NCBI RefSeq assembly: GCF_025602895.1
Contig: NW_026516224.1
Coordinates: 310,001 to 374,000, forward strand
Direction of reading: 5' to 3'
DNA length: 64,000 nucleotides
DNA from: Polychytrium aggregatum
Taxonomy: Eukaryota; Chytridiomycota; Chytridiomycetes; Polychytriales
Each line of letters begins with the position of its first letter. Within the stretch, counting starts at the first letter, position 1. The translations under genes were made by a program, and so were the position numbers. The notes below the pieces were generated by a model that saw nothing but the letters and a program-made list of their open reading frames with translations, did not search any database and was not told the DNA's origin. Positions 1-64,000 of this stretch are shown piece after piece.

Positions 1-1469
1 AATGTCCGGGAAGATGAACACTGAGACGATGCACATGAGTGTGTGGAAGATGGCGAGGACCGCAAGATCGATAAAGTTGGCGTATCCATAGACAAAGCGG
101 GGTCTAGCAGGAGGATCGTTCGAGAATGCGGGATGGCCGATGGAGGTGACTGGCACTGTGTCGGTGGCTCTGGCAGAAGAACCCACAGCAGCATCGGCAT
201 CGACGGACTCGGATGTTCCAGCAGTCGACAGAGCCGAGTTGGCAAGAGGCCCGGCAAAGTACACCAGATCGGCGTTGGAATGCGACTCGGACGAGGCAGA
301 GTCGGGGACACTATTCGAGGCATGTGTGTTGGTCGCAGCGAGATTGCCGGGCGGCGCTACCGGGACTTCATACATCGGGAGCTGCTCGGGGTGCTCCCTA
401 TCGGCGAGTTCGATATCCTCGTAGGATGGAGGTACTGGCTTGAGTAACGACACGAACAGGTCAGGCGGGTATCTTGGCCATCATGGTGGGATCGCTTCAT
501 CTCATAATGGAATAATACCGCATTCATCGCAGCCCAAGGGACGACGGCCGAAAGACCTTGGAACACCATGTAGTATGCGAATCGGAATGGTGAATTCCAT
601 GGCAAAGTCGAGCCAGAAATGAGTGTCATTATTAAAACAGCAGCTAATGCAGCAACTGATTTGGTAACCAGCCAAGCCAAGCCAATGAGCAGATCCTTGA
701 GGACATGTTGGATGGTGCGAGTACCGATCTTGATCCGACGCTTGAAGATCGATCCAACGAGAGCAATGATGACAACGGAGCACCCCGCGGATGCAGCTGT
801 GGCGATACCGATGGTGGAGAAGGATGTGGTGACCATGAACCAATCAAAGAACGAGGCATAATACTGTCCCGGTATCACAATCGAAGTCGCAGTGCCGTAT
901 GAGTTGGTAGGTGTGGCAGAAGAAGTGGGCGGAATCGAGGCTGGATCCAGCAGGAGGACTTGGTTTGCAAAAGCCGCCACGTTGTCGCCGAGATGCTGGA
1001 GGACACCCGGTTGGATGTAGGTGGAAAATCGACCCATGGTGCTGTGGACAGAGCGAGGGTCTATGGGGGTCAGCTCGATGGCGCGAAGTGACTGTCCAAG
1101 TGGAATGCAATCCAAGATGGTGAAGTTGTCGTCGCTTGCCATGGCTTTCTGGGTGAGGGAGTTACCGTTTGGATGGGGCGCGGTTCTGGAAAAGAGACTG
1201 GAGGCCCAAGAGCTGGTGGACCGCACAAGTGAATACTTTCCGGTGCTGTCGAATCCTTCCATGTTGACCAGCACATTGGTTTTGCTGAAGTCGAGTTGGA
1301 ACCTGGACGGGGCTTGCATAAACTGACCGGCTCCGCTTTCAAGAGCGAATACATCGACAAAGACAAACAAGAGATTCCATTGCTTCAGGTTGAGGAGGTC
1401 CGATCGTGAGACAAAGTTGTTGATGAGCTCCATAAAAGCACAAGACGCAGCCTCGTCGTTCTGGGTCAT
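1..1469 (-). CDS. Multi-pass membrane protein, partial (runs off left edge)
   Basis: I do not recognise the family. Two exons are read: 1469-519 and 438-1, joined across an 80 bp intron (donor GTATTA, acceptor CTCAAG, phase 0). The chosen start (MTQNDE) is the first in-frame ATG that precedes convincing protein; an upstream exon is possible. The first exon has an extracellular-type segment with Ser/Thr-rich stretches, then three hydrophobic helices, including one near FFDWFMVTTSFSTIG and one near VAALAAVLIMTLISG. The second exon starts with a proline-rich cytoplasmic-looking stretch containing PPSYEDIE, a PY-like motif, and ends in a further helix at the window edge. About 463 residues are visible and the C-terminus is missing. 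A plasma-membrane receptor or channel is possible, but nothing seen proves it. Confidence 0.5.
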
Positions 1470-1664
1470 GTGGCGAGAGCGCGGCACAGGATGCAACGAC
1501 ATTGGAACATTCTGTGTGTGCGCAGAAGGACACGACACCCTCGCACCAACGCGGAGTGGAGACGCGTTTGGCGACACAGGGCCGTGGTGGCTGAGCAAGT
1601 GGCTGTGTCGCACTGCCACCCGATTCGATCGGCCTCGCCACCCACAGCCCCGAGGATGTTCCTG

Positions 1665-2135
1665 CACACGCGAATGGATTGCATCGAGGGTTGTGTTTGT
1701 CCTGGCCAGCATGCCTCAGTTCCTCCGTTGTGCCGATCCCGATCCAAGTAATCCCATCTCACGTCGGTCCACACTCTCCATCTCATCGCCCACTCTGTCA
1801 TCCTCGCTCCAATGAACGGACTGAAATCGAATCAAATCCTATGAAATCAACTGGAATGAAATACAGTCGGGTGGATCTGCCTCGGTTTATTTGGACTATC
1901 TGTTCCCGCTCCGGAGGGCCTCGTTGTCGAACAACCAGTGATGATCGCCGTCGATCCGATCGAGCTCTCGACAAGCACAGCCCGGCCAAGATCGTGCTGA
2001 TTCCGGCCACGACCGACTCGCCGTCGATACAAGCCACCAATCCATCAAAAACTGCCCAGCCCGACGCCGGCCAGCATTGGCTTTCATAGCCACATTGAGC
2101 CTCACAATGTCTCGCCGTCTCATTTCCTCGCACAT
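1665..2135 (+). pseudogene. Decayed copy of the 3' end of the gene at 38.8-39.4 kb
   Basis: This stretch matches 38785-39385 (opposite strand) at high identity, covering most of that gene's last intron and its last exon through the stop codon (protein end QPDAGQHWLS). Relative to the other copy, about 156 bp spanning the intron 3' splice site and the start of the last exon are missing. The break lies at a CTGTTC hexamer that occurs at both ends of the lost segment. A single-base loss (AGCCCGG versus GGCCCCGG) also shifts the frame. No upstream exons of the gene are seen here, so it is a non-functional fragment. Because intron sequence is retained, it arose by DNA duplication and not by retroposition. 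Confidence 0.8.
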
Positions 2136-3298
2136 GGCACATTATCCTGTTCAGTAACGCGATCTTGTCTGTACTTCGTTCGGACAGCACTGCATAGCTG
2201 CTTGCCAAATCAGGCACCGCGCGCCGCACACGGTTTCACGGACGCGAGTTTTGGCGCCATTGTGTGCCGTGGCTCGGACTGTGGGGAGCCTGCTTTCTCT
2301 GTGCGGCTTCTGTTGTGACACAATTCTGTTGCGCTGTCCTCGCCGGGCCGGGCGAGAGCGCACCGAGAGCGCACCGAGAGCGCACCGAGAGCGCACCGAG
2401 GCCACGCCGCCGGATCGCCATTTTTCTTCGGCTTTGCCTCGCCGTCGCCTTTCGATTCCATCCCGAGCGCAACCTGAGTGAACGGAGGGCCTTTTGGAAC
2501 AGGTAACGCTCCCAGATGGCTTGATACTCTGGCTTGATACTTTTGATATTTGATTTGATGCTCTTGATGCCTTTCATACCTTCGATTTGATACCCTGGCT
2601 TGGCTCTCTGGCTGCACATACGGACGACCCAATGTGGCCGCCCTTCTGCGTCCATATCCCCTCTTGCCGCCTGGACATCCTCGGATCCCCCTCCCCATGC
2701 CGCTCATGCTCGATCGCCCAATCCGTCTTTGCCATGTCCGACCTTTGTTTATCCCCGAGTGCCTTACCGTCGCGGCCGTCGTGGCCGTCGTGACCTTCGT
2801 GGCCGCCGTCGCTCTGCTGGGCATTTCCGTCTGCTCCTCGCTCCCACCGCCGTTTCTCTCCCGCTCCTCTTCCCCGCTGGACCCTGTTGGCTGCCTTCTC
2901 CATCGCCCTTCCCTCGGTCTCGTCTGTCCTTGGCTTCCGTTTTCCCATCGTCTTCTGCCCCGGCGAGCTTCAGCACCATCCATACTAATATCTTCTCTGC
3001 CGCTCACGCTTCTCCCCAACCCAACCTCCGCTCAGGTGCGTTCCTGGCTGTTGCCATCATCGGCCCTGCGATGGCTTCCGATCGCATCCCGCCATGCTTC
3101 TGTTTCCGTTCTTCTGTCTTCTGTCCTCTGTTCCGTCGCTTTCTGATTCGCAGCCCTGTCATGCCGCACTCTTGATTATCGCTGACACAACGCTCGCACC
3201 GCCTCCCTACAGACCCCTGTTCGCCCCTTCACTAGAGTGGAATCAAACCCCCCCCCAAAGGCCTCAACCCCCCCCCTTTCCCAGAACCTCTAAGCACT
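2136..3298. other. Intergenic region upstream of Argonaute
   Basis: About 1.16 kb with no convincing gene. The plus strand is strongly C/T-rich from about 2640 onward, and the long open frame on the minus strand is Arg/Gly-rich low complexity. It holds four copies of an 11 bp unit (GAGAGCGCACC) at 2353-2400, a run of GTCGTGGCC-like triplets near 2768-2812, and poly-C runs just before the Argonaute ATG. Confidence 0.6.
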
Positions 3299-6200
3299 AT
3301 GCTCCAGTTCCCCACCCGACCTGGCATCGGTGGCTCTGGACGGCCCATCCAGGTCCGCTCCAACTTCTTCCCCATCCTGACCCTTCCGAACCAAAACGTC
3401 CACCAGTACGAGGTCACGATCTACCCCGATGTTCCTCCCGCCAAGAACAGAAGGGTCATCCGTCTCTGGGAGGAGGCTTCCATCATCGCCGGCACCCTCA
3501 ACGGCGTTCGACCCATCTATGACGGACGAAAGCACATGTTTACATCCAGACCCATTCCCATGGAGTCTGATTCCGTTGTTTACTACTTGGACTACTATGA
3601 GGACGAGGATTGGAAGAGGTTCGTTTGGCGTTGCTGGTGTGCTGTTGCCGCATGTTGCACCCGTGAGCGCTCTCCCAGTACCTCCTGATGAGCCCCGGGG
3701 CGAGTTCCCGTTTTCCCCACACTCGCCTCGCTGGCCCAAACGCTCACAATATGTCTCACCAACTTCAAATCGGCTCTGCTGTGCATCCACCCGACCCCAT
3801 ATCACGCCCTTCCCTCGGCTGTTCCATTGCCCCTCCATCGACCGCCTTGATATCGCCCACTTGATCGACGTCCCCTCTCGGTCGGTCGGTCGCTTTCAGC
3901 CCTAGCCTCACTGGCACTGGCTCTCCGACCAAGCCCAGAAGCCCAGTTTCGCCCCAGCCTGTGCCCACCCTGTCGACTACCGACAACACCTCGACGGATC
4001 TGGTCGATGGTCGCAAGAGGTTCGTGGCGCGTCAGCAGACAGGCGCAGCTGTCCATAAACCGAAATTTAGGGGTCGCTTTCGCCGGGTCACCCCGTGCTT
4101 ATTGCCAGCGTTCTTATCGGGCTGCTCTTTACGATTCCTCCCTGCCGCAGCTCCAAAAAGTTCAAGCTGACCATTGCCAAGATTGGCGAAATCAACATGT
4201 CCCGCCTCAGCCTGTTCTTGGATGGCCGTCTCTCGGAAACTCCTTTGGATGCCATCGGCGCCCTCGACATTCTCCTCCGCCACCGTCCCTCTCTGATGTA
4301 CACCACCGTCGGCCGCTGCTTCTACACCTCCGATTCGGCCGCCATGATTGCGAACGGTGCTCAGCTCTGGCAGGGATTCCACCAGAGTCTGCGTCCTGCC
4401 CGCGGCCAGATGCTGATCAACCTCGATGTCTCCGCCACCGCCTTTTATCAGACGGGTATGTGTTGCGTTCTCGACGATCTAGCAAGCAGCTTATCTTGAA
4501 TCCTTCATCCGCTGTCCTTGGCCCTCTTTTCCTCTTCGTCTATGTCATTCATTCACCTGGCCCCCATCTCGACGTCGATCAAACGCCATCGAGCCGTGCC
4601 ACTTTCGATCGTCTCCGTTTGTTAAACTGCTCTGCTCACCCCACTCCCCCTTCCTTTGTCTACCCAGGCCCCGTCGTCGAGATTGTTGCCAAGATCCTCG
4701 GCAAGCAATCCGCCGGCGAGCTTCGCTCCATCCTCTCAGACAAGGATCGCCAGAAGCTCGAAAAGACCCTCAAGGGCCTCAAGGTCGTCGTCACCCATCG
4801 TGGCCAGGTCCGCCGCAAATACCGCATCGCCAAGCTCACCAGCACCCCCGCCAACCGCACCATGTTCGTCGTCGGTCAAGATGCTGCCACGGGCGCGACC
4901 GGCACCGAAGAGTCGGTTGCCAGCTACTTCCAGGCCAAATACAACCGCCACCTGTACTTCCCTCATCTGCCGTGCTTGGTTGTCGGCGATCCGAGCAAGC
5001 ACGTCTACCTTCCGCTGGAGGTTTGCGAGATCATCCCGGGCCAGCGTCATCTGCGCAAGCTGAACGAGCGCCAGGTAAGCAAATGTTGCCATGGTCGGCT
5101 GTGGTCCGATGCCCACTGCCCGCGACGTCCTGTGTGTGCTCGAAATCGCTTCAGCGATTGCTTGCGACTGCTCAACAGCCCCCAGTTGCCTGCTACCTCT
5201 GCCCCTACTGCCTCCTGTCTCCTGCCGCTGGTCTCGCTTGTCTGCAACAACATTCTCTGACCCGGTTCTTCATTCGTGCTGCGTCGGTGTTCATTGCGTG
5301 CGCAGACGGCCGAGATGATCAAGTTCACTTGCCAGCCCCCGCACGTCCGCTCCAACAAGATTTCGGCCGGCATCACCATTCTGCAGCAGCGCGACAACGA
5401 CTACCTCAAGGACTTTGGTGTGCAGATTGGCCACGAGATGGCGATCGTTAATGCCCGTGTGCTGCCGGCGCCCTCGATCTCGTACCATCCCGCCTCCAAG
5501 GAGCCCGTCATCACCCCACGTGAAGGCGCCTGGAACCTCCGCGACAAGATGGTGGCCCAGGGTGTCATCATCCGCTCTTGGTCCGTCGTTGCCTTTGGCT
5601 CTGAGGCCGACTACCCCGTCGGCGCCGTCCAAAAGTTCGTCACGCTTCTGGTGCAGACCTGCGAAGAGTGCGGTGTCTTTATCCAGAACCGTCAGCCTCC
5701 GATTTCGTATGCCAACCCGCAGGGCAACGTCGAGAAGACCCTCATCGACGCCTACATGGTGGCCGGCAACTCGTTCCAGGAGCGGCCCCAGCTGATTGTC
5801 TGCGTGCTGCCCAACACGGGTGTGCCGCTCTATGCCGAAATCAAGCGTGTCTCCGACACGGTCATTGGCATTGCTACCCAGTGCATTCAGGCCAAGCACA
5901 TGTTTGCGGCCAAGCGCCAGTACTGTGCCAACGTCTGTCTCAAGATCAACGTCAAGCTCGGCGGCATGAACTCGTACCTCTCCAACACGCAGCTTCCCTT
6001 CATCAGCGAACGCCCTACCATTGTCTTTGGCGCCGATGTAACTGTAAGTGGCTTTGGATCGTGTGTTCAGCATTGCTCGCGCCCCCCCCCTGCCTGCAAG
6101 TTGGCGGTCGGACGTTGCTGTACTTGTCGCCCATGATACTCACAATCGATGCTCTTTCTGTTATGACCAATGATCACGCTCCCCACTCACGATCTGCTCG

Positions 6201-7115
6201 CCAATCCAGCACCCCGCCCCCGGATCCTCGTCCACCCAGTCGATTGCTGCTCTCGTTGGCTCCATGGATGCCCAGTGCTCGCGCTATGCCGCCGCCATCC
6301 GCGTTCAAAAGGGCCGCCAGGACAGCATCCAGGATCTCACCGGCATGGTCATTGAGCTGCTCAAGACCTTTTACCAGACCTGCGGTGCCAAGCCCGATCG
6401 CATTCTCTTCTATCGCGACGGCGTTTCCGAGGGCCAGTTCGGCGAGGTCCTGCGCAACGAAGTCGAGGCCATCCAGCGCGCCTGCTCGGTCTTGGATCCC
6501 AACTATCGCCCGACCATCACCTACGTGATTGTCCAGAAGCGCCACCACGCTCGCTTCTTCCCTATCCGCAAGGAGGACTCGGACAAGTCCGGCAACGTCC
6601 TGCCCGGCACAATCATCGAGACCGGTGTCACCCACCCGTCCGAGTTTGACTTTTACCTGTGCTCCCACCCTGGTCTCCAGGGCACCTCCAAGCCCACGCA
6701 CTACCACGTTCTCTACGACGAGAATCGCTTCTTCCCCGACGCCCTGCAAGAGCTCACCTACCGACTGTGCTACCTGTACTGCCGTGCCACGCGCTCGGTG
6801 TCGGTCTGTCCTCCTGCCTACTACGCCCACCTGGTCGCCGCCCGTGCTCGTTTCCACGCCACGGGTGAGGGCTGGAGCGAGAGCGCCAGCGTCAGCGAGG
6901 CTGGCAGTGTCTATTCCATGACCGGCGCCATCGCCTCACCCATCGGCCCTGGCGGCGCGACCTCGGCCAACGACGTCACCATGAAGCTGCGCAAGAAGAT
7001 GAGCACCATGAGCCTGAACTCGGTCGCCAGCAGCGGCATGAGCAGCTTTGGCGAGCGCGTCATGAACTACGGAACTGTCAAGCCCGAGCTGACCAAGGTT
7101 ATGTACTTTATGTAG
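3299..7115 (+). CDS. AGO: Argonaute (RNA-silencing effector)
   Basis: Five exons: 3299-3618, 4151-4455, 4668-5074, 5306-6043 and 6210-7115, giving 891 residues, the usual eukaryotic AGO length. Phases agree at every junction. Argonaute binds a small RNA guide and uses its PIWI domain to cleave or silence paired RNA in the cytoplasm or nucleus. The order N / linker 1 / PAZ / MID / PIWI is clear: PAZ about residues 230-360, MID about 430-560, PIWI about 560-880. The PIWI motif GADVTHP gives the first catalytic Asp (D588); [11 protein letters not shown] gives D660; and [13 protein letters not shown] gives H797. The position of the conserved glutamate finger (RQE in metazoan AGO2) is RQD here (D628), so the tetrad reads D-D-D-H and not D-E-D-H. 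The first intron is long (532 bp). The identity is certain; slicer activity is not. Confidence 0.97.
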
Positions 7116-7598
7116 TTTCGCTTCCGTCTTGCGTCCACGACCCATGCTTTCCTCCGCTTGCTCCGTCCTTCATCAACCCTCCTCCCCCACCCCTTCCCGC
7201 TTTATTTCGTTTGTTTCCTTCCTGCTCGTCTTTTGTGTTTGTTTTTTACCCCCCCCCTCCCCTCTCTTTTTCTTGTCTGTGCTTGCTTTGGTATCTTCGT
7301 TCCCAGCTCTATTTGTCCTCTCGCTGAGGATGCCTGCTCCGCTCGTCGCCCGCCTGGTGCTCTTGTTGCTGCTTGGATCTGACGGCATGGCCACCCCCTC
7401 CAGCTTGCCCGATGAGAGCGCTCGTCTGGATCCCGTCCCTCCTCGTCTCGCCTAGCCTCGCCCTCACCCCCTCCCCTCCTCGCCCCGCTCTGTCCCGCTT
7501 CCCTTTGCGCCGTGCCTGTGGCGTGGCGTGCCGTTCGTTCGTTCGGTGCATGATCATCTTTTATAGCGTGCATATACATCTCTATATATGGTCCTACT
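7116..7598. other. Convergent 3' intergenic region
   Basis: About 480 bp between the Argonaute stop and the stop of the minus-strand gene that follows. It is T/C-rich with poly-C and poly-T runs and probably holds both 3' UTRs. No gene is seen. Confidence 0.5.
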
Positions 7599-10500
7599 CT
7601 ACGTGTTCACCCAGTCAAACCGGTGTCCTTCTGGTCCCGACAGGAGCGCAGGGGAGAAGCCACGCCCCAGCCTCGGCGCTCTCTCGGCCCCTGTTTGGTG
7701 CGAATGCGATGGATAGGGACCCTTGACGGCTGCACCGCGCCGATCGAAGTACCCCGTTTCAAGTTGCTGACTGGGATCCCGAACACCGCCAGGAGAAGTG
7801 GGTCTGCTTGCCGTCTCCACGGTCGATCGTGCTGTGACCGGTGCCCAATTCGATGCCGCCGAACCTGGTCGGCTCCATGTCACTCCTCTTCGTTTTGTCG
7901 TCATTGGTGTCCCAGCCGGGCTCGTGGCCGGTGGCACCAGCGGCGACGCAGACTTGAGAATCGGCGATACTGGAGCGGGCCGGGCAATGGAAGCAACAGG
8001 ACGCAGGGCGGGAGACAATATCGGCGACTGCCTCATTGACACTGCCGTCAATCCTGTTGCTGCTGCTGCTGTTGCTGCTGCTGCTGACCGCCTCGACATC
8101 CGAGAGGATATCGGAGCCGCCGCCGCCGCCTGGCCAGATCGACTCGGTGCTGACTTGGGTCGCTCAGGTTTGGTTGGGCTCATGGGAATCGCGGGGGACT
8201 TGCGGTCCTCTCGGATCCGATCTCGGGCTTGGGCCGCCGGTCGACTGGGCGATCGACCTCTCGGGCTCGGCGATCGATGTCCTTTGCTCGGCGACCAATG
8301 TCCTGGGCTCGGAGACATCCTCGTCTGGTTTCGGTCGCCACTACCGCCATGGTTGTTACTGCCTCGACCGCTCCTACCCGACTCCATCGTCTCCGACAGG
8401 GCTGAGAGCGGCCGGGACACCCGCGACACTAACGAGGGGGACGAGGGTGCCTTCTTGGTTTCGTGGGCGCCTGGCACTGGTTCCTGGATTTGGACGACCT
8501 TGGGAGGCTTTTTACGACCTCGTCTGTGGTCCGTGCGTCTTGTGGGATCCACCGACGACCGCAGGATGCTGCCCCCCACGCCCATGTCGCCGTAGCTGAG
8601 CGGGTAGCTCGATAAGCCAACCTCCTCACGCTTCCAGTGGTGCCGGTAGTCGCTCGTAGCCCGGGTAGTGGCTGCTCTGGATACTCCGCGGCGCCGAGGC
8701 GGCCTGAGAATGTCCTTGAGCTGAATCGGGATGCGGGTCGGATGCATCAGGATCGGATGGGCCGGAGCGTCGTCCCAGTGGTCTCGTCGTATGCGCTCGG
8801 GCGACGGCAGCCGCGTAGAGCCCTTGCCACCTAAGGCCGACATTTTGGCTCCAGGCGTCGGCATCGACATCGACGCTGATACCGATTGGAGCGAGGCCGG
8901 GATCTTGGTGAAGGTCGGAGGGACCGGGATCTTGTTGAGAAGAATGGCCAGAGTGGGGTTGCGTCGCCGAATGACGCCGCACAAAAGATCGAGCCTTGCC
9001 TGCGTCGCATCAACCTCGGTCTGCAGCGGGTCGTCCGGCAAGTGAGTCCTTTGATGCAAATAGCACAGCGGATTGTGTTTTCGCTCCCCTGCATAGTTTG
9101 TCAGCCGGATCCTCCTGGACACACAGCCACAGCCCTCCCCCCCTCAGCCGACATCGCCAGTAACTTGCCTTGATCCGCGCATATCGGCTCTGCACTTGTT
9201 CCTTGAGAGACTCCACACAAGTTTCGGTAAATTCCAGCTCCAGCAGTGTCGTCGTGGTAAAGAGGACTTGCTCGCTGAATCTCAAGACGGCTCGCCGTGG
9301 CTGGGGCGGATTTGGGTCCGGCCGCTTCCAGCCAAAGGTCTCCTGCTCGGCGTGGACTCGCGGCACATGCTGGATATCAAACTCTGACTCGTACCTATTT
9401 GTGATGCGGTTCTCGCCCAAATATGGCCGTCATACACGAGTCGATCATCGAAAAATAAGTGCAAATTGTGTGTGTATGAGAAGAGAGTATGGCGAGAAGC
9501 GCGACCAAGCGCATCCAGGATAGCGAGTCGACGACGATCCTGCGGACAGAAGCTGGCGAAGACGCACAACCAGAGTGGCAGACATGACTTATCAACTTTG
9601 ATGCAGCATCGATCGAATCTGTCGCCATTCTTGCAGCCGCTTCGCCCGCTGGCTTACCGGTCAGGGGCTTCCTCCAGACCGCTCAGACAGTCGCCGGCAA
9701 TCACACCCAAAACGCCTCCAATGCCTTCGTCTGGGTGGAATCCCAGTGTCTCGCACTTGGCCGCATCACCTTCCTTGGTCTTTCGGCAATGGCGGAACGG
9801 CTCGTCGCTTGGTGAAGTGTCTGCATCGCTTCCCCGGAGAACCTTCAGACGCTTCGTCAGATCAAGGAACTTGTTGCGGGTGATGTCCTGTGAAGTAAAG
9901 TGGAAGAATATATCGTCGCTCTTGGTGATGGTGAGGAAGTATACGGCGCTTTCTCGGCTCTCTCCCTGTGCAAGATAAATGGATGCCAAGTGATAAGGCC
10001 GGCGTGAGCAAGCTTGCTCTCGGTGTTGTCGCTGTGACTCGTGGAAGGATGTTTGTCCAGGAAGATGGGTGCAGGCATGCCTTGTCGATGCTATGGTGCC
10101 AGCGCCCGTCATCACCTTTGCATGGATAGTGAATACCAGCCGCTCGCGGACCGGCTCTCCTTCGCCATGCACTTTGCATTCAGCCGACTTGGAATAGATG
10201 GCTTCGCGTTGTAAGTCCAATGTCCGGAAGAGCGGCGGTTAGTTTGCGCACCCAGCACTGCGTATCTTGCCCGTCCACGGATTTCGTGCTCGGATCACAC
10301 GCACCTTCAACATCGTCCTCTCGAGGCTCCGTCACCATCAGAAACAGCTTCAGACGCATGTTTCGCTCTTCCATCGACAGGATGCGGCCTGCTGCCGCGG
10401 GCCGGCCGTTCTCGTAGAGGCCTTTCTGCACTCGCGGGCTCAGCAGCGATTGCGTGAGCTCGATCCAAGTGTGCGCCTGACGAACAGGCACGGGCTCTTC

Positions 10501-11657
10501 GTCACAGGCGGCCAGAATCAAGAGCTCAGGGTGATGCTTCGAGACTAAATCGACGGTCTGAACAAGCGAGGTCCGGAGCAGCGAGTTGTGGTTCTGAGAT
10601 CAAGAGAGAGTCCACAGACGGCCATCAGTACATCTTGCAGCGGCACGGCCATGAAGGCCGGCTCAAATCGTGCGCCAGTAACTCCCCTCTAGCAACGGGG
10701 CTTCACGCGGGAAGCGATCAAGTCAAACCTTGATCCGGTCGTAGTCATATCGGATATCGGCGCTGATGTTCTCCCAATCGGTTTCGCGGAAATCGACCGA
10801 CATGAGCTTGATACGTCGGTATTCCAGCACGACCTCGAAGAAGGTGAGCGTGGCGGTCCGATCGACGTTGTTGATCTGCAAGTACACCCCGAATCTGGAG
10901 GAAGGCACCAGCGAGCCGCGATGCGTTACGTTTCCGAAGGAGGACTGTGGGAATGCGACAGTTGGTGGGAATGGCCATTACCTCTTGGGGCACACCAGGC
11001 ACTCGCGCACACGGTCGCAGATGGTCTCGCCGAATCCATCGAAAGCCTCCTCCATTTCATGCGGATCCAGCCGCCAGCCCTGCGATTGGATGTATGTTCT
11101 GAAGCTGAAGGGCGTCATCTCCAAGGTCCAGTGGAAAAATATGTCGGTTGTGGGGCTTGCCAGGGTGACGACATGGCGCTTCGGGAAGGTCTCGGATGCG
11201 GGTGGGAAGACGTTGATGCGCACGGGCAGCGTCTGCTCGGACTCGTACGAGTGTGATGCGATGCATCCGGCCGTGAAGAGCACATCGATGTTCCGGATCC
11301 ATGCTGCCGTGCGGGGTGGGAATCCGGGTCAAAGCGCGAATGGCGACATGAGGGCCGGTCAAGCAGCAGTGCCATTTGCTTCGGCTTCTCACCTTTGCAC
11401 TCTGCGTCCAAAGCGTCCGCGCTGATGCCCTTGATGCCCTTGATGCCCTGCAAGCTCTGGGTGAGATCGACACGTCTCGAGAAGGACGGGATGATGTGGC
11501 CATGCACAACGATTCCGGGCTTGGTTCGGGGAACAAGCTCGCCGGCATCATCATAGTCTGATGCCGGTACGGCTCGGGGATGCAGCAACTCGGAGCCGTC
11601 GCGGACAGCAAAGGGATCGCCAGGCCGCCTCCTCAGCGATGTAGCTAAGTTGCGCAT
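7599..11657 (-). CDS. Protein with two tandem SAS-6/XRCC4-type head-like domains (tentative)
   Basis: Eight exons fit with consistent phases: 11657-11393, 11303-10982, 10894-10729, 10593-10305, 10201-10116, 9965-9658, 9394-9165 and 9088-7599, giving 1,051 residues. The start is the first in-frame ATG (MRNLATSLRRR), 235 bp from the divergent SET gene. Two stretches look alike. One contains TTDIFFHWTLEMTPFSF (about residue 135) and the other DDIFFHFTSQDITRNKF (about residue 395). Each is followed by a helix ending in a motif like KHHPELL or RRNPTLAILL. The pattern (beta strands, D-x-FF, then a Phe and a short amphipathic helix) resembles the SAS-6 N-terminal head used in centriole cartwheels. 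The last 500 residues are Ser/Pro/Arg-rich and disordered, with poly-Ala. The family call is pattern-based and unconfirmed; an unrelated ciliary protein is possible. Confidence 0.45.
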
Positions 11658-11892
11658 GGAGTGCAGTAGCAGCCCACCGGATGTACCAAGGCGTGGAGGC
11701 GAGCAGCGGTGGTGCGTGCGCTCTCCTGAGGACTTGCAAGCCCGCCATGACTTGCGGGTGCATGAGCCCGCGCCCCAGTCCAAGTGAGCGGATCCATCGG
11801 CGACAAGAGGTTTCTGATCCCTTCCGCGCGCGATCTTGGCCCGGCTTTCGCCCTGGATCTGGAATGCATCGGCCGTCTCCTCCTTCGCCAAC

Positions 11893-13261
11893 ATGCTGTC
11901 GCCGAGACTGACCCGGGCATCGCCGCATATTCGGATCAGACGCTGCTTCCACACCACCGGACAAACCCAACGAAGCCTATCGTCGCTTCACCCGGATGCC
12001 GACCACCCGTTCGGGCTCCAGATCGAGCGCAACCTGTCCAAGAGCCCATTTGCAGATGCGATCGACGTGCTGGTTTCACCCACCTCGGGTCGCGGCATCT
12101 ATGCGATGAGGAACATTCCTGCGGGTGAAAGCATCATCGTGGAGAACCCATTTGCGGAGGTCCTGCGAGACACCGAGGTGACCAGGGGCTTCTGCGCCGA
12201 TTCTGCAGCAATCTCGGAAGGAGGGAGTGTCATTCGGCGGGCTTGGATCACTCTATTCGCCCCAGCGGCCCTGCTTCTGGAGATGCACCGGTGCCTCGCT
12301 GTCGGGTGCCCCGGGAGCTATGCGGATCACCCTTTCTTCTAACATGGGTTGGGCACCTCCTTCCAATCGCAAGAACCGATGCCATCGCTGCTGGAAACCA
12401 AATGTCCCCAGCTCGCCCCAGTGCACATGCGACCTCTCGCAGTTGAGCATGGAATACAAAGCCGTGAGTAGCTGCCGCACTTGATATCCTCTGCTCGGAG
12501 TGGGCTTTCTGCTCTCCACTTGCGCCGTCCTATCGATAGCCGAGCTGGGCCTCATAGTTCCTATCTTGTGGTGTCCTGTCTTGTCTTGTCTTGTCTTGTC
12601 GGCATCGGCATCGGCATCGGCATCGGCATCGGCATCGCAGTTTTTCGACACCAGACCCCGTTACCAGGAGCTCTGCGATCTCCAGTACCGGCACATAGAA
12701 GAGGACGGCTCCTTCCCGATCCTGATCACCAACATCATCGGGCGCATCCTACATGATCTGACGACCAAGGGCAGCTTCGATTCGATGGTCCTCATCAACC
12801 AGCTCGTCCACGGCAACGAGATCGAGCCGGCGCACATTCCCGAGACCTGGCAATCGTCGTACCGGCGCATCCAGGAGTGCATCCTCACCGAGCCCGGCCA
12901 GGCCGAGCTGTTTTCTCTGCCCTGGTACGCCCGCAAGATGACCATGCTGAATCTGAACGTCTTTCGGGTCTTTCTGCCGGACCAGGCCGGGGCAGCCCTG
13001 TATATCCTGTCGTCCTTTCTCAACCACTCTTGCGTGCCTAACGCCCATCCCTTCTGGAGAGACTCGAACGCCATCGAGATCCAGACTGTCAGAGACATCC
13101 GCAAGGGCGAGGAGCTGCTCATCTCGTACACCGACATTGATCAATTCAAAAGCGATCAAGAGCGCAACGGCTGGCTTCAGCACATGTACGGGTTCTCATG
13201 CCGGTGCCAATTGTGTCAGCGCCTGGCCCACTCCAAGAATCGCCTGACCCGCAACCAGTGA
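11893..13261 (+). CDS. SMYD-like SET-domain protein, possibly mitochondrial
   Basis: Three exons: 11893-12177, 12374-12463 and 12641-13261, giving 331 residues with consistent phases. SET domains transfer methyl groups from S-adenosylmethionine to lysines. The first SET strand is seen as GRGIYAMRNIPAGE. A short Cys-rich insert (NRCHRCWKP and QCTC) lies where SMYD proteins carry a MYND zinc finger, but it has fewer Cys/His than a full MYND. The core NHSCVPNA, then GEELLISYTD, then a post-SET CRCQLC follow in order. The first ATG gives an Arg-rich, acid-free leader ending in RRCFHTTG, which looks like a mitochondrial targeting sequence. The second intron is made largely of TTGTC and GGCATC tandem repeats that run up to the acceptor. 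The target protein cannot be told from the sequence. Confidence 0.85.
12576..12640 (+). repeat. Intronic TTGTC and GGCATC microsatellites
   Basis: Five copies of TTGTC (12576-12600) are followed at once by six copies of GGCATC ending in GCAG at the 3' splice site of the SET gene. The repeat therefore forms the acceptor context, and it is open in the downstream reading frame (Ala-Ser repeats) if the intron is retained. Confidence 0.9.
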
Positions 13262-13748
13262 TCCCAGACGGGCTCCTTTGATGTGTCCATGTATCGGCGA
13301 GCCCAAAGGAGCTGGGAGGGGGTCGCAAACAGCTGGGTTGTATTTTGACAATCACACGGTTTCCGCCAATTGTCTGGCCCCGTTCCCGATTTCCGGGCAG
13401 CTTCGGAACCAGCGAGGGACCACCAGTGGGCTAGCAGCAGTGACAGAACAGCGAAAGAAGTATTGGGCGCTTGAAAGACAGCCACGCAGACAGAAAGCGT
13501 CTATAGGACTTGTTATGGAGAAGCGGGGGGTGAGAAAGATCGAGAGCGGGTGCGAAGGACCGCTGACGACCCCAAGGCGTGGGAATAGAGGGCAGTAAAT
13601 TGTCGCAGCAGAGACCACCGTCGGCAAAGGAAACCTCGCAACTGGAATCACTTGGAATAGACACCATTGGTGGTTGGTCGAGCCGGCGGTGCAGATATCG
13701 GACAGCCGGGTTGAGAGAGCCGCTTCATAGCCGACAGTCAGAGCTTCG
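13262..13748. other. Convergent intergenic region
   Basis: About 490 bp between the SET gene and the stop of the Afi1-like gene. No gene, RNA or clear repeat is seen; it presumably holds the two 3' UTRs. Confidence 0.5.
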
Positions 13749-16700
13749 CTAGGACGATTTGGGGTCTCGGAAGGAGCCCGAGTTGGACCTCTGCATCCCG
13801 ACTGCGCGGGGTGCAGTAGACCCTTTGGTTATCACAATGCGCTCGCCAGCGGGCTGGCCGGCAGCAGTGCCGTCGACAGGGCCGTATTGATTCGGATGCT
13901 GGTGGTGGACGATGGTATGGGGCTTTGCGACGTGGGTCGAGCTGCTCAGCTTGACCGGCGTTATCGTCTTGATCGTTGCCGTGGCTGAGGACACAGAGAG
14001 GGAGCGCTTGACCATCCCTGGCTGCGCCGACACTACAGCGGTCTGTGGAGCCGCCCGTGGTGCAGGTCCCGCGTGCGTTGTAGCTGCTGTCGCCGTGTTC
14101 TTGCGAGTGAGCGGTTGGCCATACGACGCCTCGGATGAGTGAGGTATTTCAACGGCGGGGCCAGGGCGAGTAGGTTCGACATGTGCGCTCGGTGGGCCCA
14201 GCTCAAAGGCGTGGTCGATGAAGGCCTCGATGGACTCGCCTCGCTCCGAGCCAGGGGTAGGGTACTTGTTGATCGGCGTGGTGGTCAGCGGGGAATGAGT
14301 CGTCTGAGAAATCGGGGTCTCGACCTGTTTGATGCTCAGTTGACGCATGACCGGGGGCGCAAAGTTGGTCTTGATGAGAACCGGGGAGGGCCGGCTCTCT
14401 GGGGCGCGACCTGGACCCGGAGTGGTCGACAGTTTGGGCGTAGGTGCGCCTGTACTCGACTGAGACTGCGAGCGGCGGATTGTGATCGGAGTAACAACCT
14501 TGGCAGCCTTGCTCACAGGCCGCTCGGACTTGAGGACAGAGGCATTTCCCACGCCCGTTCGTCTGGAGAGCGACTCGAAGGAGGGATCATGCATTCCGCT
14601 TGAGAGAGGTGGCGGCGTAGGCACATAGGCGTGTTCGCCGCTCTCGGCCATGGTTTTGGCTTGCACCTCGGCAAAGGTCATGTCGCCTCCAAGCTTGTCC
14701 TTGGAGAACGAGAAGGTGGTGTCCGATGCGCTGCGCTGGATCACCCGCTGGGTCTGGGTTGGTGTTCGCATCGACATCGGCGTGACCGTTTGCTTGACGG
14801 CTACGCTGAGTTTCTTGGGAGTCACCGTCGGCAAAGAGGGTACGGGCGGAACAGGGCCAGCAGGGGCGGTGTACGAGTTCTGGGTGTTGATGCTGCGGCC
14901 GCTCTGGACGCTGTTCGAGCGGGAGCGATTGGCTCGGGACAGCGAATCGTCATCGAATTTGCTTGCGCCATGTCCTCCAAGGCTGTGGAGGGAAGTCGAG
15001 GACGAGGAGCTCGCAAAGACTGGCTTTGCAAATGCCAGCGCACTATCATCGTGGTCGCTGTCAAGCTGCTTGGGCTCTGCATACTCAGATGGCAGGTGGG
15101 CAGCGGCTATGCTGGGCGAGTGCCAGGCCTGCGGCTCCATCGTGACCATCTGGATACGCGGGGATTCTCGGTCGCGCTGGTTGAGGTTCTCGAGCTTGGT
15201 CTTGAGGGCGTCCTGCCGCTCCTGCTGGGCCTGTAGGATCTTCTTGACAACCTCGCTCATTTGCTCGGACTGTGCGCTGTCAGCCGGCGGGTTGTTGAGT
15301 GAGGCGTTGCTTCCCTGGTCCGACCCCTTGTCCTTGCGCTTCCACGAGAACCATTTCGGCTTGCCCTTAGCATCCTTGGACTCGGCTTGACCGGGGCGCG
15401 GCGCTGGTCGGATGGACGAAAGCTGCAGCTGCGGCGACTGATGCCCAGGGGTAGACATGAGGGGAGCTGGGCTATGCTGGGCTGGCCCAGTGGCATTCAC
15501 GGACATGGCAGCGATAACATAGTCAGGCAGAGCACCATTGGCGCCCTTGATGTCGTCTCCCGATCCAGCGCTGACGGGGGAATGGAGAGAGCTTTTGATA
15601 GCGGCTCCGGCCTTGATGCTGTTCTGCCAGGACAACTGGCCCTCTCCTTCCAGGTAGTAGGCCGTGGCAGGTTGTGCAGGGGCTTGGTATCCCGGATAGG
15701 CCTCGCCTTGGTCAGGGACAGGCGGGGGGACAAACTCGGGCTCGACTTGGGGCCCGGTCTCGGACCGGGCAGCCACAACCGATGTTCGCTGGGACGTAGG
15801 CTCTATCTTGGTGGTCGAGATCGAGGCTTGCAGGACTTTTTGGAGCTCCTGGGCGTGCTCACCCTCGATCAGCATGCTGACCGTCTGGCGCATCCGCGAC
15901 GACATGCCAGAGGCACGCGAGATTCGAGCAGCGGAAATGCGATTGATCTGAAGCGGCACGGCAAGCGATCCCGGCTGGCTCTGGGTCACGTTTGCTTGGA
16001 GGTTAGACCCCGAGTGCGACGCAGTAAGTCGGCTGGGCTGGACGGTCACCGGCGCCTGTGTGGCCTGTGTGGCCTGTGTGGCCTGGAAGCTGGTGGTCTC
16101 GACAGGAGCATCTTCCTCGAGCGAGAGGCTCTCGTTCGAGTCCGTCTCAAAGTGCTCGGGTTCGGCGATGGCGATCTCTCGCGCCGTGCGTTTGTAAGCC
16201 AGGTAGATGAATGGGTTGAGCTGCTGGATGAACTTTGAGCCGTTCTAGAGGATCGGCAAGTCACAGCAATGGAAACAGTCAACAGGGAGAGCACGCTTGC
16301 GCCCGAACCACGCAAACGAGGGAGGGCCTCGAGGACAGACGTACCGCATGCCACTCCAGGCGACCAAATATCTTGACGGTGGATCGGCGGACCTCCCAGC
16401 GCGGATGGAACAGTCCGGTGGCGATCGGGTACAAGCCACCCATGGCCTGCGGTAGAAGTGCAAGCAGCTCCAGCACCGCTGCGTCGCTGCCTGCACAGAT
16501 CTCATCCTGCAGCGCCACAAAGATCTTGACAGCCTGCGCCTCGGTCAGACCGCGGCCGATCTTGAGGCAGGAGATGACGAAACGCGGGTCGATGCCATGG
16601 ATGTTGCGTCGCAGCAGATCTGTCTGGAAGGACTGTGTGGGATATGCGCGGGGAGGGGGCACACGAATAAGAGCCGACGAGCAAGGTCCGGAAATGCGAG

Positions 16701-19700
16701 GATGTGTCCTGGTGAACGGCAGCAGCAGCAGCTCGGCAGCTCAACGGCGCGCAACCATGCCCACCTTCTTGAACCTCTGATAGCTTGTGGTCTTCCTCCA
16801 GCCTTCGATTGTGTTTTTGAGCATCATCACCTCGCGTTTCTTGGCGTAGTCGTCGACAAAGTAGGTGCCAAAGCCGACGCTGAGACCCTCGGTGGCTGTA
16901 CTGCCGCGCAGATCGCGTTTGTTGAGGCCAATCTCGGTGGTGCCGTCCTCGGATAAATCACGCTCGACGGTGGCGGCGACATCGAGGATGCGGCGAATGC
17001 GGTCGTAGAAGCGCTGCCGGATGTACATCTCGCCCATGTGGGACTGAATCAGGTTGGAAATCTGGGCGGCGTATGGAGGGGAGTACCGGGATTAGAGAGT
17101 AGTCCGCAGCCAAGGCTGCCTCGGACGCAAGATTTGATGGCAGCCAAGAACGGACCTCATGGATGGCAATTAGACATACCTCTTTGATGAAATCCGCGTC
17201 TCCTTCCCAGGCACCGGCCTTGAACCACTCCACATCCTTGGGGAGCGTGGGGGGCTCGCGCTCGCCGCTCAGGATCTCCAGCTTGGGCGACACCTTGATT
17301 TTACCGGTGTTGATGTCGCAGAGCACATCCCACCAGCCCGTCTGCTCCTCAAACATTGGGTTGGTGACGCCGGCAATGTAACCGGGCCTGGACAGCGGTG
17401 ATATGCTCAATTAGATCGCGGGACAGCCAACCGTTGCGATCTCGGACACATTGCCGGCGTTGTAGCGCCATTGGATGACCGATACTTACACCGACAAAAG
17501 CGTGTCCAGTCCGGCCAGTCCAATATAGGGGAAGCAGCGTCCAGAAATACCCTTCAGAAGCGAGCCGCCTCCGCTGATGAGCGCACACGCAGCGAGAACG
17601 TAGTTGGCGACATCGCCGGCGGGTCTTTGGTAGCCCATGAACAGCACGCGCTTCTCGGTCAAGAGGGCATTGAGCAGCACAATCAGTCCGTGTGTGGCGC
17701 TTCCGCAGTCCAAGTGAGGGTGCCAGTAGTAAGGGACGCCGTTTTGGTACTGGGTCTGGTCGTTGACAGGCGGTATCATGATCCCAGATGCCAGGAGCGT
17801 TGAGACAAACTTGGCGGTTGAGAACTGCGGATGAACCAAAGTGTGAGGGAAGCACGTTTGGAAGTTAGCACTGCGGGTATCGGACGCTCGGTGCACAGAG
17901 GCGAATCGGCTGCTTACGTCGCCAATCTCCTCTGGCAGGGCCGCCAAAGGGACTCTGATGGGCACTCGGACTCCGTGAAAGTCCACCCGGGCCTCGAAAT
18001 ACAGCAGATCTTTGTTGAACTTGCTCTTCTGCTTGGTGCGCTCGATTGTTCCGATGTTGGCCTGAAGCGAGTGGCTGCCGGGGTTCTTTTTTTTGATGCT
18101 CTTCATGCGGTTGAGGATGAAGTCGCCACCCTCAGGCTTCTTGTCGGCTCGGTCGCTCCGTTGGCTTCGGGGCAGCGAGAGCGTGCGCGTACGCTCTTCG
18201 GCCTCGTTGAACTTTTCCTCAAACAGAGTGCGGTCCTCGGAGTTACGGATGATCATGCGCTCGATCAGACTCAGACGGGGCATTGGGGACAGGTCCATGT
18301 TGTTGATTGAGGTGAAGAGCTCGGCGATGATGTCCTCGGTCGGGCTGTTGAAGAAGGCTTCAAGAGCCATGATAAGGAGAGGCTGGAGCAGCAGGCGGAG
18401 GCGTCGGAAAAGTGTGAATTACACGCAACAATGCCGGTTCAGAGCGAGCCAGCATCTGGATGGGCAGGTTCGGCAAAGGAATACCGTCTTGCATTAGGGA
18501 TGCGCATACCTTGAACACATGCACCCACTGATGGCGCGAAGCCACAGCCATAGCCTTGATTTGAGCGCCTCGTCGTGCGCCGGCAATATGCTTTGTTCGA
18601 ACGAGGTTCAGGACATACATCAGGGGCTTGCCTTGCTTGCCCGAGGGTGGGGGAGGGGGCAGATCTGGGACGGAAGAACCATCGATGTTGGTCAAGCTGA
18701 TTGCGGCTGGTGGATGGGGCTGGATCGATGAATTAGACGAGGCATACCTTCTTCTGGCGCATACCGCCCTGTGGTCGAGATGTGCTCGTCGATGTGATTG
18801 AGCATCAGGATTTCGTCGTCCTCATTCTCAAAACGGAAGCCTGTCGGAACGAAGGCGGTGGTGATTGTGACGGTGACGATGACGGCGATGGGGAGTTTTC
18901 CCGTTGGAGTCAGCATCGAAGCAACGGCGGCAGCGTGTGGTAGCATGTACATTCAACGATTGCAGCAAGAGTCGCAGGAGCAGAGAGGATCCAACCTCAC
19001 ACCGCAAATAGTAATGATAGATTTGCTACTGACCGTAGATTGTCTTTTCTGAAAAGACGCACACACATAGGGGCTCGACAAGCTGGTATTCGGTGTAAAC
19101 GTCGGTGCTGAACGCCCATCGATTGCAATTGTCGGATGAAATGCGTCAGCGCTTTCGGTGTGTGTTTGAGTGAATCATGGCAGGGTCTGGAGAGCACCCA
19201 TACATCGCCGCAGCCGCCTGCTTACATTTCCGCGAGCTTTTGCGAGCATCCTTCGACCCACAAGCCGAGACGCTTGTGCTCGAGTCTTACGACAGTAAGG
19301 CCCGACGGCGTAATCGGGACCCACTCTGTAGCGGGACGCAAGCGAGAGGGACACATGGTCAGAATCGGCGAAGCGCAAAAGAGACCAAGATCAATACTCG
19401 AGACGGGACTGGGTCGTCTGACGGAAGTGAGCAAACGCGATAGGCTGAGGATGAATGGGTGCCGGCATCGATACCTCGGTTGGCAGGGTTCCAGCGGTAG
19501 GCGTGAACTCCAATCGTCGGACGGACGCTCCTACATCCAGAAAGGCATGCGAGGTGAGCATAGCCAAAGCAAAGCCCAGACAGACAGACAGACAGTCAGT
19601 CAGCGCCAGAACAGAAGATGGGTGCCAGGGGCAGGCACGACGCAGAGGCGGCAAGTAATGAGAGGATTGGATCGAAGGGTTGTTGGGTATCCGCGATGCT

Positions 19701-20324
19701 TGAACGAGCCGCCCACGAGTGTTTCCGACAAGATAGATATCTGCGGCACTCACAGACTCGAGTTCTTGGCGACCAGGGGTCGATATTTCTGGTCCTGGGG
19801 GAGGAAAGAGCCTGACGATCAGAGCGAGATTCATGGTGCCGATGCCGAGCGAGCCACGGCCGGGAAAACATACGCTATCGGATGGCGTTGGCTGGTTGAT
19901 GAAAAACATGGTCCAGTCTTCATCTCGAAGATGAGCCCCATCGGGCAGCATCAGTTCAGCCAGGATGCTGGTAGGGGGGGGGCAAGAGCCGGGAAGAAAG
20001 CGACAGGGGTGAGCGTGAGGTGTGAGAGCCGAGCCAGCCGAAGGTATCGGCTTTATCGAACCGTTCACACATGTATCTCTGTGGCGGCAGCACGCTGTCA
20101 CAGTTGTAGCTGTAGTTGCAAGGTGGCCGTTTGCTCGAGTATACGACGGTCGGCAGCCCTCGAAGTCTCAAACAGCACGTCGTGAGAAGGGCGATGCTCT
20201 ACTTTTCATGCGTTCCGGTCTTGGTGGGATACTGATGAGTCAGCGATGCGCCCTTGTCGATGTCAAAGTCGGCGACCATGATATGGTCGACGTGGGCAAA
20301 CGAAGCCCGCTGGGGAATCTCCAT
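13749..20324 (-). CDS. Afi1/MesA-like DENN-family polarity protein
   Basis: Eleven exons fit: 20324-20203, 19967-19874, 19794-19758, 18840-18748, 18706-18510, 18382-17918, 17824-17490, 17387-17180, 17061-16765, 16632-16345 and 16244-13749, giving about 1,543 residues. The family (Afi1 docking domain plus SPA/DENN-type domain) links Arf GTPases to polarised growth at the cell cortex. Seen in order: [13 protein letters not shown] and [11 protein letters not shown] (the Afi1 N-terminus), [10 protein letters not shown] (about residue 145), [14 protein letters not shown], then the SPA-like block with [14 protein letters not shown] and [20 protein letters not shown] (about residues 430-465). The last 830 residues are Ser/Thr/Pro/Gln-rich and probably disordered, including three ATQ repeats. 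The 37 nt third exon uses a weak GTCTGT donor and is the least certain. The long first introns carry GACA and GATG microsatellites. Confidence 0.85.
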
Positions 20325-20946
20325 CGCGGGCAGGCGGGGCAGCGCAGGGGCGACAGACGGTTGGATGGATGGATGGAGGCGAGCGGCAGATGAGACCGAG
20401 GCGGTGGGGAAAGATCAGGAGAGAGAGAAGAAAGGCAGGCGAGAAGGCAGGCGGGACAAGGACGCGGCCCGGGCACGTGGACGGCAGCAGCAATGCTCAG
20501 TCGCGGCTGTGTCGCGGGGCAGGTACATAGAGCGGGTGCGGCCTGGGACAATCATACCGCCGAGCGGTGGTTGGATTAGCATTCGCGCGAACGGACCGAG
20601 GAGTCCTGCAATGCCATGCGATGCCGTGCGATGCCGTGCGATATAATGCGATATAATGCGATAGAATGTGATATCACGGGAGGCAATGCGTATATCATGC
20701 AGGCCACGTTGATCCGCATCGACCCGCATCGATCCATGTCAATGCATGTCGATCTGTGTCGATCCATGTCGATGCGGCCGGCCGGGCATCGAAATAGCCC
20801 GTCGGTCTGCTGGACCCACTTGTCGGGCGTGCATGCGTCAGCGCAGAATGTCAGCAGCAGCGCCCGAGGAGGAGGAAAGCCGCAGACGGCCCTGGATGTA
20901 TTTGTCATCACAAGCCAAATTTATATTCACGCGGCACCCATCCTCG
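20325..20946. other. Divergent intergenic region with short repeats
   Basis: About 620 bp shared by the Afi1-like gene (minus) and the GST gene (plus). It holds a GGAT run near 20360, seven imperfect 10 bp units (ATGCCGTGCG / ATATAATGCG) at 20611-20675, and dispersed GATCCATGTC-like units at 20711-20775. An AAATTTATATTC box at 20918-20929 lies about 20-30 bp before the GST ATG and may be a TATA element. Confidence 0.55.
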
Positions 20947-22508
20947 ATGCAATCCGCACTTGCGATGCGTCCGCTGCTCTCTGCCCTCCACCGCCCCACC
21001 ATCCGACATTTCCCCTCTCGAGTATTTGCTGCGACCATGAGCACCTCTGCAACTGCTGCCAAGGCCGATGCCGCCCTGGTAAGCGGTCCTGGGTTGCGGC
21101 TGGCTCCATGGTGTCTCATCTGCGACAAGCAAAGAACCGCTTATCTGATGCTTTGGCTTCGCTCCTGTCGGATCTTGTTCATGTTTGGCCTTGCTCCTTG
21201 GATCTATCTGGCTCGCCCTTTGGGTCTCTCCAGTACAAGTGGGCCAGCAACGACGGCGAGTTCCGACGACAGGTCTCCAGCTTCCGAAGCGCTGTCCAGA
21301 GGGACTCGCAGCAGTATCCCGTCGAAAAAGATCGCTACCATGTCTACATCTCCAAGGGTGAGGCTGGCGAGCCGGCCGGTCGTTGCTGTTGCTGTTGCTG
21401 TTGCTATCGCTGTTGATATTGCTGTGATCTTGCCGCCAGCAGGCTGACCCGCTGCGTCTCGACACAGCCTGCCCCTGGGCTTCGTCCGTCTACATGACCA
21501 TCCTCCTCCTGGGTCTCACGGACTCCATCACCATCACCACGGTTGATCCCGTTATGCCCAAGGACGGCTGGTTCTTCTCCAACTTCCCCGGCTCGGATCT
21601 GGATCCCATCTTCAACGCCGAGAACCTGCGCCAGATTTACCACACCGTCCTGCCCGACTATCAGGGCCGCTATACCGTCCCCATCTTTCTGGACAAGGCG
21701 ACCAAGACCATCGTCAGCAACGAGAGCATTGAGATCATCAAGTTCTTGAACTCGGAGTTTGGCGCCTTGCGAGTCAATCCCTCGGTCGACGACCTCTATC
21801 CCGAGTCCCTCCGTGCCGAGATTGACGAGATGAACCAGTTCATCTATGACAACATCAACAACGGCGTCTACAAGGTCTGTGGGTGTGGCCAGCATGAGTC
21901 GTACGGCTCCTCTGCCGACTGGCTGATGAGGCCTTGATAGGATCCGGGGGCTGACACTGCGTCGGACTGTGTATTCTGCAGACCGGATTTGCCACCGCCC
22001 AGGCTGTCTACGAGAACCACTGCAAGAATCTGTTTGAGTCTCTCGACAAGGTCGAAGCCATCCTCAGCAGCCAAGAGTTCCTCGTTGGTACATGACGGCT
22101 GCATCGGCAGCGAGCAATTGTTGTCACTCTACCGCAGCCAGCCGAGAGTCATTGCTCGCCGGCATCACCACTCCGTGCCGCTAACTGTCCTCTCCCATCG
22201 GATTGTTGCCGTGCTGCGATCCGCCAGGTGGCCGCTTCACTCTTGTGGATCTGCGTCTCTTTGTGACCATCATCCGCTTCGATCCCGTATACCACGGCCA
22301 CTTCAAGTGCAACCTCAAGCTCATTGAAAAGTCCTACCCCAACATCGTGCGCTGGGCACGCCAGATCTACCAGACCTATCCCGTCATCGACAAGTCGATC
22401 GATATGGTCCACATCAAGGCACACTACTACAAGAGCCACATCCAGATCAACCCCAACCAGATCGTTCCGCTGAACAACGGCATGGATCTGACCGTCCCGT
22501 ACAAGTAA
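20947..22508 (+). CDS. ECM4: S-glutathionyl-hydroquinone reductase (xi-class GST)
   Basis: Five exons: 20947-21078, 21234-21357, 21468-21874, 21982-22087 and 22228-22508, giving 349 residues with matching phases. The enzyme reduces glutathionyl-quinone conjugates with glutathione, releasing hydroquinone and GSSG. The N-terminal thioredoxin-fold half carries the catalytic ACPWASSVY motif (Cys87) typical of the Ecm4/xi class. The C-terminal helical half contains GGRFTLVDLRLFVTIIRFD and the PNIVRWARQIYQ stretch. The preceding VNPSVDDLYPESLRAEID matches the family linker. The first 35 residues, before a second Met, are Arg-rich and acid-free, which suggests mitochondrial targeting with a possible cytosolic form from the inner ATG. 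The call is firm; the location is inferred. Confidence 0.93.
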
Positions 22509-23135
22509 AGTGCGGATGCGGCACCGGGACTCGCCGCTCCTGAGCTTGGGGCCTCAAGAGTAACCGTCACAGCAGCCTCGTCCCGATGGGCTGCGAATGC
22601 GAGCCCATGATCCGTTGTTGCGATCCGTTGTTGCGATCCGTTGATGTGAGTTGTGATCTGTTGTTGCGATCCGCTGTTGCGAGCCGAATACAACTCAGTA
22701 TCTGTCCACTTGTCGACGGGCCCTGACCCTGCTCGATCGTAATCCAAACCTCGGAAGCGGAGGGGCGGCGGCGGCGGAGGCAGTTGCGGTTGCGGTTGCA
22801 TCGGCCTCCAATGCTGCAGGCCGATGCAGGCCGATGCAGCACATGTCAGGATCTCAGCGCTGTCTGCTGGCTGCCTCGTGAGCGACATGGGCAGCTCTTC
22901 TCGGCTGTTCTCGCCGGGCCTCTTCCCGGCGTGTCTCCCGCGCTGACTGTTGGTGAGTTGGAGGTGATTCACGCTGGGTCATCTGCCGATATAAATATCA
23001 GCCAGGTTCCACCATCCAGCGCACATTGCTCCCAGCACTGTTACCTTTGCTTGCCTCACCATCTCCAGCACCTTCTCCTGCAGATCGCATCGATCCCGCA
23101 ACTCCTTCCAAGTCGCTCTTCCTGCTCCCGCCACC
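22509..23135. other. Intergenic region with GATCCGTTGTTGC minisatellite
   Basis: About 630 bp. A 13-16 bp unit related to GATCCGTTGTTGC repeats about five times at 22607-22686, and GGCCGATGCA repeats occur near 22800-22835. The last 150 bp is the promoter of the universal stress gene. No gene is seen. Confidence 0.6.
22990..22997 (+). promoter_or_regulatory. TATA box of the universal stress protein gene
   Basis: TATAAATA stands about 140 bp upstream of the ATG at 23136, in a region otherwise poor in A/T. The placement allows a short C/T-rich 5' UTR. Confidence 0.5.
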
Positions 23136-24229
23136 ATGATTTCCGACGACGCTGCCGCCCCTGCTCAGGTTGCTCTCGAGAGCTCTGCTGCTCCGGCCGC
23201 TCCTGCTCCTGCTCCTGTTCCTGCTCCTGCTCCTGCTCCTGTCGCGACGCTTCCCGAATCTGTCCATGAAGAGATTGTCAAACCCAACCTCGAGCAGCAG
23301 CCCAAGCGAATTATTGCCATCGCCATCGACAACTCGAGTGAGTAACTGCTGTCGCCCTTGTTCACGCTCGTGGTTCTCAGCACCGTTACTGCCAGTACAT
23401 CACCGGCTTCTCCTTCCCTTCCCCGCCTCCTTTCCTGTCTGTGACTAACACGGACTTCTTTGTCGCCGTGCTCTAGATCACAGCGCATATGCCTTTGACT
23501 GGGCCCTTGAGAACGTCGTTGACGTTGCCCGTGACCAGGTTGTCCTTCTGAACGTCCGCCCCTTCCCCGGAGCCAGCCGCCCGACGGCATTCTCGTACAT
23601 GGACTTTTCCGATCGCATTGACGAAATCGAGGAGGCCGTAAGTGTGCCCGTGTACCAGTTCACCCTCCAAACCCCCTTTGTAGCATTGACGGAGATATGC
23701 GTTGGAGTCCGGAGGCTGGTGTCTACGCGACTCGCATCGTTATCTGACATAGTTCCCTCCCCATCCCTCCTCCTTTGCTTCTCCTCTCCCCCCCCCATCA
23801 TTGGATGACAGAACAAGCTCGAGTCCCACTCGCTGCTGAAGCAGTTCGGTGGCCAACTCCTGAAGCGTAATATCTCCTGCCGCGCCATCGCCTTGCGCGG
23901 CGATCCGCGCGACGAAATCATCGTCAAGCTGGAGGAGATCAAGGCCGACATGATCATCATGGGCTCGCGCGGCATGGGTGCTTTGAAGAGGTCAGTCACT
24001 CAGCCAGGCGGTTATTTAGCCAGGCAGCCAAATAGTCGAATGCTCTCGCCATCGCAGATCCGCGCCGCCCCTGGCCTGGTGGTGGCAATTTGACTCCAAG
24101 GTCATTGCCAGATGGTGTACTGACCTGTCATTGGATGTCTTTCTCGTTCACAGGGCTTTCATGGGTTCCGTCAGCGACCACCTCGTCCACCACGCACCCT
24201 GCGCCGTCGTCGTCACTCGCACACCTTGA
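23136..24229 (+). CDS. Universal stress protein (UspA fold)
   Basis: Four exons: 23136-23337, 23477-23637, 23812-23990 and 24154-24229, giving 205 residues. UspA-fold proteins bind ATP in the cytoplasm and are induced by stress; the exact role here is unknown. After an Ala/Pro repeat leader (residues about 20-40, alternating AP and VP) comes the first strand RIIAIAIDNS, then the SAYAFDWALENV helix, VVLLNVRPFP, DMIIMGSRGMG and a final VVVTRTP strand. The nucleotide-binding signature G-2x-G-9x-G-S is complete (GSRGMGALKRAFMGS) and spans the last intron. The leader is longer than in bacterial Usp proteins. Confidence 0.92.
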
Positions 24230-25138
24230 ACCGCACTCCTCTCTCCATCGAGACTGGGTCTTGATGATTGATCCATCCGATTGATCCGTCCCATCGGTCC
24301 ATCCGATTGATCCGTCCTATTGATCCATCCGATTGATCCGTCCGATTGATCCATCCCATCGATCCTGTCGACAGCTATCAAGCATTTTATCGATTCTATC
24401 GACGGCTATCGAGCATTCTGTCCATCTTTACTTTCTTGTCACCACCAACTTTACCCACTGAGTTGTAACTAGTTCTCCCTTCCTCCCTCCCTCCTCGTTT
24501 TCCAAACTTCTTTTTGGGTTTGCACTTGATCCCGAATGGACTCCTTCCTTATTCCACTCCACCAAGCTAATCGAGTTCATGCACCACGTCCCCAGCTCCT
24601 TCTGCCAACACGAAACTGGAGCGTCAATATATGATATGATGCACATATTGCACCTACCTCTACAAAGTGGTTACCGCAGCACAGATCTCGCATCAAGGAA
24701 CGAACCGACTCGGTTCGGCTGATGAAGAGCGGGTGGAAAGGCAAGTGCCTTCGCCCCTGAGATATATTCATGAAGTGTACGGGCAGAAGAGGCTGCATGA
24801 GTCGTGATTGAAGAGGGAAGAGTGAGAGAATAAATATGCCAACCAGCTCAAACCCACGGTATATCCCATCATATTACGGTTCGTATTCTTTCCTCACCCT
24901 CCTCTCCCTTCCTCTGCCAAGAGAGGCTGTTCGGAGACTCCCCGTGTGGCCCAGCTCGACACGGCCTCCATAAACAGATGCCACGGACCAAGACAACGGG
25001 GGGAAGAGGGGCCCGGAAAGAAAGCCAGTCAAATGCTTGGCCAGGAGACGACATGCATAAGTGCTGCGCCGCGTCGGCCATTGGTCAAACGAGAGAGGAA
25101 GGACTGTTGAGCCGAGGCTAGCATCGACACTCAGTAAT
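24230..25138. other. Intergenic region with CCGATTGATCC minisatellite
   Basis: About 900 bp between the stress-protein stop and the MFS stop. At 24262-24368 an 11-12 bp unit (CCGATTGATCCRTC) is repeated about nine times with few changes, then a looser TCGATTCTATCGACGGCTATCGAGCAT repeat follows. The rest shows no gene. Confidence 0.65.
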
Positions 25139-28100
25139 TCAGATCAGTTCCAATCGACGGTGGTTGATTTCATCGTCAATGTAAAGAGAGACGACGTAGG
25201 TGAAGATCTGTCCGTCGAAACGACATAGTGGTCAGCGTCTTGGAACGCGGAGGGGTTTGGGCAGCACAACAGCACAACAGCACAACAGCACAACAGCACA
25301 ACAGCACAACAGCACAACAGCACAACAGCACAACATAGGCGCCATCCAAGCTCTGCATGAGCGGATCTGGCCGGTACTCACCGCTGACAGGGCAATGAAG
25401 TAAAACTCAAAGTGGTAGTCGAAGGGGAAGACCCGACTCGAGTCCAGAGACCAGCTGAAGAGCGTGCCACCGATGATGGGACCAACCATTCTGTCGAGCG
25501 AGAGCACAGGTTACCAAATCAAACCAAATCAAACCAAATCAAACCAAATCAAACCAAATCAGGGGCGAGGGTGGATCAGCAGGGGCCGCCCGCATATCAG
25601 CGACCCTGTTGTCGGCGAGATCGAGACACAAGGCCGCGACTGTGCACCTACCTAGCCATGGCTGCAAAGGTCTGGGCAAGTCCGTTGATGGAGCCTCTGG
25701 AGCGAGCGGTGGTGCTATTGGCGACCATGATGAATGTGCTTGTCATGGCTGCATGGTTGACATCAGAGCATTTCAAGGACAACAGAGGGCCGCGGTGCAG
25801 AGCCGACAGGTCGTTGTAGAATGGCGACAGTCGCATTAGAATCAAGGGTGCAAATGCGTGTCTCGCAATGACAGAGTCGATCACAGCGCCACAGGAGTCT
25901 CCAGGCATCCGGGTATATACTTCAAGCAACTCGGGTCCTTGCCCAGAGCGACCGTGGTTGCAGCCGTGGCAATGTTGGAAGGGCCTCAAGCGCGCCTGAC
26001 GAGCTCGAGGCACAGCAGTCTTACCTTGGAACCCAAACATGGTCCGCAGTCCTTGGAGGATAAAGAGCATCGTCCACAGCGACCACTGTATGGGCTTTGT
26101 GCCATCTTCGTCGCTTCCGATGGCTTGATCGACTCCAGCCGTCACATAGAGCCAAGACACCGACGGCAGGATCAGGAAGGCCGGAATGGTCATCAAGATG
26201 CCGGTCCTGAAGGTGAGCAGCGCACCGAGCCGCCGCTCGATTGGAGCGTAAAGCCAGAGCTGATAGACGATCAGCGTCAGACCGCCAAAGGAAAAGACAA
26301 AGCCGATCTGGGTAGTGTCAAAGTTGACTCCGCCTTTGGCGTAGGGCAGCCGCAGATACATAGGCAGCGCTTCGTCCCACTGGATGTAGAATCCCGAGAT
26401 GAGGGCATACAGGGCAATGCTGATGAACACGCGCCGGTCCTGCATGAGCGTCATGACCGAGTCGGGTTGATCGTATGACGGGCGGCTGAAGAGCGACCGC
26501 GGTGCAAAGGTCGAGTAGACAAAGCTACGCCAGGCCTGGCGGATCTTGTATCGCCAAACTGCAAAGATTGAGGTCGAGGGCGGTACGGGGACATCGATGA
26601 TGCTTTCGTCACGGTCGCCGTATCCAGCCGAGGACGTCGAGTGCAGGCGATGCAGCCGCGAGCTGTCTAGACCAGAGCCCTGGCGGTAGGAGAGCCGGCG
26701 GATCTGGTTGAAGGGATTCAGTCGCTCCCAAGGTGACTGAGTCTCGGACGAGCGCCTGGCGTTGGGATCAGATATGAGCTGGCGGAACATCGAGTCGGTA
26801 TCGCTGGCTGTACTTTCAACCCGATGGAGGGCGGGGCCTTCGACCGCAAGGGACTCGGGGAGATGCTGGACATTTGGGCCCTCCAGTAGCTGGTTAGCCT
26901 CGGCATCGCTGAGTTCATCCGACTCGGAGCGGTCGTCGATGCTCAGCAGAGCAGTCCGAGGGGGCAGCGTCTCCTTGATAACGAACCAGGCCGCGCAAAA
27001 GCCCGACATGGCAATCACGAAACCGACGATGCACGGGAGCGAGTACGGATATCTGTCAAAGAAGGATCCAGGTGGGAAGTACTGGGGATATTTTTTAGCT
27101 GGGAGACACAGCAGCCCACCTGGCAGGCAAGGCGTATGGGGGGGGAGATGGTCAGCGGTTGTTGCCCGACACAATGCTCGTGAGCTAATCGCTTTGCGCT
27201 CGGCCGTCCGTGACCAAAATCCAAAAGCCGTCGCTGCTGAGAATGAGGTCGACACACAGTCATGCGAGATGGGCTCTGAAACACCCACCGACTGCAGGGC
27301 CAACAATGAGTCCAAAAGCACGATTGAGTCCGAGAAGCGCAAAGCCCTTGGACTGGTTGGTTTCGTCCGTGATCTCGCTGAAGGGAGCGGGCGGTTGGAC
27401 GAGTGTAAGACGCCGATCGATGATGGTAAGCCAGAGAGATGAGGCAGAAGTTAGAACCAAGCAGAGGTTGTCAGACAAAGATGCTGGCAGGCAAGCCAGA
27501 CATCCACTGTGACTTGTCGCAAACATTAGGTGAGAGAGCGGCGGTGCTGGCTGTGGAGCACCGTCGCCCGGCCGTGGACGCATGTGGCCGAGCCAAGGAT
27601 GCATGCGGCCGAGTCAGGTACCTGAGATAGCTTTTGGTGACGCCGACGACACCGTTGATGGCGCCGCAGAACATGCGCAAGACCAGGGCCGCATGGTAGT
27701 TGGGCGAAAAGCCAAAGGCAAGACAGGTGATACTGGCGCCGAACAGGCCCATCAGCAGGACGGGACGACGACCCTGAATAGCACGAGACAGTGGCGGCGG
27801 AGAGGGATGCACGCAGCAGATAAGTCAGCTCGTCCAGAATCGGCCGATAGTGGAAGAAGCAGGACACGAGCAGCAGGACATGGCAGCAGGTCGACATTCA
27901 TCGAATATCGAGCGAGGCAGGCAGGCCACGGCGTTTGGCCGCAGACGAGCAGCGCCGGTACTTTACCCATGTATCCGACAGCCGGCCCCACGGGTAGGAG
28001 CAGAACAGCTGGCCGAGCATGTAAGAAGCGACAATATAGCCACTGCAAGAGGACTGTGTTAGCACTCGGAGGATGTGGCGGATAAGGTTACGGCAAGCGA

Positions 28101-28485
28101 ATGGCATTGGAAATCCCCAGGGCTTGCAAAGGGACCCCTCGGACTGGAATGCCCACCTCAACCGTCCGATATCTTCTTCCCGCTTGGCCACGCCAAAGTC
28201 CTCGACCATGAATGTGACAAAGGGCAAGAGCACTGTGGTGACGAAGCTGGAGACACACGATTGGTGGGGATGAGCTTTGGCAGAGCGTCCAGGCTACGGG
28301 ATACAGCAGATGCACGGATGGGCTCTGGCGACAGATTCGGCGACGCACCTGTTGCAGAAGAGGACGATGGAGACCACAATGACGCCCATCCACGGCAACG
28401 GAGTGGGCTCGCGCTTCTCCTGGACGGCAGGCAGCAGCGGGGCCTGCTCGGATGGATTCGATCGATGATGTCTTGGCTGGCTCAT
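25139..28485 (-). CDS. MFS transporter, ZIFL / YCR023C type
   Basis: Nine exons fit: 28485-28349, 28246-28163, 28042-27967, 27773-27622, 27377-27289, 27119-26025, 25748-25652, 25490-25382 and 25207-25139, giving 635 residues. Major facilitator carriers move small solutes across a membrane by proton coupling. Helix 1 is followed by PFVTFMVEDF, and the 2-3 loop has the family motif A as GRLSDTW...GRRPVLLMG. The sixth helix is followed by a large cytoplasmic loop (about residues 220-360) rich in Ser/Asp/Glu, then six more helices ending in SINGLAQTFAAMAR and PIIGGTLF. These match the ZIFL-type family (drug or zinc-complex carriers). The substrate is unknown. Introns 7 and 8 contain microsatellites. 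Confidence 0.8.
25263..25335. repeat. Intronic 8 bp satellite (CACAACAG)n
   Basis: About nine perfect head-to-tail copies of CACAACAG lie in the last intron of the MFS gene. There are no spacers, so it is a simple satellite. Confidence 0.95.
25513..25560. repeat. Intronic 10 bp satellite (CAAATCAAAC)n
   Basis: Nearly five perfect copies of a 10 bp unit lie in the intron before the next-to-last exon of the MFS gene. Confidence 0.95.
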
Positions 28486-29218
28486 GGGAGAAGCTGGGCA
28501 GTGGCGATCAGAGAAGAACTTGGGCTGTTGGGAGTTTGGCTTGGGCTGTTGGGGGCTTGGCTTTGGGTGTGGCTGGGGATGCACAGACGGACTTTGCGGG
28601 ATCTTCCAGGGCGAAGCAGGATCTTCCAGGGCGAGACAAGATCTTCCTGGGCGAGATGGGATTGCTGTTGATGCAGAGGAGGAAAGAGCAAGCCCGCGGA
28701 CTCGATCGGCAGACCAAGAGCCACCCACCGACTCGCCCGCAAGGATCGGTTCGGCGCAGGAGGCGAATCGGCGCCAGGCGGCCAAGGCCAAGGCGATTGG
28801 AAGATTCGGATCTGCGTGCGCGTGCAGCGCCGAATCGGGGCCGTGCGCAGCAGTAACGCGACGCGCGTGCGGCGGTGCGCTGTGTCAGCACTGTGTCGGC
28901 ACTGTGTCAGTGCTGTGTCAGTGCTGTGTCAGGGCGTGGTGCGCGCCACCCTGCACAGTGTGTCTGCACAGACCGCTGTGGCGGTGTCGGACACGTGTCG
29001 GATTCGCACCAATGCCGCACCCAAGTCGCCATCGGCCCGTGGGAACTCCTGGGTGGGAGCGAAGTACCAGCACCACCAGCACCACCAGCACCACCAGCAC
29101 AACCACCACAACCACCACTGCGGCGTCTCAGCTGAATCCATATCGCGTGTTGGCTACTTTCGCTCCGGCGGCCGCTCGGCCGGCATTGTGCCTGTCCTAT
29201 CAGCACCTCCCTCCCCCA
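28486..29218. other. Intergenic region packed with short tandem repeats
   Basis: About 730 bp between the MFS start and the flippase stop. It holds GGGCTGTTGGG repeats (28520-28560), three copies of a 20 bp unit GGATCTTCCAGGGCGARRCA (28600-28660), five copies of an 11 bp CACTGTGTCAG unit (28879-28933) and CACCACCAG/CAACCACCA triplet-type repeats (29067-29118). No convincing gene. Confidence 0.65.
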
Positions 29219-32200
29219 TCATTTCTGTTCCTGAGTCGCTGGCTGCTCGCTCGCGTCTCCAGCCACTTTCTCAGGCCGGATGGCCTGCTCCGGTGTCAGA
29301 TCGCTCTCCGAGTCGATTTCGTGGAGCGCCGGAGCTTCGACGATCATCTCGGTATGCACCGAGCTGCGAAGATTCGATCGCTTGTAGGACGACGCCAAGT
29401 CAACCCCCGCATCCGACTCCTGGGCCACCTCCGAGCTTCGTCCGGAGTAGTCCGAGATCCGGGCCTCCCGGTATCCAACTGCCCCAAACGAGTTTTGCTT
29501 GAGGGGGCTGGCAATCATCGGTGTTGTCGCTGAGCTTGCGATATAGGGCGGCAGCGGCGGCCGAAATCCGCTCGAGGGCATTGGTGTGGCCATTTCGCTA
29601 TTGCCAAAGCTGGGTCTGGTTCGTTCAACCGGCAGCATCGGCACCAAGTTCGTCAGTCACCACTCCAAACTCAGCCACAGGACAGCGTCCACCCCAAAAA
29701 GAAAAGCCCGCATCGCACGCCCCAGAGGCATCTATCGCTGTTGTGAGCCGAGTCACTTACTTGGTCCCGCTGATCGGCGTGATGACGCTGGTCATGCCTC
29801 CCTCGTGCGAGAAGCAAAAGCCCGTATGGGGCGTCTCCGTCAGCCCGTCGGTGCCCATGAACACGATGGAGGATGCCTTCATTTGCTTGTCGAGCTTGTT
29901 GATGGACATGGTCGAGATAGCGAGTTTCTTTTTGGACGCACCGGTCGCCCGCGGTGTTCCGGCCAGATCGGCTCGGTTCCGCGGCGACTTGTTCGAGATC
30001 GAGACGGACCGAGCGAGCGAGTCCGTCTGGATGTTGATGCCCATCACGCTCTTGTTCACCATTGGCGAACTCAGCTCCAGGGTGGATGCAAACCCATCGG
30101 GGGTTCTCAGCGGTGTCGGCGTCGTGGCGCTGGGTTGACTCTGTCCAAATGGCGTAAGGTTCGACGGCGTCGAGTCGGATTTGACAAACTGCGATCTTTT
30201 GGTCTGAAGCAAAGTGAGCGGTGCCGGCCCCTTATGCTTGGCGCTCGGCGAGCTGATAGACTCTCCGATGGCCGTATTTGTAATCGGCTGGGGCATTTCA
30301 GCAGAGAGCTTGGATATGCGTGCGGCCTCTGGTCCAAGAGCCGCTTCTTTGGGCGCGACGGAATCGTCCAAAGCGGCCAGGGCTTCCGGCGCACCGAACG
30401 GCACTTTGATGGCACCGGATGTCTCTTTGATGACGCCCGATGGATCCCGCATGATGCCAGACGACTCCTTGATCATGCTCGAGGGCTCTTTGGCCAGAGC
30501 CGCCAGGTCTTTCTGGATGCTCGTCGAGTCTTTGACCAGCGAGGACGTCCTGCGTGACATCACGCCATCGCTTGCTGCTCGACTTTGAATTCCTGTGGCC
30601 GACGAGACCTCCTTGCGCATCGACGGCTCGCTTCCTTCTCTGTATGCTTCTCCACCCGCTGGCTGCGGCTCCTCGACGGCCTTGTCCTTGACGGCCTTTT
30701 CTTTGGCAGTCTTCCGTGCTAGCGTCTCCAAAAGCCCTGCCGAGCTCTCCGTGATCTTGGCAAGCTGCTCATCTGACACAACATCGTCGACCTCTGCGCC
30801 GTCAGCATACCGAGCTTCGATGTCCAAATCAACGACGTCGCCGCGTTTCCATAGATACGCCTGGATTTCCTGCACGATGTCGGTATCCGAAGGCCAGAAT
30901 AGCTGCTGAATGAACTTGAATGTGATCCGGGGCAGCAACGCCGTTGTGACCATCAGAACCAGGATGGCATAGAAGTTGAGCTGGCACCACAAGTACTGCA
31001 GCTGCCCAAATGACGTGCTGTCGGGGTTCGTGGTGTCCATGAGCGCGTACACCAAGAATATCCCGAGTGAGCCCAGCAAGCCGAGAAAGGTGACAAAGGT
31101 CCAACCGAAAGTGCTGAGGCCGATGTAGATGTTGGTGATGATCACCGCAGCCACACCCATGATGCTCCCCATCGAGTCATGGTCGCCGACGTAGCCCTCG
31201 GAGTTGTTTGTGGCGTCAAAGTACAGTAGAACAACAAAATAGTAGCACACAATCGACTGGTAGGCGCCATCGAATATGTAGCTCCAGAAACGCTCCATGG
31301 TGTAGAGCGACTGACGGATTCCCTTCCCGTAGAGTTGTGGCACCTGCATTGCCAGAGCATCGTTGACGTCTTGGTCAAAGATCCCGAGGAACATGTTTGG
31401 CAGCACCGTGAAGAACGTGTTGAAGAACATGCCGACAGTAAAGTTTGTGATGTAGTCGGCAGTGAATCTGTGTCCAAAGGCGATCGACGCCGATAGATAG
31501 CCAGATGAACAATATTAGCTCCACAGCCATGGTTAGCGGGACAGACGACGGTTAGTGGGTGGGTGGCTGCCAGCAGGCAGAGCACCCGTGGCACTCAAGT
31601 CGTGAGGTGTTTCCGAATCCTGCAGCCCAGAGGCACTTCCAAGTCGTTCCAGGCGCCGCATCTCGGAGATAGGATGCCGCCCCCATAGACTTACCCGCAG
31701 TCAAACTGGTACCAAAACAAGATGAAAAGCCAGACGACGTTCTTGTAAAAGTACTGAAAGGCCATCTCAGAGGTTCGGACGTATGCCCACCCGCCATGCA
31801 CCAGTAGCAGCCGCGACAGAAACCGAAACTGGGCGATTGCATAGTCGCTCGCCATGACTGCCTGTAATCCTTCCTTGCCACTGATGCCGATGCCGATATC
31901 GGCCTCCTGGATCATGCTGACGTCGTTTGCGCCGTCTCCGATGGCAAGACACATGGCCCCCTGTCGATATTCACGTCGAAGCATGTCAGTGCACGGACTT
32001 GGACTTGGGTTTGGGTTTGGGTTTAGGCTCGGAAATCCCGCGACTCTATCGCGAGCACCCATGCAGCTATAGTGAACCTCGCTCTATCATCGGGGACGTG
32101 GACAAGGACACGTACCAGTCCTGTTCGCACGAGCGAAACCACCTTGGCTTTCTGGAGAGGACTGACGCGGCAGCAAACGACCGCACAGCAGCGGCAACCT

Positions 32201-35200
32201 AGCTCCAGCAAATACGAGCGACATTGGGGACTCAGGGCATATCGCAGAGACTCGCCGTCGATGACGAGGGCATGTGACTCGCCCTGGATGATCGACCCAT
32301 CGGGGGCCCAGAAGGTCTGCAGAGCCTCGAGCAGCTGGTTGTACGTGCTTTCCATCGTGTGCGCCCGGATGGCGATAAGGGTCATTGATTTTTTGAGAAG
32401 GTTGCACGAGAATCCAATGTTGATCGCAGTCTCCATCTTGTCGCCCTGATGTGTTATCGAGGGAGGGAAAACAGGATTGTAGGCATCCATGGTTATGAGG
32501 AATTCGTGGGTGGAAAAACACATACCACCACCGCGCCAAAGCATCCTGCTGTCTCTAGAGACACCGAGTTTCGCGGATACAGCCTTGGTTCATCGTCCTT
32601 CGAGTCATCGCCACCGCATTTACACCCACACCCGCCACCGCGGTGCTGCAACGGAACATGAGGAGACATTTGATCTGGGTCGTCCTCGCTTACCGTCAGA
32701 ACCCAGATTTTGATGCCAGCCATAGCTAGGGTAGCTATGCAGTCCGGGACTCCATCTTGCAGTCGGTCCTCGATCGCTGTCGCTCCCATGAGAACCATGT
32801 CCTTTTCGATTTCGGCGCTGATCAAGTCCACCTCTTGGTCACGGTTGACGATCAGGGCCTGTGCTTGCGCAAACCGCGCCGCCCACGGGCGATAGATGTG
32901 CTCGGGTATGATCCGGTATGCGAGACAGAGGGTTCTGAGTCCGTCGCTGGCAAACTGTTCCAGATGCACCGATGTGATTTCTTTAAGCTCTGGATCGACC
33001 GCGGACGACAGTCGCTCGTAGATGATGCTGTCGGCGCCCTTGCACAGCAGCACGAGCTCGCCCTCGGGCCGCTGCACAATCACCGACATTCTCTTGCGAT
33101 CCGAGTTGAACTCGAGGATGTGGAGGACAGTGTAGATGCGGGACTCGCCCAGCAAATTGACCTCGACTTGGTTCTCGACTCTGTTCAGGAACGTGAATCC
33201 CATGTCCTTTGCGGCCGAAACCAGCGCCGCCTCGTCGGGTGACTGTGCGTTGTACTTGATCCCTCCGTCGCGCAGCTTCTCGGCTAGGACGGTGTGGCAC
33301 ACCGCAAGGAGCGTAAAGAACTCGCGGATCTTGACGGCCTGAACGTCGTTTTCCTCCAAGTCGGCAAAGATGTCTTCGTCCACGAAACTGAGCTTGGGCG
33401 AGATGTACTTGGTGTCGAACATTGCCTCCATCTTGCGCCTCATGTTCTCCTCGGTCCGCTTCCTCACTTCTTCCTGCTCCTTCTTCATTGCGGCGATCGC
33501 GGCCGGTGACTCGTGCTGCGCGGCGGCGCCCTCCATAGCATCCGTAAAGACGCATCCGTAGCTGAGACCGTTGATGCTGCACTTGCGAAACTCCATGACG
33601 TTGCATGTCAACGTGCCGGTCTTGTCCGAGAAGATATATTCGATTTGTCCTGTGTCGTGCGATCACAGAGCGAGTCGGGTCGTCGCAGAGCGTGCCAGGT
33701 AGTCGCAGAGTTCATTTCCGCTCGTGTCAGTGCGCAAGTAATGACGAATGTTGCGAATATGTCTCCCGCAAACCCACAGCGATGCCACAAATGCACAATG
33801 CGCGGGTGTCAACAAAGTACGCAGGCCACCTACCAAGGTCATCGCATAGGTTCCAGCACTGCGGCACGACCGACTTGTCGGACTCGGGGTCATACATGTC
33901 TTCGTCAAAATTGATAAAGAGTGACTTTGGAATGGCAGATGGGGCGTAGAGCAATCGACGTTGGCAGGCAAGAGTGGTAATAGAAAGTCGTTGAAGAGTC
34001 AGAGGGATGCGACGGCGCAGAGTTCACTGTCTCGGTTGTGATTTCTTGGGTGTGATTTCTCGGCGGTCAGATGCAAATGCTTCTCGAAATCGAAAGCGAC
34101 CGACTCTACACATTCGCAAGCCGTACCTGCACGCTCTTGGCAATGTCAATACTGATGTAGAGAGCGATTGGAATGATATTCTGGAACATGATCATGCAGT
34201 TGAAGAAAGTCAAGAAGGCCGAGAAGGCTGGCGAGCTCGATAGAGTGTCTTTTCCTCCCTCGGGGGCAAAGGGCGCATCCTCGAAAATGAAGGACCCGGC
34301 ATAGACACCTTGAATGATGCCGCATATGGTGCACATGGCCACCAAGACCAGGAAATTGAGCAGAACCTACAGAGAGTCAATGACAGTGTCGGCCGGAGCC
34401 GGGGGAGGATCGGAATATGTGTGAGGGTGCTAGCTTCCCTTTGCATTCTGCGCGTTCCTACCTAGCCAAGGCCCGAATCTGCAGCCGCTCATGTCGGTAA
34501 ATATTCCACCAAGTCACGCCAGCGCGCACACCTCACTGTCTGCTACTCGGCGATGGTGTGGCACTGACCTGAACGTTCATCTGGATGTCAATGCGGCTCC
34601 GCTTCGATGGTGTGTCGCCTGAATTCATCATTATCTTGGACTCGGCTCCGGTGAAGACCACCATGCCGACGAGCCACTGAGTATTGCGGAGGACACAGCC
34701 ACGGAGCATCGTCGAGTTGATAGTGATGGGGATGACTTTGCTCTTTGAGCCCTCTGCATTGTCGACGCTGTCGGCCGACCCCTCGGTAGAAGCCGGAGGG
34801 GCGATTTTGGACCACCGTCCGCGTCTCGAGGCCGTGCTCTCGCGGATCGATTTGACCGCCGGATTCAGCGTCGCTGCGCCGTTGAGCTGGTACAGATTCG
34901 GCGACGGTGGCTCGGTATCGAAAAAGCACTTGAGCTTTGTGCAGTCGCTCGGGGCTCGGATCGAATTGAAGTCGGGCAGGGCAAATCGCACCTTGAGGTT
35001 GGTTTCGCCGTCCAGGTTCTTTGTCTCGACATAGCAGATGCCGTTGTCTTCGCTGGTGGCGAGAATGACCAGGTCGGCCGGAATAGAGTCGTTGTTGCGC
35101 AGGAATATAAAATCACCGACTGGCGTTGCCAAGCCGCATGGATCAAGTCCGTTTGCGATTCAAGGCACGACGGGAGCGTCAGTGGCCGCAAATCAACACA

Positions 35201-36150
35201 CCGCATGAGTGCCTGATGGCTTCGACGCAGTGCTCCACTTCCGGCAAAAACCGTCTGGCTACATGGATGGATTGCATCGCGTGTGTCGGCAGCAGTGTGA
35301 GATACTCCGCAAAGACAACGAATCTCACCGTTGATGTCTTCCCAGTGACAAAGCCTCCAGCAGTGCTGGTCTTGGCCCGGCTTGAAGTCGGGAGGAAGCG
35401 CATTCGGATTGTCGCTGTCCTCGTTCCTGGCGATAAAGGGCGGATAGTGACTCTCCTGGCGCGCGCTGCGGTGGACAGTGTGCTGGTATTTCTTGTGAAT
35501 GTTGTGGTTGGCCCAGTTGTGAAGCTTGTATGTCTTGGCCTTGTTGACGCTGTTGTCGGCTCGGTGGCGTTTGACATCTTCAAGGCCGTCCTATTGAACA
35601 TGGCGGCGGGGTCAGTCAGAGAAAGTCTGTGGTGGTGGGTAGTTGTTCCATCGCTCCAACAGCGGCGACGCTGGCTCGATCGACATGGACTCCCACGCGC
35701 AAGACGGCGGACTCAACGCGGCGAAGTTCTCAAGACCATCACCTTTACTGCCGTGACGGCGATGATGAAGGCAATCGGCGCCGCAGTCAAGACGGGCGAG
35801 ACGTTCATGAAGGGTCCAAACATTTGCAGAATGACGAGGCTGATGAAATAAAAGTTGGCGACGCTGCGGAACTGCTCAAACAGATTCTTGGGCAGGAACG
35901 AAAACATGGTGTATTTCGATGTTCGGACCTTATTGCGCGGGAATATCTTCATGGGCTGGCCCGTTTTTTCGTCGCCGTACGGAGGAGGCAGCTGCATGTT
36001 CACAAAGATTCGCCGCTTGTCTGTGTCGCCGGGCTTGGGGTGAGGGTCGACGTTGCTGGCCTTGCCAGATTTGTCCTTTCCGGCATCGGTATTGGGTCCA
36101 TTGCTGGCATCTTTGGGGCCCTGGTGCATGGCCCGGATGCTGTCGGGCAT
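29219..36150 (-). CDS. P4-type ATPase (phospholipid flippase)
   Basis: Ten exons fit: 36150-35743, 35590-35329, 35119-34569, 34366-34127, 33924-33834, 33649-32694, 32445-32116, 31960-31695, 31467-29761 and 29615-29219, giving about 1,735 residues. Flippases use ATP to move phospholipids to the cytoplasmic leaflet. The actuator shows the P4 hallmark DGETNLK, the phosphorylation site is [11 protein letters not shown] (D526), the nucleotide domain has [13 protein letters not shown] and [11 protein letters not shown], and the hinge is [16 protein letters not shown]. About ten membrane helices fit. Helix 4 reads PIAL where P4 pumps usually have PISL. The C-terminal tail (about 500 residues) is Ser/Pro-rich and contains seven heptad units (30394-30540). 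The long variable tail recalls Dnf-type fungal flippases. The identity is firm; lipid choice is unknown. Confidence 0.95.
30394..30540 (-). repeat. Heptad repeat inside the flippase tail
   Basis: About seven consecutive 21 bp units encode 7-residue units that begin with Lys/Arg then usually Asp/Glu, for example KEPSSMI and RDPSGVI, with a hydrophobic pair at positions 6-7. The units differ at the DNA level, so the array is not a fresh slippage product. Confidence 0.75.
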
Positions 36151-36829
36151 TTTGAGCCGATATCCAAAGATGCACGAAACTGGTGGCCACGCGCAAACGC
36201 ACTGAGTCGAGAGCGTCGTCGGGGCTCCGAATGCAAGCGGTTATCCGAAGCGCACAGAGCGCAAGGAAAGGGATTTGCTCGACAGACGAGCGCTCTGGCT
36301 GGGGAATGAAAGCGACCAAGGCCGCTGGGTGCTGCGAGTACCGCCAGGCAGTTGACCCATCGGTGTGCTTTTTTTCCGTAAGGGTGAGTGGCTTGGGGTG
36401 ATGTAATGTCCTGCCAACGTCGGATCCAGCGAGCCGATTCAGGCCCAATCACATCCACTGAAACCAGCAGCTCGCTTCCCGCAGCATTGCGGGTGTTGGC
36501 CGCGAGCATGCACGAGGCGGTCGCTCAGCACTGGCGGGCTCGTCACCGCTGACGAGGTTGATTGCACAATCTCTGCGGCGGCTGCAGGAGCTGTTGCAGC
36601 AAATCACATGTACCATGATGCTCTGGTTGCCCATCCGACCTCGGCAATACGGAGCAGAGGTGTCCGTGCATATATGTGTGGCGGAAGTATCAACGATGCA
36701 CAAGGGAGTCAGATTTGCTGCGCTGGTCGACGGCGGTGCTCTTGTACATGATATGCAGAACAATCGGGACACTGTTCGATTTGCATTTTTGCCAGCGGAG
36801 TATGTGATTGCCTGTCCAACAACGCCATA
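36151..36829. other. Intergenic region upstream of the flippase
   Basis: About 680 bp with no clear gene or repeat. It should contain the flippase promoter near 36150-36400. The distal part borders the Fanzor remnant. Confidence 0.45.
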
Positions 36830-37010
36830 GCGGATCACTTCCAAGCGAAGTCCGCGGGCCGCTCTCTGATCTTCGTAATCGCTCTCCGATCTTCACGATC
36901 TCTCTCCAGTCTCCATGACCGCCATGCACGCAGCAATCATGTTGCGCGCCGCATCGGCATCGCGATTCTGCACAGGCACACCCTTGGTGGCTGATCAGAA
37001 ACCCGGGCTG
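36830..37010 (-). pseudogene. Degenerate Fanzor 3' end
   Basis: On the minus strand this reads QNRDADAARNMIAACM then METGERS and a stop. It matches the end of the intact Fanzor at 61032-63398 (WNRDVNAARNMITVC, then VETGERPVV). Homology continues past that early stop to the AGTGATC that follows the intact gene's stop, but with an internal duplication of a GAAGATCGGAGAGCG-like unit. The zinc ribbon and everything upstream is missing or unrecognisable. It lies about 220 bp upstream of RTT109. Confidence 0.75.
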
Positions 37011-37231
37011 GATTTCAGCACGTGATTTCCGAAATTGGGCAAATGACATCCCGCCCCGTTTCATGGCTCGCGACACCGCTTGCCATCCGAACCAGCGTTG
37101 CTCGCATCGCTCTGGAAGCATCTGTCGTCCAAGTCGAATCCACTGGGACATCTGGCAGGTGGAAAGACCCTACTCGAGATCGATCCCGCTGAGCATCTGG
37201 ACCAGCAACGCGGCCACGCAGCCACGCAGCC

Positions 37232-38644
37232 ATGACCGTCGACTATACAGGCGATCTGAGCCAGTTCGTCAGCACCTCCATTCAGAAATATGTTCTGGGC
37301 AGCCACACCCTGCGTGTAGACTGCATCGCGGCAAGACTGGATCCGCCAGCGCAGCTATTTGAGGAACCATCCACGTCGCAGCAGCTGGATCGGCTGGTGC
37401 TCATCTCCAAGGTCGGTTCGTCTCCGCTGATTGTCTTTGGCATGAAGGTCTCCGAGTTTGTTGTCTGCGAGACCGGGTCCGACTCGGCTCGGTCTGTGCA
37501 TGCCTATATCGAGAAGATCGACTCGACCGGATTCTTCGACCACAGCCTTGCTCGCTCTGAGGCCTCGGCGGGTCAGGATTTCTATTCGATATCCCGGTCG
37601 ACGCTGTTTGGCTACATCCAGCACCTCTACGATCGCTACAAGTCGCAGGCTCCGGAGATTTGGGTCCACACATTCGCTCGCTCGATGCCTGAGTACCTGT
37701 TCCCAGACTCCAAGCTCAACCCTGGAAAGTACCGCGCCAGTAATCCCGGCGCCGGCCTCGTTCGGTGGTGGAAGTCGACTCTGGACCAAGCCATGGCCAA
37801 AATGGATCCGCAGCCGATATCCGAGGCATTCTGGCTCGTCCCCGGCGAGGGCGAGGCGCTCGCCCGCCGCTTCTTTGAAGCCCCCGGATGTGTTCTCAAA
37901 TGGAACTGGGGGCTGCCTTGGCCAGCACACGGGTCCGCGGCAGTGCTGGTTCCCCGGTTCCCGGACGACCCGAAAGGCCGCATCATCGCCGATTCCCTGA
38001 GCACTGCAGCCAAACCATCCGGAAAGCCAACGCTGACGGTCAAGTCCCTGGTCAACATGCTCGAGTGCTCAGGCGAGTCGTCGAACCAGACCACTTGCTA
38101 TTTTGTGGTGCGCATGCAAGCCGCCCACAACGCCGACGAGCCGAGTTGCGGTATGGATCGCTCCAGAGAGGGATGCACCGACTCAAACCTGTGCGATCAC
38201 AAGGCATTCGAAGCCATCACCAAGGAGCTTGGGAGTGGATGCTACAGTAGCCAACAGAATGCAGTTCAATCCAGCGACCGCCTGATCAAACTGTTCCGCG
38301 AGACCCCGGGCACCACATGCTCCCATATTCGCATCGAGAACGTCCCCAAAGCAAAGGGTTTGGATGAAACTGCGGTCAACTCAAGCACAGCCCCAGCAAC
38401 GACAATCACCAGTCTTCAGGGTTTGATCAAGAAGAAGAGCAAAACGGCGCCAAATACTGTCGTAACCAGCAGCATTCCCGACGGAAGTGCAACATCCTCA
38501 ATAGCGAGCACCTCCGTTGTAGAGTCCCGTTCCAACGATATCCAAAGCCTCGTGAAGCGCAAGCAGCGACCGCCAATGCAGACCAATCCGGACAGCGAGC
38601 CAGCCAAGCGCATGAAGCCTGGGGCGGGCAATGATTGCGAGTAA
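37232..38644 (+). CDS. RTT109: Histone acetyltransferase Rtt109 (H3K56)
   Basis: A single 470-residue exon begins at a true ATG with no upstream in-frame ATG. Rtt109 is the fungal p300-fold acetyltransferase that, with Asf1 or Vps75, acetylates histone H3 on Lys56 (and Lys9/27) during DNA replication. The family block PEYLFPDSKLNPGK followed by RWW is at about residues 153-185. The GEGEALARRFF and KWNWGLPWP segment (about residues 208-232) matches the C-terminal half of the catalytic fold. The last 130 residues are Ser/Thr-rich and end in a basic stretch (VKRKQRPPMQ, PAKRMKPG) that probably acts as a nuclear signal. Unlike most neighbours it has no intron. Confidence 0.9.
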   Translation: MTVDYTGDLSQFVSTSIQKYVLGSHTLRVDCIAARLDPPAQLFEEPSTSQQLDRLVLISKVGSSPLIVFGMKVSEFVVCETGSDSARSVHAYIEKIDSTGFFDHSLARSEASAGQDFYSISRSTLFGYIQHLYDRYKSQAPEIWVHTFARSMPEYLFPDSKLNPGKYRASNPGAGLVRWWKSTLDQAMAKMDPQPISEAFWLVPGEGEALARRFFEAPGCVLKWNWGLPWPAHGSAAVLVPRFPDDPKGRIIADSLSTAAKPSGKPTLTVKSLVNMLECSGESSNQTTCYFVVRMQAAHNADEPSCGMDRSREGCTDSNLCDHKAFEAITKELGSGCYSSQQNAVQSSDRLIKLFRETPGTTCSHIRIENVPKAKGLDETAVNSSTAPATTITSLQGLIKKKSKTAPNTVVTSSIPDGSATSSIASTSVVESRSNDIQSLVKRKQRPPMQTNPDSEPAKRMKPGAGNDCE

Positions 38645-38824
38645 ATGATGGGGGCATGGATAATATGGACGGACTGTCCGCAGAGTATCCGTGGAAATAT
38701 ATATACATTACTATACATAGCGAGAAGAGCAATAGAAACGAGAGACATGGCCGTGGGCACACAATAAGAGGTGTTATGGTGGGGGGCGAAATGAGACGGC
38801 GAGACATTGTGAGGCTCAATGTGG

Positions 38825-39642
38825 CTATGAAAGCCAATGCTGGCCGGCGTCGGGCTGGGCAGTTTTTGATGGATTGGTGGCTTGTATCGACGGCGAGTCG
38901 GTCGTGGCCGGAATCAGCACGATCTTGGCCGGGGCCGTGCTTGTCGAGGGCTCGAGCGGGTCGACGGCGATCATCACTGGTTGTTCGACAACGAGGCCCT
39001 CCGGGGCGGGAACAGCCCGGCGCTTTCCAGCAATCTTGGCAGCTCTGGCCGTCTCGGCTGCCACACGGGCCTTGGCTGCGGTGCGGCGGGCCTCGAGCCA
39101 CCTTCCGACTCCAGTACTGCAAGGATCGGTAATTGTGCGCCGGCAATAAAACAGAAAACCTATCAGAACAGATAGTCCAAATAAACCGAGGCAGATCCAT
39201 CCGACTGTATTTCATTCCAGTTGATTTCATAGGATTTGATTCGATTTCAGTCCGTTCATCGGAGCGAGGATGGCAGAGTGGGCGATGAGATGGAGAGAAT
39301 GTGGCCGGGATCGGCACAATGGAGGAACCGAGGCCTGCCGGCCAGGACAAAACACAACCCTCGGTGCAATCCATTCGCACACCAGCCGGTCAGTGCAAGG
39401 GCCCATTCACGGACAACAACAGCAACGACACCGGTCTTGTACCTACAGTTGATGACATCTTGCGAGGACCAACTTGAGCTTGGTGACGAAGGGTCACCAA
39501 CGATGACGACCGAGCTGCCAGCGCCGCTGGAACCACTGGGGCCCTTGCGTTTGTAGAGAAAGTGATCATCCTCGCGAAGGGAATCGGCAGGGTGCTCGGC
39601 TTGAGGAACGCTCGCTGGGTCGACGACAAACTTGATGAGCAT
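38825..39642 (-). CDS. Unknown protein, last two exons
   Basis: Two exons are supported: 39642-39443 and 39116-38825, joined in phase 2 with a clean GTACAAG donor and TTGCAG acceptor. The 164 visible residues begin MLIKFVVDPASVP, which may be the start codon or the first residues after a CCACAG acceptor. They continue with a Gly/Ser loop, a basic Ala/Arg helix (RRTAAKARVAAETARAAK) and a Pro/Thr-rich end. I do not recognise the family. The region upstream to about 40240 may hold further exons that I cannot place. The last intron and exon are duplicated, in decayed form, at 1665-2135. Confidence 0.45.
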
Positions 39643-40334
39643 CTGTGGCTGGATTGTGTTTGGCAGGTGCGAGTTGCCGGACTGGCTGGCTGACTGATAG
39701 GCAAGACGGGTGCTAGAGGAGGACCGAACAGAACTGGAATGGGCTGGGCTGATGCGGCTCGACCAGCAGCGGCTGGGGTTATGTAGGCCGATGTGCGAGA
39801 CCATCCGTGGGACTCGATGTGGTGAAGCCGACCGATTCGAGCAGCAGATCGGAGCGGCGCGTCGGGATTGGACGGCTGGGTGACACCGATTGGTGGCGGT
39901 GCGATGCGGCGAGCCACAGCATAGCCACAATGCAGCCAGAGCAGGGAGCTTGATACCATCATGACCCTGGCTGCTGCCTGGCTGATATTCGGCCAAGCGG
40001 CTCGTCCTCATGATGATACCACTTGTGGTGATACCTGCCACAACGCATACCGTGCGGCGGGTGTGGTGCAGAGCCGATCCCAACACGCAGCTTTGGCAGC
40101 ATCGGCGGGTGCCCGGCTCTCTGAATCGACAGCGATGCCGACTGCCGCCTCAAATCCAGAAGATCGTGGGTGTATTGTGTTTGGCAGAGGCCAGCAGGAG
40201 CATTCCTCTCTGAGCCTGAGTTAGGATCATGTGGGCCAGTGTCTCATTCCCCCCCCCTGAGTAAAGGGGATCACAGCCGACTGCTGCCTACTGCAGTCTG
40301 GACAGGCATTTGGATCGATTGTCGCGATGGACGC

Positions 40335-42704
40335 TCAGTGCGAGCAGCCCGAGGAGCATTTGGAGGCATACACCGGCTTCTCGGCCTTATCAGAGCCTTG
40401 CTGGAGGTTGACTTTCTTGGGAATCAGGCCTGTGCAACACAGATTGCACGAGTCAGAAGATTAGCAATGTTGATCGTCTCCTCGGCGATTTCAAGCAGCT
40501 TGTGTTAGATACGCCGTCACTCACCCAAGGTCTGGAACATGAGCTCGTCATCCGTGAAGGTGTTGTTGGGAGTCGTCAGCAGCTTGTCTCCGGTGAAAAT
40601 GGAGTTGGCACCAGCCATGAAGCAGAGAGCCTGCTCGGCGTGGCTGAAGCGAACGCGACCAGCGGATAGCCGAACCTGGTCATTGGCAGCGGTTATGTCC
40701 GTCAGTCACATGTGCGCTTGTTTCTGCGTATAGCAACAGGGGGCACCTCCCTCGACCGGTGCGGCCACTTTCCTTTCCCGTGGCGTGATCAGGAACCTAC
40801 CATGGCCTTAGGCATGATGATGCGTGCGGTCGCGATCATGCGGATCATCTCCCAGATGCTGACGGGCTGAATATCAAACAATCGACATGGATGGTGGATT
40901 GAGCGTTAGTTGTGGCGTCTGCAACCCGGCTGTCGCTACAGAAGCTCCGGCCATGAACGACCGGGAGTCGACGCGGGCGAACAGCAGCAAATGCAGCAGT
41001 GCGATAGAGTCGGTTGAGTGCTGGAGATACTCAAGAACACAGGAGAGGACCCGTCAAAAGCTCTCAAGCAGGACACTCACCTCCTGCTTCTCCAGAGGAG
41101 TGCCCTCGACAGCAAGCAGGGCGTTCACTGGCACACTCTCGGGGTGCTCGGGCATGGTCGCCAGCTGCCAGAGCATACCGACGCGGTCCTCGGGGGTCTC
41201 GCCCAGACCAATGATGCCACCGGAGCAGACAGAGATGCCGGCATCCCGGACGTTGGCGATGGTGTCCAGGCGCTCGTCGTAGGTGCGGGTGGTGATGATC
41301 TGGTGGGGGAGGGAACATGACACGCCAACACAGCACGGTCACGGACCAACACAGCGGGTTTGGAATGAGTCACCAGCCAGTCACCGGGGCGCTGCCTGAC
41401 GAGGCTTGAGCAACGGGAGGAGGGCGAACCTACCTTGGGATAATATTCGCGGCTGGTGTCGAGGTTGTGGTTGTAGGCGGTGAGGCCGGCGTTCTTGAGG
41501 GCCTTTGCCTGCTCCTCGTTGAGCATGCCAAGCGTGCAGCACACTTCCATGCCCATGCCACGGATCTCGGTGACGTAGTTCAGGATGGTGTTGAAGTTGG
41601 TCTTGCGGCCATTGAGATCTCTCCAGGCGGCACCCTGGAGAAACGCACGGTGGTTTTTATTGGCGACGAGGTATGTGTGTAAGGAACAGATGGAGAGAAG
41701 CACGAGACTCGGAGCATCAGCATGGAACCACGATTCAAGGAAGCGGGCTATAGTAACTCCTGAGCGACCGCTCTTGGAAAGGGCTGTCTACCAACACACT
41801 ATCGGAGTAGCGTAGCCAAACCATCGGATGCGGACAGCGGAGCGCAGGAACAAGACCTGCAACATACCATGCAGAAACGGCTGCTGCCGGCCTCCTTGGC
41901 TCTGCGGGCAGCCTGCAGAACACTGTCCTCGGTCATGAGCTTGCTGGCCTTGACCGCTGTGTCGTGCTTGGACGACTGGGGGCTATATGAACAAGAAACG
42001 TCAGTACGGAGAATCTGAGGGCGATGATCAAGTGCCGAAGCGCTAGCACCAAGGGTGTGCATGCTGTGGCGAGGGATTACCAGTACGAGCAATCCTCGGA
42101 GCAGCCGCCGGTCTTGATGCTCAAGAGCGTGCACTGCTGGACCTCGCGAGCACCATGGTGTTTTCGGTGCACGTTTTGCTGGATACGTAAGCATTATGGA
42201 GAATGGATACACAGTCGCAGTGATCGGCAGCAGTCACGGTGTCGTTGGAAGCATCGACAGCGCCATGTGAGGTGACCGACAGTCAACATAACGGCGGAAA
42301 ACCACGTTAGTCGCTTGGAAGACGGTATGGCTCACCAGGTCGAGAGCAAACACATTGCAGGCATATGCAATCAATCGGCCAACAGCATCGCCGAGATCGC
42401 TGAGAGCAGCCAGCGACACGAGTCGGGGGCGAGTCGAGGTAACAATGATGGTGCACTGGCAACGGCGCTGCTGCAGGGTACGTACGCCATGGTACAGCAG
42501 ATCCATGATCGGCGAGTCGTAGATCTGCTTAATCTCGGTCTTGGTCCAGTCGTTTCGGAGCGGGGATTCAGCGTAGTGGGCGGCGCCGTTGTCTGGGGTT
42601 GCCGCAGTCTGGCCAATGGTCGCGAGCCGGGTGCTCAGGGTGGTCGAGAAGGTCCGGGCAAGAAGCCACGAAGGACGGGTCTTGATAACGGCGAAGCGAG
42701 ACAT
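40335..42704 (-). CDS. BIO2: Biotin synthase (radical SAM)
   Basis: Eight exons: 42704-42486, 42178-42081, 41982-41868, 41634-41434, 41299-41081, 40866-40801, 40675-40525 and 40429-40335, giving 387 residues. Biotin synthase inserts sulfur into dethiobiotin, the last step of biotin synthesis, in mitochondria. The radical-SAM cluster CSEDCSYC (Cys99, 103, 106) and the following CPQSS are intact, as are [22 protein letters not shown] and the auxiliary-cluster region ending in SAGRVRFS. The first 25 residues (Arg/Ser/Thr-rich, acid-free) fit a mitochondrial presequence. The C-terminus has a CSSGCSH tail. The gene is divergent from BIO3-BIO1 across 1.1 kb, which suggests shared control. The call is firm. 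Confidence 0.97.
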
Positions 42705-43838
42705 GGCTGAGGCGAGGTTTGGATCAAGATGGGATGGGATCGGGAAGGGATGGGATGGGATGAGTGGAGCGCGGATAATGGGAAGAGGCAGATCGGAAAG
42801 CCTCGGGGGGAGTCTCAGGGCGATGGTCGAACAGGAACACCACGGGCGGGTGGGCAGATTGGGCGGCAGATATATGCGCGGAAGGAGCGACCCGCGAGGC
42901 AACGGGACGTGGCGGCCGGAAGACGGAACAGAGGGGCTGCGCGATGGGGCGTTCTGTGGGACTGGGATGCCTGGGGCGAGCGAGAGCGGGCGAGGCGGCT
43001 GTGGGGAAGAGTGATTGAGAATGTAATTGTGGATGCCGCGATGGAGATGAGGACGAGGGGGACGGCGATCGTGTGAACATCGTATCAAAGGCAATAGCGA
43101 ATCGCAACAGTGAATTGCAGAAGCGAATGTGGTCATGGTGGCGGCGTGATTGCAGGAGATAAGGCAAGTGGGTGAGCATGAGCACGAGTGAGCCGTCCCA
43201 TCGTGTCGCACTCGGCGAGCAAATCAACCATGCGGATTGGATCCCGAACAGAGCGCTTTCGACTTTGTCTTTGTCTTTTGACTTTTGACTTTGTCTTTCG
43301 ACTTTTGACTTTTGAATGCGCCGCTGCTGGCTCGCAGCCATCGAACACGGATGCGAGTCGGCAGCGGATTCCCCTGCTGGTCTTCGTGGACGGCAACACC
43401 ACTATCATCCCATCCTTCACATCCCGTCCTTCGCATCCCATCTTTCGCATCCCATCCTTCACATCCCATCCTCGCTTGCCACATCTGCACCCGGCCTGTT
43501 GAGCCGCCATGACACCGAATGACACGGAACGGCGCTCGGGTCCACTGCTGCGCACCGCCGTGCAGCCAATCGCCGCGCGGCCCTTGCTGCTCGCGCCAAA
43601 CCACGTGTCCGTGTTGCGTGCGCAGTGATGCCAGGCTCCCTTGGGGCTGGGGATCTGGTGCCGTTGCCTTCCCCCAGCCTCCATCGCACCCCGACAACAA
43701 CCCACGGTGAGACCCGCTGTGCAGCAGATCCGATATCGGATTTTTTGGGGGGAGGGCGTCGACCTGTGGGCTTGCTATATCCCGCTGCACCGATCCTCAC
43801 TCTCCCCCATCCACTTTCCTTTCACTGTCGCCAGAGCC
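42705..43838. promoter_or_regulatory. Shared divergent promoter region of the biotin genes
   Basis: 1.13 kb between the BIO2 and BIO3-BIO1 start codons. It contains GGGATGGGAT repeats (42729-42762), CTTTTGACTTTGT-type repeats (43261-43315) and about six copies of a 12 bp CATCCCATCCTT unit (43405-43472). A TGCTATATCC box at 43773-43782 lies about 60 bp before the BIO3-BIO1 ATG. No other gene is seen. Co-regulation is inferred from layout only. Confidence 0.55.
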
Positions 43839-46800
43839 ATGCCGCATCCCGAGTCGGCGCGCTGGATCAACTCCATCTCGAGAAACCTCCCGGTCTACCA
43901 GATCTTCGCTGCCAACACCGATGTCGGCAAGACCATTTGCTCAACGGCGCTGACCAAGTCAGCCCTGGCTCTGAATCGCCAGGCCTTCTATCTAAAGCCG
44001 ATCCAGACCGGATTCCCGCGGGACTCGGACGCCAGGTTGGTTGCGGTTGCATCCCAGTCCGCCCTGGTGTGCCCTGGTGTGCCCTGGTGTGCGGATATCG
44101 AGTCCCACACGGCTTGGGAGCTCCGGCAATCAATGATCTTTGGTGTACTGGGCTTCTCCCAAATCACAGCATGCTATCTGTGACGATGGCGGTACCGATC
44201 GGCAACTGACGCGGTCGTACGTGATAGACATGTCAAGATGTTCTGCTCCGGCGCAGAAACCGCCACTCTATACACCTACAACGAACCAGCCAGTCCCCAT
44301 TTGACCGCTATCTGGGTATGCCATGCCCAGCACGGCACCGTCTCGATGAAACCCATTGAGGCCGCTGCCATCCAAGCACATAGCGTGCATCGACCGCGAT
44401 CGCTCACTCTGGCTCCTCTCTGCATAGGAAAACAAGCCCATCTCGGATTCGCAGCTGCTTGAGTCGGTCCAGAAGTTCCTGAATGATGTATCGGCCCAAA
44501 CGGCATCCAGGTCACCGTTCGTCATCGTAGAAACAGCCGGCGGTGAGGGCTTGCAGCAGAACACGGGGGAAGGGCGCATATTCCATCTGTGGACTTGCCG
44601 AATCGTCTCGCGGGTCCATCGGCCTGCTATTGATCGACCCTTTCTGACGGCCGATCGCCTATTCATGGCGGCTCCTCTGACCATCGCCCTGTAATGTATT
44701 GTGCCCAACAGGCGTCAACAGTCCGTCGACCTCTGGCAACTTGCAGTCCGATGTCTATCGTCCGCTGCGACTGCCCATTGTCCTGATCGGCGACTCGGCG
44801 CTCGGCGGGATCTCAACAACCCTTTCTTCATACGAAGCCCTTGTGATGCGTGGATACACCGTCTCGTCCGTTCTCATGTTCGACAACAAACAGTACAAGA
44901 ACCACGACATCATCGCTCGCAATGTCGATGCTCCTGTCGATCTGCTCGCAATCCCGCCAGAGAAGGAAAAGGAGCATCTGCACGATGCCACCAACATGAT
45001 GGTTTATTACGAAACGGCCGCTCAGCGATTGGGGCCCATGGTCTCGCGGCTGATCGACGAGCACGACAAGCGCATCCAGGAATTGGAGGGCATGGCGGAG
45101 CGCGGCAAGCGGTCCATTTGGTGGCCTTTCACCCAGCATGGCCTCGTTCGAGAGACCACCGTCATCGACTCGGCCTATGGCGACTACTACACGACGCTCA
45201 AGCAGCCCTCGTCGGCTGTTTCTGTCGCAGGCACACCCTCGGCAGCATCTGTGCAGCTCTTTGATGCCTGTGCCAGTTGGTGGACGCAGGCTCTCGGCCA
45301 CGGCAACCCCAAATTGGCTTTGGCTGCCGCCCATGCTGCCGGTCGATACGGCCACCTCATCTTCCCAGAGGTTGTCCATCGCCCGGCGCTGGAGCTGGCC
45401 GAAAAGCTGCTGAAACAGCTTGGCGACTCGTGGGCCACACGCGTCTTTTACACCGACAACGGCAGCACCGGCATGGAGGTTGCCCTCAAGATGGCCTTCA
45501 AGACCTTTGAGAAGCGCCAAGCCAAGCTGCTGGGAGAGGACCCTGCTGCGGCGCCCACCAACAAAGCTCTCGAGGTCATTGGCATCAAGGGTGCATATCA
45601 CGGCGACACCATTGGCGCTATGGATGCCGCGGACCAGAGCGTCTTCAACGACAAGGTCAACTGGTAAGTGTGCGCATCAACAGACCGATTCGAGCCGGTG
45701 CTCTCCGACACCCCGGATGGCTGCGATCGCCGTGCATGTCGCCCGCGCTCGGTCGTGATTACGGCTTCTGCTTGTGCCAACGCGGATAGCTGAGTTGCCG
45801 ATAGACGTTGACGGCGTGCATAGCGTCGTGTCTCGCCTGTCGCACCATTTATTGGTTCGCTCGAACGCACCTTGCTGACACACCCAACCAACTAACGGCA
45901 TCGTCAACTCGCACACGACCCACCGGTTTCATTCGGAATTCAAGGTACAAGGGTCGCGGCTTCTGGTTTGACCCTCCCACGGTCGTTCTCAAGAACGGCG
46001 AGTATCTCGTGCGGCTTCCTGAGTGCATCAAGAATGCAGGCACGCCCGAAATCGCCGCCGATCTCGTCCTTCCAACCCGAGACAACGTCTTCTCGACTCT
46101 GCGCGATGGTTCGGCTCTGGCTCGGCTGTATCGAGAACACATCTCCGCGCGCCTCGCCAGCGCTATCGAGTCCGGCCACCAGTTCGGTGCCCTCACCCTG
46201 GAGCCCGTGCTCCTCGGCGCCGGTGGCATGCAGTGGATCGATCCTCTGTTCCAGCGTGTCTTGGTCGAGTCGGTGCGCGCGCTGCCAAAGACCCATAGGC
46301 ATGCTGCTGTGCCCGTTGTGTTTGATGAGGTGTTTACGGGCCTGTATCGCCTCGGCTATCCCTCGGCTGCCCGCGAGCTGCTCCAGACTCAGCCTGACAT
46401 TGCCGTCTATGCCAAGAGCCTGACCGGCGGTGTGACTCCGCTGTGCGTCAATCTGACGTCCGAGGAAGTTTACCTGAGCTTCCTTGGTGACGAGAAGCTC
46501 GAAGCTCTCCTTCATGGCCATAGCTACACGGCCTATCCCGTTGGATGCGAGCTCGGGACGCGCTCGCTGGATCTTCTCGAAGACCTCTACAAACGTGGAG
46601 CCATCCGCGACACCTGGAGTGAGAAGGTACGTCGGCCAGCGATTGCTGCGTATGCGATCCTGAGCTGCGCTGCATATCGAGTGCGCGATCGAGGCAAAGT
46701 CTGCTCGGCCGACAGAGTATCGAATCCGGTGTGTGTTGGTTCGATGATGCGTCTAACGCCACGACTCGGCTTCATACACCCGTCAACATGCGGACGTCTG

Positions 46801-47364
46801 TTGTCCCCTCCCATGATATTGGGTGAAACACTCGAAATCGCCATGCAAATCAATCGTCACTTTGCGGCCCGGTTGTGTCCACCCCAGGAATGTCTGGCCA
46901 TATCGCGACTTCCAAACGTCGACGGCGTTGTTTCACTCGGTACCGTTCTGGCGGTGGAACTCGCTGCCGAGGATGGAAAGGGTAAGTGTGTGCGGGAGGG
47001 AGGGGTGAGTGCTCTGGTGCACAGTTAATTCGACTGACGAATGGAGCCCGGCATGGCTTCGGTCTTGACCAATAATATCGGCATCCGTGCCTCTTGTCTA
47101 CGGCTAATGTACCATGTCCTGGGCTCTGATGCACTCGCAGGATACGGCTCTTGCTCTGCCCAAGCTATCGTGGAATCGCTTCGGACCGAGCACAACGTCT
47201 ACGCCCGTCCCCTCGGCAACGTTGTGTATTTCATGTCGTCTCATGTCACGCCTCAACAGGATGCCAATCGCGTGATTGAAACCGTTCGAGCCCTGATCCA
47301 GTCTCCGCCCATCGGAGACCCGTCACCCCGACGATCGACGCAGGAGGCAGCCCGGCTTCCATGA
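43839..47364 (+). CDS. BIO3-BIO1: Bifunctional dethiobiotin synthetase / DAPA aminotransferase
   Basis: Seven exons: 43839-44035, 44228-44315, 44428-44542, 44712-45663, 45945-46626, 46888-46981 and 47141-47364, giving 783 residues. The N-terminal third is dethiobiotin synthetase (ATP-dependent closure of the ureido ring): P-loop ANTDVGKT (K31), EPASPH and VETAGG. The rest, after a WWPFTQH junction at about residue 305, is the PLP-dependent DAPA aminotransferase that uses S-adenosylmethionine as amino donor: ALGHGNPKL, YTDNGSTGMEVALKMA, YHGDTIGAMD, VFDEVFTGLYRLG and the PLP lysine in YAKSLTGG (about K608). Fused enzymes of this kind occur in fungi and plants. With BIO2 next door it covers the last three steps of biotin synthesis. 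The third intron and those flanking the 94 bp exon are the least certain. Confidence 0.95.
44061..44090 (+). repeat. Intronic 10 bp triplication (GCCCTGGTGT)
   Basis: Three perfect copies of GCCCTGGTGT lie in the first intron of BIO3-BIO1, just after the donor. Confidence 0.9.
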
Positions 47365-47788
47365 TCGCTCAATTGCTCGTCATGAGCAGCCGATTCGCGA
47401 CGTCACGGTATCGCGCGGCACGTCATGCACGTCTGGAATACAAAGAACAGAAATAACTTTGCGGTTACTATCTTGAAAAATGGTGAATGACCAAGTGGGG
47501 GTTGATGCCCCCCCCCTTTCCTTCCTCCCCAGGAATTGCACACAGAGTCAGTAGCCAGAATGAGAGTGTCGGCTGATGCCGAAGCAAGATGCTGTCCCGA
47601 CAGCCCACTATTGGTTCTCGGAAAACGTCGTCTATTGAATTGCTGTGCAAAGCGCTGTGTCCACAAGATCTAGTGTTGAGAGAGAAAGAGCGAGGCGAGG
47701 CCGAAGGATCTGTGCTCTCGTTGGAGGGGGATTTGCACGGACAATAGGGCCCCCCAACGATACCACCGAGCGGCAGCCCGAGAACGGC
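47365..47788. other. Convergent intergenic region
   Basis: About 420 bp between the BIO3-BIO1 stop and the Ca2+-ATPase stop. A poly-C run is at 47509-47517. No gene is seen. Confidence 0.5.
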
Positions 47789-50700
47789 TCAGGTTCGCTT
47801 GTGGCCGCGAATAGCATTGTATGTCGTTGTGCTTGTGCGCGAGAGGTGTGGGTGTGTCTCCACGAGACTGAGGTTCGATCGTGCGACGGACGTTCGCTCC
47901 AGCTGATACCCCGAGAGGCCCAGCGGAAGCACTTTTGGGGAAGCTTCCTGGGACCGGAAGCAGATGAAGATTCCGTTGGGAATGAGGCGGATGATGGCTC
48001 CCAGCGGAATCGAGATGAATCCGATGACGATGCAGGCCGCCCATTGCACCCCGCTCAAAGGCGTTGTCTGGAAGGCCACGGCACCGAACTGGACAATGAG
48101 AGCCTGGCCAATGGCAATGAAGATGACGATGCCGATTGCGATCGGGTTTCGGAAGAAGTTTCGGAAGACGTTGAGCTGGTTGTCAATGCGGCAGCAACTA
48201 GGGGAGGCGAGAGCAAATTTTGTGTGGCCAACAGAGTGAGGAGACGGATGGGGAACAGATGGATGGAGACCAGAGAGCAACAGAGTATTGCGACAGTGAG
48301 TGCGTGCTGCCCAAACGTCGAGACGGATTTCCTCATGTGCGCCACTGCACCCACTGACAGCGAGATCAACGCTGTCCAATATGCCAACTCCGGCCCGCAG
48401 ACCCCCCCCCTTCTCTCTCTTACTTGATCAGGTTGAAGATCTGCAAGAACACAAAGGTGTTGAAGAGAATGGTCTTGAGAACGACTTTCTCGGCGCTGAT
48501 GATGGGATAAAGTGGGTCCGTGACCAAGACCGAGGAGTTGAGGATCCCGCCAGCATTGCGAAGCTCTGGCAGAGTGAAGAGCGTGGGCCCCGCGAGCAAA
48601 ATGGAAAGATTGACAGCGATCTGGAAGCCCGACTGCAACAGAATCATCTTGCACATGCTGATGTTGATCAGCGATGCCGCTTTGCTGTCCGGATTGCGAT
48701 CGAGCAAGTCGCGGCTTGGTGTTTCCGTGGCATAGACCAGGGCAGCAAGGCTGTCCATGATCAAGTTGACCTGTGTGCGTGGTTGCCGAGAATATGGTAT
48801 AGTATGTTAGCGACGAAGCCTCACCACAGTGGCTGCTCAGATGCCCAAGCGCAGGCTCAAGCAGGCTTGATTTCTCACAGTGCTCTTGGGGCGGGGAGAA
48901 GTCTTTGCTTGTTGGTTTTGCTCGCCATTGGGTGCGTCGGCGCGGCGCAATGACATACCCAGAGCAGCTGCACGGCTGTCAAAGCCGAGCCCTCGTTTGC
49001 ATCCATCAAACTACTTATGAACGACACCACGACTGCAGTGATGTTGACCGTCAGCTGGAACATGATGAACTTTTTGACGGCGTCGTTGACGCAGCGACCC
49101 CACTCGAGAGCCTTGACGATGGACGCAAAGTTGTCGTCCATCAGAATGATAGACGAAGCCTCCTTGGCCACTTCGGTGCCGGCGATGCCCATGGAGAAGC
49201 CAATGTCGGCCATCTTCAGGGCCGGACCATCATTCGTGCCGTCGCCCGTGACTGCGACGGTCTCGCCAAGGTGCTTGAGCCTACCGACCAGCAGCTGCTT
49301 GTCGGTCGGGCTTGAGCGAGCGAGCACCTGGAGTCGCGGCAGGATGGCGTCCATCTCTTCCAGACTCAGGTTGCGAAACTGCGCCCCCTCCATGATCACC
49401 CCGCCGCGACAGTAGATGCCACACTGGCTTGCAATCGCCTTGGCGGTGATGATGTTATCGCCGGTGACCTGCAACACAGACGATCGATGATGTAGAGATG
49501 CAAGAGCGATGTAAATCAAGCGAGCACCAACCGTCTGCCCGTGCTCGAGGGGGGGCAATGTGATTCCACTTGACGAAGGTGCAAAAGCAGAGTCGCTGAA
49601 AAGTCATACCATGCGAACAAACACCCCAGCGCGCTGGCAGTCTCGAACAGCCTCCTTGACACCAGGGCGGAGCGGGTCCTCGATTCCAACGATAGAGGTG
49701 CATATCAAATCGCATCCGCCCAGCTCAGCCAGAGCGAGGGGATGGGCCAGAACCTCTTCGTCTGTCAGAGGCGTGTCTTGGAACTCAAGGTCGATAGTGC
49801 CGTCGTCGATGGGGATGATCACACCGCCGTTTTCTTCGATCTGTCGATCAATCTTTTGCTTCCATTCCTCATGGCGGGCCTCTCGGATCCGTTCACGAAT
49901 CGATCCGCTGATCCAGGAATCAAACTCTGGCTTGGACCACTCGCGGTAAGCCATGCAGATGGTTCGCAGCGAGAGCTGTGCATAGCTTTTGATCAGGCGC
50001 TCCATGTCGTGGATGTGGTTCTCGTCCAGAGGCTCGATCCGTGGGGGCTCCACGTCGTCCAGTTGACTCAGGATGGCAATACGGCTGCAGTACTTGAGCA
50101 CAATCTCCGAGGCACCCTTGACAAAGACTCGGTACACAACGTGATCACCGTCCTGCGCCATGATCAGCGTCGTCATGGACTTGCGCTCGGACGAGAACGG
50201 GTAGACGTGCACGATTCGGTTGGCGGGATCTGCTCTGAGCTGCGAATAGTCCGAGCCCATCTTGACAATCCAGTCGAGCAGTGCGGTCTCGGTCTTGGAG
50301 CCCACAAAGCCCTTCTCGCCCGTTTTTTCGTTGTAGCCCTCAAACGCAGACGAGTTTAGAGCGGCGTTTTCGATGACCAGCCGAAGCAGGCGAGCACCAT
50401 CCAGCCCACGAAAGCCAACGCCTTCCACCTGGCCAACCCGGCTGGGAATGTCCTTGATATCGGCCTTGCCAAAATGCAGGTTACATCCGATAACGCCTCG
50501 GACAACAGTCATTTTGTTTTGAGTGAGAGTGCCTGTTTTGTCGGAGCACACCGTCGTTGCGTTCCCCATGGTCTCGCACGCCGAAATGGTTCGAACAAGG
50601 TTTCGGTCCTTGAGCATCTTGGTTGTGGCATAGGCGAGTGCCAGAGTTACGGCCAGCGGCAGACCCTCCGGCACGGCCACGACGACGATTGTGATGGACG

Positions 50701-52392
50701 AGATCAGGATGTTGATGATTGCAGTTGCTGTCATAGTGGCGTTTTGCTGCCCTGGGGCAGAGCCAAACCCGGTTGTTGACGTGACGGTGATGAAGTATTT
50801 GATGAGCAGACAGAGGAGCATCAGAAGTGCTGTTGCAGATCCAAGTTTGGCAATGTTCTCGGTAACGCCGTCAAGCTTTATCTGAAGCGGGGTCTCCTCA
50901 GTCTCGGTTCGCATTGCTGATCGCGGCGCCGGAGTCGATAGTTCCACAGCGGCACAAAGAGTCGCAGGGAAGTGCAGCAGATCACAGAGTAAGGAGAGTT
51001 CCAAGTTACTCATATGCGCGGTATGCATTCGGAGCGCAACGGCAAGTCGCGGAGATTCCTGCGATCGTGCATCATAGCCTGGGCTTCCTCAGCATCTGCC
51101 CTTGTCGTACCCATCATGATCCTTCCGAAAAACGAGTTGGTTCCAACACCCGTGACGATATAGCGGCCGGTGCCTTCGAGGATTTTGCTGCCGCTGAGAA
51201 GTAGACAGTCGCCCTGCGGCGACTTTTTGATGGCGTCACTTTCGCCCGTGGCCGACGATTCGTCTGACTTGAGCAGACCGCTCAAAACCAAACCGTCGGC
51301 GACGATCACATCGCCGGGTTCGAGGACCAGGATTTCTCCAACCAGTATGCTGCGCCAAAGACGAAAAATCATCCCCCGCGGGCCCAAAGATGGATCGACG
51401 TCAAAGATCTGAGCGAGTTGTCTACGAAGCCAAGTCGATGCGCCACGGAAAGGACGGACTTAAATCTATGTATTTGCAGTGGGATACCTGTAAACCGAAA
51501 TGAGCTTGGTCTCTCCTCCGCGGATGGCCTGCGAGTGGAGGTGAATAAACCGAATGTCAGACTGAGGCTCCGACACTTTATATCGCAGCATTCGAGAGCA
51601 GTGGCGAGCCATCTCTGGACGAGCCCTCTCAACCAGACGGCTGTCCATATTACCTTGACGACCTTGTCGTCCTTTTGGGCATTGAGCTTCCGGAACTGCT
51701 TCTCCTTCTGGTAGTCGTTGATGCTCGCGGCCATGACGACAATCACGACAGCAACAAGGATTGCGAACCCCTCGATCCAGTGGGTCATACCCTCGGTGTT
51801 GCTGGGCGAAAAGTCCTCGTACAGGCCAACGCCAAGCGACACGACTGCAGAGATGGACAAGATGATCTGTGGGTGAAGAGGCGCATCAGGAGGTGAGTGC
51901 TATGCCCTCGAGACGCTCTGTAGACGTCTTTTCAATTTGATTGCATCAGCCCAGGACACGGCTGGATCATCCCCGAGTCGAAATACGCGACAGCGCGCGG
52001 CAAATAATGCATGATATCCGATGTATGGTCTTCCCACCCAATACACAGGAATGCCAGACACAATCGATCGTGTGCCGACTCACCATGATCTTCTCTGACA
52101 GCGCCGCAAGCATCAGCTGGCCGAGGGACTTGGAGACAACGGGAGGAAGGGTGTTTTCTCCAAACACGCGCTTCCGCTCGTCGACAGTGCTGGAAGTAAT
52201 ACCCTGGCTCACATCGATCTTGAGGGCCGAGACCACCGCTTCAATGCCGCCGAGGGTCTGCAGATGCTCTGGGTTCTTGGAGGGATTGAAGATGGTGCTG
52301 AGGTCGGCGGCAGACAGCTCAAAGGTCATTGACCCGAGCGGACTGGGTATATCGGCCGAGTCCTTCAGCTCTTTGTATGGCTCAACCTTCAT
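47789..52392 (-). CDS. PMC1: P2B-type Ca2+-transporting ATPase (PMC1-like)
   Basis: Eight exons: 52392-52084, 51866-51654, 51528-51488, 51349-51111, 50916-49610, 49468-48959, 48770-48424 and 48197-47789, giving 1,124 residues. The pump exports Ca2+ from the cytosol to the vacuole or cell exterior using ATP. Seen in order: helix 2 and the basic [10 protein letters not shown] loop, actuator [16 protein letters not shown], helix 4 [19 protein letters not shown], phosphorylation site [16 protein letters not shown] (D393), nucleotide domain [12 protein letters not shown], hinge [20 protein letters not shown], and [16 protein letters not shown] before helix 6. The [13 protein letters not shown]-type segment before helix 9 matches P2B pumps. 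A short 60-residue tail follows the last helix; I see no clear calmodulin site in it. A 41 nt exon codes the start of the actuator loop. Confidence 0.95.
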
Positions 52393-53339
52393 GTGGGAGT
52401 CGGCTCGGGCTATACTGGCTTTGGTTCTGGTCAGGCAGACCGTCGCGCAGCAGGCAAGTCAGTGGGTTGGTATGGCTTCAAGATAATATGGCCGCGTGGC
52501 TAGAACAAGCGCCTATGTGCACCCAGTATTCAGAGGTTCTCAATGAGGGCAAAGGAAATTGACGAAAGGGAGAGTAGGCAAATACAGTGCAAAGATGAAA
52601 TTGCTTTGGAGTTGGTCAAAATGGGTCAGATAGATGCGAGATTGTCCCGGATCGCGCGACAAGACCAAGGACAGGCCTTAATTCAGCGAATGACTGAGGG
52701 CAGGAAGTCGTGCTCGCTGGGGGGGGGCTTTTTCTCCGATCCTGTGGGATGGTGGGCGGACGGCGGCTCCTGGCAGAATCGTCGGCCGGGACTCTGAATC
52801 ATGAGCGCGGCATGATCACCTCCAAGATTGTATGTGGCCCGCGGGAAGCAAGAACGAGGTACGACGCTGTGCATCAGTCGCACCGCCGGCGAAACGATGC
52901 CGGATGCTGCCGGACGACCGGGTGTCGCTGCAGGACCCAATCGCGCATATCAATTGAGCGAGGGGCATCGCAGCCTGGGCCAGCATAGGATCTCTTGGCT
53001 TTGGGGCGCAATATCGAGAACATGAAATGCACTTCCATATCAAAGCAATACCGGCGCTGTCCACACATTTTTCAAGCTGCTGTGCAGTCAGACTCGTCAA
53101 GGTCTTGAATGACGCTCCTGCGACTTTCCCCGCAGGCTACTAATGTGGTGAACAACACCGAGGAGCGACTGCACCAACTCTGCATGAACTAATGGACGAA
53201 TTACTGAAGGAGCTAATGTACTCACTGACTGCACTGATCTCATTGATCTCACTGATTTCACTGACTGCACTGACTGCACTGACTGCACTGACTGCACTGA
53301 CTGCACTGACCACCGCGCGAAGGGCCAAACGGACAGTAG
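52393..53339. other. Intergenic region with ACTGCACTG satellite
   Basis: About 950 bp. A 9 bp unit (ACTGCACTG, with ATCTCATTG-like variants on the left) fills 53221-53310 and is open on the minus strand as a Val-Ser-Ala repeat. A poly-G run is at 52719-52727. No gene is recognised; the right part of the block should contain the Ca2+-ATPase promoter only near 52393. Confidence 0.6.
53221..53310. repeat. 9 bp satellite (ACTGCACTG)n
   Basis: About ten units, perfect in the right half and diverged in the left half, lie just downstream of the leucine-rich repeat gene. Confidence 0.9.
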
Positions 53340-55025
53340 CTACTCCTGGTAGATGACGATGAGTCCAGGATGGAACTGGCGCACCGCATCGATGACTCCC
53401 TGGACGTATTCATTCGTCGCCGTTTTCGCGTCGACTGCGATCGTTTCCAGCTCAGGAAGCCCCGAGAACGAAATGCAGTTTAGCAATTTCGGCGTTATGG
53501 ACGGCGGAAGCTCCAATCTCTTCAGGTCCGAGAGCTGTTTTGGGAAGTTCCGGAATGACTTGATTTTGGTGCACTTGAGGAACCCAAAGCACTCGATGTT
53601 GCTCACAACGGGCGGGAACCCGTGCAGATTCTTGAGCCCTGGGGGGAATATCAATTTGGAGATCCGCCCGCTGAAGGTTCGCGGCCAGCCGCTCATGTCG
53701 TGCATCTCGGTGCACACGGACATGTCCAGGCACTGGATCCAGTTTGTGATTCCGGGAAACCCGCCCATGCTTGTCAGAGAGGATGGCAGCGTGATCTTCT
53801 CGAGAGATCCCATCATTATCGGAAGACCTTGCAGATTGGTGAGCTGTTTGACGTGTCGCATCAGCAGGCTCGTGAGTAGAGGAACGTTAGGCGGAAATCC
53901 AAAGAGATTCGTGACGTTGGGGGGAATATTGAAGGTTTCCAGGCACCAGAAGCTTGCAGGCAGCCCCATAAGGGATGTCACTCGAGCGCAGTGATCGGTG
54001 TGGAGGCGCTTGAGTTGTCTCATGGATGCCGGAAATCCAACGAACGACTCGACACACTCTGGAAGCTTGAGGACCTCGAGAGCCGGCATGGAGGGAAAGT
54101 CGCCCCAGTCCCACACATGGCCCTGCGAGTCGTTTGTGATGGCGCTGAGGGTTAGGACCCGACTCATGCGTCGTGGCCATCCGACAATGGACGAGAACGT
54201 GCAGTTGCCCAACGAAATGCTCTGGACTAGATCGTTCTCGAGGAGGAATCGCTCAAAGGGCAGCAGGCGGAGCAGCTGCGACTGGATAAAGAGCGGGTGG
54301 CGCTTGGGACGGACGATAAGCAGGGTGACGGGTCTTTCGGGGCCTATATCGTCGAGCAGGCGGGCGCTGTCGAGGAACGAGAATGTAGTTTTTGGTCGAG
54401 CCTCGAGCGAGGCAAGACTGGGAAGGTTCAAGGACGCACTTGCGAATCGGCTCGGCATGGCGTTCTTCTCCTTGCAAATTCTCTGGACTCGGAGCCGCAT
54501 GGCGTTGTTCAAGCATAGAGCATCCCACATCTTGAGCTCGGTCTGGTGTGCGGCCAGGGAGGGCGGATACGGATAGCCGTCCTGGTCCCGCTGCCGACTC
54601 AAGAAGCAAACGAGGCCCTTGAGTATCTCCACCTCGGTGGAGACTGGAAGCCCGAGGCCGCGGAGACAGCCGGGCGCGAGGGCCATCGAGCGACACAGAG
54701 CCGGAATCCAGGGCGACCTGTCGGTGGCCTCAAAGAGCAAGTGCAGAGCCTTCGAGAGTCGGGAGAGTCGGGAGAGGGAGACCAGGTCAAGACGGCCGAG
54801 GATGCCCTCTCGAACAGTACTTTCGAAGCCCGGGTTGCAGAGCACCTGGACGAGGCCACCGGCTCTGCCCAAGGCCGACGTTGCAGGCTCGCTGGTCTCG
54901 GAGGCAGCATACGGGAGCGGGGTCTCGCCGGACATGGACAGGAATTCAGCCTCATAGTCTCTATCAAGGTATTCCTCGGCTCCGATGCCGGGTTCATCAT
55001 CGCTGATATATGGCGAATACTCCAT
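53340..55025 (-). CDS. Leucine-rich-repeat protein with an F-box-like N-terminus
   Basis: A single-exon gene of 561 residues from the first true ATG (MEYSPYISDDEPG); the open frame extends upstream only through a GTG. The N-terminus is acidic. A region near residues 85-120 (VREGILGRLDLVSLSRLSRL) resembles an F-box helix pair. From about residue 270 onward there are eight or more repeats of about 22-24 residues marked by a (G)(F/L/W)P motif, such as VGFPASM, MGLPASF, FGFPPNV and HGFPPVV, alternating with LKxLxxxxC-type strands. This is an LRR-like fold, usually a protein-binding surface in ubiquitin ligases, but the exact family is unknown. It has no intron, unlike most neighbours. Confidence 0.65.
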   Translation of the reverse strand: MEYSPYISDDEPGIGAEEYLDRDYEAEFLSMSGETPLPYAASETSEPATSALGRAGGLVQVLCNPGFESTVREGILGRLDLVSLSRLSRLSKALHLLFEATDRSPWIPALCRSMALAPGCLRGLGLPVSTEVEILKGLVCFLSRQRDQDGYPYPPSLAAHQTELKMWDALCLNNAMRLRVQRICKEKNAMPSRFASASLNLPSLASLEARPKTTFSFLDSARLLDDIGPERPVTLLIVRPKRHPLFIQSQLLRLLPFERFLLENDLVQSISLGNCTFSSIVGWPRRMSRVLTLSAITNDSQGHVWDWGDFPSMPALEVLKLPECVESFVGFPASMRQLKRLHTDHCARVTSLMGLPASFWCLETFNIPPNVTNLFGFPPNVPLLTSLLMRHVKQLTNLQGLPIMMGSLEKITLPSSLTSMGGFPGITNWIQCLDMSVCTEMHDMSGWPRTFSGRISKLIFPPGLKNLHGFPPVVSNIECFGFLKCTKIKSFRNFPKQLSDLKRLELPPSITPKLLNCISFSGLPELETIAVDAKTATNEYVQGVIDAVRQFHPGLIVIYQE

Positions 55026-55868
55026 AGCGATCGAGGACGCGGGAGGGGCTTGCACGAAGAGCAACGGCAAGTGCGTCCAAGGCCAAGATGGAGAAATAGA
55101 AATACGCACCGGTGGCGGCTTCTGCGGGAGGTGGCGAGCGACGCAACATGGCAGCGGGCTGGTTCGACAGCGGGTGTTGCTCCACAGGAACGATGAGTGC
55201 TGGTGTGGCCAAGCAGAGCCGCAAAGCTCCGGGCGAGGCGGGCTGATGCGGCTGGAGGACCGTCCCGCTCATATTCCCTTCCCTTCCTCGGCCTCCGATT
55301 GCCCAACACCCCCCCCCACATGGTGCTCATGGCAGATCGCGTGGGGCAAGGTGGATCGCCGCTTTCCCCATGATCAAGATCTGTTCGAGTCCTTCAAAAC
55401 ACTCTGCGAATAGGGCACGTCGCATGAGCGATCTGCGAGACTCGGTGTTCATCTTGGTGGCATATTTATGGGCGGATCGTCGAAACAGCATCATGCCATC
55501 AATCCGCCCAAGATAGAGCAACCGTTGTAACTTGGAGGAGAAGGAGACGAACGGCGGTGTCGGGTTTTTGTACCTCGGCGGCGTGGCGCAGGGCGATCAT
55601 GCGCAGCCACTCACGTGGCGGGGCGGCGTTTGACACCCACAAAGCAGCCACACAGCAAACGGCCGTGGATGATGGAGGCGCTTGAATTCCACCGAAAACA
55701 GGAGAATGTGCTATTTCGTCGCGCGAGCGATGTATATGGGCATGATACAGATCAGGATGGCGCCCGCATTGGATGCCCGAAACGACGAGCTCGGCGCTCG
55801 TCCCAAATCCTGGCGAGGCTGTACGATGCTGCGGGACTCGGATTGACGGTTCTCCGGGGGGGGGTCCC
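55026..55868. other. Intergenic region
   Basis: About 840 bp between the LRR gene start and the PPCDC stop. It is likely to hold the LRR promoter and the PPCDC 3' UTR. Poly-C (55310-55317) and poly-G (55856-55864) runs are present. Short frames here show no protein character. Confidence 0.5.
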
Positions 55869-57839
55869 TCAGCCTTCCAAGATCTCGTAGATTCTCTGGG
55901 CGACTCTGTCGACGTTTTCCATCGCACCGATGCCTAGAACAGCACGTTTCGACCCAGGCAGATCAGCAAGTGACGAGGAACGCGCGGCCTCGCGACACAA
56001 TCAAGCAGCAACGGCAGCGGCCTAAACGACGTAAGCCGCAACGAATGCGACATCCAAACTGGCGAGCGAAGCGACTCTCACCTGTATCGCCACACGCCAG
56101 AGTCTTGGTAATCGGTGGAATAATGATGTAGCTTGCTTCGGCTGCGAGAACATCCAGATGCTTTTGAGTGAACGGATGAGTCCACATGTGGGTGTTCATA
56201 GCCGGACAAACCACCACCGGTCGACTGGGATCCCAGGCTCGCAAAGTGCATGTCTACGATGGAAGGACAGTGGATCGTCAGCGGTGTAGTGCGTTCAAAC
56301 GGCCGCCAAACTCCAACGACAAAGTAGCTCAGAAGCTGTCCGCGCCGGTCGACGATGGGTCTCCAGAGCACGACCAACCGGCAAACAGGGGTTGCGGCCT
56401 GTCAAGACGCGCTTGGCTGTTCGAAAATGAGCCGGCCCACTCACCAGCAGATTGTCGCATATTCCAGCCGCCAGTTTGGCAAGGGTGTTGGCATCCAGCG
56501 GGGCCACAACCATGATGTCGGCCCAGTTCCGAAGTTCAATGTGCAACACGGGGTCGCCCATCTGACTCCACGCCTGCTCCAGTGTGGGAGTGGCAAAGAG
56601 AGTAACGAGTAAACAGAATCAGAGACAGGAAATCAGCTGCGGCGGCAGGGCAAGGCGGGGCGATGGCGACATACATTCCATTCATCCACATCGGTCACCA
56701 CAGGGACAGAGATGTCTTCTTTTTTGAAGAAATGGAGCGACGGAGTGGTGGCCACGACCCGGATTTCAACAAAGTCCTGGGGGCCAGCAAATTTGGAAAG
56801 AGTCAGCGTCATGGCACTGCAACCGTGCAATCGCTGAGGCTTCCAAGCAGAGCGAGATGCAGTCCAGGCGCTGCTCGAACACTGGAGCTGGTCGCAGCAC
56901 GGCAGCCGCCAACAGGCCCTGTTCGCACTGCAACTCACGCCAAAGATTTTCCGCAGCTCGTTGATCAGCATGGGCAACTTGACGGATGCCACGGAGCCTG
57001 TGGTGCCGATTAGGATCCTCTTCTTCTGTAGCATCGGCACCGAAGACAGCCCCAGCGGCTCAGGGCGTATGATGGAAAGCATCAGGGGCTTGGCCGGGCG
57101 CATGGGGTTGAGGGTGCGCTGATAACGCACGTTCGGAGGCGGATCGTGGTTGTGCTGGCCGCTGTGGATATAGTTGTAGGATCCGTCGGCCTCGACCCGG
57201 TGGATTTGCCGTGCGGGACACTCTTTGATGGTCAGGACGCCGCTGCATCCGTGGGTCGTGCATTTTCTGGAATTGCCATGCGACAAAACAAAGGCAGATA
57301 TGAGAAGCGAGACGCGGGATCCGTGCTGGTGCCGAATGCAAGCCAAATGCATCTGTTGGCCGGAGCATAGAACAGGGGAATGCTGGTGGGCGACGCTCGG
57401 TGGGACGCTCGGTGGGCGGCAAAGGGTGATGGCGGCTCGATCTCAAAGGGCCGGCCGAGACTTACTTTGTGCTGTCGGACGAGCCGTTGTTGGTATGGTT
57501 GACGATCTTGCGCAGAGCGCCACAGTCGCTGCAGACCATGACGCCGAGGCACTTTGCGTTCTTAACATAGGTGCCCGATTTGCGGGTGTTTGTCTTGGTG
57601 ACCCTCCATTGCCACTGCGAGTGGTTGCAGTTGGGCGGCACGGAGCTGAAATGCAGCTGGATGTCGCCGTTGGGCAGGAGCGGGAACTCGGGGTCGCCAG
57701 CGGCCGCCGGAGCCGGCAGGATGTCCTGCAGCGAGCCGGTGGCCGACGAGATGATCGGCAGCGACTGGGCTGTGGAATGGTGCAGGGCCAGGCCAGTGGC
57801 ATGGTCATGCTGGGCGTGGAAGGCCATCGGGTGGTTCAT
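55869..57839 (-). CDS. Zinc-finger (WRKY/GCM-like) domain fused to phosphopantothenoylcysteine decarboxylase
   Basis: Six exons fit: 57839-57466, 57266-56939, 56776-56675, 56573-56445, 56253-56082 and 55933-55869, giving 389 residues. Residues about 205-389 are a complete PPCDC, the flavoprotein that decarboxylates 4'-phosphopantothenoylcysteine in CoA synthesis: TTGSVASVKLPML, active-site His in PVLHIELRNW (H279), APLDANTLAKLAAGICDNLL, PAMNTHMW (N331) and the flap CGDTGIGAMEN (C365). Residues about 60-170 hold a Cys/His domain: CLGVMVCSDC (C97, C103, C106), CTTHGCSGVLTIKEC (C127, C132) and HSGQHNHDPPP. This looks like the WRKY-GCM1/FLYWCH type of DNA-binding fold. The second exon runs from the finger into PPCDC with no stop. 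Alternatively, Met203 starts a separate 187-residue PPCDC from an internal promoter. Confidence 0.85.
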
Positions 57840-57949
57840 TGCTGGGCCGGGCAAGCTGCAGGCTGGCCAGATGGGATGTGGTCGGTGGGCAAGAAAGGGC
57901 GAAAGTGGCCAGACTGTCGCCAGCCGCCAAGAGCCGGGAGGTGGCCGGC

Positions 57950-58053
57950 TGGCGCGTGGCCGGCTGGCGCGTGGCCGGCCACCATGCGGCTGGGCTGCGC
58001 ACGATCTGCGGGCCAATGATCTGGCGAATGATCTGGCGAATGATCTGGCGAAC
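57950..58053. repeat. Tandem repeats in the PPCDC-pICln divergent promoter
   Basis: Two copies of GGCCGGCTGGCGCGT (57950-57978) and three copies of a 12 bp GATCTGGCGAAT unit (58014-58053) lie in the 287 bp between the two divergent start codons. They could be promoter elements or simple satellites. Confidence 0.6.
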
Positions 58054-58126
58054 AGTCCGGTCAATGACCTGGCCAGCCCCAATCCACCACCCAGCCATCC
58101 TCTCCTTCCATCCAGCCCTCTGCACC

Positions 58127-59464
58127 ATGCCCATCCAGATCTACCAAGGCCTGCCCGAGCTCTTCTCGTCATCGAACCCGCTCAAGCGGGACTTTGATCC
58201 TTCTGTTCCGCAGCCCATCATCCGCTTCCACCACAAGAACGTCCGTCTCGCCTTCAACCCCGACCCTCCAGCGCTCTCGCTCGACACTTCCAAGAAGGGC
58301 GATCTCTATGTCGTCGAATCGTACGTTCACACACTTGTTCCACCGACCCTGCTTCTGCTCCGCACAGGAGCCCCATGATATGCGAAATGTCCTTGATAGC
58401 ATAGTCGAAGCTGACCCTGCACACACTCTGTTCTGCTCCCGGATCCACAGCGAGCTGATCTGGCACGACCCCGAGAGCTCCACCTCGATCGCCATTGACT
58501 ATCCCTCGATCCTGGTGCATGCACTCTCCCGCTCCGGCGATCGAGTGGATTCGTCGCCGTGCATCTACTGCCAGCTCGATGGCGCCGAGGTCGTCGATGC
58601 CGCCGGCTATCGCATTCCCACCATCCTTCCGTTCAAAGAAGTCGAAGAGTCTGCCGATCTCGACACCGCCGCCTCTGCCCAAGCGATGCAGGTCGAGCCC
58701 AGCCACGGCAACAACGCCAATGACGATGATGCTGACGAAGAGGCTGGCGAGGAAGCCGGCGACGATGACGAGTACGAAGACATGCACGATATGCCGTGCT
58801 TCGAGCTGAGACTGATTCCCGACGATGCTACTGCACGTAAGCCAAACTCCGTGCCGCCCAGGCCGCCATTGTTTCCGTTTCAAATTACTTGCCTCGAAGG
58901 GCTCCTGTGGCACTCTGCGGATATTACTGACCTCACTGTCACCCCCCCCGGCGGCTCTTGACTGACACTGTCTCCCGTGCCAGTTGATAGCATCTATCTT
59001 GCGCTCTCTGAGTGTGCGTCACTTCATCCTGACAAGAACGCCGAAGAGGACGGAGATGAGGATGAGGGCGAAGGTGAGATCGATCGTGCTGACCGGCCGA
59101 GGCGGTGTCGATCGTGGACTAACTTTGTCGCTGCACAGACGGGGACGGCTGGATCTATGGTCCGAGTGATGATATCGAGCTCAGCGAGGTGGGCGAGGTA
59201 AGCGCACACCGATAACCACGAACCTGGTCACCCTCTCGCCCGAATGTGCATCGCCTTTGCGTCCGCCTCGAGACCAAACCGATCGAGCAATGCCACCGTC
59301 CGGGTGGATGTATCCTATGGCTAAGCTGTTCGTCTTCACCCACTAACCAGGCTGCCATGCGCCATATCGAGGCGGTCTTCGATGTCCAACCCCGCAAGAA
59401 GGGCAAGCTCGATCACGAAAACCAGTTCGACGATGCTGACGGCGACGCCGATCCCAGTCGCTGA
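58127..59464 (+). CDS. Methylosome subunit pICln (CLNS1A-like)
   Basis: Five exons: 58127-58320, 58451-58836, 58984-59073, 59139-59197 and 59351-59464, giving 280 residues. pICln is an acidic assembly chaperone that delivers Sm proteins to the PRMT5 methylosome during snRNP building. The PH-like fold is seen as GDLYVVES then ELIWHDPES, AIDYPSILVHALSR and CIYCQLDGAE (strands 1-5), then FELRLIPDD and the helix SIYLALSECASLHPD. An acidic Asp/Glu loop (about residues 160-190) and the later DGDGWIYGPSDD and AAMRHIEAVF blocks match the family. It shares a short promoter with the PPCDC gene. Confidence 0.88.
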
Positions 59465-60147
59465 TTGTGCGCTTGCATCCGCGAATGAAAAGAAGCGACC
59501 GTCGCTCAACTTGTGCATGGGCTTTTGTACCGGCCACGCACTTCGCAAGCAATCGGGGATCCCGCACCTCACAACGCTACTGCCCTTGCGAGGATGCTTA
59601 TGGTCTTCTGGCGTGGCCATTCGCTGCAGCTCCCAAGCGCCACCCGACGCTCGAATATGCGAGCAAGGTGTTTGGCTCAATCAGTTTCAAACAATAAAGC
59701 CATCGTCATATCCGCCCACGCGCCAAAAGAAAATCAGGACATCTCGACTCCGAGATCCAAGCGATGCTCCGATGCCGCTTTCCGGCCTTGCATATTGTCG
59801 TCACATCCATCACATCCATCACACCCATCTCTGCGTTGCGGCGACGCGGCAATCAAGTACGCTGATTGAATTGTCAAAATCGCACATGTATTTGAAGAAC
59901 TGAGACCATCGAGTTCGATCAAATCGGTCGCTTTTGTGTGTTGAAGCCGAGAGAATTTTGTGAGGCCGCTAAGCGCAAGAGCAATGGACTACAAAAGACA
60001 GTGCCGGCTTGAAGAATCAAAAGAGAAGAAGAAGAGTAGGAGAAGGAAGCGGAAGGTAGGCCGAAGGTGGAACCACCCGAGTCACAGCTGGCGGGCTAGC
60101 GACGGACTGGACATTGAAATGGTCCCAGAGGGGTTTGGCATCTTCAA
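59465..60147. other. Intergenic region with a polyadenylation signal
   Basis: About 680 bp between the pICln stop and the P450 stop. AATAAA at 59693-59698 is the likely pICln poly(A) signal. CATCACATCCATCACACCCATC repeats are near 59810-59830. No gene is seen. Confidence 0.55.
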
Positions 60148-60690
60148 CTACTGGACTCGTCTCTCGACCAAGACATCGACGCCGTCCTTGTAGCCCTGGG
60201 TGGCCGAGAAGATAATGCGGAGCTGGCTAGGGTCGAGCAGCTTGAGGTTATACCGCTGGAGCGTTCGGATAAGGAACACCTTGTTGTAGCCAAAGGAAGC
60301 AGTAGAAGCGAAAGTGTGTCAACAGTGGGTCAACCAGCGAGAGGTGCAAAGTGGGCACATGAATGTCCTTAGCAAATATCTCTGATGATCGATCATGCCC
60401 GGCCAGCGCATACGTCGGCTTGGACAGATATTTGTACCAACGTCGCTGCTCTGCTTTCTCTCACCTTGGTTTCGATGTTGGCCATTTTCTGGCCGATGCA
60501 GTTCATCGGACCATCGCCAAATGGCAAGAAGCTGCCAGGCACTATCGGCTCGCTCCAGCGATCGGGGTTGAAGGTATTGGGATCCTTCCAGTACTTGGGG
60601 TTGCGGTGCAGGTGCGAGACAACCAAGACGACGTTGGTCTTGCGGTTCAAGTGACAGATGATCAAATCACGGGTGAGTCCTCGAAGCCCC
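60148..60690 (-). pseudogene. Cytochrome P450, isolated 3' end
   Basis: Two exons are read, about 60690-60465 and 60279-60148, joined in phase 0. They encode only the last about 115 residues of a P450: NVVLVVSHLHRNPKYW, DPNTFNPDRW, the heme-binding loop FLPFGDGPMNCIGQKMA with its Cys ligand, then a beta-rich end with LVERRVQ. The usual 380 upstream residues (I-helix, ExxR) are not present before the Fanzor gene, which starts about 340 bp upstream. The fragment was probably cut off by transposon insertion, or its upstream exons lie beyond the element. Confidence 0.75.
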
Positions 60691-61031
60691 CGGTCGCGGA
60701 GAGGCGAGCGAAGGGTTGATGCACATATCGGCAACAGCATATGACCCATATCCGTTCAGGATCCCTCGCTCAAAGGGCCGACAAGAGGGCGATAAAAAGA
60801 CTCTGGCTCTGTATATCGAGAGCGCATCACATCAAAAGGCGAACGACGGTTCGAGCGATCCGCTGCACTTACCCCCTTCGCCACAGGATAGCCCCGAATG
60901 TGTGTGTCGCGGCTGGCCACACGCGGGATACACTTTATTCAGAAAAAAAACGGGACAATATAGCCGTTTCCATGAACATGTAGTATGTGCTGTGCTTGCG
61001 TCAAGCAAAGCCACAAGAAATAAAAAACAGA
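60691..61031. other. Fanzor 3' flank, candidate guide-RNA region
   Basis: About 340 bp between the P450 remnant and the Fanzor stop. On the minus strand there is an AATAAA signal (60942-60947) after a long T run (60948-60955 region). In this class of nuclease the guide RNA usually spans the gene's 3' end and the element end, so this is the place to look for it. No RNA structure was computed. Confidence 0.35.
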
Positions 61032-63398
61032 TCACTTTGGCAGCCTCCGAGTGAAGACCACCGGTCGCTCTCCGGTCTCCACAATCGACCTGCACACCGT
61101 GATCATGTTGCGCGCCGCATTGACGTCGCGATTCCACACTGTCCGGCAGCTGGGATTCTTGCAGCTCCTGACAAAGTGGGAATTCGCAACACTGGGCGCA
61201 TCGAGTCCTTCCAACCGAACTGGCTCCAGGCACTTGGAGCACACTTGCGAGGTGTTGAACTCGTTCGTCGAGGCCACCTTGACGCTTCCATGAGGGTGAT
61301 TGGGACGGCGTCGGTGGTGCTCGAATTGCTCAAAGTACCGAGCAAACCGCTGCCTCCGAGGGCTGGATGCATAGCCCTTGCCTTGACGCCATGACGCATT
61401 GCCAAAGGCGATCACCACATCGGTCCGTATCGGGGCGTGCTTCAGGACGGCCTTGCACATCCTGTCGACGGCCACTTGGCGCCTCTTGTGGCCTGTGAAG
61501 CGATGGTGACGGGCCTTCTTGCCAAGGTGGAAGTCGAGCTGTACTCGCGGCTCCGGTCGCAGGACATGGGTGAGATGGACCTTGAAAGCCTCCGAGGACG
61601 ACACCTTGGGCGAGGGAGTGGTCGACATCCAGGTCTCGATGCTGAGTCGATACTTCATGGTATTGTGCCACTTGGTGTTGGACGTATGGCCACACATGTG
61701 CTGGTAGTGGCCATTCGAGAATGAGACCACCTCGTCTTGGTGGCCCGGTGCTTGGATGACCGCCGTGAAGATGGAGCCGACTCCAGGATCGATGCCAATC
61801 CAAGTGGTGCGGTTGGGGTCTGGGTTGCCAATGTGCTCCTGGATGCGCTGCTCGGCAGTCGGAGGAGGCTCGATGGTCTCGGTGTGATCAGTTCGACGCA
61901 CAAACTTGACGAGGCCGATGGTGCATCCAATTCCATCGGTGCTGATCTCGTAGTTGAACAGCTTCTTGTCCCTGACCCGCTCTTGGAAGAGGGAACTACG
62001 CAGCTTGAAGCAACTGCGCCAGAGACGATCCTGGTTGTTGATGCCGTCCTCACCTTCTTCCTTGAGCTTGTCCCTGGTGAGTCTAAGACGATGTTCGGTG
62101 TCAAGGAGTTGCCAGAGAGTGACCGTGTCAATCTTGACATACTTGGCCGTGGCAGTGCACAGAGGGACCATCGTGCACACGGCCGGAGGAGTGTCCAGAG
62201 CGAGCTGCTTGAGTGCCCAGTTGATCCTGGCGGCCAGCTTGTTGATCTTGGACTTGGTGGTGCCGAGCTCCGACTTGGCCGTGGTGAACCTCTTGTCGTC
62301 GGAGGGAATGCCTTGGGTAGTGAGCTCGTCCAGCTTGGCCTGGCGCTGCAGCTCGGTGACTCGGAGGGCGGGCATGTCACAGTCGATCCACTTGTGGACA
62401 TTGTCGACCATCTTGTCTCGGGCGAGGATTCTCACATGGTGTGAGAGGCGATGGAGGGCCCGGAAGCGGTCCTGGTCGTTGCTGTACCGAAACTCGTCCA
62501 GGACGTGGCCAAAGTCTGGATAGAGGAACTCGAGATCGGCCTTGGGTGGAGTCTGCCCTGGTTTCTCGAAGAGCTCGAGACAGGCCTCGATGGCGTCGTG
62601 CTTATGCTTGTTGGCTGGGAAGACGGCAGCGCAGAAGCGGCGAAGGAGTCGCCAGTAGGCCAGGTTGAGGTGGGTGGTGCAGTTGGTGGCATAGGCATTG
62701 ACAGCCAGTGTGAGAAGCTGACTGTGAGCACCATCAGGCAGACGAGGGGCCGGAGGCAGGTCTGTGTGCCGAGTGGTCTGGTAGTCGCGAAAGGAAGCGA
62801 CCAGATGCTCGTTGTATTTCTCATTGTCCCCGGTCGGCGAGAGGGCATCGGCCTGGACGATCCTGAAGCATTGGCGGATGAAAGCAGGGGTGGACTTGGA
62901 GATGACGGGGACGGGAATATCCTGCTCGATGCACCGGAGGATGTGCAGGTTGAGCAGCCTGGATGCCTCGAACTGGATCTGGGTCATGGCCTCGACGGTG
63001 GCCTGGATCTTGTCGCGGAGAGCGGGATTGAGACAACAGCCATCCATCGTCTGCTTGAAGCAGCTGAACTGAGGGGCGGATGACCTTCCATCCACGAGTG
63101 GGACGACAGAACTCTTGAGGGGCCGGTATTTGGGACATTTGCTGGTGTTGCTTCGCTCGTGGTCGGTACCGTCGCACTGGCGACATCGCTTGACAGGACC
63201 AGATGAGGGACCAGGCTCGGTGGGATCGACATCCATTGGATCTGCAGAAGCAGTGGTGGTGAGCGACGGAGCAACAGACGACCAAGCATGCGTGGGGTCA
63301 GAAGACGAACCAGAGACAGGCTCCGACTGTGACTTGGCTTTCTTGGGCCTGGGTGGCCGAGGCTGGCCATCACCGGTACCCTTGCGCTTCGGAGGCAT
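61032..63398 (-). CDS. Fanzor (eukaryotic TnpB-like RNA-guided nuclease)
   Basis: An intact, intronless 788-residue gene from a true ATG (MPPKRKGTG). Fanzors are transposon-borne eukaryotic relatives of TnpB/Cas12 that cut DNA with a guide RNA. The N-terminus is disordered with basic nuclear signals (PPKRK, RPKKAK). A zinc-knuckle-like motif CRQCDGTDHERSNTSKC is at about residues 93-109. RuvC-I is GIDPGVGSIFTA (D537). The usual RuvC-II Glu site reads VVIAFGNAS, with no acid. A Glu instead precedes the zinc ribbon in STNEFNTSQVCSKC (E713), the rearranged site described for Fan. Confidence 0.9.
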   Translation of the reverse strand: MPPKRKGTGDGQPRPPRPKKAKSQSEPVSGSSSDPTHAWSSVAPSLTTTASADPMDVDPTEPGPSSGPVKRCRQCDGTDHERSNTSKCPKYRPLKSSVVPLVDGRSSAPQFSCFKQTMDGCCLNPALRDKIQATVEAMTQIQFEASRLLNLHILRCIEQDIPVPVISKSTPAFIRQCFRIVQADALSPTGDNEKYNEHLVASFRDYQTTRHTDLPPAPRLPDGAHSQLLTLAVNAYATNCTTHLNLAYWRLLRRFCAAVFPANKHKHDAIEACLELFEKPGQTPPKADLEFLYPDFGHVLDEFRYSNDQDRFRALHRLSHHVRILARDKMVDNVHKWIDCDMPALRVTELQRQAKLDELTTQGIPSDDKRFTTAKSELGTTKSKINKLAARINWALKQLALDTPPAVCTMVPLCTATAKYVKIDTVTLWQLLDTEHRLRLTRDKLKEEGEDGINNQDRLWRSCFKLRSSLFQERVRDKKLFNYEISTDGIGCTIGLVKFVRRTDHTETIEPPPTAEQRIQEHIGNPDPNRTTWIGIDPGVGSIFTAVIQAPGHQDEVVSFSNGHYQHMCGHTSNTKWHNTMKYRLSIETWMSTTPSPKVSSSEAFKVHLTHVLRPEPRVQLDFHLGKKARHHRFTGHKRRQVAVDRMCKAVLKHAPIRTDVVIAFGNASWRQGKGYASSPRRQRFARYFEQFEHHRRRPNHPHGSVKVASTNEFNTSQVCSKCLEPVRLEGLDAPSVANSHFVRSCKNPSCRTVWNRDVNAARNMITVCRSIVETGERPVVFTRRLPK

Positions 63399-63645
63399 GG
63401 GAACAGAGGATGCTGGATGCCTGCCAGTGGTACTGGTCAGAGCAGAGACTTTTTTTATCGTACAATAGCGCGATGATCAGATCAAGGCGAGATGAGGGAA
63501 GAAAGCAGCAGGACGAAGGTGTGGCATTTATACCCGAGAGCAGGAGCCCGTCTGTGCGGGCTGGTTGGGGGGGTGACCCTGTTCAAAAATCGCCGAGAGG
63601 TTCAAGCCAGGGATGTGAACGCGAAAATGGCGGAGTTGACGTGAT
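63399..63645. other. Gap between Fanzor and transposase fragment
   Basis: About 250 bp that should hold the Fanzor promoter. A T run (63450-63456) lies about 50 bp before the ATG and a poly-G run is at 63567-63573. No gene is seen. Confidence 0.4.
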
Positions 63646-64000
63646 TCACACCCAGAAGCGCATCGCTCGCTCAATCAGCCGTGGGAAGACATCTGGAAGC
63701 ACCCTCCGCACGGCAGACTCAAACAGGGTCACCATCCCGATCTTGAACCCCTCGGACGCATTCAGCGCTGCTGCCTTCCTGTACTGATGCTTCACAATCC
63801 CAAAGAAGTTCTCGATGGGATTGAAGTCGGGTGAAGCAGGTGGGGTGAAAATCACTGACCATCCTCGGCGCTCGATGCAGCACACCAGAGTGGTTGATGG
63901 CAAATGCAGCCGAGACAGACTTGTGTTTCATGTGATTGCGCTGGCGAAGCGGAGCACCCTTCGGTGAGTATCCGTAGAGAGGGAAAATGGATCTCCTGAT
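63646..64000 (-). pseudogene. Tc1/mariner-IS630 DDE transposase, C-terminal fragment
   Basis: Read from the right edge, one frame gives GYSPKGAPLRQRNHMKHKS then SVSAAFAI, typical of the middle of Tc1/IS630-type transposases. The frame then changes near 63890, and the other frame gives RRGWSVIFTPPASPDFNPIE, with the third catalytic acid in PIENFFG, ending at 63646. The stretch that should carry the second catalytic Asp is missing between the two, so the gene is broken by a deletion or frameshift. It lies on the same strand as Fanzor and 250 bp upstream of it. The 5' part is outside the window. Confidence 0.75.

Follow-up and report, generated by a model that had tools for sequence, protein, structure and literature searches.

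Does the long minus-strand reading frame near the right edge of the window (the whole 64-kb stretch of DNA analyzed here) encode a Fanzor endonuclease with a rearranged RuvC active site, and what kind of element carries it? The first-pass annotation described an uninterrupted 788-residue Fanzor with D537, E713, and D758 in the motifs GIDPG, NEFNTSQVC, and RDVNAARN, a non-acidic residue at the canonical RuvC-II position, and CSKC and CKNPSC pairs forming a zinc ribbon after E713. We found every one of these features where it had been placed.

A Fanzor1 gene with a displaced glutamate

The gene is a single frame that runs from an ATG at 63398 to 61032 on the minus strand. Its motifs begin at residues 535 (GIDPG), 712 (NEFNTSQVC), 720 (CSKC), 746 (CKNPSC), and 757 (RDVNAARN). 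The canonical RuvC-II position falls in VVIAFGN (A664), which has no acid. The features of the gene are as follows.

61032..63398, minus strand: Fanzor1 coding sequence, 788 aa plus stop, from ATG, uninterrupted (Pfam, genome matches, profile)
63327..63395, minus strand: basic N-terminus, residues 2 to 24, nuclear-signal-like by eye (inference from sequence)
63135..63185, minus strand: N-terminal CCHC-like knuckle, C72-x2-C75-x4-H80-x7-C88, conserved in all 20 aligned full-length copies
61788..61790, minus strand: D537 (GIDPG), RuvC-I, counterpart of SpuFz1 D383 (motif position, profile alignment)
61260..61262, minus strand: E713 (NEFNTSQVC), RuvC-II glutamate in its displaced position, six residues ahead of the zinc ribbon, equivalent to SpuFz1 E541
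61146..61241, minus strand: zinc ribbon, C720-C723 / C746-x4-C751, in the PF07282 region (Pfam, motif position)
61125..61127, minus strand: D758 (WNRD), RuvC-III, equivalent to SpuFz1 D606 (motif position, profile alignment)

As for the nuclear signals that had also been proposed, the N-terminus is basic (PPKRKG, RPKKAK) and appears signal-like by eye.

One Pfam family matched the protein, PF07282 (Cas12f1-like TNB; E 6.2e-9, residues 706-765), and 57 places in the genome, including the window copy, match residues 1-788 at 94-100% identity. The frame is therefore not a chance ORF. These 57 places are the best 57 of 1319 first-look candidates in an assembly of 64.7 Mb and 418 contigs, and 52 of them have no internal stop. 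Among the 20 copies with a full-length Fanzor frame, D537, P538, G539, and D758 are conserved in all 20, E713 in 19 (K in L018), and C720 in 18 (R in L029 and L039). Elsewhere in the 64-kb window we found no tRNA and no Rfam match at gathering thresholds.

The first-pass annotation had proposed a profile search to place the protein. When the window protein (P0001) was compared alone with solved chains, SpuFz1 came first at an E value of 0.068 over the C-terminal 269 residues, followed by GtFz1 at 0.79, and the NCBIfam TnpB model scored 25 bits, under its cut-off of 100 bits. The similarity between SpuFz1 and the window protein is low, and a bridge sequence was needed. A scan of IMG/VR with P0001 alone returned nothing; a scan with a small alignment (A1) returned L043 and L044 to L046. 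L044 and L045 look by eye like prokaryotic TnpB. The bridging homologue is L043, a 4.1-kb IMG/VR contig with a 671-aa frame, which aligns with residues 419-784 of P0001 (E 4e-12), has DPG, E, and WNRD at corresponding positions, and matches the solved Fanzor1 proteins PpFz1 (4.5e-35), SpuFz1 (2.8e-34), and GtFz1 (4.4e-23).

We found that the two-sequence profile A3 (P0001 plus L043), on which the strong match depends, placed the protein in Fanzor1. PpFz1 (5.3e-24), SpuFz1 (1.2e-20), and GtFz1 (2.3e-16) were the only solved chains below 0.001, and at E values up to 1 the list otherwise contained just two LaTranC chains (0.026 and 0.028). The best of these matches, the Parasitella parasitica Fanzor1 (PDB 9cf0 set), has the motifs DEFRTS, WNRD, and RP..FSR in common with the window protein and no close sequence identity to it. 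Further IMG/VR scans with A3, L043, and A4 returned only L043, and a search of a phage collection found no relative.

In the profile alignment, D537, E713, and D758 line up with SpuFz1 D383, E541, and D606, numbered by a hand count along the printed chain (offset 394; 1032-residue chain versus 638 residues). Together with N385, these SpuFz1 residues reportedly coordinate two magnesium ions (PMC10432273). AlphaFold2 models of the single protein and of residues 520-788 with L043 had pLDDT values of 39.2 and 31.7 and were unusable. From homology to the solved site, we infer a RuvC-like geometry that would bring D537, E713, and D758 together.

The protein also has the features by which Fanzors are recognized. 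DPG is present at RuvC-I (GIDPG, 535-539), and the glutamate precedes C720 by six residues while the canonical site is non-acidic, as in the published Fanzor description (PMC10711439). The order of Bao and Jurka, D..[TS][TS]..C4 ribbon..RD, is found as D537, T716 S717, C720 C723 C746 C751, and R757 D758. The carrier described below is a non-IS607 eukaryotic transposon with Tc1/mariner-type TIRs, TA, and a DDE_3 transposase, which separates Fanzor1 from Fanzor2 and TnpB. A published expression that finds TnpBs with Fanzor features, DPGx(120-160)E...CxxC...CxxC, does not match, since 173 residues separate DPG from E here and the second cysteine pair reads C-x4-C. That expression selects TnpB-like spacing and is not a definition of Fanzor1, and a C-x4-C pair occurs in SpuFz1 too. 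The displaced glutamate has been described as the general Fanzor layout, unlike TnpB, which typically has the canonical RuvC glutamate (PMC10711439); as a known hallmark, it is neither new in itself nor special to this gene. The window gene is a Fanzor1, a predicted RNA-guided DNA endonuclease, with a DPG motif and a displaced glutamate.

The carrier transposon and probable exchange between its copies

Judged from its sequence, the Fanzor is the second gene of a ~3.74-kb Tc1/mariner-like DNA transposon with imperfect TIRs, a TA duplication, and a DD34E transposase followed by the Fanzor on the same strand. We drew its boundaries from the 20 best copies fetched with flanks, whose similarity extends up to ~1.27 kb before the start of the Fanzor frame and ~100 nt past its stop. 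The ends read TA followed by CAGGCAATCCAATAAAAAACGGGACA and TGTCCCGTTTTTTTCTGAATAAAGTG followed by TA, and the TIRs are unlike each other outside a shared ACGGGACA. Of 26 sites, 25 have TA flanking the element at left and right; the exception, L023, has TG at right. In the L018 copy, the transposase is 310 aa long, matches DDE_3 (E 5.7e-22; HTH_23 under cut-off), and has D145, D221, and E256, with 34 residues between the last two (D-x34-E). The window copy, whose transposon context the first-pass annotation had missed, runs off the right edge of the window, and an internal deletion has broken its transposase, leaving a 241-aa frame.

63646..64000, minus strand: 3' part of the Tc1/mariner (DDE_3) transposase, broken here; the element continues to about contig position 374524
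60931..61031, minus strand: element 3' end, stop codon to right TIR (ending in CCCGTTTTTTTTCTGAATAAAGTG), candidate omega-RNA region
60924..60930, minus strand: TATCCCG, right copy of a 7-bp duplication starting with TA; its left counterpart is outside the window, in L009
60393..60928, minus strand: 3' part of a cytochrome P450 gene interrupted by the element (Pfam, joined flanks)

Fanzor1 in Mariner elements with or without a transposase, TA duplications, and multi-copy families have been published already (PMC3627910). PGv-1 and PUl-1 likewise combine a Mariner-type transposase and Fanzor1 in one element with TIRs and TA duplications; PGv-1 is described as single-copy, whereas here there are about 200 exact ends with population-like variation (PMC3627910). 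The SPu-1/SpuFz1 element of Spizellomyces punctatus resembles this one in its Fanzor1 with the aligned D383/E541/D606, its ~30-bp TIRs, its putative TA duplication, and its ghosts that keep both ends (PMC10432273, PMC3627910). It differs in that its published descriptions report no transposase found between the repeats, whereas in the present element one pair of TIRs encloses both the Fanzor and a Tc1-like transposase.

Elements at one site differ far more than their flanks do. Six duplicated or allelic sites were compared (L009/L013, L011/L012, L010/L015, L017/L026, L025/L041, and L028/L042). In all six, the elements differ by 3.0-4.7% and the flanks by 0-0.6% (maximum, 0.57%), compared over only 240-350 nt each side for L025/L041 and L028/L042; the four long-flank pairs have 36 mismatches in 24.9 kb of flank. 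A divergence of 1.17% at one 3' flank proved to be an alignment-end effect, with 2 mismatches once 3.7 kb was aligned. The jump in divergence sits at the element edges, and in five of the six pairs the elements are also separated by 139-381 gap columns. Mean divergence among copies is 4.1%, and two elements sharing a site are almost as divergent as unrelated copies, although in the four pairs that were ranked, each element is still among its partner's four nearest. A control search, in which the tested flanks were compared with the fetched loci and the window, found no other repeat in them.

Linkage between variants is mostly lost over short distances. In 22 copies, one per duplicated site, r2 is 0.43-0.62 within 5 bp, 0.11-0.13 at 10-15 bp, 0.06-0.12 at 15-50 bp, and 0.05-0.06 beyond 150 bp, against a permuted level of 0.046. 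Transversion-only and non-CpG sites, in wider bins, show the same behavior, which disfavors recurrent mutation as the cause. Distances calculated from the two element halves correlate at r 0.29 (permutation p 0.08), those from the transposase and Fanzor parts at r 0.54, and those from interleaved 100-bp windows at r 0.63, all with the divergent copy L037 taken in; thus, some overall between-copy structure remains. Neighbors on one contig have substitution-free tracts, over the first 2450 alignment columns in L012/L013 and over ~1110 in L009/L011. We rejected simple crossing-over between inverted neighbors, because over the first ~1100 columns both neighbors on one contig share alleles that are absent from both on the other contig. 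The likeliest reading of these patterns is intense ectopic conversion with short patches between copies, which would have erased most linkage beyond ~15 bp.

Such conversion need not involve the Fanzor. Gene conversion is a known phenomenon among transposable elements (PMC6598467), and we give even chances to the exchange being the ordinary ectopic conversion of the host's dispersed repeats. The long identical tracts of the same-contig copies L012/L013 and L009/L011 are what general recombination would be expected to produce between nearby copies. Artefacts of assembling or polishing a 3.7-kb repeat, which about 200 similar copies and many regions assembled twice might invite, are an unlikely source of the unlike contents and lost linkage, given that the window and the 34 loci examined contain no N, that gap columns as well as substitutions separate five of the six pairs, that same-contig neighbors keep their long tracts, and that linkage decays at 10-15 bp, a distance shorter than assembly k-mers.

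Copy number, integrity, and selection

Genome-wide, the exact left-end pattern occurs 206 times and the exact right-end pattern 189 times, counts that include sites assembled twice. The Fanzor frame is full length in 18 of the 20 top-scored copies and uninterrupted in about 8 of the first 20 left ends in contig order. Eight of those 20 ends were on the best-scored list (6 without an internal stop), and the other 12 were fetched: 8 hold most of the Fanzor, 2 are ghosts, one is a 1114-bp derivative, and one is truncated. Two of the 8 Fanzor-holding copies are full length (L029 and L039, both C720R), 5 have stops or frameshifts, and 1 has no N-terminal part. The ghosts are 312 bp each (~102 nt of left end and 216 nt of right end), and such short derivatives retain both element ends. 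The 310-aa transposase frame is present in 8 of the 34 loci scanned. Both frames are full length in 6 of 28 translated Fanzor-bearing copies (L012, L013, L018, L020, L027, and L039); L018 carries E713K and L039 carries C720R, and the other four keep all tested active-site and ribbon residues.

Codon variants common to at least 2 of 22 copies number 123 synonymous, 94 non-synonymous, and 0 stop in the Fanzor (ratio to neutral, 0.31) and 34, 23, and 0 in the transposase (0.28). Singletons number 75 synonymous, 85 non-synonymous, and 4 stop in the Fanzor (0.47) and 27, 38, and 2 in the transposase (0.59). Of the 22 copies, 15 come from the top-scored set, which favors intact frames. The shared variants show purifying selection on both genes.

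Is this a dead or dying Tc1/mariner lineage, with the window Fanzor intact only through fairly recent amplification? Many copies are broken, including the transposase of the window copy, mean divergence between copies is ~4%, and no insertion was seen to be absent from the second copy of its site. Against this stand the selection on both genes and the six copies with both frames full length, four of them with all tested key residues. We regard a dying lineage as possible but somewhat doubtful.

Insertion sites, the predicted TAM, and a proposed retention scheme

We tabulated 26 of 32 loci, leaving out L012, L013, and L015 as second site copies and L024, L036, and L040, each without an end; L017 and L026, both among the 26, are one site. 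The base before the left TA (-3) is T in 26 of 26, and base -4 is A or T in 24 of 26 (L009 was re-registered by hand; its true base is C). The right-flank bases of these loci look random. Genome-wide, A, C, or G stands at -3 in 8 of 206 left ends, so T is present in at most 198, and G or C stands at -4 in 43 TTA-type left ends, versus ~58% G+C in the window. The mirror base A follows the right end in only 35 of 189. The motif, a T preference in an A/T-rich context, is thus one-sided.

When the flanks of the window copy were joined, they gave a continuous P450 stretch (PF00067, 44.5 bits; 38.5 for a control with a one-residue insertion), so the TTA belongs to the target, here a host gene. In L009 (TATCCCG) and L020 (TAAGAGC), a 7-bp duplication replaces the usual CAGG at the left tip, and the TTA is still present.

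A Fanzor TAM would yield such a one-sided WTTA motif. In the SpuFz1 element, a conserved CA precedes the left repeat, where WT stands here, and the TAM is CATA (PMC10432273); by analogy, we predict the TAM 5'-WTTA for this Fanzor, with a guide starting after the right-end TA. SpuFz1 derives its omega-RNA from the stretch that separates the stop codon from the right end (PMC10432273), and the corresponding stretch is the candidate here.

60929..61014, minus strand: candidate omega-RNA scaffold, predicted to form two hairpins, with the right TIR in the second (weak fold)
60909..60928, minus strand: putative guide, the first 20 nt past the right-end TA, in the host P450 gene (analogy with SpuFz1)

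Folding of the 3' 90 nt gave a z of -1.94, with 8 of 200 shuffles as good, and compensatory change was seen in 0 of 29 pairs.

The motif could instead reflect a target preference of the transposase, oriented by its unlike TIRs and unrelated to the Fanzor. In its favor, mariner transposases can handle their two ends differently (PMC4505599). Against it, the bias here flanks the TA on one side only, whereas target preferences of Tc1/mariner transposases are generally symmetric about the TA. SpuFz1 also shows a comparable one-sided arrangement, and its TAM was determined by experiment (PMC10432273). We consider transposase preference improbable.

At 23 sites, with the best 40 candidates scored per search, no match ran across the joined-flank junction, and hence we saw no empty site; one would be expected to score above the half-site matches that were listed. 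Judged from flank-match spacing, 13 of the 23 have a second copy on another contig that is also filled, L022 is ambiguous, and 9 have no second copy among the matches listed. This lack of empty sites fits old insertions and drive to fixation alike.

We think it probable that the gene encodes a Fanzor1 RNA-guided DNA endonuclease carried as the second gene of a Tc1/mariner-like transposon, and we propose that it takes part in retention of the element. The element 3' end would be transcribed as omega-RNA, and the host sequence directly after the right end would serve as guide. The enzyme would then cut the same site where it lacks the element, next to the TAM 5'-WTTA, and repair from the element-bearing copy would restore or spread the element. 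That only TAM-adjacent insertions can be defended would explain the one-sided motif. The logic is that proposed for the IS200/IS605 TnpB gene drive, in which the guide keeps a record of where the element inserted, copies lacking the element are cut, and those bearing it win (PMC11870625); that system is prokaryotic and has a different transposase, and drive here is a proposal by analogy.

Breakage and repair among members of the family may, in addition, contribute to the heavy exchange between copies. A freely recombining Fanzor-transposon population, in which RNA-guided or transposase-made breaks are repaired from other copies, contents are swapped while positions stay fixed, and Fanzor frames circulate with strong linkage only within ~15 bp, would take this furthest, and we hold it to be quite unlikely.

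Ghost elements and a TAM were already published for SpuFz1, whose authors state that its biological role remains unknown (PMC10432273). In a full-text literature search on Fanzor with gene conversion or target site duplication, which covers few subscription journals, no title among the papers listed was about exchange among Fanzor element copies. What is added here is a Tc1-Fanzor1 element family with a testable TAM, predicted as WTTA versus CATA in SpuFz1, and an unusual pattern of exchange between copies. For biochemical work, the gene offers another Fanzor1, remote from those with solved structures. Its duplicated sites permit the histories of element and flank to be compared. The family supplies about 200 natural insertion sites, a readable WTTA prediction, copies with intact transposase and Fanzor, and ghosts, and the retention or drive hypothesis is therefore directly testable in one genome.

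Insertion site and left ends of the element

We found that the window's element splits a cytochrome P450 gene between its ...PAPLIP and RVASRDTH segments (window 60393-60928 together with the flanks in L009, the locus holding this copy). The same insertion is present in L013, the second assembled copy of the P450 site. At the left ends in L009 and in L020, the locus of another copy, a copy of the right flank stands in place of the element's first bases, CAGG, and the duplication at both loci is 7 bp instead of 2 bp.

Divergent, deleted and decayed relatives

The Fanzor part of the L037 copy is about 8% divergent from the other copies, most of which average 4 to 5%, and its Fanzor gene lacks the initial 261 nt. 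L037 perhaps represents an older lineage. We also found 312-bp ghost elements with identical breakpoints in two loci, L030 and L035. In each, about 102 nt remain from the left end and 216 nt from the right, and the right-end portion still contains the candidate omega-RNA together with the final ~113 nt of the Fanzor gene.

Pieces in four loci of the genome, 52 to 78% identical, represent a second Fanzor family that has diverged:

L025:6398-6784, second-family Fanzor piece
L041:4134-4400, second-family Fanzor piece
L030:2273-2923 (-), second-family Fanzor piece
L018:6373-6480 (-), second-family Fanzor piece

NEFNTSQVC is preserved in the pieces from L025, L041, and L030, and WDRDINAARN is preserved in those from L025 and L030. 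In these last two loci, a related right end comes after the Fanzor piece, reading CTGTCCCGTTTCTTTCTGGATAGACTG and then TA.

The window itself holds a decayed relic:

window 36899-37078 (-), decayed Fanzor relic, 41% identical to residues 722-778, with stops

Close to it lies a histone acetyltransferase-like frame (window 37232-38641, +).

N-terminal knuckle and a bridge to solved structures

The N-terminal extension of the 788-residue Fanzor1 protein carries a CCHC-like knuckle that is conserved in 20 of 20 full-length copies:

window 63135-63185 (-), CCHC-like knuckle, residues C72-C88

A Pfam search with the first 110 residues returned no match.

One further Fanzor1 came from a 4.1-kb contig labeled viral in IMG/VR:

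L043:1785-3797, Fanzor1, 671 aa

The solved Fanzor1 proteins show strong similarity to it, and it is a helpful bridge sequence.
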